DNA from: a virus
Virus record (IMG/VR): IMGVR_UViG_3300048127_000158
Span: 1 to 27,017 of that record
Direction: 5' to 3' (one strand)
Length of the DNA: 27,017 nucleotides
The position numbers and the translations under genes are program-made. Shown here piece by piece: positions 1-27,017 of this stretch. A model generated the notes under the pieces. The model searched no databases. It had not been told where the DNA came from and worked only from the letters and a program-made list of their open reading frames with translations. Within the stretch, counting starts at the first letter, position 1; each line of letters opens with the position of its first letter.

Positions 1-98
1 ACAGTAGCACTTCCTTTGTAGTCAGGCTGAGTATCTTTTTCTTTGTACTCATTTTTGAAAAGACTTCCTGTAAAGTCTTTGTGTTTAAAATCACTCAT
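1..98 (-). CDS. small phage protein, N-terminal part (runs off the left edge)
   Basis: The start codon is at 98 and the frame stays open for 32 codons to the window edge. The N-terminus begins MSDFKHKDFTGSLFKN and continues with a K-E-K-D-T-Q-P-D-Y-K-G stretch. A short protein with a G-S-L-F-x-N ... P-D-Y-x-G pattern is common next to phage recombination genes, which fits its place directly downstream of the exonuclease. From memory of that pattern it may be a small nucleic-acid-binding protein, but this is inference and the fold cannot be judged from a fragment. The start is preceded by the A/T-only leader typical of this block. Confidence 0.6.
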   Translation of the reverse strand, partial: MSDFKHKDFTGSLFKNEYKEKDTQPDYKGSAT

Positions 99-102
99 AA
101 TA

Positions 103-819
103 TTAAATTATAGTTTTAGGTATTCGACTGCCTATATTTACAGACAGGTCCGTTAAATAATCCCTGCATATCTCTATACGCTCATACAATCGCTGAACAT
201 CCTCATCGTTGTACTCGATGTGAAACTCCTTTACCCTAAGTTCTTCAGGGATGTCAGCGTACTGAAGTCTTTCGTAGACTTCGCTCTCTAATTCATCAGG
301 GACCTCTATCATTCCTAAGTTCCATGATAATCTTCTAACCTCATCCTGTATTAGCAGGGGAGGAGTGTCCACCAAGCAATAAGCAACAGTTGCCTTCTTG
401 CTTTTTGTAAGGCCCATATATCCTTGCATCTGCCAATAGTAATGTTTGTTGGGCAGGATCTCTTCGTGCATTGGAAAGGTGGTAAAGTCCCAAGATGATT
501 TAATATCTACAAGGTTTTCACCTACAACATCAGGGGTTCCACAAACAAATTCGTTTTCATAAAACTTTTCATTCTTCTGAAAATGAATTGACTTGACCCT
601 TCCATACATTTCTATAGATTCATCCTCAACCTGTTTACCTTTATCTAAATACTTAGATTGAATGTCAGTAGTCTTACCAAAAACAACCTCCTTGTGTATT
701 TCCTGCAGATATTTTTTGGTTGTGGCTGAAAGCAAGTCTTTCTTGTTCCTTGGACTTGTCATTAGCTTGCCTAAAGAGGAACACCTAAACAGATAATTTT
801 GAAAGTCTAAAAGTTTCAT
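103..819 (-). CDS. PD-(D/E)XK exonuclease, YqaJ / lambda-exonuclease-like
   Basis: Likely a 5'-3' double-strand DNA exonuclease that makes single-stranded ends for the annealing protein encoded just upstream. Motifs of the fold are present in order: an acidic helix (K-G-K-Q-V-E65-D-E-S-I-E), GTPD with Asp97, the D105-I-K107 core motif, and the YYWQMQGYM helix (Q130, Q132, Y134) typical of YqaJ and lambda-type nucleases. At 238 residues it is near the usual size for phage versions. Its start overlaps the stop of the 47-residue gene upstream (ATGA), so the two are probably translationally coupled. A Cas4 or RecB-type nuclease has a similar fold, but there are no Fe-S cysteines and no CRISPR array. 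Confidence 0.85.
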   Translation of the reverse strand: MKLLDFQNYLFRCSSLGKLMTSPRNKKDLLSATTKKYLQEIHKEVVFGKTTDIQSKYLDKGKQVEDESIEMYGRVKSIHFQKNEKFYENEFVCGTPDVVGENLVDIKSSWDFTTFPMHEEILPNKHYYWQMQGYMGLTKSKKATVAYCLVDTPPLLIQDEVRRLSWNLGMIEVPDELESEVYERLQYADIPEELRVKEFHIEYNDEDVQRLYERIEICRDYLTDLSVNIGSRIPKTII

Positions 820-959
820 AATTTTTTTGTTTCGGTTTCATAGATAATGTATCCGTGTTTTTTTAATAAAGCTATGCTTTTATTTATTTCCTCTTGTTCT
901 TTTCTATAATGATTAAAGATTTCATTTTCAAAAGAGTGATGTCCTTCATTATTTTTCAT
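816..959 (-). CDS. 47-residue hypothetical protein between annealing protein and exonuclease
   Basis: A 47-residue frame beginning MKNNEGHHSFENEIFNHY and ending E-T-E-T-K-K-L. It is highly charged and predicted helical. It is supported by an A/T leader (AAAATTAAAATT) before the start and by a 4-nt stop/start overlap with the exonuclease downstream. It fills the gap between the two recombination genes, so it may be an accessory of that module, but no family is recognised. Confidence 0.6.
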   Translation of the reverse strand: MKNNEGHHSFENEIFNHYRKEQEEINKSIALLKKHGYIIYETETKKL

Positions 960-976
960 AATTTTAATTTTATTAT

Positions 977-1432
977 TTAAAGTCCAAAATCAGAATCATT
1001 ATTACTAGCCTGTACTCTGTGATACTTTCCTGAATCAACAGGTGTATTTCTTCTTTTTGTTTTATTTGCATCATCATCTTCTGCCTCTAAAAGTAATAGA
1101 GACTGAAGGCCATACCTTCTGTAATAAGTAATTTCAGATCCTTTTTCTTGTGGTTGTTGTCTTATAATCTTTAAGCCCCTCATCTCTTCAGTGTTTTTGA
1201 AGTTTGGGAAGATTTCTCCGGTGTCGTTATCCATAACAACAGTAACAACATGGTCGTCAACAATTGGCTGAAGAATAGTCAACCCTATCTCCTTACACAA
1301 GGGTTTTACTTGCGCAAGGAGTTGGTTGATGTCAGCATAGTTACTGTTATAAAATGGATTTTTCTTGCTCTTTCTGAGCTTTTCAAGTGAAGCTATAAGT
1401 GTAGCTACCTTCTGTGCGAGTTTTGGTGTCAT
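977..1432 (-). CDS. ERF-family single-strand annealing protein
   Basis: A recombinase that anneals complementary single strands, acting with the neighbouring exonuclease in phage recombination. Family signatures are clear: NPFYNSNYADI near residues 25-35 (ERF proteins have N-P-F-x-x-S-x-Y-A-D), then P-Q-E-K-G-S-E-I-T-Y-Y-R-R-Y-G-L-Q near 94-110, and the acidic A-E-D-D-D-A-N at 117-123. At 151 residues it is short, with only a brief polar C-terminal tail ending S-D-F-G-L. An acidic, Phe-containing tail of this kind often contacts single-strand-binding protein; that role is inference. There is no other in-frame Met before residue 67, so the start at 1432 stands, although it overlaps the upstream gene by 50 nt. 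Confidence 0.88.
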   Translation of the reverse strand: MTPKLAQKVATLIASLEKLRKSKKNPFYNSNYADINQLLAQVKPLCKEIGLTILQPIVDDHVVTVVMDNDTGEIFPNFKNTEEMRGLKIIRQQPQEKGSEITYYRRYGLQSLLLLEAEDDDANKTKRRNTPVDSGKYHRVQASNNDSDFGL

Positions 1433-1820
1433 AGGATTCTTTAATTTGATTAAGTGTTATTAGATTTAATTTTTCATACATAGCTACTGTATCTAGTAGT
1501 TCTGTTACATGCTTTCTGTCAGTTAAACCATCGCTTTGTTTTGATTTTTTTAAAGCGTTAGTATATTTACATGCATTAGCAAGCATTTTTAACCCATTCT
1601 CATAAGCATACCACACCGCATAGGTGGGCATAATATTATAAATGTCAGATCTAGTGCCAAACATCTCTAGTCTCTCGCCTATCAACTCTAGCTTAAGTCC
1701 TGGAGCGAAAATTGCTTTACTTCCATCCATAAATTCGTGTACTAAAAAGTCTAAAGAAGCCTGGCTCCAAATAGACTCTAACATATACTTTCTTTTTTCT
1801 AAATTTAAAATATCTACCAT
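1383..1820 (-). CDS. hypothetical protein upstream of the ERF gene
   Basis: A 145-residue protein of no recognised family. The N-terminal half contains ESIWSQASLDFLVHEFMDGS and an alternating hydrophobic/charged pattern suggesting a small globular domain. The C-terminal third is polar and overlaps the start of the ERF gene by 50 nt in another frame. Met1 (1820) lies just past the stop of the preceding gene. Met13 (1784) is a possible alternative start because it follows an A-rich leader-like stretch. Confidence 0.7.
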   Translation of the reverse strand: MVDILNLEKRKYMLESIWSQASLDFLVHEFMDGSKAIFAPGLKLELIGERLEMFGTRSDIYNIMPTYAVWYAYENGLKMLANACKYTNALKKSKQSDGLTDRKHVTELLDTVAMYEKLNLITLNQIKESYDTKTRTEGSYTYSFT

Positions 1821-1824
1821 TGTT

Positions 1825-2040
1825 TTATATTTGTTTTAAGTATTCTCTTCTTTTAAGAAGAAGTATTCCTCTGTTTTCGATCTTTGTTTGCATCTCTTTC
1901 TTCGTTATCTTGTGAAGCGCCCTGTTCAAGGCCAACTGAGGTATCGAGTTGTGAAGTTCCATCATTTGGTCCACCACGAAGTCTCTGTGTTTCCTCATCT
2001 TTCGAGATTCTTTGATCATTGTTTTTATCTTTTGTAACAT
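1825..2040 (-). CDS. 71-residue basic hypothetical protein (possibly the C-terminal part of a longer gene)
   Basis: Basic and helical: it begins MLQKIKTMIKESRKMRKHRD and ends R-R-E-Y-L-K-Q-I. It looks more like a real protein than the overlapping frame 1853-2164 in the same stretch, whose C-terminal half is a low-complexity polar string. It ends 4 nt before the start of the next gene, as expected for this compact operon. An A6 run at 2043-2048, just before its start, sits where the two frames meet. Removing one A would join residues 1-40 of the upstream frame to this one and give a protein of about 112 residues. Confidence 0.5.
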   Translation of the reverse strand: MLQKIKTMIKESRKMRKHRDFVVDQMMELHNSIPQLALNRALHKITKKEMQTKIENRGILLLKRREYLKQI

Positions 2041-2164
2041 TGTTTTTTCTTTTAGTTTTTAAGTATTCCTCCTCCATCCAATGAAGGGCAACTCTATTTG
2101 ATTCCTGGTACACATGTGCCCAGCCATCAAACAGATCTTCTACTAATGATTTTGATTTTGACAT
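1853..2164 (-). CDS. 103-residue hypothetical protein; only the first ~40 residues look coding
   Basis: The start at 2164 is chosen over an upstream Met because it follows the block's A/T leader (AAATTAAATATAATAAC). The first 40 residues (MSKSKSLVEDLFDGWAHVYQ ... W-M-E-E-E-Y-L-K-T-K-R-K) look like a genuine domain. From about residue 43 the translation becomes a polar string without hydrophobic pattern, which suggests that the true frame switches at the A6 run (2043-2048) to the frame annotated at 1825-2040. This is either two overlapping genes or one gene with a frameshift or a homopolymer error. Confidence 0.45.
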   Translation of the reverse strand: MSKSKSLVEDLFDGWAHVYQESNRVALHWMEEEYLKTKRKNNVTKDKNNDQRISKDEETQRLRGGPNDGTSQLDTSVGLEQGASQDNEERDANKDRKQRNTSS

Positions 2165-2334
2165 GTTATTATATTTAATTTTTTTAGTAGTTCCTTGGTC
2201 ATGCTCCACCAAAGGCAATATCTATATTTAATATTAAGTTTTTTTTGGTTGAGCGTTGTGTATCGGATAACACCATCATGCCCCTTTTGAGACATGACGA
2301 TGATACCGGTTGGAAGTCTTTTAAACTTCTGCAT
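2143..2334 (-). CDS. 63-residue hypothetical protein
   Basis: A small protein beginning MQKFKRLPTGIIVMSQKGHD with a hydrophobic middle containing Y-R-Y-C-L-W-W-S-M. The start overlaps the upstream gene by 14 nt and the end overlaps the next start by 22 nt, a packing seen elsewhere in this block. Without it there would be a 156-nt gap. No family is recognised, and the polar last ten residues in the overlap make the C-terminus uncertain. Confidence 0.5.
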   Translation of the reverse strand: MQKFKRLPTGIIVMSQKGHDGVIRYTTLNQKKLNIKYRYCLWWSMTKELLKKLNIITCQNQNH

Positions 2335-2680
2335 TCAAGGCTTTTAACTCTTCCCTTAATGCATCTACATATGCACCCTTGAGTGCAATGATAAAACCAG
2401 TGTTAAATGCGTTTAAAGGCATCTCTACGCATAAATTTCCCCAATAATACACAACTTTTCCGTTAAGTACTGAAATGTTTTTAGGTACTATTTGAACGGT
2501 TTCCTTAACACTTGGCTTGGAAGGATTCAAATGTCTTTTAATTGTTTGTTCAGTAAGATGCTTACCAAACTTTTGAAAAAACATTTTTTTGATTGTTTCA
2601 ACATCAGTTTCCTTAATGTTGCCGAGGAATTCTTTGCCCTGAAAGGACATTCTACCTCTGTGGTGTTTAATTTTAGTCAT
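2321..2680 (-). CDS. 119-residue hypothetical protein, basic
   Basis: The frame is open to 2734, but the only upstream initiator is TTG. The ATG at 2680 follows an A/T leader and gives MTKIKHHRGRMSFQGKEFLG. The N-terminal half is basic with a helix (E-T-D-V-E-T-I-K-K-M-F-F-Q-K-F-G-K-H-L) followed by T-E-Q-T-I-K-R-H-L, reminiscent of a DNA-binding helix pair. The C-terminal half is beta-rich (V-L-N-G-K-V-V-Y-Y-W-G-N-L). Function unknown; nucleic-acid binding is only a guess from charge. Confidence 0.65.
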   Translation of the reverse strand: MTKIKHHRGRMSFQGKEFLGNIKETDVETIKKMFFQKFGKHLTEQTIKRHLNPSKPSVKETVQIVPKNISVLNGKVVYYWGNLCVEMPLNAFNTGFIIALKGAYVDALREELKALNAEV

Positions 2681-2750
2681 AATAAATAGAGTTTTAATTT
2701 CCGCTAATTTAAGTTGGTTTAGCGAATTAACCAAATATTGTTAACAACTT

Positions 2751-3251
2751 TTACCATGAAGAAGAATAATAATATTCATCTTCCGGTGTTGAGCTCAAAG
2801 AATTTTCAATAGCTTCCTTCGTTTCCCTTAGTGTTTCAAAGTAATACTCATCGTAATCCTGTGATCCAAAAAAGAATCCTTCAGCAGCAGGCATCTTATT
2901 CTCTGCTAGCTTTTGAACTTTCTGAAGTTGTTCTGGTGTCATTTTGTGAGGCATAAAAAAATTGTATTCTTTGATGATGCTATCAATTGTTTTACACAAA
3001 GATCTAAGTTGGCCTCTGTCAATGTAATACTCTCCACAGTCATCGTTTCCATCTTGTACGTTCTCAACAAACCATCTGTGAATCCAATTTGCTTTTCTCC
3101 AATAATGAACATCAAAGGTAATAGTATTTATTTTATTGAGGTCAACTGGCTCTCCACCCACAAATGCTATGCCTGAAAAAAACTTTTCTTTTGGGTTGTG
3201 GTCCCAATTCTTAACGTATTTTTTACGCTGTAAGTACATATCTAATCCCAT
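2751..3251 (-). CDS. conserved phage hypothetical protein (MGLDMYL family)
   Basis: A 166-residue protein starting MGLDMYL, with YWRKAN (50-55), H-R-W-F-V-E-N-V-Q (58-66), a Cys at 72 and G-F-F-F-G-S-Q-D-Y-D-E-Y-Y (125-137). I recognise this combination as a small conserved family found in many phages and some bacteria, always of unknown function. The C-terminus ends in a Tyr/Ser-rich tail. It shares only a short gap with its neighbours and is part of the leftward operon. No catalytic motif is evident. Confidence 0.8.
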   Translation of the reverse strand: MGLDMYLQRKKYVKNWDHNPKEKFFSGIAFVGGEPVDLNKINTITFDVHYWRKANWIHRWFVENVQDGNDDCGEYYIDRGQLRSLCKTIDSIIKEYNFFMPHKMTPEQLQKVQKLAENKMPAAEGFFFGSQDYDEYYFETLRETKEAIENSLSSTPEDEYYYSSSW

Positions 3252-3253
3252 AT

Positions 3254-3472
3254 CTATAATATTGTATTGTTATCTATTTCTAAAAGAATCTTGTAGTCAT
3301 TAGCTACTTTCCTTAAAAGTATTTCAATATAATACCTTTCATCTGTTTTCATATCCTCAAGCATGTCCATTACATGAAAATAATGGATAGCATCCAACAC
3401 CTCCTCTTTGGTTACGGAGTGTCGTGTAGGTTTTTTCGGCTGGGGTTTGTTTAATTGTACTACTTTACTCAT
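3254..3472 (-). CDS. 72-residue hypothetical protein
   Basis: It begins MSKVVQLNKPQPKKPTRHSV, a basic disordered N-terminus, followed by two predicted helices rich in Met, Asp and Glu (E-E-V-L-D-A-I-H-Y-F-H-V-M-D-M-L-E-D-M). The start overlaps the upstream stop by 8 nt. It could be a small helical adaptor or regulator, but nothing identifies it. Confidence 0.65.
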   Translation of the reverse strand: MSKVVQLNKPQPKKPTRHSVTKEEVLDAIHYFHVMDMLEDMKTDERYYIEILLRKVANDYKILLEIDNNTIL

Positions 3473-3704
3473 GATCTAAATAATTTAAAATTTGTTCAAA
3501 TACTTTTGGGAAATCCCGTGATAATACATCTACGATCTCTTCGTCTTTGTGTTCATCAGACTCTTCGATGTCTACTAGGTGTCTAAGTAACAAGTCAAGT
3601 CCTCGGTCAACTCCTGTTTTTTCGGATCTATCGTGACTGTCCTGTACCCACTCATCATCTGACTTAATATCAGTTATGATGTTTTTAATTTTAATAAGGT
3701 CCAT
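3465..3704 (-). CDS. 79-residue acidic hypothetical protein
   Basis: Strongly acidic and helical; it begins MDLIKIKNIITDIKSDDEWV and contains D-I-E-E-S-D-E-H-K-D-E-E-I-V-D. The start follows a clear A/T leader (AAATTAAAATTTAATTAA). Acidic small phage proteins can be DNA mimics that block host nucleases or regulators, but there is no motif here to support a specific role. Confidence 0.65.
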   Translation of the reverse strand: MDLIKIKNIITDIKSDDEWVQDSHDRSEKTGVDRGLDLLLRHLVDIEESDEHKDEEIVDVLSRDFPKVFEQILNYLDHE

Positions 3705-3726
3705 TTAATTAAATTTTAATTTGTTA

Positions 3727-4320
3727 TTAATATCTTTCCCGGATGCATTCCCAAATGATGGCCTGATATTCATAGCCTTTGAGTCCCACCTTTCTCGCCT
3801 CATCTAATAATATACTAGACAATTCATCGTACCTGCTGGGGGTTAGCCCAGACACTACGGTCTTACCAAACATAGCCCTCAGCACCCAAACATCTATCGT
3901 AACATAGTCTTCATTTAATGTCGCAATATTCTGTATGAAAGCATGAGTCTTCCTGCTTGATTTGTTTATTCCTACTTTACCCTGTGCAATTGCAAAGGCC
4001 TTGTATTTGTTTGTGTTGAATGTACATACCTTTACATCTTCCGGAGGCGTCTTTTCCTGGACTGCCTCAAGTACCTGGCCTGTGTCAAACACATTTCTTT
4101 CCCACTTGTTTCGTGGAGATAGTGCAGATAAAACACCTGCTACTGTGTAGACATCAAACTGTCCGTTTGATCTTTCGGATTTTGATCTTACTATTTCATG
4201 AGCCTCAGCATACCAAGACTTGCCATTGTAAAGGTGCCTCTCTGTTGATAAGTCAAAATAATTCCTAAGGTTTTTTCTTACCTTGTTTCTCATGTAAGGA
4301 GTAATCTTTTTTAATTTCAT
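3727..4320 (-). CDS. HhH DNA-glycosylase-like phage protein (DUF7178-like)
   Basis: A 197-residue helical protein. Residues 58-76 carry Y-T-V-A-G-V-L-S-A-L-S-P-R-N-K-W-E-R-N. The middle has N-K-Y-K-A-F-A-I-A-Q-G (104-114) and S-S-R-K-T-H-A-F (121-128), and V-T-I-D-V-W-V-L-R-A-M follows with Asp143. This order, with a conserved Lys then an Asp in T-I-D, resembles helix-hairpin-helix base-excision glycosylases and the phage family I know as DUF7178. An enzymatic role on DNA bases is inference: the catalytic Lys/Asp assignment has not been tested by alignment. It lies in the leftward operon with an 11-nt gap to the next gene. Confidence 0.7.
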   Translation of the reverse strand: MKLKKITPYMRNKVRKNLRNYFDLSTERHLYNGKSWYAEAHEIVRSKSERSNGQFDVYTVAGVLSALSPRNKWERNVFDTGQVLEAVQEKTPPEDVKVCTFNTNKYKAFAIAQGKVGINKSSRKTHAFIQNIATLNEDYVTIDVWVLRAMFGKTVVSGLTPSRYDELSSILLDEARKVGLKGYEYQAIIWECIRERY

Positions 4321-4331
4321 TTGATTGTATT

Positions 4332-4592
4332 TTAAGTTATGTAAAAGGGTTGTTCTATTGTCTCAAAGTCTACCTTGTTGTGCAGTTCTTTAGCAATACG
4401 CAAGGCATCTTCAAATATATTTACGCCATAGATGTTCCGCCTTGATTTAGCATCTATGATCGTTAGCTCGTTTATTTTTATGTCTATAAGACACCTAACA
4501 ATAAACGTTCTGTCATTCCTTACCATTGTAAAGGATAACCTGTAATTTGTTGGGGTAATTTTTGCATCTCTAAATGTAGTTTCTAGTTCCAT
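4332..4592 (-). CDS. 86-residue hypothetical protein
   Basis: It begins MELETTFRDAKITPTNYRLS and is predicted mostly beta strand in the first half (R-T-F-I-V-R-C-L-I-D-I-K-I-N-E-L-T-I-I-D), ending in a helix (E-D-A-L-R-I-A-K-E-L-H-N-K). The start overlaps the preceding gene's stop by 10 nt. No family is recognised. Confidence 0.65.
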   Translation of the reverse strand: MELETTFRDAKITPTNYRLSFTMVRNDRTFIVRCLIDIKINELTIIDAKSRRNIYGVNIFEDALRIAKELHNKVDFETIEQPFYIT

Positions 4593-4912
4593 TGGTCATT
4601 ATTTTCGTTAAAATCATGTTCTAATTCAAGCTCCCATAGGTTGTTGTCATCATTATAAAAGTCATAAGCATTATCTAATGATCCATCGGTTCCTATTCTA
4701 ATTTCCTCTCTTGATGGTATGTGTTGGCCATAGGGGTTGGTAAATGACTCGTTGGGTAGGAAGTACATACCAAGTTCTAAGCCTCTCGCAGCCTCTCTGC
4801 CGACCGATCCCTCCATTGACCATACATAACCATTATCAATCCATTCTTGCATCATCTTGATGCGTGGGAAGTCCTGTTGTCGTTCTCTAATAAATTTTTC
4901 TTTTACTTTCAT
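4583..4912 (-). CDS. conserved phage hypothetical protein
   Basis: A 109-residue protein containing W-S-M-E-G-S-V-G-R-E-A-A-R-G-L-E-L-G-M and I-P-S-R-E-E-I-R-I-G-T-D-G-S-L. The G-S-V-G-R-E-A and P-S-R-x-E-I-x-x-G-T-x-G-S pattern is one I have seen in small phage proteins of unknown function. The C-terminus is strongly acidic (Asp, Asn, Glu). The start follows an A/T leader at 4913-4930. Confidence 0.7.
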   Translation of the reverse strand: MKVKEKFIRERQQDFPRIKMMQEWIDNGYVWSMEGSVGREAARGLELGMYFLPNESFTNPYGQHIPSREEIRIGTDGSLDNAYDFYNDDNNLWELELEHDFNENNDQWN

Positions 4913-4948
4913 TAGTTTTAAATTTTATTTATCCAATTTATTTCAGTT

Positions 4949-5308
4949 TTAAATTTCTGCTTCAAAACAACAATAGTCAAGATCAGGATTATCATCAAAG
5001 AAGTCCTTAACTTGCTTTCCTAAACGATAGTCTGCATACTCTGATAAATCCTCTTTTGTAACATTGTATTGTTTCTCGGTCTCATCATTGTAACCATCGT
5101 TTTCTTCAAACATTTTACTGACCCTTTCAATTGAACCCTTGTCAATTGAATCCAGTTCCTTGACTATATCATCATAACTATCTCTGCTGATTTCATAATT
5201 AATATAGGCTGGCTCTAATTCTTCTGCACCAAATCTTGTGTGTGCATCGCTTGATTGTACTGCGAACATAAACTTTCCGTCCACATCGCCACTATAATAT
5301 CTTCCCAT
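4949..5308 (-). CDS. conserved hypothetical protein (MGRYYSGD family)
   Basis: It begins MGRYYSGDVDGKFMFAVQSS and continues with D-A-H-T-R-F-G. This N-terminal signature (M-G-R-Y-Y-x-G-D-x-x-G-K-F) recurs in small proteins of phages and bacteria with no known function. It is 119 residues, very acidic, and ends D-Y-C-C-F-E-A-E-I with a Cys pair. The start has the standard leader of this block (AAATTAAATAAA directly before ATG). Confidence 0.75.
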   Translation of the reverse strand: MGRYYSGDVDGKFMFAVQSSDAHTRFGAEELEPAYINYEISRDSYDDIVKELDSIDKGSIERVSKMFEENDGYNDETEKQYNVTKEDLSEYADYRLGKQVKDFFDDNPDLDYCCFEAEI

Positions 5309-5313
5309 TTTAT

Positions 5314-5547
5314 TTAATTTTTAAAGTTTATAAATTGTTGGTGTATGTACTCTTCAGGATCAGGAGATAGAATGTGTACCTCCGAATCTACATCGCCATC
5401 CTCGATGACTTTGGTCATTAGACTTACATCATACCCTGTTGGATCCATGATCGCTATTTCTTTGCTCTCGTTGTCATTGGTATACTCCCATACCATATAG
5501 CTATCCCCGTTGTAGGAGATAGCTTTTTCAATTACTTTTGTGTTCAT
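5314..5547 (-). CDS. 77-residue acidic hypothetical protein
   Basis: It begins MNTKVIEKAISYNGDSYMVW and contains alternating strands (K-E-I-A-I-M-D-P-T-G-Y-D-V). It is acidic and has no recognised motif. The start overlaps the upstream gene by 20 nt, and the stop lies 5 nt before the next start. Confidence 0.65.
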   Translation of the reverse strand: MNTKVIEKAISYNGDSYMVWEYTNDNESKEIAIMDPTGYDVSLMTKVIEDGDVDSEVHILSPDPEEYIHQQFINFKN

Positions 5548-5824
5548 TAATAAGATTAGATTTTTTGTAATGGTTAATATATTTGTTTTGTATTTTCTTT
5601 GGTAAGTCTGTCATCCTTATAAATTTCATATTGTAATCTACCTCTATGAATCCATTTAACTCAAGAAATTCTATTTGTTTGTTAATTTCTTCTTCATCTA
5701 AAGTGGAATCGTAAAAATACCAACGCACCATATCAGTGTCATACCATGTATCTATTGACTCTAAAGGATTATTTTCTAAATCCACTAAAACATATTCACT
5801 GCTATTTAATTTTAAGTTTTCCAT
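5528..5824 (-). CDS. 98-residue acidic hypothetical protein
   Basis: An in-frame ATG lies upstream at 5866, but the stretch between the two ATGs is the block's typical A/T leader (TTTAAAATTAAATAAA), so the start is placed at 5824. The protein begins MENLKLNSSEYVLVDLENNP and includes W-Y-D-T-D-M-V-R-W-Y-F-Y-D. The C-terminal part is basic. It resembles a small alpha/beta domain; family unknown. Confidence 0.65.
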   Translation of the reverse strand: MENLKLNSSEYVLVDLENNPLESIDTWYDTDMVRWYFYDSTLDEEEINKQIEFLELNGFIEVDYNMKFIRMTDLPKKIQNKYINHYKKSNLINEHKSN

Positions 5825-5840
5825 TTTATTTAATTTTAAA

Positions 5841-6089
5841 TTAATATTGTGTAAAGTGTTTGTCAATATCCATATCTTCTAAAATTTCCTTTCCTATTTC
5901 TAAAACTTTTTGTTCTATAAGATTGTTTTGGATCGAAGAATCATCTTCGTTAAACACTTCTATATCTTCAAGTCCATCTCCATTTACATAGATGCATTGA
6001 ACTTGATATTTTTTTCCTTGATATTCAAAGTCAGCATTTAGATTAAATATAGATGCAAATGCTTCTTGTCTTAATATTTTGTATTTCAT
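5841..6089 (-). CDS. 82-residue acidic hypothetical protein
   Basis: An upstream in-frame ATG at 6110 would encode M-K-F-K-F-N-K, but that DNA is the A/T leader (AAATTTAAATTTAATAAA). The start is therefore placed at 6089, giving MKYKILRQEAFASIFNLNAD. Beta strands (F-E-Y-Q-G-K-K-Y-Q-V-Q-C-I-Y-V-N-G) are followed by an acidic helix. No family is recognised; it is similar in size and style to its neighbours. Confidence 0.65.
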   Translation of the reverse strand: MKYKILRQEAFASIFNLNADFEYQGKKYQVQCIYVNGDGLEDIEVFNEDDSSIQNNLIEQKVLEIGKEILEDMDIDKHFTQY

Positions 6090-6099
6090 TTTATTAAAT

Positions 6100-6360
6100 T
6101 TAAATTTCATTTAATGCGTGATCTGTGATCTCATCATAATCATATCCCCACTCTCGGAGAAGTGCATAAAGGTTTTCGTAATAAAATTTTACTCCTTTAG
6201 TTTTGTCAGATTCGTGTATCCAAATTGGATTGTCACCATCTTCAGTGAATCGAATTAAAATTGATCGGTAATGTGTTGCATCACCTTTTAGTTTTACTTC
6301 TATCTCTCTGGTTTCGCAGTTAGAAATTACTTCAAAGTTGTTTTCTGTTAGTGTTGTCAT
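6100..6360 (-). CDS. 86-residue acidic hypothetical protein
   Basis: It begins MTTLTENNFEVISNCETREI and has a beta-strand N-terminus, then an aromatic helix (Y-Y-E-N-L-Y-A-L-L-R-E-W-G-Y-D-Y-D-E-I). Its start lies 19 nt downstream, in leftward reading, of the strong hairpin at 6380-6432, so its translation could be controlled by the structured element described there. Function unknown. Confidence 0.65.
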   Translation of the reverse strand: MTTLTENNFEVISNCETREIEVKLKGDATHYRSILIRFTEDGDNPIWIHESDKTKGVKFYYENLYALLREWGYDYDEITDHALNEI

Positions 6361-6379
6361 AATTTTAAGATTAGATTAG

Positions 6380-6540
6380 GTTTGGTTAAGAGGGATGAAA
6401 GGGAACGGCTCATCCCTCAGTTCAAACCAAACAAATTAATAAATGAAAAAAAGTATTTGTTCCCTATGTGGTACGCAGGAGGAGGAACATGACCCTCACT
6501 TCATCTCGAGATTCTATTTACCCGTCGGTAATCCTGCGTA
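6380..6540. ncRNA. candidate structured RNA with loop-loop pairing and a multi-helix junction
   Basis: This 161-nt stretch fills most of a gap between leftward genes and carries nested perfect complementarity. A two-part hairpin is formed by 6380-6387 with 6425-6432 (8 bp) and 6391-6398 with 6410-6417 (8 bp). Its apical loop, AGGGAAC at 6400-6406, is exactly complementary to GTTCCCT at 6459-6465, which would make a 7-bp pseudoknot. A 9-bp stem, 6472-6480 with 6532-6540, encloses two small hairpins (6482-6485 with 6494-6497; 6518-6522 with 6527-6531) and the palindrome ATCTCGAGAT at 6503-6512. The last small hairpin abuts the 9-bp stem, so they could stack. The strand is not settled: read leftward it would be an intercistronic or riboswitch-like element before the 86-residue gene. 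No known RNA family is recognised. Confidence 0.5.
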
Positions 6541-6541
6541 G
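6443..6541 (+). CDS. possible 32-residue CxxC...HxxH mini-protein on the opposite strand
   Basis: A rightward frame inside the leftward block. It begins MKKSICSLCGTQEEEHDPHF and carries C6-x2-C9-x6-H16-x2-H19, a possible zinc-binding set, ending V-G-N-P-A. The ATG follows an A/T leader (AAATTAATAA) like that of other genes. It covers the 3' half of the candidate structured RNA, and its stop lies at the end of the 9-bp stem. It could be a real mini-protein, the remnant of an HNH-type N-terminus, or a chance frame in a structured RNA; I cannot choose. Confidence 0.3.
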   Translation: MKKSICSLCGTQEEEHDPHFISRFYLPVGNPA

Positions 6542-6548
6542 ATTGTAA

Positions 6549-6794
6549 TTATTCTTTGCATATTTCGTTTACTTCGTCACATGTAGAGCATCCAAAACCA
6601 TCCCAATCTCTTTCTGTTAAGTCTTGAATTCTCTCTATTTTCATCTCGATTTCTTCATCATCTTCAAACATATCCATAAGCATAGATACAGTTGTCATTA
6701 CCAGCTTGAACTCTCCAACATCTCGGATGTCCAGCTTCTCAATTATCTTAAGTGCTAATTGTTCTTTGTTGTTTGTGATAGGTATTGTTTGCAT
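6549..6794 (-). CDS. 81-residue acidic hypothetical protein
   Basis: It begins MQTIPITNNKEQLALKIIEK, is predicted helical through M-L-M-D-M-F-E-D-D-E-E-I-E-M-K, and ends with a Cys-containing tail (G-F-G-C-S-T-C-D-E-V-N-E-I-C) whose C-x2-C could bind metal. The leader is CATTAAATAAACAAATC. No family is recognised. Confidence 0.65.
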   Translation of the reverse strand: MQTIPITNNKEQLALKIIEKLDIRDVGEFKLVMTTVSMLMDMFEDDEEIEMKIERIQDLTERDWDGFGCSTCDEVNEICKE

Positions 6795-6801
6795 GATTTG
6801 T

Positions 6802-7101
6802 TTATTTAATGTTAAGTGAATTAGGTTTGCGTGTTGTGTAGTGTTTAGTTACTTTGTTGAAGTAGGCAGTTTTGATTATCTTATTATCTACCTTCAAACG
6901 GAATACTGACCAATCTCCAAAGTCTCTTTTTGTTTGTTTAATTGTGCAGAAATCATTTGAATGTGTCCCGCTACTTCCTACTTTTACATGGATTTCTGAA
7001 TGATCTCTCACTCCATAGCTTTTGTTTCCTTTTTTGTGTGGCGTACTTGCATAAGCACACGAATCAATTACGTTGTAAATTGGATAACTTCGATTTCCCA
7101 T
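6802..7101 (-). CDS. 99-residue basic hypothetical protein
   Basis: It begins MGNRSYPIYNVIDSCAYAST and is basic overall, with beta-strand character (D-W-S-V-F-R-L-K-V-D-N-K-I-I-K-T-A-Y-F) and several His residues. It contrasts with the acidic genes that follow. The start is preceded by an A/T leader (AATCTAAATAAATACATT). No family is recognised. Confidence 0.65.
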   Translation of the reverse strand: MGNRSYPIYNVIDSCAYASTPHKKGNKSYGVRDHSEIHVKVGSSGTHSNDFCTIKQTKRDFGDWSVFRLKVDNKIIKTAYFNKVTKHYTTRKPNSLNIK

Positions 7102-7138
7102 AATGTATTTATTTAGATTAGTATTAAGGTTTTAAAAA

Positions 7139-7264
7139 TTAGATACCCCACGAGATATTTTCTACACTCGTGAGGTTGTTGTCGATTTTTACGTTTGTAC
7201 TGATGTCGCCCAAACGGATGGCGACTCGCCTTCTTCCTTCCCTCTCAATTGGAGTTTTTGCCAA
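7139..7264 (-). CDS. possible 41-residue ORF with TTG start, or a gene remnant
   Basis: From a TTG at 7264 the frame reads MAKTPIEREGRRRVAIRLGD and ends N-I-S-W-G-I before TAA. The codons have purine-any-pyrimidine periodicity (GTC GCC ATC, GGC GAC ATC) and are richer in G/C than those of the neighbours, which looks coding. The same frame continues upstream to about 7505 with coding-like segments but two in-frame stops, as in a decayed gene. Against coding, the DNA forms two perfect 6-bp hairpins and an H-type pseudoknot (see the RNA candidate). A competing 29-residue ATG frame lies at 7189-7278. Confidence 0.25.
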   Translation of the reverse strand: MAKTPIEREGRRRVAIRLGDISTNVKIDNNLTSVENISWGI

Positions 7265-7661
7265 TGTGCAAAAAGCATTAAGTTAATACGCCAAATGTCT
7301 TGAGTTTACATAGCTTACCACGACTATGTCACAATTTATTGATAATGAGTTTTTCCAAAGTGGCTACTCATTCGGTTGAAGTGCTGGACTTGAAAATAGT
7401 ACTTGCATCAGTTGATTATATTTGTTTAGCTGTTTTACTATGGTTTCGTTGCACCACACCACTGAACAGGGGTATAATCTACCTTTGTTTGTCTTGAAGG
7501 GTCATCTCCTTCATCTTTTCAATATGGTTTACCGGTTTGGCTTGGGTTCTTTTTTTAGTTCTGGACTATTTGCATTGAGCAAAGAACTTACTACTTAAGA
7601 AATAAAAATTTCTAATTTGCCGATAAATAAATTTTGTAAGTAGTGGGGGAATTGCACCCCC
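7141..7661. ncRNA. candidate large structured RNA or decayed gene region (about 520 nt)
   Basis: No convincing gene fills 7102-7673. The stretch carries many short perfect inverted repeats: 7149-7154/7167-7172, 7308-7313/7324-7329, 7344-7350/7366-7372 (7 bp), 7495-7500/7508-7513, 7557-7561/7584-7588 extended by 7569-7573/7579-7583, 7590-7597/7637-7644 (8 bp, with 7598-7603/7608-7613 nested) and 7645-7649/7657-7661 (GGGGG/CCCCC with a 7-nt loop). At 7192-7225, CGTTTG/CAAACG and GTCGCC/GGCGAC interlock as an H-type pseudoknot. In the leftward sense its loops of 3 and 7 nt suit the geometry. CCCCAC at 7146-7151 could also pair with GTGGGG at 7643-7648 and close the whole domain. The alternative is a pseudogene, since a leftward frame shows coding-like pieces separated by stops. 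Confidence 0.35.
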
Positions 7662-7673
7662 AAAAAAATTGTT

Positions 7674-8048
7674 CTAACCTACTTTTTTAAGCTGGCTGGC
7701 ATTTTGTCGCCTAACCTTTGTTTTAATGGTTTCAACTTTGTTAAATTTTCTTAACATCATTAAACCATCGTAAAAAGAGAATAAATTTTTTCCCTCTTTT
7801 GCAACATTTTTAAAGTCTTTAAAGGCTGGAAATTTAGACTTTCCAAGAATTCCAGCTTTTTGAGACTCGGTCAACTCCTTAACCTTTTTAAATACATTTG
7901 ATAAACTTTTATTTTCCAGCTTATCGGTTGCGTTGGTTAACCTTACCCAATCAAAAGAGCTTTTATCTTTTTTTCCTTTTAGGGTTTGGATTGTTGCGTT
8001 GGTTTTGACAACCCACTTTGGGGCTGTCGCTTGCTTTGTAGCTTGCAT
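7674..8048 (-). CDS. 124-residue lysine-rich hypothetical protein, first gene of the leftward block
   Basis: It begins MQATKQATAPKWVVKTNATI and is Lys-rich throughout (K-G-K-K-D-K-S-S, F-K-K-V-K, T-K-V-R-R-Q), with a helical C-terminal half (F-S-F-Y-D-G-L-M-M-L-R-K-F-N-K-V). As the promoter-proximal gene of the leftward transcript it would be made first, and its strong positive charge is compatible with binding nucleic acid. Both points are inference, and no family is recognised. The leader before ATG is A/T-rich (CAAATACTTTAATT). Confidence 0.65.
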   Translation of the reverse strand: MQATKQATAPKWVVKTNATIQTLKGKKDKSSFDWVRLTNATDKLENKSLSNVFKKVKELTESQKAGILGKSKFPAFKDFKNVAKEGKNLFSFYDGLMMLRKFNKVETIKTKVRRQNASQLKKVG

Positions 8049-8631
8049 AATTAAAGTATTTGAATGAACGTAAATTTTGGACTAATTAAAGTCAATACAA
8101 TACTATTGAGAAAAAAAAATGTAATCGCAAAAAATGTGGAAATATAAATTTTTTTATGTCTTTTGTTTTATTTCTTTATTTATTTGGATTTGTCAATTTT
8201 ATTTATTATAGGCTGGATTTATTAGGGCTTACCAGGTTAAAGCATTTTTTCAAGGTTGGGACTATTTAAAGAGCTGGTTTAATTGGCTGGTAATGTTGGG
8301 CAGTTGTAATTTTTCCAGCTGGAGTTCTTTAGGGGGTGTTTGTTTAGGTGTTTGTAATCTTAAAAGGGGGGCTGGTCGCTGTCCCTGGATAACTTCCACA
8401 GCTTACCCGATTAAACGCCCCAAAGAGAGGCAAACGTCAAAAGTTTTTCGCCTGCTGTCGTTTTTTCGTTGGGGGGTGGTGTTTGTGGTTGGGTTTTCTG
8501 TAGGATGTCGGGCGTTGTATTATATATATAACCCAAATACTACACATTTCTAACGGTGGCATAAAAAGTGGACATTAACTATCTACTATTATAGGTGTAC
8601 AGTTATTTGTCACCTTTTCCCGCCACATCTT
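8049..8631. other. divergent non-coding control region, possible origin
   Basis: No credible gene is seen. The stretch at 8140-8210 is almost entirely A/T. The next 300 nt are strongly G/T-rich on the + strand, with five GCTGG words between 8212 and 8375 (8212, 8273, 8286, 8318, 8371), one in a CCAGCTGG palindrome. AACGCCC at 8414-8420 is a perfect inverted repeat of GGGCGTT at 8510-8516 and would close a domain of about 100 nt; an AT-rich ATATATATA run follows at 8521-8529. The region separates leftward from rightward transcription, a usual place for an origin or regulatory sites, but no known iteron or initiator box is identified. Confidence 0.4.
8098..8131 (-). promoter_or_regulatory. weak candidate promoter for the leftward block
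   Basis: Read leftward: TTTG (8131-8128), a 22-nt spacer, then TAGTATTG (8105-8098), which differs from TAnnTTTG at one position. It sits 50 nt before the first leftward start at 8048. The spacer is at the long end of the reported Bacteroidetes range. Confidence 0.35.
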
Positions 8632-8662
8632 TTTGTCGTTACATTTATTATCTATATCTTTG
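8632..8662 (+). promoter_or_regulatory. Bacteroidetes-type promoter
   Basis: TTTG at 8632-8635, a 19-bp spacer, and TATCTTTG at 8655-8662. This matches the Bacteroidetes consensus TTTG / TAnnTTTG in both boxes and in spacing. Transcription would begin near 8669 and meet the terminator at 8708-8747 about 40-80 nt later. Confidence 0.75.
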
Positions 8663-8707
8663 GATTAGTTAATTTTTGTTTAAGTTAATTAATATAGGGT
8701 TTGACTT

Positions 8708-8747
8708 AAGGGATCTTGGTTTTTTATAGATTAAGGTCCCTTTTTTT
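8708..8747 (+). terminator. intrinsic terminator or attenuator shortly after the promoter
   Basis: AAGGGATCTT (8708-8717) pairs with AAGGTCCCTT (8733-8742), 10 bp with one G-U, followed by T residues to 8747. Upstream, TTAAGT near 8682 could pair with ACTTAA (8704-8709), which overlaps the terminator's 5' arm and would compete with it. The unit could be an attenuator for the downstream genes or the end of a short RNA. Confidence 0.6.
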
Positions 8748-8759
8748 AATTAGAATATT

Positions 8760-8891
8760 ATGGATATTACATTTGTATTTCAAGTTCCTTATGCCTTAAT
8801 GATCGGAGCAGAGGCTTATGTCACTAAAGAGCGTGAGATTGATGGAGTTGCATTTCATTTTCTAATCTTTACAGTAGAGTTTCGTTGGTAG
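8760..8891 (+). CDS. 43-residue hydrophobic/aromatic small protein
   Basis: It begins MDITFVFQVPYALMIGAEAY and ends H-F-L-I-F-T-V-E-F-R-W. Phage mini-proteins ending with an aromatic/hydrophobic strand of this kind are familiar from flavobacterial phages, with unknown function. It lies between the terminator and the groEL promoter, whose -33 box overlaps its last codons. No signal peptide is evident; the hydrophobic segments are short for membrane spans. Confidence 0.5.
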   Translation: MDITFVFQVPYALMIGAEAYVTKEREIDGVAFHFLIFTVEFRW

Positions 8892-8915
8892 TATAGTCAA
8901 ATATTGTTATATTTG
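8885..8915 (+). promoter_or_regulatory. Bacteroidetes-type promoter of the chaperonin operon
   Basis: TTG at 8885-8887, a 20-bp spacer, and TATATTTG at 8908-8915 fit TTG / TAnnTTTG. It ends 25 nt before the groEL start, with an A/T leader (TAAATTAAATACAATATAAC) between. It should drive groEL, groES and the HTH gene. Confidence 0.75.
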
Positions 8916-8940
8916 TAGCATAAATTAAATACAATATAAC

Positions 8941-10533
8941 ATGATTGAGAAAGATATTGACTTCAATGAAGACGCAAAGGACAAACTTAGGTCCGGAGTA
9001 AACAAGATTGCTAATGCAGTTAAATCTACTCTAGGAGCAGCAGGCACAACTGTTGTTTTAGAGGACGATTTAGGGAGACCTCATGTAACTAAAGATGGGG
9101 TAACTGTAGCCAGGTATGTAAACTTATCAGATCCAGTAGAGCATCTTGCCGCTGAAATAGTAAAACAAGCATCAATTAAGACTGCTGACGAGGCAGGAGA
9201 TGGGACAACTACTTCTATTGTATTAGCACAAGCTATTATAAATCAAGCATACGAGAGTTTAGAGAGCTTTCCAAACCTTAATGTAACAGAACTAAGGAAA
9301 TCTATAGAAGAGGCCTCAGAGGTCGTCTGTGACTTTCTAGACAGCAAATCTAAGCCTGTTAACAAGGAGACACTAAAGTATGTTGCTTCTATTTCTGCAA
9401 ACAATGACTCGGAGCTTGGTAAGATAATATCTGATGCATATAATATTGTTGGGGTAGACGGTGTGTTGACTATAGAGGAGTCTATGTCAAAAGAAACATA
9501 TGTAGATGTTGCTGAAGGAACCAGGATTAAAAGAGGGTTTCACTCTCCATACCTTATAACAGACAAAGAGAAGAATCAGGCGATTTTAGATAATCCATTT
9601 GTTCTTGTATCTGATAAGAAAATAAATACTATTGAAGACATAGAGATTCCGTTAAAGGTGGCTATGAATTCTAAAAGACCTTTACTGATAATCTCAGATA
9701 TTGAAACGGCTGTAGTTAATACTCTTAATGTAAATAAAGCCAGGGGAGTTCTTCAAGTTAATGTTCTTATTCCTGAGGGAGTTGGTCTTAACAGATTTGA
9801 GCTTTTAGAGGATTTAGCGGTTATGACAGGAGCTGTTGTTGTTTCTGATGATACAGGTAATGATTGGAATGGTGTAACAGCTGAGTTTCTTGGACAGGCT
9901 AAAAAGTCTGTGTCTACAAACAAAGAGACAATTGTAACTCTAAATTTAGAAAAAACAGCTGACGCTGTTAAGAAACAAGTAGAGAGAGTAAAATCAATAT
10001 TGAAATCTAAAGAGGATGAAGATAATCACTGGCACTATAAAGATCGCCTTTCAAGATTGTCTGGAGGCATTGCTGCTATTTATGTAGGAGCTCTTAGTGA
10101 GGTGGAAATGAAAGAGAAAAAAGACAGAGTTGATGATGCTGTGTCTGCAACTAGGGCAGCTCTTGAAGAGGGAATACTTCCAGGAGGAGGATCTGCACTT
10201 CTTCACGCAACAAACAAGTTACTTTCTATGCAGCTTAAAGGGAAGACCAATGAAGTAAAACAAGGGTATCATGTTCTTTATAAGGCCATTGAAGAGCCTT
10301 TTATTTCTATTCTTTCAAATGCAGGAGCAAATGCAGAGAAAAACTCAGAGATAGTTCTTAACTCAGGAAGGCATACTACCGGCTATGATGTCAAAAAAGA
10401 CAGAGTAGGTAATATGTATTCTTTTGGCATTATAGATCCACTTAAGGTGACTAAGAATGCACTTAGAAACGCTGTTTCTGTGGCAACCACAATATTACAA
10501 ACTAACTGTGTAATTTCAAATAAAAGAGCATGA
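8941..10533 (+). CDS. groEL: phage group I chaperonin, GroEL
   Basis: An ATP-driven ring chaperone that encloses unfolded proteins with its co-chaperonin lid. The 530-residue sequence is collinear with bacterial GroEL: T-K-D-G-V with Asp52, G-D-G-T-T-T with Asp87, and V-D-D-A-V near 397-401 giving the ATPase Asp equivalent to E. coli Asp398 (here 399), then E-E-G-I-L-P-G-G-G. The phosphate loop reads T-L-G-A-A-G-T-T rather than T-L-G-P-K-G-R-N. In the apical domain the usual A-P-G-F-G-D-R-R-K segment is replaced by I-P-E-G-V-G-L-N-R-F-E-L-L-E-D. The C-terminus stops at N-C-V-I-S-N-K-R-A with no GGM repeat tail, so it is shorter than the 548-residue E. coli protein. It overlaps groES by 4 nt. 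Probable clients are phage structural proteins (inference). Confidence 0.97.
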   Translation: MIEKDIDFNEDAKDKLRSGVNKIANAVKSTLGAAGTTVVLEDDLGRPHVTKDGVTVARYVNLSDPVEHLAAEIVKQASIKTADEAGDGTTTSIVLAQAIINQAYESLESFPNLNVTELRKSIEEASEVVCDFLDSKSKPVNKETLKYVASISANNDSELGKIISDAYNIVGVDGVLTIEESMSKETYVDVAEGTRIKRGFHSPYLITDKEKNQAILDNPFVLVSDKKINTIEDIEIPLKVAMNSKRPLLIISDIETAVVNTLNVNKARGVLQVNVLIPEGVGLNRFELLEDLAVMTGAVVVSDDTGNDWNGVTAEFLGQAKKSVSTNKETIVTLNLEKTADAVKKQVERVKSILKSKEDEDNHWHYKDRLSRLSGGIAAIYVGALSEVEMKEKKDRVDDAVSATRAALEEGILPGGGSALLHATNKLLSMQLKGKTNEVKQGYHVLYKAIEEPFISILSNAGANAEKNSEIVLNSGRHTTGYDVKKDRVGNMYSFGIIDPLKVTKNALRNAVSVATTILQTNCVISNKRA

Positions 10534-10802
10534 GTTCAGAAAAGTTTAAAGCTATAGGATCTTTTGTGGTTTTGGAGAAGCAAAAAGAAGAAGTTAAAAA
10601 TTCAATGGGCCTTATTATGACTGAGGCTAACGAAATGAATTTAAGATATAAATTAGCAAAAGTAAAATCAGTTGGAGATGGTGTTAGTGATATTAATAGC
10701 GGGGATAATGTGTTTTATGACTCTGCTGCTAGTTCTGATATACGAATCAATGGGGAAAAACTAACGGTAGTAAACGATAAAAACATTGTAGTTATTCTGT
10801 GA
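10530..10802 (+). CDS. groES: phage co-chaperonin, GroES-like
   Basis: A 90-residue lid protein. The order of elements follows GroES: F-V-V-L-E-K (12-17), a mobile loop with S-M-G-L-I-M (25-30) in place of G-G-I-V-L, V-K-S-V-G-D-G (45-51), S-G-D-N-V-F-Y (57-63) and a C-terminal strand N-I-V-V-I-L. The segment between V-G-D-G and S-G-D is only about five residues, so the roof beta-hairpin of E. coli GroES (R-I-L-E-N-G-E-V-K-P-L) is missing, as known for T4 gp31. The mobile loop keeps a hydrophobic tripeptide (L-I-M) for GroEL binding. The start overlaps the groEL stop (ATGA) and the stop overlaps the next start, implying coupled translation. Confidence 0.9.
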   Translation: MSSEKFKAIGSFVVLEKQKEEVKNSMGLIMTEANEMNLRYKLAKVKSVGDGVSDINSGDNVFYDSAASSDIRINGEKLTVVNDKNIVVIL

Positions 10803-11542
10803 AACTATTTGAGTATGTTGAAGATGATCAGCATAGTCTAGTCACTAATCATGACTTTAATGGAATGGACTTTGTTTGGTATTCATCTCCTGTTAACCAC
10901 TATGATATACAGTATATATATAGTAAGATATCTAGTTTTGATCAATTAGAGTATTATGCTGAGGTTTACTTTTTCTTAAATCCAGACATAAATCTAAAAA
11001 TTTTTGATGGGTTATTCTGCTGGCTTGGAAATAGGGAGAGTGGAAGAGCTGTTCGTACTTATGGAAAAGCTAGAATCTCTCAAATGATAGAGTCTGTTTA
11101 TCACGAAAAAGTAATTCCCTGGTGTCGTAGAAAAAGACGGGTTATTTTTAATCCAGATGTAATTATTTCTGCTGAAGAAAAAATGAGTATTACAGCAACA
11201 ATAATTGGAAGGTCTGTTTTTTATACTGAAAAAGATTTGTTTTTAGCTTTAGATGCAATGTATCGTTCAAGAATCGTGGCTACTCAGGATTCTATATCAG
11301 AAAATTTAGGGTGTAGTAAAAGAACAATTCAAAGGCTTGTAACCCCAAAGATTAAAGATCTCATAAAAAACAATAATAGTTTGATTAAAAGAGAAAAAAA
11401 GATATCTTCAGTTATAGAGTGGATTGATGTGTTAACTTCAGAAGGAGAAAACTTAAAAATGAGACACCTTAAGGATTTAACTAAAGTTAGAGACTACTCT
11501 ATACTTAAGGAAGCTATTTACCGTTATGAGAATCAACTGTAG
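10799..11542 (+). CDS. HTH-containing protein coupled to the chaperonin operon
   Basis: A 247-residue protein with a GTG start inside the groES stop (GTGA overlap). The next Met is at residue 23. Residues 162-182 (T-Q-D-S-I-S-E-N-L-G-C-S-K-R-T-I-Q-R-L-V) form a classic helix-turn-helix, preceded by a winged-helix-like stretch (L-F-L-A-L-D-A-M-Y-R-S-R). The middle region is basic (W-C-R-R-K-R-R-V). A DNA-binding transcription regulator is likely; which genes it controls is unknown. Candidates are the late promoter region near 12050 or its own operon. The 3' end overlaps the convergent MarR-like gene by 29 nt. Confidence 0.7.
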   Translation: MKLFEYVEDDQHSLVTNHDFNGMDFVWYSSPVNHYDIQYIYSKISSFDQLEYYAEVYFFLNPDINLKIFDGLFCWLGNRESGRAVRTYGKARISQMIESVYHEKVIPWCRRKRRVIFNPDVIISAEEKMSITATIIGRSVFYTEKDLFLALDAMYRSRIVATQDSISENLGCSKRTIQRLVTPKIKDLIKNNNSLIKREKKISSVIEWIDVLTSEGENLKMRHLKDLTKVRDYSILKEAIYRYENQL

Positions 11543-12011
11543 TTTTGTTATTCATTTTTTTAATAAGGTTTCTGTAAACCTTATCAGCGTATGTGTTTCC
11601 TTTCATTATATTATTTCTGTATGGATCTTCTGAAATAAGTTCTTGACCAACTAGCTTTTTGTATGTATGAGAGCATATTAGTTTTGCTTTTTGGCTGAGT
11701 TGATACAGCTCTCTGTGTTTTGATATTTTACCTTCTCTCCAAAGAGATATTAATTCTCTTTTTTTCATATCATTAAACCTGCTTCTATCCCAAGACATAC
11801 AGTTTGCAAAACTAAAAAAAGTAGCCTTGTCAAAAAGTTTTTCATCATAAAGGAAAAGGAGCATTTCAAGCTCAGACAAAGTAAGACTATATCTTTTTTG
11901 AATATAGTATCTAACAACTCTCCAGTTTTTTAAAAAATTAAACTCCTTTTCCCTTGGTTTATATACTGGAGTTTTTCTTGGTCTTTTGTTCAGGTAGTAC
12001 CTGTGATACAT
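11514..12011 (-). CDS. MarR-like winged-helix protein
   Basis: A 165-residue, very basic protein. The core Y-S-L-T-L-S-E-L-E-M-L-L-F-L-Y (40-54), then S-F-A-N-C-M-S-W-D-R-S-R-F-N-D-M and L-I-S-L-W-R-E-G ... R-E-L-Y-Q-L-S-Q-K-A-K, follows the helix-helix-recognition helix-wing order of MarR-type DNA-binding domains; the Lys-Ala-Lys helix after the wing is also typical. The N-terminal 30 residues are Arg/Lys-rich. It is transcribed leftward from the divergent gap at 12012-12085, convergent with the HTH gene. It is a plausible switch regulator for the tiny-gene and tail block (inference). Confidence 0.7.
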   Translation of the reverse strand: MYHRYYLNKRPRKTPVYKPREKEFNFLKNWRVVRYYIQKRYSLTLSELEMLLFLYDEKLFDKATFFSFANCMSWDRSRFNDMKKRELISLWREGKISKHRELYQLSQKAKLICSHTYKKLVGQELISEDPYRNNIMKGNTYADKVYRNLIKKMNNKTTVDSHNGK

Positions 12012-12031
12012 ATGATTTCATTATAAGTAGT

Positions 12032-12063
12032 CAAATCTACAAAATTTAAAATTCTTATCTTTG
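12032..12063. promoter_or_regulatory. back-to-back -7 boxes in a divergent gap
   Basis: On the + strand, TATCTTTG at 12056-12063 matches TAnnTTTG and lies 22 nt before the start at 12086. On the - strand, TAGATTTG (12039-12032) matches the same box, facing the winged-helix gene. Neither has a good -33 TTTG at the expected distance, so activator dependence or a phage-specific factor is possible. Confidence 0.45.
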
Positions 12064-12085
12064 TCTCATTAAAGAAAATACCATA

Positions 12086-12385
12086 ATGGCGACAAAAGTT
12101 GATAAAAGTAAGATGACTTGTAACAGTCCCCGTAAGAGTCCAAATCCTAAAAAGAAAAAGGTCGTTAAGGCTTGTTCTGGAGGACAGGAAAAGATTATTC
12201 ATTATGGGGCATCTGGTTATGGGCACAATTACTCAGCTGCCGCCAGAAAATCTTTTAAAGCAAGACATAAGTGTGACCAGGCAAAAAACAAACTGACTGC
12301 AAGATATTGGGCTTGTAAAGACTTATGGGCCGGAAAAGGAGGGTCTACTAAATCATCTCCTAAATCAAAACAAGGAAAATATTAA
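12086..12385 (+). CDS. conserved marine-phage small basic protein
   Basis: A 99-residue, Lys-rich protein with C-N-S-P-R-K-S (12-18), V-V-K-A-C-S-G-G-Q-E-K-I-I-H-Y-G (26-41) and R-H-K-C-D ... L-T-A-R-Y-W-A-C-K-D-L-W. I recognise the R-H-x-C ... L-T-A-R-Y-W-A-C-K signature from small marine phage proteins of unknown function. Four cysteines (12, 30, 63, 76) may bind metal. It is the first gene of the tiny-gene cluster, just after the -7 box at 12056. Confidence 0.75.
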   Translation: MATKVDKSKMTCNSPRKSPNPKKKKVVKACSGGQEKIIHYGASGYGHNYSAAARKSFKARHKCDQAKNKLTARYWACKDLWAGKGGSTKSSPKSKQGKY

Positions 12386-12388
12386 GAT

Positions 12389-12571
12389 ATGAAACACAAT
12401 GGTTATTATCCCATAGTAGGAAGTACAAATTACGGTAAGATGGGACCTTTTGATAAGGAAAAAAAGAAAAGAGTTGTATCAAAGAAGCAAGGGCCCTTTG
12501 GGACAATGTTCGTCACTAAAAAACCAGTTGTTAATGACACTGAGGTTGTAAAACCAAAAAAAAGAGGATGA
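12389..12571 (+). CDS. 60-residue lysine-rich small protein
   Basis: It begins MKHNGYYPIVGSTNYGKMGP and has G-P-F repeated (M-G-P-F-D, Q-G-P-F-G), then a basic tail ending K-P-K-K-R-G. It is likely mostly disordered. It overlaps the next gene by 4 nt. An in-frame A-AAA-AAA heptamer (12556-12562) lies just before its stop and the next gene is in the -1 frame. No family is recognised. Confidence 0.6.
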   Translation: MKHNGYYPIVGSTNYGKMGPFDKEKKKRVVSKKQGPFGTMFVTKKPVVNDTEVVKPKKRG

Positions 12572-12750
12572 AAGGACCTTTTAAAAATCACGCTGGTTTT
12601 GGAGATACCGTTGCTGCTGTAACTCAAGCTACAGGAATAAGGGCTATTGTTGATGCGGGATCAAAAGCTTTTAACAAACCGTGTGGATGTGAAGGAAGAA
12701 GAAAAACATTAAATGATTTATTCCCTTATGGCAAAAGAGAAAAGAAATAA
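12568..12750 (+). CDS. conserved small phage protein (GDTV ... CGC ... LNxLFPY)
   Basis: A 60-residue protein: G-F-G-D-T-V-A-A-V-T-Q-A-T-G-I (10-24), P-C-G-C-E-G-R-R (37-44) and L-N-D-L-F-P-Y (48-54). This is a recurring small phage protein family, mostly in marine phages, of unknown function; the C-G-C may be a metal or cross-link site. It overlaps both neighbours. Confidence 0.7.
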   Translation: MKGPFKNHAGFGDTVAAVTQATGIRAIVDAGSKAFNKPCGCEGRRKTLNDLFPYGKREKK

Positions 12751-12877
12751 GATATGCCCATCAGGCGTAGCCTGGGCAAAGAGAACGTTTGATAAGTGGC
12801 CTTCTGCTTATGCAAGTATGGCTGCATCAAAATATTGTAAAGATCCTAATTACGCTAAAAAAACAAAAAAGAAATGA
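12728..12877 (+). CDS. conserved small protein (CPSGVAWAKRTF family)
   Basis: A 49-residue frame starting inside the previous gene (23-nt overlap). It contains I-C-P-S-G-V-A-W-A-K-R-T-F-D-K-W and P-S-A-Y-A-S-M-A-A-S-K-Y-C-K. The C-P-x-G-x-A-x-A-K-R-x-F ... P-S-A-Y-A-x-x-x-A-S-x-x-C-K pattern recurs in phages and in large eukaryotic DNA viruses. Two conserved Cys suggest a compact helical fold. Function is unknown. The last codons carry the A-AAA-AAG heptamer (12865-12871) before an ATGA overlap. Confidence 0.8.
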   Translation: MAKEKRNKICPSGVAWAKRTFDKWPSAYASMAASKYCKDPNYAKKTKKK

Positions 12878-13323
12878 ATCTTCCAAAAAATGGAGTGGCG
12901 AGAGAAATTCGTCACTATATCGGATCGTTGTTTATATTCCTGTTTGTTATAGGAATAATTGTTGTTCTTATACAGTTTCCTGTATTAGACACAAATAAAG
13001 AAGTGGTTATGATGCTTATTGGCACTATAAGTGCATCTATAGGTATTGTTATATCAACCATAACTGGAGCGAAACCTGATGACGTAAATTCCTTAAAGTC
13101 AGATATAGAGAAGAAACAACTTAAAATAGATTTGCTTACTAAAGGGAAAGACGACTTAGAAAGAATGGTTATAAATTTACAAAAACAAATGCTTGATAAT
13201 CAAGATGATGTTATGGATAAAATTATATTAAAAGCAGCCCTTGATTATGACGATAGGAGTAAAGCTTTATGTATGATGGAAAAGGCTTCTTGTGAGAAAG
13301 AAGATTGTGAGTGTGAAGAATAA
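12874..13323 (+). CDS. membrane protein with two spans and a coiled coil (holin-like candidate)
   Basis: A 149-residue protein. Hydrophobic segments at about 17-37 (S-L-F-I-F-L-F-V-I-G-I-I-V-V-L-I) and 46-65 (M-M-L-I-G-T-I-S-A-S-I-G-I-V-I-S) are followed by a heptad-rich coiled coil (about 72-118) and a Cys/Glu-rich tail. Two spans plus a charged coiled coil are compatible with a holin or another inner-membrane effector. A second holin-like gene lies at 14647, so its role is not certain. The start overlaps the previous stop (ATGA). Confidence 0.7.
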   Translation: MNLPKNGVAREIRHYIGSLFIFLFVIGIIVVLIQFPVLDTNKEVVMMLIGTISASIGIVISTITGAKPDDVNSLKSDIEKKQLKIDLLTKGKDDLERMVINLQKQMLDNQDDVMDKIILKAALDYDDRSKALCMMEKASCEKEDCECEE

Positions 13324-13328
13324 AGTTT

Positions 13329-13571
13329 ATGGGTGAGTTAAAAAAATGGCGAGATCAAAAATGGGTTAGAATAGGAACTGATGGATCTATTTTAGGACCA
13401 TGTGGAACAAGTAAAAATAAAAAAAATCCAGATAGATGCTTACCTTTGAATAAAGCAAAAAGTCTTTCTAAAGCAGAAAGGGCGGCAACAGCTAAAAAGA
13501 AAAAAAAAGAAGGAAGATCTGGAAAACAATTTGTTTCCAACACAAAGCAAGCTAAAGTAAAAACAGGATGA
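13329..13571 (+). CDS. conserved marine-phage basic protein (KWRDxKWVRIGTDG)
   Basis: An 80-residue protein: K-K-W-R-D-Q-K-W-V-R-I-G-T-D-G (5-19), G-P-C-G-T-S-K-N-K-K-N-P-D-R-C-L-P (23-39), L-S-K-A-E-R-A-A-T-A-K-K-K-K-K. I know this order from many marine phages, with no known function. Two Cys flank the Asn/Lys loop. The basic helix could bind nucleic acid or membrane (inference). Confidence 0.75.
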   Translation: MGELKKWRDQKWVRIGTDGSILGPCGTSKNKKNPDRCLPLNKAKSLSKAERAATAKKKKKEGRSGKQFVSNTKQAKVKTG

Positions 13572-13717
13572 ATTCAAAAAAAATAAAAGCACCTTCAGGA
13601 TATCATTGGATGAAATCAGGAAAAGATGTTAAGTTAATGAAACATAGCGGTAAGTTTGTAAAGCACAAAGGAGCTTCTTTGTATGCGGAATTTAAAATTC
13701 AAAAAAAACACACATAA
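13568..13717 (+). CDS. 49-residue small basic protein (GYHWM ... HKGASL)
   Basis: It overlaps the previous stop by ATGA. It begins MNSKKIKAPSGYHWMKSGKD and contains V-K-L-M-K-H-S-G-K-F-V-K-H-K-G-A-S-L. The P-x-G-Y-H-W-M-K and H-K-G-A-S pattern belongs to a small marine-phage family of unknown function. It ends Q-K-K-H-T. Confidence 0.7.
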   Translation: MNSKKIKAPSGYHWMKSGKDVKLMKHSGKFVKHKGASLYAEFKIQKKHT

Positions 13718-13719
13718 TC

Positions 13720-13836
13720 ATGCCTACAAGTAAATACTCGAAGAAACAAAAAAAAATAGCATCTGTTGCTCCGCCTAGGAACAAAATAACAAAAGCGGAT
13801 TTTGATGTTCTTAAGAAAAGAAAAAAAAGAGGATAA
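13720..13836 (+). CDS. 38-residue very basic protein
   Basis: It begins MPTSKYSKKQKKIASVAPPR and ends L-K-K-R-K-K-R-G; 11 Lys and 3 Arg in 38 residues. The K-Y-S-K-K-Q-K-K-I-A ... K-I-T-x-A-D-F pattern is a recurring tiny phage protein. Its stop overlaps the next start (TAATG), and the A-AAA-AAA heptamer at 13821-13827 would shift ribosomes into that next frame. Confidence 0.7.
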   Translation: MPTSKYSKKQKKIASVAPPRNKITKADFDVLKKRKKRG

Positions 13837-14075
13837 TGGGCCTAAGCAAAACAGCTCTTTATTATAAAAATAGCGCAAAAGCAAGGCGTGTTAAATCTGA
13901 GTATGATAAAAAGTATCAAAAAAAGAAAAGTGCTATAAAAAAAAGAGTTGAATGTAATAGGTTTAATAGAAATAACGGAACGTATGGTAATGGAGATAAA
14001 ATGGATTGCTCTCATCAAAAGGATGGCACATTGATTAAAGAGCATAGAAGTAAAAACCGGGGCAGAAAGCCTTAA
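13836..14075 (+). CDS. 79-residue basic conserved phage protein
   Basis: A long basic helix (Y-Y-K-N-S-A-K-A-R-R-V-K-S-E-Y-D-K-K-Y) is followed by C-N-R-F-N-R-N-N-G-T-Y-G-N-G-D-K-M-D-C-S-H. The R-x-x-x-N-R-x-x-x-x-Y-G-N-x-D-x-x-D-x-S-H arrangement recurs in marine phages. The Cys/His content hints at metal binding. It is not a convincing HNH nuclease because no catalytic pair is visible. Confidence 0.7.
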   Translation: MGLSKTALYYKNSAKARRVKSEYDKKYQKKKSAIKKRVECNRFNRNNGTYGNGDKMDCSHQKDGTLIKEHRSKNRGRKP

Positions 14076-14080
14076 AAAAA

Positions 14081-14230
14081 ATGGAAGATTTGAGAGTATA
14101 TGGAATAAATATCTCTGCAATTACAGGGGTTGGGATAAGTGACATAAATCCTGCGTTATCAACTTTAGTTTTAACAGCAACGCTGGTTTACACTGTGATA
14201 CAAATTATAGAGAAAGCAAAGAAGAAATGA
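14081..14230 (+). CDS. 49-residue single-span membrane protein
   Basis: It begins MEDLRVYGINISAITGVGIS and has a hydrophobic segment at about 25-43 (A-L-S-T-L-V-L-T-A-T-L-V-Y-T-V-I-Q-I-I) with a basic end E-K-A-K-K-K, predicted N-out/C-in. A short one-span protein just before the peptidase and holin genes could be a small holin, antiholin or spanin-like subunit; this is inference from position. It overlaps the next gene (ATGA). Confidence 0.65.
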   Translation: MEDLRVYGINISAITGVGISDINPALSTLVLTATLVYTVIQIIEKAKKK

Positions 14231-14304
14231 AAAAATTTATAGATAAATTACAACAAGCCTGGAATAGTCTTTTGTATAAGTTGATGTTTAAAAAGTACAA
14301 ATGA
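14227..14304 (+). CDS. 25-residue mini-protein
   Basis: It begins MKKFIDKLQQAWNSLLYKLM and ends F-K-K-Y-K, one amphipathic basic helix. It is tied by ATGA overlaps to both neighbours, which is the main reason to call it. A membrane-active or regulatory role in lysis is possible but unsupported. Confidence 0.5.
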   Translation: MKKFIDKLQQAWNSLLYKLMFKKYK

Positions 14305-14645
14305 AATATTTTTCTGAATCAGAATTTAGTGACTATGAAATGATGGATGAAAAACTCTTAACTATGTTAGATCAGTTAAGAGAGGCCTATGGTAGCCCGA
14401 TAAAAATTACTTCGAGCTATAGGAGCCCTAGTCATCCCATTGAAGCAGCTAAAGATTCTCCTGGAGAACATTCTTATGGAGCGGCTGTTGACATTGAAAG
14501 TATTGGTGGCGGAAAAACATTTAGGCTTGTAAAAGCCGCTATTCAGGTTGGATTTACTAGAATAGGTATAAGTAGAAAAAAAGGGTTTATGCATTTGGGA
14601 ATAGGATATCCAGGAGCGCCTGAAAAAACAATTTGGACATATTAA
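14301..14645 (+). CDS. M15-type zinc peptidase (endolysin candidate)
   Basis: A 114-residue peptidase of the M15A/VanY-like group, expected to cleave peptidoglycan peptides. The metal ligands fit the family: His57 in G-E-H-S-Y-G-A-A-V-D, Asp64 in the same motif (H-x6-D), and His98 in F-M-H-L-G-I. Upstream, I-T-S-S-Y-R-S-P (36-43) is the usual substrate-side motif. There is no signal peptide, so access to the wall would need the holin-like protein encoded directly downstream (2-nt gap). It could instead be a virion-associated enzyme because tail-fibre genes follow. Confidence 0.88.
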   Translation: MKYFSESEFSDYEMMDEKLLTMLDQLREAYGSPIKITSSYRSPSHPIEAAKDSPGEHSYGAAVDIESIGGGKTFRLVKAAIQVGFTRIGISRKKGFMHLGIGYPGAPEKTIWTY

Positions 14646-14646
14646 T

Positions 14647-15060
14647 ATGGCAAAAAAAGCATTTAAAGAAACTGCCGTGGGAAAATTTTTACTTCAAAAA
14701 ATTCCTTCAGTCGTTGGCGCTATTGCCGAGGATACTCCTGTTGGAAGTGTTATTCAAGCTATTATAGGAGGCTCCGACATGTCTGAACAAGACAAGCAGG
14801 TTGCTTTAAAAAAACTAGAGCTAGAAAGAGCTGAAATGGATGGCATAACACGAAGGTGGGTGGCAGACGCTAGAAGCGGTTGGCTTCCTTCTAATGTAAG
14901 GCCGTTAACATTAATATTTCTTACAGTTTCTTTTGTTGTTGGATGGTATATGCAGATAGAAGGTTTATCAGTTGTGAAAGAGCTTCTTTTTGTTGTTTTT
15001 GCAGGATATTTTGGCGGGCGGTCTTATGAGAAGGTAATGGGTAATAAAAACCACAAATAA
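14647..15060 (+). CDS. holin-like membrane protein (3TM / GTA-holin type)
   Basis: A 137-residue protein with an amphipathic N-terminus (MAKKAFKETAVGKFLLQKIP), a charged helix (K-K-L-E-L-E-R-A-E-M-D), then R-R-W-V-A-D-A-R-S-G-W-L-P-S-N-V-R-P-L and two spans at about 87-104 and 107-126. The R-W ... D ... S-x-W-L-x-x-N-V-R-P signature before the spans is that of the 3TM/GTA holin family. Next to the M15 peptidase it forms a plausible lysis pair. The stop overlaps the tail-fibre start (TAATG). Confidence 0.8.
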   Translation: MAKKAFKETAVGKFLLQKIPSVVGAIAEDTPVGSVIQAIIGGSDMSEQDKQVALKKLELERAEMDGITRRWVADARSGWLPSNVRPLTLIFLTVSFVVGWYMQIEGLSVVKELLFVVFAGYFGGRSYEKVMGNKNHK

Positions 15061-18000
15061 TGGCTAGAATACAAACATATGATCAAGATAGTAATGTAAC
15101 TTTTCAGGACAAGCTGCTAGGGACAGATTCATCAACATCAGGAACTAAGAATTTTACTATTCAAAGTCTGATGGACGTTATAAATCAGTTAAGTGGAGTT
15201 GATTTATTTGATGGTATAGTTTTTAAATATCAAGCGTTTGAGCCAGCTGCTGCAGATCCTGCGGGAGCATTAAACCTTGTTGGTGGAGTTGCGGCTACGC
15301 AAGCATTTTCAGCAACAACTCAGATAATAGTATCAAAGAAAGTTGTTAATGGTATTGATGTAGAAAACTATGTAACTTCATTTTTAGGCAAAAAAATAAA
15401 AGTTTCAAAGCAAGGAGACTTTGACAAGTTTGGTGTATTTAGAGTTACTAATGTTCAGAATCATTCAAACACCAGGTATTTAGTTTTAACTGTAACCCAT
15501 AAAGAATCAAACGGAAGTTTTGAGCCAAACAGTTATTATTTCCTTTCATTTTATGGACTTCCTTTAGTTACAGACTTAGAAGATGTTACTAATGCTGGGT
15601 CTGGACTAATAATCACTGACGCAGAAAGAACTACTTTAGGAACAGCATTACAGCCTTCAGACATAACAGATAACCTTACCTCTACAGATGCAAATAAAGC
15701 TTTGTCTGCAAATCAAGGAAAGATACTTAAAGATCTTACAGACAATCTATTTGATTTATTAGACGTTGATGCAGCAGATAAACCTGCTTTGGATACACTT
15801 AGAGAGGTTGTTAATTTTTGTCAAATAAATGCAGCTACTTTATCTTCTTTAGGGATAGGCAGCATTGCGGGACTTCAAGTTGCTTTAAATGCAAAGGTTG
15901 ATGTTGTATCCGGTAAAGCTCTTTCAGAAAACGACTTCACTACTGCTCTTTTAAATAAACTGAACGGTATAGCTGCTAATGCTCAAGTAAATGTAAAACC
16001 AGATTTTACTGCTACAACAGGTGCTGCTAATGAAATATTAAACATACCTTCAGATATAACTGATTTGTCTGCTCACAACGTAATTGAGCTTTCAGATGTA
16101 AATACAGCTTTTTTTACAGGATCCACAGCTACTGCTTTGACAGACGCAGGATCAGGATCTATTATTACAAACACAGAAAGGACAAAGCTTGGCGCAATAG
16201 ATGTCAATCCTACAAATTCTACAATAACAGATGGGACTGATAGTATTACTGTCGCTCCTTCTTCTAGAACTATAGAGGTTGCAGGGACTACAAATGAAGT
16301 TGAGGTATCTCCTACCGGAGCGCAAGATCTTTCTACAAACAGAACGTTTACAGTTGGACTTCCAAATGATGTAACCATAGGAAATGATTTAACAGTAACT
16401 GGAGCTGCAACCGCCGCTTCTTTTGTAAAATCAGGAGGAACCTCAGCACAAATTCTTTTGGCTAATGGATCGGTTATTGATCTGACAATAGAATCCCAAG
16501 GAATAAATAGCAACGATAGTGATGCAAAGGTTCCTTCAAATGCTGCTGTTAAAGATGCAATAGATACTGCAATATCAAATCTTGTTAGTGGTGCTCCAAC
16601 AGCGTTAGACACATTAAATGAATTAGCCGCAGCCTTAGGGGATGATGCAGCATTTTCTACTACCATAACGACAGCTTTAGGTAATAGATTAAGATTTGAT
16701 TCTTCTCAAACTTTAAGTTCTGCAGAAAAAACTCAGATACTAACAAACTTAGGGATTACTTCTACTATTCAAGAAATTAATTTTTTAGATGGTGTTACCT
16801 CTACCCTAGCATACAAAAGTCATACTGTAACTGTAGGAAGCAAGACAGGAGGAGGAAATGCTTTTTATATAGACGGAGGTGAGTTACCTGTTTTAATTGT
16901 TTTACCAGAAACTAAATATAGGTTTGATCTAAGCGATGCTACAAATGCAAATCATGATTTTCAGTTTAGTGAAAATATAGACGGAGCTGGAACTGGATCA
17001 TATACAGCCAATGTCACTGCTGTAGGAACACCTGGACAATCAGGCTCATATATCGAAATAACTGGTAGTTATCAATATCCAAATTTATACTATTACTCTC
17101 CTAATAGTACTGGAATGGGTAACAGAGTAAAGACGGACGCTAGTACATACTTAGAAGGTCTTACTTCAGATAAAATAGAATTTGATCATGATTTAATTGT
17201 AGATTCTAAAATAGCTACAAAGCATAGTAATACCGTAAAGACTATGGTTGTTACTGTTGTAACTAAAACTGCAGCACACCCAGCACACGGTGTAGCCGGG
17301 GCCTCTAGTTTAGGATATTCTATAGACGGTATAGAATCGCCTGAGTTAACTTTTGCTGTAGGAAATACTTATAAGTTTGATCAATCAGATTCAAGCAATA
17401 CAAACCACCCTCTTAGGTTTTATACTGACGAGGCAAAAACAGCTATATTTGGATCAGGAGTAAGCTACTCGACTGCATCTGCTGGTCAAAGCGGTGCTTA
17501 TACTCAAATCACACCTTTAGAGACAACACCTAACGTATTATACTATCAGTGTAGCGCTCATGTTAAGATGGGCTGGAAGGCTGTATTTAATACAAGAAAC
17601 TTAACAAATTTTTTAACTGATGATTTAAATGAAGGTTCTTCTAATCTTTATTACACAGACGCAAGGGCAGATGCAAGGATAGCGGCTGCTTCAATAGATG
17701 CTTTGTCTGATGTAGATACCACAACAAGTGCACCATCTACAGGACAGGCTCTTGTTTGGGATGGAAGTAAATTTGAGCCAGGTACAGTCGGAAGCACCTT
17801 AACAATTCAAGACGAAGGTAGCGATCTTTCTACTTCTGGTACGACCCTTAATTTTGTGGGTACAGGAGTCACTGCCTCTGGCACGGGTGCTACTAAAACA
17901 ATAACGATACCAGGTGCAGCAAGCGGTATAACGATACAAGAAGAGGGAAGCGCTGTAGGTACTGCGGCAACCACATTAAATTTTGTTGGTAGTACTGTCA

Positions 18001-19088
18001 CTGCAGCAGGAAGTGGTGCTTCTAAAACAATTACAATTACAGGAAGTAGTGCTGGAGGCGGAGGAACTACTGTAGCAAGAGATACTCTAAGTGGAGTTTC
18101 TGGAACACAATCATACAATTTATCTCAATCTATTGCAGACGAAAATAATACATATGTGTTTATAGACGGGGTCTACCAATCTAAAACAACATATAGCATG
18201 TCTGGTACAACTCTTACTTTTGGGTACCAGCCACCAGTTGGAACAAATAACATAGAAGTAATACATTATACATCAGCACCTGCTGTTACAGATGTAGGGG
18301 TATTACAGGTTGATACTTTTGATGGGGCTAACTATTCTAGTAACCTAACACTTTCAATAGCACCTGAAAACAAACAACACACTAATGTTTTCATAAATGG
18401 TGTATATCAAGAAAAATCTACATATACATTAAGTGGAAACGCTTTAACTCTAACAGGATACTCTGCAACTACAGGAGATACCATAGAGGTTGAAAGTAGA
18501 AAAGTAATAACTCCATCTGGGTTGACATATGCAAATATGGTTTCGGACACTGGAACAGGAGACGGGTCCAATCAAACTTTTTCAACACCAAACGGTGCTC
18601 CTCAAACAAAGGAGTTTACTCTTGTATATATAAATGGTGTTTACCAATCCAAATCAACTTATGCGTTAAACAGTGGTGATATAGTATTTACTACAGCACC
18701 AGACGTTGGAGATGAAGTAGAAATAATATCTATTAACTCTCTTAATACCGCATCTGTGCCAGCTGTAACTTCTGTGGGTAGTTTATCAGGAGATGTTGTT
18801 TTAAATAACTTAAAGCAAAATGTAAGTGTTATAAGTGGTAACACAAACGCTCAAGCGTATCATGTTTATGTTTTTACAGCTAATTTAACTTTAACGCTTC
18901 CTGCTTCACCAGAGGCTGGACAGTGGATAAAAATATCAAATAGATCAGGAGTTGCAACTTGCGTGGTTGCAAGAAATGGAAGTAACATAATGGGTGCTGC
19001 ATCTGATTTAACACTAGATACAGCATCAGCAAGTTTTGAATTAATATACTCTGACGCAACAAACGGATGGGTAATAATAGGACAATAA
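15060..19088 (+). CDS. tail fibre, 1342 residues, mosaic with two cupredoxin-like modules
   Basis: A long beta-rich virion protein. The N-terminal part (about 1-40: ARIQTYDQDSNVTFQDKLLG) looks like the attachment end. Repeats follow of the type L-S-A-N-Q-G-K-I-L-K-D-L (about 218-229) and N-A-A-V-K-D-A-I-D-T-A-I, common in fibre shafts. Two related modules sit at about 582-700 and 728-850. The second holds H783, C831, H834 and M837 in N-H-P-L-R-F and Y-Y-Q-C-S-A-H-V-K-M-G, a type-1 copper-like set. The first keeps the His and the Met but has Ser in place of Cys and of the second His. Then come two I-T-I-Q-E-E-G-like repeats, three V-F-I-N-G-V-Y-Q-x-K-S-T-Y repeats, and a C-terminal beta domain ending W-V-I-I-G-Q. 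Probably host recognition. Confidence 0.85.
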   Translation: MARIQTYDQDSNVTFQDKLLGTDSSTSGTKNFTIQSLMDVINQLSGVDLFDGIVFKYQAFEPAAADPAGALNLVGGVAATQAFSATTQIIVSKKVVNGIDVENYVTSFLGKKIKVSKQGDFDKFGVFRVTNVQNHSNTRYLVLTVTHKESNGSFEPNSYYFLSFYGLPLVTDLEDVTNAGSGLIITDAERTTLGTALQPSDITDNLTSTDANKALSANQGKILKDLTDNLFDLLDVDAADKPALDTLREVVNFCQINAATLSSLGIGSIAGLQVALNAKVDVVSGKALSENDFTTALLNKLNGIAANAQVNVKPDFTATTGAANEILNIPSDITDLSAHNVIELSDVNTAFFTGSTATALTDAGSGSIITNTERTKLGAIDVNPTNSTITDGTDSITVAPSSRTIEVAGTTNEVEVSPTGAQDLSTNRTFTVGLPNDVTIGNDLTVTGAATAASFVKSGGTSAQILLANGSVIDLTIESQGINSNDSDAKVPSNAAVKDAIDTAISNLVSGAPTALDTLNELAAALGDDAAFSTTITTALGNRLRFDSSQTLSSAEKTQILTNLGITSTIQEINFLDGVTSTLAYKSHTVTVGSKTGGGNAFYIDGGELPVLIVLPETKYRFDLSDATNANHDFQFSENIDGAGTGSYTANVTAVGTPGQSGSYIEITGSYQYPNLYYYSPNSTGMGNRVKTDASTYLEGLTSDKIEFDHDLIVDSKIATKHSNTVKTMVVTVVTKTAAHPAHGVAGASSLGYSIDGIESPELTFAVGNTYKFDQSDSSNTNHPLRFYTDEAKTAIFGSGVSYSTASAGQSGAYTQITPLETTPNVLYYQCSAHVKMGWKAVFNTRNLTNFLTDDLNEGSSNLYYTDARADARIAAASIDALSDVDTTTSAPSTGQALVWDGSKFEPGTVGSTLTIQDEGSDLSTSGTTLNFVGTGVTASGTGATKTITIPGAASGITIQEEGSAVGTAATTLNFVGSTVTAAGSGASKTITITGSSAGGGGTTVARDTLSGVSGTQSYNLSQSIADENNTYVFIDGVYQSKTTYSMSGTTLTFGYQPPVGTNNIEVIHYTSAPAVTDVGVLQVDTFDGANYSSNLTLSIAPENKQHTNVFINGVYQEKSTYTLSGNALTLTGYSATTGDTIEVESRKVITPSGLTYANMVSDTGTGDGSNQTFSTPNGAPQTKEFTLVYINGVYQSKSTYALNSGDIVFTTAPDVGDEVEIISINSLNTASVPAVTSVGSLSGDVVLNNLKQNVSVISGNTNAQAYHVYVFTANLTLTLPASPEAGQWIKISNRSGVATCVVARNGSNIMGAASDLTLDTASASFELIYSDATNGWVIIGQ

Positions 19089-19089
19089 T

Positions 19090-19647
19090 ATGGGTAATTT
19101 AAGTACATTTTTTCCGGCTGCATCTAGTACAAATGTGTTGGAACATTTAATTTGGATGCCAGATGGTAGAACTATAAAAACGGCAAATGGTGATAAAACA
19201 GCAGATAATTTAACTGCAACTTTCACTCCGGGAACAACTTTTGTAGATGCAGGTAGTACTATAGCTTATACACCTCCTGAAGGAACTAAAAATTTATTAT
19301 TCGCTATGAATTTTAATTATGTAAGAGATGCTAGTTATGGACCTATATGGTTGACCAAAATAACTATAGACGGTACAGATTGGTTAGGGTCGCACGATTC
19401 TTTGTATGGAGGGTCTGACGATTATTTCAATGTAGTTAATGTTCAAAGATGTCTTCAAGTAGGAGCGTCATCTGAAAATATAGCAGGTGGAATAATAGGA
19501 AGCTGGACTAGTGATAAAACTTTAGAATATAGAGTTGCATCTTATAGTTCCACATATGATTGGAGATTTGGTGAAAATAATTATATACCGGGAGGTAACG
19601 AAAATACCTTCCAAAGGCCAACGTATCAATTAATAGCAACAACTTAA
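19090..19647 (+). CDS. fibre-associated virion protein
   Basis: A 185-residue beta-rich protein. It begins MGNLSTFFPAASSTNVLEHL and continues with D-G-R-T-I-K-T-A-N-G-D and a Tyr/Trp/Gly-rich second half (S-Y-G-P-I-W-L-T-K-I-T-I-D-G). Its place directly after the fibre gene with a 1-nt gap, and its composition, suggest a fibre tip or accessory component. No enzyme motif is seen. Confidence 0.6.
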   Translation: MGNLSTFFPAASSTNVLEHLIWMPDGRTIKTANGDKTADNLTATFTPGTTFVDAGSTIAYTPPEGTKNLLFAMNFNYVRDASYGPIWLTKITIDGTDWLGSHDSLYGGSDDYFNVVNVQRCLQVGASSENIAGGIIGSWTSDKTLEYRVASYSSTYDWRFGENNYIPGGNENTFQRPTYQLIATT

Positions 19648-19650
19648 ATT

Positions 19651-19953
19651 ATGATTTCACACACATATCAAATATTATCATTAAGAAAGTATAACGACAC
19701 GCTTTTAGATATTGTGAACAGTTTTAAATTACGGATTACAGGAACTAAAGATGGTAAATCTCTTTATGTAGATAAAGAAATATTATTAGATATACCGTCT
19801 GAAGAGTCTTTTATAGAATACGAAAATTTAAATGAACAACATTTAATAGATTGGTTTAAGGATGGCGTAAGAGACTTTTTGGCTGAAAAAGAAATAGAAC
19901 AAAAATTTAATTTAAATAAAGGTACTGAAACAGATAGCTTTCCCTGGGTCTAA
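19651..19953 (+). CDS. small conserved protein in the tail module (DUF7936-like)
   Basis: A 100-residue acidic protein: an N-terminal beta half (L-L-D-I-V-N-S-F-K-L-R-I-T-G-T-K-D-G) followed by I-E-Y-E-N-L-N-E-Q-H-L-I-D-W-F-K and a C-terminal S-F-P-W-V. The strand half, then L-x-E-x-x-x-I-x-W, then P-W at the end, matches a marine phage family I know as DUF7936, usually beside fibre genes. A structural or assembly role is likely. Confidence 0.6.
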   Translation: MISHTYQILSLRKYNDTLLDIVNSFKLRITGTKDGKSLYVDKEILLDIPSEESFIEYENLNEQHLIDWFKDGVRDFLAEKEIEQKFNLNKGTETDSFPWV

Positions 19954-19986
19954 AATATTACAAATAACAAATTAAAAGAATAAATT

Positions 19987-20334
19987 ATGTCAAGAACAAA
20001 AGTTAAAAAATCGGTTATAGCGGACAATTCTGTTTCTTATGATCAATTAGGGCCAGAGTTTACAGAATCTTCTGCATTGTCCGGAACAGTGATAAATTGG
20101 GATGTAGCGCAAGTGTTTACAAAAACACTTAGCGGGGCTACAACATTTACTTATACTAATGATGAAATCGGAATGGTTAAAGATTTAGTTATATCAGGAG
20201 CTTATGGTATTACATGGCCAACAGGAACAAAGATTATTGCTGGAGAATATGACACGACAGTAGAAAATTTTATACAAATAGTAAAAACTGGAGCTGCTGA
20301 ATACTTTTTATCAATATCAAAACAATCAACATAA
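19987..20334 (+). CDS. virion structural protein
   Basis: A 115-residue protein starting MSRTKVKKSVIADNSVSYDQ. The C-terminal domain (W-D-V-A-Q-V-F-T-K-T-L-S-G-A-T-T-F-T-Y ... I-T-W-P-T-G-T-K) is a beta-sandwich-like module recurrent at the ends of phage fibres. Its stop overlaps the next start (TAATG). Confidence 0.6.
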   Translation: MSRTKVKKSVIADNSVSYDQLGPEFTESSALSGTVINWDVAQVFTKTLSGATTFTYTNDEIGMVKDLVISGAYGITWPTGTKIIAGEYDTTVENFIQIVKTGAAEYFLSISKQST

Positions 20335-20888
20335 TGGTAGCAATAGAGAAAAACGGAACGATACAGACATTTAATCGCTTGCCTAATAAATGGGAAGATG
20401 AAAAAGGAGTATACATGAATTTTAGATTGTTCCCAAATAAAGAAGATTACGGTTTTTATAATGTTGTAACTCCTGAATATGACAAAGTAACACAACAGTT
20501 ATCTCAAATATTTTGGGATGCTGATAATAAAGTATTTACATATACAGTAAGTAATATTGATTTTGATGCTACATACACAATTGAAGTAGAAGACGAAGAA
20601 GGCAATAAAACAGAAGAAACAAAACCTTTATACGATAAAGATAAATTAAAAGCAGATATTATCTCTAGTGTTAAAAGAGATGCTAATAATTTATTATCTC
20701 CAACTGACTGGTATTCAAGCAGAAAAGCGGAATTAGGTACTGCAATACCGGACAGTATACTTGCAGAAAGAAAAAAAATTAGAGATAAAGTAGATGTTAT
20801 AGAAGCAGAAGTTGCAGCGCTTACAACTGTAGAGTCAATATTAAAATACATTTATACCTTTACAGAGGAAACAGAGCAACCACAATAG
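20334..20888 (+). CDS. tail-fibre assembly (chaperone-like) protein
   Basis: A 184-residue protein. The N-terminal part is beta-rich (I-Q-T-F-N-R-L-P-N-K-W), the C-terminal part helical. N-N-L-L-S-P-T-D-W-Y-S-S-R-K-A-E-L-G (117-134), then A-I-P-D-S-I-L-A-E-R-K-K-I-R, fits the motif of tail-fibre assembly proteins (L-L-x-x-T-D-W-x-x-x-R ... P-x-x-x-x-x-x-R-x-x-x-R). It lies directly before the 1554-residue gene, with the stop abutting the start, so it may assist that protein's folding. Confidence 0.7.
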   Translation: MVAIEKNGTIQTFNRLPNKWEDEKGVYMNFRLFPNKEDYGFYNVVTPEYDKVTQQLSQIFWDADNKVFTYTVSNIDFDATYTIEVEDEEGNKTEETKPLYDKDKLKADIISSVKRDANNLLSPTDWYSSRKAELGTAIPDSILAERKKIRDKVDVIEAEVAALTTVESILKYIYTFTEETEQPQ

Positions 20889-23800
20889 ATGTTAGGAAAA
20901 AGAATAATAAATACTGGAGGAGTATCTTGTACTACAGATACTACACAAATATTAGATGGAGGCTCAACTCAGTCTACAGCTTTATATAGATTTGAAGACA
21001 ACGCTAATGATACTGCGTCTAGTACAGGTAAGTTTGGTAAAGGGGCTATATTTAATGGGACTAGTTCTGTTGTAACAATAAATAGTGTTTTTGATTTTAG
21101 TTCAAGTTTTTCAATTTCAATGTGGTTCAACGCTGACACTTTACCCTCTGGTGATTATACACCATTGTTTTTTACAGATGGGTATGGAGGGTCTAACTCA
21201 GATTATGGAATTGCTCTTTATTTATACGGCAATACTATAAAACCCTGGATAGATAGGCAGGCAACATATACTGACATTTTTACTGCAGGAACGTTGTCTA
21301 CGAGCACTTGGCATCATGTGATACTAACTAGAACCTATAACTCTAAGTGGGAATTATTTTTAGATGGCTCCTCCCTAGGCACTTATACAAGTGCTGGTTT
21401 AACTGATAACTACACCCCCAGTTCTTTTAGTACAATAGGAAAGCATTCTAATAGTGCTATGTGGTTTGACGGAAAAATAGATCAAGTTCGTATTTTTAAT
21501 AAGGCACTAAGTACTTCTGAAATAACGACACTTTACAATGAGACTACAACTACGGCTAATACTTTACAAATTTTAGGGGATACTAGTTGTATTGCAGCAT
21601 ATACTTTTGAAGGAAATGCAAATGATTTAGATACGTCAACTCCACAAAATGGAACAGCATCAAATGTAACATACGATTATAGCGGTACTTTATCTGGAGC
21701 GACTTATGTTACAGGTAAATTCGGTAAATCTGCTTCATTTGATGGAACTAACGACTATATAAGTGCTGATAATCCAAATGCTTCTGGAGGTGCAAGAAGT
21801 TTTTCGGCTTGGATTAAAACTACTTCAACGGGTTTTCAAAGCATAATAACTAACGGGGGAACAAGCCATGCTAGAGGATTAAATATGTTTGTTTATAATA
21901 ACAAACTATATAGTACCTCAGGAAATGGTTCAGGTGAAAATTATGGTCCTACGTCTTCCGCAAATGTAAATACAGGCGAGTGGGTTCATTGTGCACTTAC
22001 AATGAGTGGCACTGCATCTGGTTCAATATTAAAAACTTATGTTAATGGTACTTTAGATGGTACTCATACAACAACTGTAGCAATTACTGATACATCTGAT
22101 GCGTTTAGAATAGGAGGTCGTTATGTTAATGGCTCTTATGCTTCTGCTTGGTTTAGTGGTCAAATAGATCAAGTTCGGATATTTAGTAAAGAGTTAAGCC
22201 CCGGCGAAGTAAATAGTCTTTATAATGAAACTACAACTACAGCAGCACTGGGTACCATAACTAATCCGTCTACTGTTGCATATTATAAAATGGCTGATCC
22301 TACAGATGAAACTGGCTTATATAATTTAACTGGATCAAATGTAGATTTTAATATTCAAGGCAAATATGGATTTGCTGGTAAATTTAATGGGACTAATAGC
22401 TACCTATATGCTGCTAATTCAGTACAACAACCAACTAAAAATTTTAGTGTTTCTTGTTGGGTAAATTTTAATACTATTAAAGCTGCTTCAACAGGTATAG
22501 TTGCAAATTTTAAAACAGGAGTAACACCTCAGGTTGGTTGGGCTATAGCTCATCAAAATGGAACTCCGTTTCAATTTTGGGCAGATGGTACTGCAAGTTC
22601 TAGTGGGGCAAAAGCTCAAGGCACAACAAATCCAGTTGCGGGCACATGGTATAATATAATTGGAACTTATGATGGAACAAATATAAAAATATATGTGAAT
22701 GGTTCATTAGAAGGAACAACAGCTTACAGTGCTACTCCTGCTCAAACAGATCAGCCTTTAGTTATAGGTAGATGGTATGGTAATTATAATGATTATTATA
22801 TTGATGGTAAAATAGATCAAGTAAGGATATTTAATAAAGCAATTAGTGCTTCAGAAGTTACGAAACTTTATAACGAAATACAATGTGCTAATACTATAAC
22901 TGCACCTGAAAGTTATTTTAATACAAAACTATATGCTGGAAATAGTGGAACTAACGCTTTAACTGGAGTAGGGTTTCAGCCTGACTTGGTTTGGATAAAA
23001 AGTAGGAATAATAACTATAACCCCACCTTGTATGATTCAGTCCGAGGAACAGGTACTTCTAAAGCGATTTATTCAAATGAAAATGTTGCTGAAAATACCT
23101 ATCCAACTTTAAATAATTTTGTTTCTTTTGATACAAATGGGTTTACACTTGGAGCAACTTCACATACTAATAATATTATTAATAAAACAAGCGATAATCT
23201 TGTATCGTGGAACTGGAAAGGCGGAGGTTTATTAAACAAATCAGCTAGTTTTAATGGTAGTAGTAGTAGGATAACATTGCCTAAGCTTACAGGATTAACG
23301 GCCGACGTAACTGTTTCAGGATGGGTAAATATAGGGAATACAACAACGTCCAATAGGATAAGATTTATCGAACTAAATACGAATGCAAATGGTTATGCGG
23401 GAACCATGTCGGTTCTGTATAGGCCAAGTGATGGTCAATGGCTAGTAAGATCAGGAAACGGTACTTCTACAAATTCTGATGTATTAACACATACATACAC
23501 ATTAACACAATTAACTTGGTATAACGTATGCTTTACTAGAGATGATTCTACTAATGTAACTAATTTTTATGTTAATGGTTCTTTACAAGATACAGAAACC
23601 GTATCTGTTTCTTCTTCGTACCCTTCTGACGCAACAGGAGTAATTGGCGATTTAAATTATAGTGCGGGGTCAAATTATAATTGGCTTGGATTAATAGACC
23701 AAGTAAGAATATTTAATAAAGCAATATTAGCTTCAGAAGTCACAACTCTTTATAATGAAACAGCCAGCACTATAAATACTTTACAAGTATTAGGGGACGA

Positions 23801-25553
23801 TTCTTGTGTAGCAGCATATCCTTTAGGCGTTGGAGCTGGAGATCTTAACAATACGTATTCGGGGACTCCTTCAAATGTAACATTTAAAAATCCTGGTCAT
23901 TTAACCAGAAATAATAATGGAACAATTGAAAGTACGGTAAGTGCTAATACAGAATCTGGATTTAGTATTGTTACGTATAGTCCTAATGATACAGTTGGGA
24001 TGTCTATCGGGCATGGTTTGGGTAAGGCCCCTTCTCTCGTAATTACTAAAAGATTAGATACTGCTCAAGATTGGGGAGTTTATACTAATGTTTCTACAGG
24101 TAACACTACCACCAATTGGTTATCTTTAAATGATGCCGATGCTTATGGTTCTGGCAACTTTATGAATATTAAATCTTCTACTTTAGAGCTTCCTGCAACA
24201 GGTGCTTTTTGGGGTAACGGCGGAAATCAAGTTGCTTATTGTTTTGCAAATGTAGATGGTTATCAGCGTATAGGTTCTTATGTTGGGAACGGTTCAACTA
24301 ATGGTCCTTTTATTTATACAGGTTTTGAACCCGCTTTTATATTAGTTAAAGGAACGACATCATCATACGCATCACATTGGATGATTATAGATAATAAAAG
24401 AGATACTGATAAAGAAAAAGATAAAAGATTATTAGCTAATTTATATAATATTGAAACAGATGATGCTAATTGGAAAACTGAATTCTATTCTAATGGATTT
24501 CAACCAAAATCTACTTTTTCAGGTTATAATCATTCATCAGGCACTTATTTATTTTGGGCCATAGCTGCAAATCCAGATACTACAGCATCGACCAAAGCTA
24601 ATAGTTTTAAAACTAAAATATATACAGGAAATGGTGGTACGCAGTCTATAACAGGAGTCGGGTTTAAACCAGATTTTACTTGGCTAAAATGTAGGGTCGA
24701 CCCTAGAAATCACAGACTTTTTGATTCTGTAAGAGGTGCAACAAAAGGTATTTCTAGTGATCTTCCTAATCGGGATTTTACAGAAAACTCATTAACAGCT
24801 TTTAATACAGATGGATTTACACTTGGGACCACAGGCAATCAAAATGTTTTAAATGAAAACTATGTTTCATGGAATTGGAAAGCTGCAGACCATGATAGAA
24901 ATTTACCTACTATAAACCAAGATGGAAATATTACAAGTTTGGTTAGTGTTAATCCAGAAGCTGGGTTTAGTATTGTGAAGTATACAAGCACAACTAATTC
25001 AAGTGATACAGTAGGGCACGGCCTTTCTTTACCACCTAAACTATATATTACAAAGCGACTTGGCACTTCTGCCTCTTGGTGGACATATACCACTGTTATT
25101 GATGGAAGCTTAGATTATGTGGCACTTGATAGAACTGATTCAAAATATAATTCTACAAAAGCAGCACCAACATCAAGCGTTTTTACAACCGACTATGGCT
25201 CTGTTGATAATATGATTACATACTGCTGGCATTCTGTAGCTGGATATAGTAAGATAGGCACTTATGAAGGGTTGGGCACATCTACCGTAACAGTTTCAGA
25301 TGTAGGATTTAAGCCATCGTTTATTATGATAAAAAATGTTGATGCAACTGCAAATTGGAATATGTACGATGTTAACAGAAGTACTGTTGTAGATAGAGCA
25401 AACAAAATATTATATCCAAACTTAAATAATTCAGAACCAAGTGCTACTAATTATTATTTTGATATGAATGATAGCGGTTTTGTTGTAAGTGCCACTAATC
25501 ACGAACAACATAATTTTGCAGGTAGAACATATTTATATATGGCATTCGCTTAA
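20889..25553 (+). CDS. giant receptor-binding protein with four LamG domains and two DUF7483-like modules
   Basis: A 1554-residue protein. Concanavalin/LamG-type domains end near residues 215, 444, 661 and 955, each closing with I-D-Q-V-R-I-F-x-K followed by L-Y-N-E. A DUF7483-like module starts near 677 (G-V-G-F-Q-P-D-L-V-W-I-K) and breaks at W-N-W-K-G-G-G (about 773-780), where LamG domain four and a linker are inserted. Its second half resumes near 1007 (N-N-G-T-I-E-S). A second, uninterrupted copy begins near 1240 and runs to the C-terminus (Y-L-Y-M-A-F-A). After LamG four a linker like that before LamG two (T-L-Q-V-L-G-D-D-S-C-V-A-A-Y) leads to no LamG domain. Carbohydrate binding at the host surface is inferred from LamG. 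No autoproteolysis motif was found. Confidence 0.85.
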   Translation: MLGKRIINTGGVSCTTDTTQILDGGSTQSTALYRFEDNANDTASSTGKFGKGAIFNGTSSVVTINSVFDFSSSFSISMWFNADTLPSGDYTPLFFTDGYGGSNSDYGIALYLYGNTIKPWIDRQATYTDIFTAGTLSTSTWHHVILTRTYNSKWELFLDGSSLGTYTSAGLTDNYTPSSFSTIGKHSNSAMWFDGKIDQVRIFNKALSTSEITTLYNETTTTANTLQILGDTSCIAAYTFEGNANDLDTSTPQNGTASNVTYDYSGTLSGATYVTGKFGKSASFDGTNDYISADNPNASGGARSFSAWIKTTSTGFQSIITNGGTSHARGLNMFVYNNKLYSTSGNGSGENYGPTSSANVNTGEWVHCALTMSGTASGSILKTYVNGTLDGTHTTTVAITDTSDAFRIGGRYVNGSYASAWFSGQIDQVRIFSKELSPGEVNSLYNETTTTAALGTITNPSTVAYYKMADPTDETGLYNLTGSNVDFNIQGKYGFAGKFNGTNSYLYAANSVQQPTKNFSVSCWVNFNTIKAASTGIVANFKTGVTPQVGWAIAHQNGTPFQFWADGTASSSGAKAQGTTNPVAGTWYNIIGTYDGTNIKIYVNGSLEGTTAYSATPAQTDQPLVIGRWYGNYNDYYIDGKIDQVRIFNKAISASEVTKLYNEIQCANTITAPESYFNTKLYAGNSGTNALTGVGFQPDLVWIKSRNNNYNPTLYDSVRGTGTSKAIYSNENVAENTYPTLNNFVSFDTNGFTLGATSHTNNIINKTSDNLVSWNWKGGGLLNKSASFNGSSSRITLPKLTGLTADVTVSGWVNIGNTTTSNRIRFIELNTNANGYAGTMSVLYRPSDGQWLVRSGNGTSTNSDVLTHTYTLTQLTWYNVCFTRDDSTNVTNFYVNGSLQDTETVSVSSSYPSDATGVIGDLNYSAGSNYNWLGLIDQVRIFNKAILASEVTTLYNETASTINTLQVLGDDSCVAAYPLGVGAGDLNNTYSGTPSNVTFKNPGHLTRNNNGTIESTVSANTESGFSIVTYSPNDTVGMSIGHGLGKAPSLVITKRLDTAQDWGVYTNVSTGNTTTNWLSLNDADAYGSGNFMNIKSSTLELPATGAFWGNGGNQVAYCFANVDGYQRIGSYVGNGSTNGPFIYTGFEPAFILVKGTTSSYASHWMIIDNKRDTDKEKDKRLLANLYNIETDDANWKTEFYSNGFQPKSTFSGYNHSSGTYLFWAIAANPDTTASTKANSFKTKIYTGNGGTQSITGVGFKPDFTWLKCRVDPRNHRLFDSVRGATKGISSDLPNRDFTENSLTAFNTDGFTLGTTGNQNVLNENYVSWNWKAADHDRNLPTINQDGNITSLVSVNPEAGFSIVKYTSTTNSSDTVGHGLSLPPKLYITKRLGTSASWWTYTTVIDGSLDYVALDRTDSKYNSTKAAPTSSVFTTDYGSVDNMITYCWHSVAGYSKIGTYEGLGTSTVTVSDVGFKPSFIMIKNVDATANWNMYDVNRSTVVDRANKILYPNLNNSEPSATNYYFDMNDSGFVVSATNHEQHNFAGRTYLYMAFA

Positions 25554-25580
25554 AATTTGTAAATTTGTAAAAAATAAAAA

Positions 25581-25766
25581 ATGGCAGCAACACAAGTAAC
25601 AGCAGACGTTATAAAAGACGCTACTATAACAGGAACTAAAATAGCCAATACAACAATTACCTCTGGCAAAGTAGACTCATCTGTAGCTAAAATAATTACA
25701 CTGACACAATCAGCTTATGATGCTTTAGGCTCTTACAGCGCCTCAACATTATATATAACAACATAA
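25581..25766 (+). CDS. 61-residue virion-related small protein
   Basis: It begins MAATQVTADVIKDATITGTK and ends A-S-T-L-Y-I-T-T. The I-x-x-A-T-I-T-G-T-K-I-A-N-T-T-I-T repeat pattern and the L-T-Q-S-A-Y-D-A-L ... T-L-Y-I module are those of fibre shafts and tips. It is probably a short structural or trimerisation element. Confidence 0.6.
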   Translation: MAATQVTADVIKDATITGTKIANTTITSGKVDSSVAKIITLTQSAYDALGSYSASTLYITT

Positions 25767-25769
25767 ATT

Positions 25770-26942
25770 ATGGCAGTATATTTAGGAGCGACACAGTTAG
25801 ACGGGGGCGGAGGCGGAGGAACTCCAATAGGAGGTTTTGCTTTTTTTGAAAATCCCGTAGGTGTTAGCTTTACTTCAGGAAAAGAAGTATACACAGACGC
25901 AGACAATATTGTTTGGATTAAAACAGCCGCTACTATTCTTTCGTCGGATTCTGGAGTTTTAGAGGCTTCACAGTATTCTGGTTCTACTAATTCTTTACTT
26001 GTGTCATCAAATACTTTTAGTGGAGGCGGAGGCTACGTTGGTAGGACATCCTTTGGTTATAATGGCGTTCATCTTCAGGCGATTGGATTAAGAGGAAGTA
26101 ATAATTATGGGTCTTATGCTCTTCGTGATGAAGATAACACTAATATAGCTACGAGTTACGCCTCAACTGGGCCTTTTTCAGCCGGATATTCACAAGACCC
26201 AGGAGGGACAACAAACCCAATGGGATGGGTTTTTGGTTCATCTTTTTATAATGACACTCATGCTTTTACTGGATTTCACAGACCTGGAATTAATAGTTTT
26301 TATAGTGCAGCTAAACATGCTTATACCCCTTTCACTTCTTTTACTGGCTCAACAAACGGATATTCACAAACCAACTATTTTACACTTCCTGTTCCATTAA
26401 TGGCTACAACAAATATCCAGACAACACCGAGATATTGGGGAGTTAGCCAAGACGGAACTACGGTAACAGAATACACTTTTAATGCATCAGCGTCAAACGG
26501 AACAAATCCATTTACAGCGGTTAGTCCGTCAAATACATTTACTGTTGCATCTGCTGAAAGATTTATGTCGGATGGTGTAGATAAACTTTATGTTCATAGC
26601 GGAACATCTTTACATCAGTATGATTTGAATGGAAACAATACCCTTACTTTTAGTGGACTTCCTGGTGCTATTACTGATACAAGTTATCATGTAGGTTTTG
26701 TTTGTGTTCCTGCTTTTAAAAATTCCGACAACGTAACACAGTTTTGGACAAGAACAGGTGGGAGTACTGGAAATAATTCAGCGTCTCAAACTTTCACAAG
26801 GTACGATCTTGTTGAAACCGTAGAGGGCCCTTTTACCGGAACTGCTGCAAGCAAAGCACTTATTCACCTTCAAGATGTTGATTCAAATGATATTCTTGGA
26901 CAAGGCGGCAACTTAATTTATTTATGGAAAAGAATAGCTTAA
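25770..26942 (+). CDS. Gly-rich tail-tip / receptor-binding protein
   Basis: A 390-residue protein beginning MAVYLGATQLDGGGGGGTPI; this short head followed by a Gly run occurs in phage tail-tip proteins. The body is beta-rich, with Tyr/Phe/Thr repeats (G-V-S-Q-D-G-T-T-V-T-E-Y-T-F) that could form propeller-like blades between about 215 and 345. The end, N-L-I-Y-L-W-K-R-I-A, is a strand. Probably part of the adsorption apparatus; no enzymatic motif. Confidence 0.65.
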   Translation: MAVYLGATQLDGGGGGGTPIGGFAFFENPVGVSFTSGKEVYTDADNIVWIKTAATILSSDSGVLEASQYSGSTNSLLVSSNTFSGGGGYVGRTSFGYNGVHLQAIGLRGSNNYGSYALRDEDNTNIATSYASTGPFSAGYSQDPGGTTNPMGWVFGSSFYNDTHAFTGFHRPGINSFYSAAKHAYTPFTSFTGSTNGYSQTNYFTLPVPLMATTNIQTTPRYWGVSQDGTTVTEYTFNASASNGTNPFTAVSPSNTFTVASAERFMSDGVDKLYVHSGTSLHQYDLNGNNTLTFSGLPGAITDTSYHVGFVCVPAFKNSDNVTQFWTRTGGSTGNNSASQTFTRYDLVETVEGPFTGTAASKALIHLQDVDSNDILGQGGNLIYLWKRIA

Positions 26943-26943
26943 T

Positions 26944-27017
26944 ATGAAATATATATCTATAAAAAAGGAAAAAGTATTAAAGGTTTATTCTTCATCTAAA
27001 GAACTTTATGAGGATCT
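26944..27017 (+). CDS. N-terminus of a gene cut by the right edge
   Basis: It begins MKYISIKKEKVLKVYSSSKE and stays open to the window edge (24 codons). The start is 1 nt after the preceding stop. Only the first residues are visible, so no family can be given. Confidence 0.5.
   Translation, partial: MKYISIKKEKVLKVYSSSKELYED

Follow-up and report, generated by a model that had tools for sequence, protein, structure and literature searches.

Positions 6380‒6540 of a viral sequence (IMG/VR record IMGVR_UViG_3300048127_000158, positions 1‒27,017; this whole stretch of 27,017 nt is hereafter the window) lie inside a leftward operon of small genes and can be folded by several perfect pairings. Do these 161 nt encode a structured RNA, and if so, of which kind? 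A preliminary description saw no clear leftward gene there, and indeed no leftward ORF of at least 60 aa exists between 6360 and 6549. The pairings that it listed are all present and can be read directly from the sequence:

6380‒6387 with 6425‒6432: GTTTGGTT with AACCAAAC, 8 bp
6390‒6398 with 6410‒6418: GAGGGATGA with TCATCCCTC, 9 bp
6400‒6406 (loop AGGGAAC) with 6459‒6465 (GTTCCCT), 7 bp
6472‒6480 with 6532‒6540: TACGCAGGA with TCCTGCGTA, 9 bp
6518‒6522 (TTACC) with 6527‒6531 (GGTAA), 5 bp around a tetraloop

The hairpin described as 8 + 8 bp exists with a second stem of 9 bp, one pair longer than claimed, and an extra helix (6482‒6485 with 6494‒6497) was absent from that description.

Covariation of the helices and the coding strand

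When the 161 nt were shuffled 4000 times with dinucleotides preserved, three or more distinct perfect helices of at least 8 bp within 70 nt never occurred, and two or more did so in 0.4% of the shuffles, in line with the earlier view that such pairings rarely arise by chance. The folding energy of the minus strand is only moderately unusual (z = -2.7), and the locus ranks about 11th among 599 tiles across the window. Since z-scores ranged only from -1.4 to -2.7, thermodynamic stability was rejected as proof of an RNA; what settles the RNA status is covariation in distant homologues, not folding energy.

To find distant homologues, viral contigs were scanned for 16 nt of the core, TAGAATCTCGAGATGA, and nothing else; the helices played no part in the selection. 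The scan yielded three further places (L028, L032 and L034), which together with the window clade make four independent lineages, the total for the covariation analysis. A gapped string, GGATTACC...GGTAAATAGAA, was rejected as a homologue finder, as beyond the window clade it returned only two chance matches in coding sequence. Chance matches of the same types of scan lay in coding or unrelated contexts, with model scores at noise level. When the six central core bases were relaxed, only chance matches appeared beyond the known members among the loci read; the core AUAGAAUCUCGAGAUGAA and a GACG tetraloop thus appear to be invariant.

Phage proteins are mostly about 30‒60% identical between these lineages, and the core is identical at 18 of 18 positions. 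Around it, each distant homologue forms the same three helices (P1, P2 and P3) from different sequence, as illustrated by the P1 strand pairs of the four lineages, ACGCAGGA/UCCUGCGU, ACGGGGGA/UCCUCCGU, ACAGGAGA/UCUCCUGU and AUGGAGGA/UCCUCCAU. In a hand alignment of the four, all 71 testable cells of P1‒P3 pair and 11 of the 18 pairs change on both sides; neither value was reached in any of 20,000 shuffles. An independent tool found both-side changes in five of the nine P1 pairs, matched by none of 500 shuffles, and the P1 covariation was best at slide 0, with slid versions nowhere near. Pairings broken without compensation, which the preliminary description had named as evidence against an RNA, were therefore not seen. 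G-U wobbles are pairs solely in the minus-strand reading, which fixes the strand and, together with the compensation in distant homologues, bears out the proposal of a structured RNA read leftward. We conclude that the minus strand of 6466‒6548 is a real conserved folded RNA, whose shape, rather than helix sequence, is kept across at least four distant lineages.

A small protein gene on the plus strand (MKKSICSLCGTQEEEHDPHFISRFYLPVGNPA), or chance structure, is an extremely improbable explanation of the same data. A 32-codon frame does exist and is partly open in L028 and L032, but in the close relative L003 it has no ATG and its Cys codon is changed to Tyr, so that this outcome favors RNA over the purifying selection on the frame that had been set against it. 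Moreover, Pfam finds nothing in the frame, and the changes are compensatory between helix sides, not synonymous. Mini-ORFs whose AUG lies in the core or the P3 loop were also rejected, since their peptides are not conserved.

Architecture of the conserved motif and its variable neighbor

The folded region had been described as one compact RNA. It divides instead into two units, a widespread domain 1 (6466‒6548) and a part restricted to the window clade (6380‒6465). The features of domain 1, all on the minus strand and listed from its 5' side, are as follows.

6466‒6548, minus: domain 1, conserved RNA motif; 83 positions, match to the covariance model
6541‒6546, minus: conserved 5' flank ACAAUC, shared by the window, L032 and L034, different in L028
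6532‒6540, minus: P1 5' strand UACGCAGGA, pairs with 6472‒6480; 9 bp kept in four lineages
6518‒6531, minus: P2 hairpin UUACC-GACG-GGUAA; three of five pairs covary, none is broken
6500‒6517, minus: core AUAGAAUCUCGAGAUGAA, 18 nt, identical in four lineages
6482‒6497, minus: P3 hairpin GAGG-GUCAUGUU-CCUC; three of four pairs covary
6472‒6480, minus: P1 3' strand UCCUGCGUA, partner of 6532‒6540

The GACG tetraloop of P2 (6523‒6526) is the same in all four lineages, and all of them keep an AUG in the P3 loop. The alignment thus shows domain 1 to be a four-armed element in which the covarying P1, P2 and P3 surround the invariant 18-nt core and the GACG loop. The core never varies, and for its interior we can only propose pairings: it may form a short arm, AUC-UCGA-GAU (6510‒6512 with 6503‒6505), with tandem G-A pairs on either side (6513‒6514 with 6501‒6502), and its 10-nt palindrome AUCUCGAGAU could pair with itself. 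A competing fold is possible for the L034 motif.

The second unit is seen in the window and its close relatives. Both flanking genes and the element are present in five other viral contigs, which with the window represent three sequence types. Over 188 nt, the differences among them spare the helices or preserve pairing.

6380‒6432, minus: domain 2 hairpin, 8 bp + 9 bp, window clade only; 72 of 72 cells pair
6459‒6465, minus: AGGGAAC, proposed pseudoknot partner of the loop GUUCCCU (6400‒6406), 7 bp

One pair of the domain 2 hairpin, A-U in the window, appears as G-U in L003 and as G-C in L008; a second changes from G-C to G-U among the close relatives. With three sequences and one fully compensated pair, the covariation of this hairpin is not significant. 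The 7-bp loop-loop pairing is invariant across the three variants and hence gives no covariation signal, so that the pseudoknot is a plausible candidate. In L034, a strong intrinsic terminator occupies the place of domain 2.

Genomic context of the motif

The motif is always found within the leftward operon of small genes. Its neighbors in the window are these:

6549‒6794, minus: upstream 81-aa gene; the motif match starts directly after its stop codon
6100‒6360, minus: downstream 86-aa gene, function unassigned; no Pfam or PHROG match

Across lineages the flanking genes show no homology. A 48-aa gene is preceded by the motif in G1 (the phage of L028) and followed by it in G2 (the phage of L032). 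In L034, the order is a Bacteroidetes-type promoter, a gene, the motif, an intrinsic terminator and the next promoter. The differing flanks, the order in L034, the swap of the 48-aa gene and the joint movement of the motif with the upstream gene in the window clade speak against a leader dedicated to a single downstream gene; they favor an RNA that is active alone or forms the 3' part of a message.

The resemblance to a riboswitch or leader of the gene starting at 6360, suggested in the preliminary description, is accordingly not favored. Such a leader, which might bind a ligand or a protein and use its variable 3' parts as expression platforms, would fit the covarying helices around an invariant, aptamer-like core followed by differing 3' parts (pseudoknotted hairpin or terminator), the start codons that follow the motif after about 40 nt in L028 and L032, and the presence of a terminator in L034. 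On the other hand, the motif does not lie in the 5' UTR of functionally related genes across lineages, as no family is common to the downstream genes; the gene at 6100‒6360 has an 85%-identical homologue in L006 and L007, where the element is absent and a small ORF takes its place; the next gene in L034 has a separate Bacteroidetes-type promoter; and the hairpin at 6380‒6432 is without a U tract and does not cover the start region. This evidence weakens the riboswitch reading, and we consider a leader function improbable.

A cis-acting element of the mRNA, which would stabilize, process or terminate the upstream message or modify the passing RNA polymerase and thereby tune the early operon, is the most serious alternative and a real possibility. 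It would account for the constant position inside the operon, for the fact that three of the four lineages have the motif shortly after a stop codon or in overlap with the end of the gene upstream of it, for the terminator adjoining it in L034, and for its moving together with the upstream 81-aa gene in the window clade (L008). However, the upstream genes are unrelated across lineages, an invariant 18-nt core is more than a simple stem would require, and nothing but a terminator follows the motif in L034. The put RNAs of lambdoid phages (HK022), described as two stem-loops near the early promoter, are likewise small structured RNAs within an early phage operon, and their antitermination in cis is one form that such an element could take; the motif differs from them in being a four-armed junction that lies inside the operon.

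Several other features were observed in these operons. Two near-identical promoters, TTTGGTAGT-TGN...TGTGTTATNTTTG, both matching the Bacteroidetes -33/-7 consensus, lie on either side of the gene-motif-terminator unit, at 8384 and 8915 of contig L159 (minus strand). In the L028 phage, the leftward operon that carries the motif also encodes, downstream of it, a sigma-factor-like protein (PHROG 351; contig L157, 5229‒5978, minus). Just upstream of the motif of the L032 phage, a 163-nt spacer (contig L158, 8581‒8743, minus) contains further hairpins, GAUGGU...ACCAUC and a long GUUGAGC...GCUUAAC, with no Rfam match and no relative among the fetched phages. In the window, 7102‒7673 (minus) comprises 572 nt without a leftward ORF of at least 60 aa. 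It is 96.6% identical to the phage of L003 over 560 nt, compared with about 93% in the surrounding region, and the approximately 270 nt closest to the next gene are almost unchanged. This segment may be a large noncoding RNA or a long regulatory region; an Rfam search of it gave nothing credible.

Distribution, comparison with known RNAs and possible function

The covariance model of domain 1 finds exactly one copy per contig in nine phage contigs, the window included, all of which are fragments, and no copy in the two relatives that lack the element (L006 and L007). The 18-nt core is absent from the GTDB bacterial genomes, where a looser core pattern gave only chance matches, mainly in one Acinetobacter coding gene. 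The motif phages have capsid, portal and terminase genes in common, and the L034 phage has a capsid protein that matches those of the Flavobacterium phages elemo, Maribacter phage Panino, and Cellulophaga phages phi38:1 and Calle. The carriers, mostly uncultured, are thus relatives of Flavobacterium and Cellulophaga podoviruses, and the Bacteroidetes-type promoters near the L034 motif are consistent with such hosts, Maribacter among them. In a model search, the motif was undetected in elemo, Panino, phi38:1, Calle and MW202828, which means that the wider group can do without it. The one match among ten isolate relatives, a weak one in Tenacibaculum phage JQ (15.7 bits), was rejected as an AT-rich, poorly paired alignment. 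DNA searches of named phages with the window and with the motifs of L028 and L034 gave short chance matches only, and none of the named phages has a relative of the flanking proteins. The window also encodes GroEL (530 aa) with an adjacent likely GroES (8941‒10802), a pair found in the L028 and L032 phages as well.

Rfam 15 gave no match at gathering level and nothing credible up to an E-value of 5, in the window or its relatives; the matches at permissive thresholds (a Xist exon, a snoRNA) were implausible. In agreement with the first impression that no known family fits, the structured RNA apparently belongs to an undescribed family. The four-armed layout is common to tRNA and the motif, but neither ARAGORN nor Rfam detects a tRNA in it, the alignment has no anticodon arm, T loop or CCA end, and the central arm differs, with 3 bp and a tetraloop; the window copy ends in GUACCA by chance, and the CCA is not kept in other lineages. 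A type III toxin-antitoxin RNA, recognized by tandem pseudoknot repeats preceding a ToxN-like gene, was rejected on the basis of the single copy per contig and of the downstream 86-aa protein, which matches neither Pfam nor PHROG. Invariant unpaired cores within small junction RNAs are typical of catalytic motifs, and the motif has this appearance; a self-cleaving ribozyme or other catalytic RNA of unknown fold is nevertheless very improbable, as the motif matches no ribozyme family in Rfam.

Two phage-associated groups offer partial parallels. The manA and wcaG motifs, found in marine metagenomes and cyanophages, are described as cis-regulatory domains linked to metabolic genes (PMC2864571). 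They are likewise compact conserved RNAs of marine phages, the ligand being unknown for both, whereas the present motif has no consistent downstream gene and no match to an Rfam model. GOLLD and ROOL are large ornate RNAs that form homo-oligomers (PMC12286853). The motif shares with them the phage association and the appearance of a standalone noncoding RNA, and its palindromic exposed core could in principle permit self-association; it is only about 80 nt long and unrelated in sequence and structure.

Since a fixed strand on a covarying scaffold commonly means a specific partner, we favor, with a nearly even chance of being right, a trans-acting small noncoding RNA located at the 3' end of early-operon messages or close to it. 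The flanks are independent across lineages, as such an RNA would allow, and a defined 3' end is clear only in L034. The motif would be kept, or cut out, as a compact RNA from the early-operon message, its 3' end being defined or protected by the pseudoknotted hairpin in the window clade or by the terminator in L034. The variable helices would then be a scaffold that displays the invariant core and the GACG loop to a phage or host protein or to another RNA, with self-pairing through AUCUCGAGAU as one option. An RNA target is not visible, since the GTDB genomes contain no complement of the 18-nt core and the phages no complement of it longer than 10 nt except the element itself; no protein was tied to the presence of the motif. 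More specifically, and rather unlikely in this full form, the motif may represent a class of small phage RNAs whose GACG loop and core bind a host or phage protein, or which dimerize through the palindrome, and which redirect the machinery of Flavobacteriia.

To our knowledge, phage-encoded RNAs in Flavobacteriia have hardly been studied. Little is known of RNA biology in the phages related to Flavobacterium, Cellulophaga and Maribacter podoviruses. The motif gives this group an RNA family supported by covariation and illustrates that rare structured RNAs of viral contigs can be missing from bacterial genomes and Rfam. Its invariant 18-nt core on a variable scaffold is a small, concrete and testable object. 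Since a pattern of this kind usually reflects a specific molecular partner, it could point to a host factor exploited by these phages.

Follow-up and report, generated by a model that had tools for sequence, protein, structure and literature searches.

A candidate large structured RNA encoded beside a small basic protein gene in an uncultured phage

The DNA analysed here, hereafter the window, is a 27-kb contig (27,017 nt) of an uncultured phage, in which early-type genes occupy the minus strand on the left side (an exonuclease, an Erf annealing protein and many small genes) and groEL/groES together with later genes occupy the plus strand on the right side. Among named phages, the best matches of its GroEL are those of Flavobacterium phages (41% identity), a closeness that suggests, short of proof, a host belonging to the Bacteroidota. 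Between p124 and the next early gene lies the gene-free stretch with which this work is concerned (Table 1). An earlier reading of the letters, here called the sequence-only reading, had described 7141-7661 as a gene-free stretch dense in hairpins; no gene was found inside these limits, but the true extent of the stretch is wider than that reading stated. Only one ORF in it reaches 60 aa, a mechanical one of 65 aa on the plus strand.

Table 1. Genes and predicted RNA features at the p124 locus (window coordinates).
Feature	Position	Strand	Remarks
99-aa unknown protein, next early gene, outside the RNA unit	6802..7101	minus	another, unrelated gene there in L013, L126, L202
Gene-free stretch encoding the proposed structured RNA	7102..7673	minus	no shared ORF; homologous stretches in L013, L126, L202
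Likely RNA body	about 7673 down to about 7130	minus	within gene-free stretch 7102-7673
p124, 124-aa basic all-helical protein of unknown function, first early minus-strand gene	7674..8048	minus	directly upstream of RNA
P1, hairpin GGGGG-UGCAAUU-CCCCC, T-loop-like loop	7644..7662	minus	12 nt after p124 stop codon; kept in L004, L013
P2, ACUACUUA (7644-7637) with UAAGUAGU (7597-7590)	7590..7644	minus	8 bp in window and L013, 6 bp in L004
P3, UUUAUCGG (7627-7620) with CCGGUAAA (7535-7528)	7528..7627	minus	8/8 pairs in window (one G-U), L004, L013
P4, hairpin AGAAAU-UUUU-AUUUCU	7598..7613	minus	L013 has hairpin GAACAAU..AUUGUUC at the same place instead
P5, hairpin UGAAGG..CCUUCA, then conserved AAGACA	7495..7513	minus	double changes in L004; UGGAG..CUCCA in L013
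P6, hairpin AAUGAGU..ACUCAUU	7344..7372	minus	12-mer AAAACTCATTAT recurs in L202
Hairpin ACAUAG..CUAUGU	7308..7329	minus	A-U to G-U in L004 keeps the pair on minus strand only
Hairpin UUUUUGC..GCAAAAA	7255..7274	minus	from hairpin count; invariant in L004
Compact H-type pseudoknot, GUCGCC/GGCGAC and CGUUUG/CAAACG	7192..7225	minus	DNA segments CGTTTG 7192-7197, GTCGCC 7205-7210, CAAACG 7211-7216, GGCGAC 7220-7225; rare in shuffles
3'-terminal hairpin, 10-bp stem, bulged pyrimidine, GUA-GNRAA-UAU	7145..7176	minus	covariation, model search
CUAA just after 3' hairpin	7139..7142	minus	same place in window, L004, L013, L126, L202

The p124 product is small, lysine-rich and basic, and its AlphaFold2 model is all-helical (pLDDT 81.5). 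No match was obtained in Pfam, PHROG or PDB, Foldseek against PDB likewise returned none, and no RNA-binding fold was recognisable; a viral entry of BFVD (A0A516M6Y5, 144 aa) matches it with 40% identity (E = 1e-8). The gap separating p124 from groEL measures 892 nt and, at 8430-8640 (minus strand), contains blocks conserved among several related contigs (L118, L120, L121, L123, L125 and L126), namely a promoter-like GGGTTATATATACAATAC preceded by an inverted repeat, GTGGCAtaaaaa..tttttatGCCAC, with AAATAACTGYACACC between its arms; together they possibly form an early promoter with an operator or origin. Four of the 14 groEL-bearing contigs (L114, L115, L116 and L118) end within this gap, 211-684 nt upstream of groEL, and these repeated breaks may mark a genome end or an obstacle to assembly.

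Searches with p124 recovered a near-identical contig (L002/L010), relatives with about 92% identical DNA (L003/L011 and L004/L012) and the more distant L013 and L126, whose proteins are 65% and 42% identical, as well as L202 (47% in alignment A5; 39% by tblastn to L126). The carriers amount to four independent lineages, all metagenomic, with protein identity down to about 40%. Besides the near-identical contig, homologues of p124 occur only in L004/L003, L013, L126 and L202, and each is followed directly by a gene-free stretch, of 566 nt in L004, 664 nt in L013, 488 nt in L126 and 630 nt in L202. No homologue was present in genome_contigs or in named phages, DNA searches gave no further relatives, and both p124 and the RNA models were absent from the other related records searched, which were reached via groEL or the 99-aa gene and are possibly fragments. 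One stretch retrieved through an 18-base conserved word (L015) was discarded as a chance match, being by appearance a different type of phage without p124. The gene downstream of the RNA is unrelated across the window, L013, L126 and L202, and in L126 an extra gene stands between the RNA and the homologue of the gene that directly follows the RNA in L013. Since p124 always adjoins the stretch while the downstream gene changes, the RNA travels with p124. Between the window and L004, identity is 96.8% over the stretch (99.3% over 7102-7400), 89.3% over the p124 gene and 97.0% over the downstream gene, the stretch thus evolving more slowly than the adjoining gene upstream.

No reading frame in the stretch is common to the window and its relatives, and the small translated matches among lineages fall in several frames on both strands, evidently reflecting short conserved DNA words. 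The sequence-only reading would have been contradicted by an intact protein gene at this place in the homologues; such a gene was looked for and none of them carries one. The Rfam search that it had proposed returned no family, GOLLD and ROOL included: at gathering and at permissive thresholds only chance-level matches appeared, and the GOLLD and ROOL covariance models were unlisted even at E up to 10 in the window, L013, L126 and L202. The best Rfam match was LhrC in L013, far below its cut-off (30.8 bits vs 110), and the blv_FSE and Plastid-ycf2 matches on the P1 hairpin were of chance level. ARAGORN detected neither tRNA nor tmRNA in the window. A type III toxin-antitoxin system was rejected, the stretch having no tandem repeats and the RNA lying downstream of the gene, and so was a guide-RNA system, p124 matching no nuclease family.

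Regarding folding energy, for which the sequence-only reading had also suggested a check against shuffles, the RNA strand (p124 sense) was lower than its shuffles in all homologues. In one run its z-scores were -1.9 for the window, -3.4 for L004, -2.4 for L013, -3.3 for L126 and -1.9 for L202, better than the other strand in all five stretches, and three coding controls gave -0.9 to -1.3. These scores vary between single runs, and the window stretch taken alone reaches only modest values (minus strand about -1.8 to -2.4, plus strand -1.0 to -1.7). The strong evidence for the RNA is comparative. At 7532 and 7325 a single partner has changed, creating or preserving a G-U pair that can form only if the minus strand is the RNA; the 3'-terminal hairpin has an invariant G-U pair. 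The strand, which had been left open, must be the minus strand, with the RNA read from about 7673 to 7130.

The claimed density of hairpins is indeed above chance. With loops of 3-12 nt, six perfect stems of at least 6 bp occur in 7141-7661 against 1.3 in dinucleotide shuffles of the same region (P = 0.007), and with loops of 3-20 nt there are ten against 2.3, a count reached by none of 300 shuffles. The H-type pseudoknot at 7192-7225 was also found exactly as described, with loops of 7 and 3 nt and 0 nt between the helices. Shuffling the region 3000 times gave an equally compact pseudoknot of 6 + 6 bp in 30 cases (about 1%), and no second one as compact exists elsewhere in the whole window. 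Read on the minus strand, the pseudoknot has the geometry usual for the H type, with the deep groove spanned by its 3-nt loop and the shallow one by its 7-nt loop; read on the plus strand, the two loops change places and the fit becomes tighter. This pseudoknot is identical in L004 and is not recognisable in L013, L126 or L202.

Helices P1 to P5 can all be formed in L013, where the 5' strand of P2 precedes P1, and the crossing of P2 with P3 constitutes a pseudoknot, distinct from the one just described, that is kept in the window, L004 and L013. The closing pair of P1 is T-A in the window and A-T in L004 and L013; its counterpart in L126 is GGGGG-AGCAUAU-CCCCC, and a 6-bp equivalent of P3 is possible there. 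From AAAACTCATTAT of P6 to the 3' end the distance is 252 nt in the window and 251 nt in L202, and the element pairs in L202 too. The window and L004 differ by 18 substitutions, among which two double compensatory changes in P5 (7511/7497 and 7510/7498) were scored on the structure predicted from the window only (P = 0.0012). The same structure has six other predicted pairs broken in L004, therefore parts of that prediction are unreliable; a joint fold fitted to the window and L004 shows three double changes, four consistent single changes and none broken. L126 and L202 are not detected with the 5'-domain model (R2), and the middle of the RNA could not be aligned beyond L004.

The loop and stem of P1 also recur outside this family. 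The exact 17-mer GGGGGTGCAATTCCCCC (window 7645-7661, minus strand) was found in 94 IMG/VR stretches. Among the 90 stretches fetched by the 17-mer alone (L019-L108), 23 are tmRNA-like 3' ends and 41 have it in an intergenic position, with a stop codon upstream (at 4-30 nt in most) and a start codon downstream (at 7-35 nt in most), the genes flanking these 41 copies being very different and in different phages. At 17 scanned loci, Rfam recognised no family except a tmRNA, and GGGGGTGCAATTCCCCC may represent an unrecognised T-loop hairpin recurring in phage messages. In L013, three GGGGTGCAAT hairpin starts stand in a row inside its RNA at 4385-4530 (GGGGGTGCAATTCCCCC, GGGGGTGCAATGCTCACC and CGGGGTGCAATACC).

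The best-supported element is the 3'-terminal hairpin, whose stem sequences differ among the window, L013 and L126, whereas the bulged pyrimidine, the GUA-GNRAA-UAU core and the following CUAA are common to all three. In these lineages, 8 of the 14 pairs are altered on both sides, 97.6% of the alignment cells are paired, and the observed covariation was reached by none of 500 shuffles. A leave-one-out model (R3), built from two lineages without L126, finds L126 at E = 4.7e-13 (61 bits), every other match scoring at most 18.8 bits. The hairpin of L202 is without the GUA-GNRAA-UAU core. A degenerate pattern of the hairpin returned 72 stretches, and the flanking stem was present in none of the new ones.

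Taken together, the sequence evidence shows a stretch that does not code for protein, is conserved, has a structured minus strand and stays with p124; it has what characterises a large structured phage ncRNA, namely more than 400 nt of non-coding DNA with comparative support for several helices. The proposal of a new large ncRNA made by the sequence-only reading is therefore supported by the lower folding energy in the homologues, the lack of a protein gene, the compensatory changes and the lack of an Rfam match, and a new large structured phage RNA, matching no Rfam family, can be considered well supported. Concerning its function, we regard as the fairly probable reading that a structured ncRNA of about 540 nt derives from the leftward early transcript and acts in trans. 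The RNA would be transcribed leftward with the early genes, begin just past the p124 stop codon, be cut or terminated out of the transcript and end at the conserved hairpin followed by CUAA; its fold would comprise several helices together with a conserved pseudoknot, and it would act during early infection, stand-alone or as a ribonucleoprotein. Encoded immediately upstream of the RNA in every case, lysine-rich and predicted to be all-helical, p124 is the natural candidate partner, and this basic protein is possibly the one most likely to bind the RNA.

The main rival, which we judge unlikely, is that the RNA acts in cis on the early operon, as a long structured UTR or attenuator controlling downstream genes or protecting the transcript end. 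In its favour, the genes on both sides form a series on the strand of the RNA, every lineage has the CUAA only 24-48 nt before the gene-free stretch ends, and P1 resembles a hairpin recurring after stop codons in many phages. Nevertheless, the RNA stays with p124 while the downstream genes are unrelated, 490-660 nt with a pseudoknot would be much for a leader, and no terminator-like site was found there on the minus strand. A discrete trans-acting RNA is best supported because of the extensive structure and the absence of a tie to any downstream gene.

The strict linkage of the RNA to p124, and the small size and lysine-rich composition of the protein, would also suit an autoregulatory 3' element to which p124 binds, limiting its own expression, with no other function for the RNA; usual autoregulatory sites are far shorter and simpler, which makes this improbable. 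That the hairpins act in single-stranded DNA, at a replication origin or packaging site, seems very improbable: although the minimum of the cumulative GC skew falls at 7201-7800, this turn coincides with the change in gene direction, RNA is favoured by G-U pairs that are conserved and by one strand folding better throughout, and related phages with a similar groEL are without such a stretch. An AT-rich spacer with a few hairpins by chance would fit the z of only about -2 of the window stretch alone, but is scarcely credible in view of the compensatory changes, the leave-one-out match at 5e-13 and the change slower than that of the upstream gene.

The proposed mode of action, in trans and either stand-alone or as a ribonucleoprotein, would parallel that presumed for the GOLLD, ROOL and OLE RNAs. 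The RNA proposed here resembles GOLLD, known from aquatic samples, as a large structured phage RNA with pseudoknots whose 3' part is conserved and whose 5' part is less so; however, GOLLD is often over 800 nt (490-660 nt here) and often has tRNA genes adjoining or embedded, whereas the window has none, the RNA is linked to a protein gene and the GOLLD covariance model gives no match. With ROOL it shares a similar length, a phage-borne origin and pseudoknots, but there is no Rfam match and it is accompanied by p124 instead of lying near tRNAs. Both GOLLD and ROOL are large, phage-borne, cage-forming RNAs whose function is unknown, and both often lie near tRNA genes or islands; ROOL env-120 measures 659 nt, and no protein partner is known for ROOL (PMC12286853). 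OLE, structured, of about 600 nt and working with proteins, differs in its host range, mostly Gram-positive extremophiles and anaerobes (PMC12054373), and its Rfam model is not matched here. Some phage tmRNA-like 3' ends have a T-arm of exactly the sequence of P1 (GGGGG-UGCAAUU-CCCCC), but a tRNA-like domain with a tag-coding region was found neither by ARAGORN nor by Rfam, and a tmRNA identity was rejected (6.9 bits vs a cut-off of 47). By covariance model and by tRNA neighbourhood the RNA belongs to neither GOLLD nor ROOL, and by these sequence criteria it is a new family of their broad kind, differing in its constant protein-gene neighbour.

More tentatively, and with somewhat less than even confidence, we hypothesize that the RNA and p124 represent a new family of phage ribonucleoproteins, in which a pseudoknotted RNA of 490-660 nt and a dedicated small protein encoded upstream would function together in early infection, probably of Bacteroidota hosts; such a family would have no relationship with GOLLD or ROOL and, in contrast to both, a constant protein-gene neighbour. 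Known large structured phage RNAs are, to our knowledge, very few in number. Another one, unrelated to them and accompanied throughout by a single protein gene, would offer a candidate partner and, with it, a handle on function.
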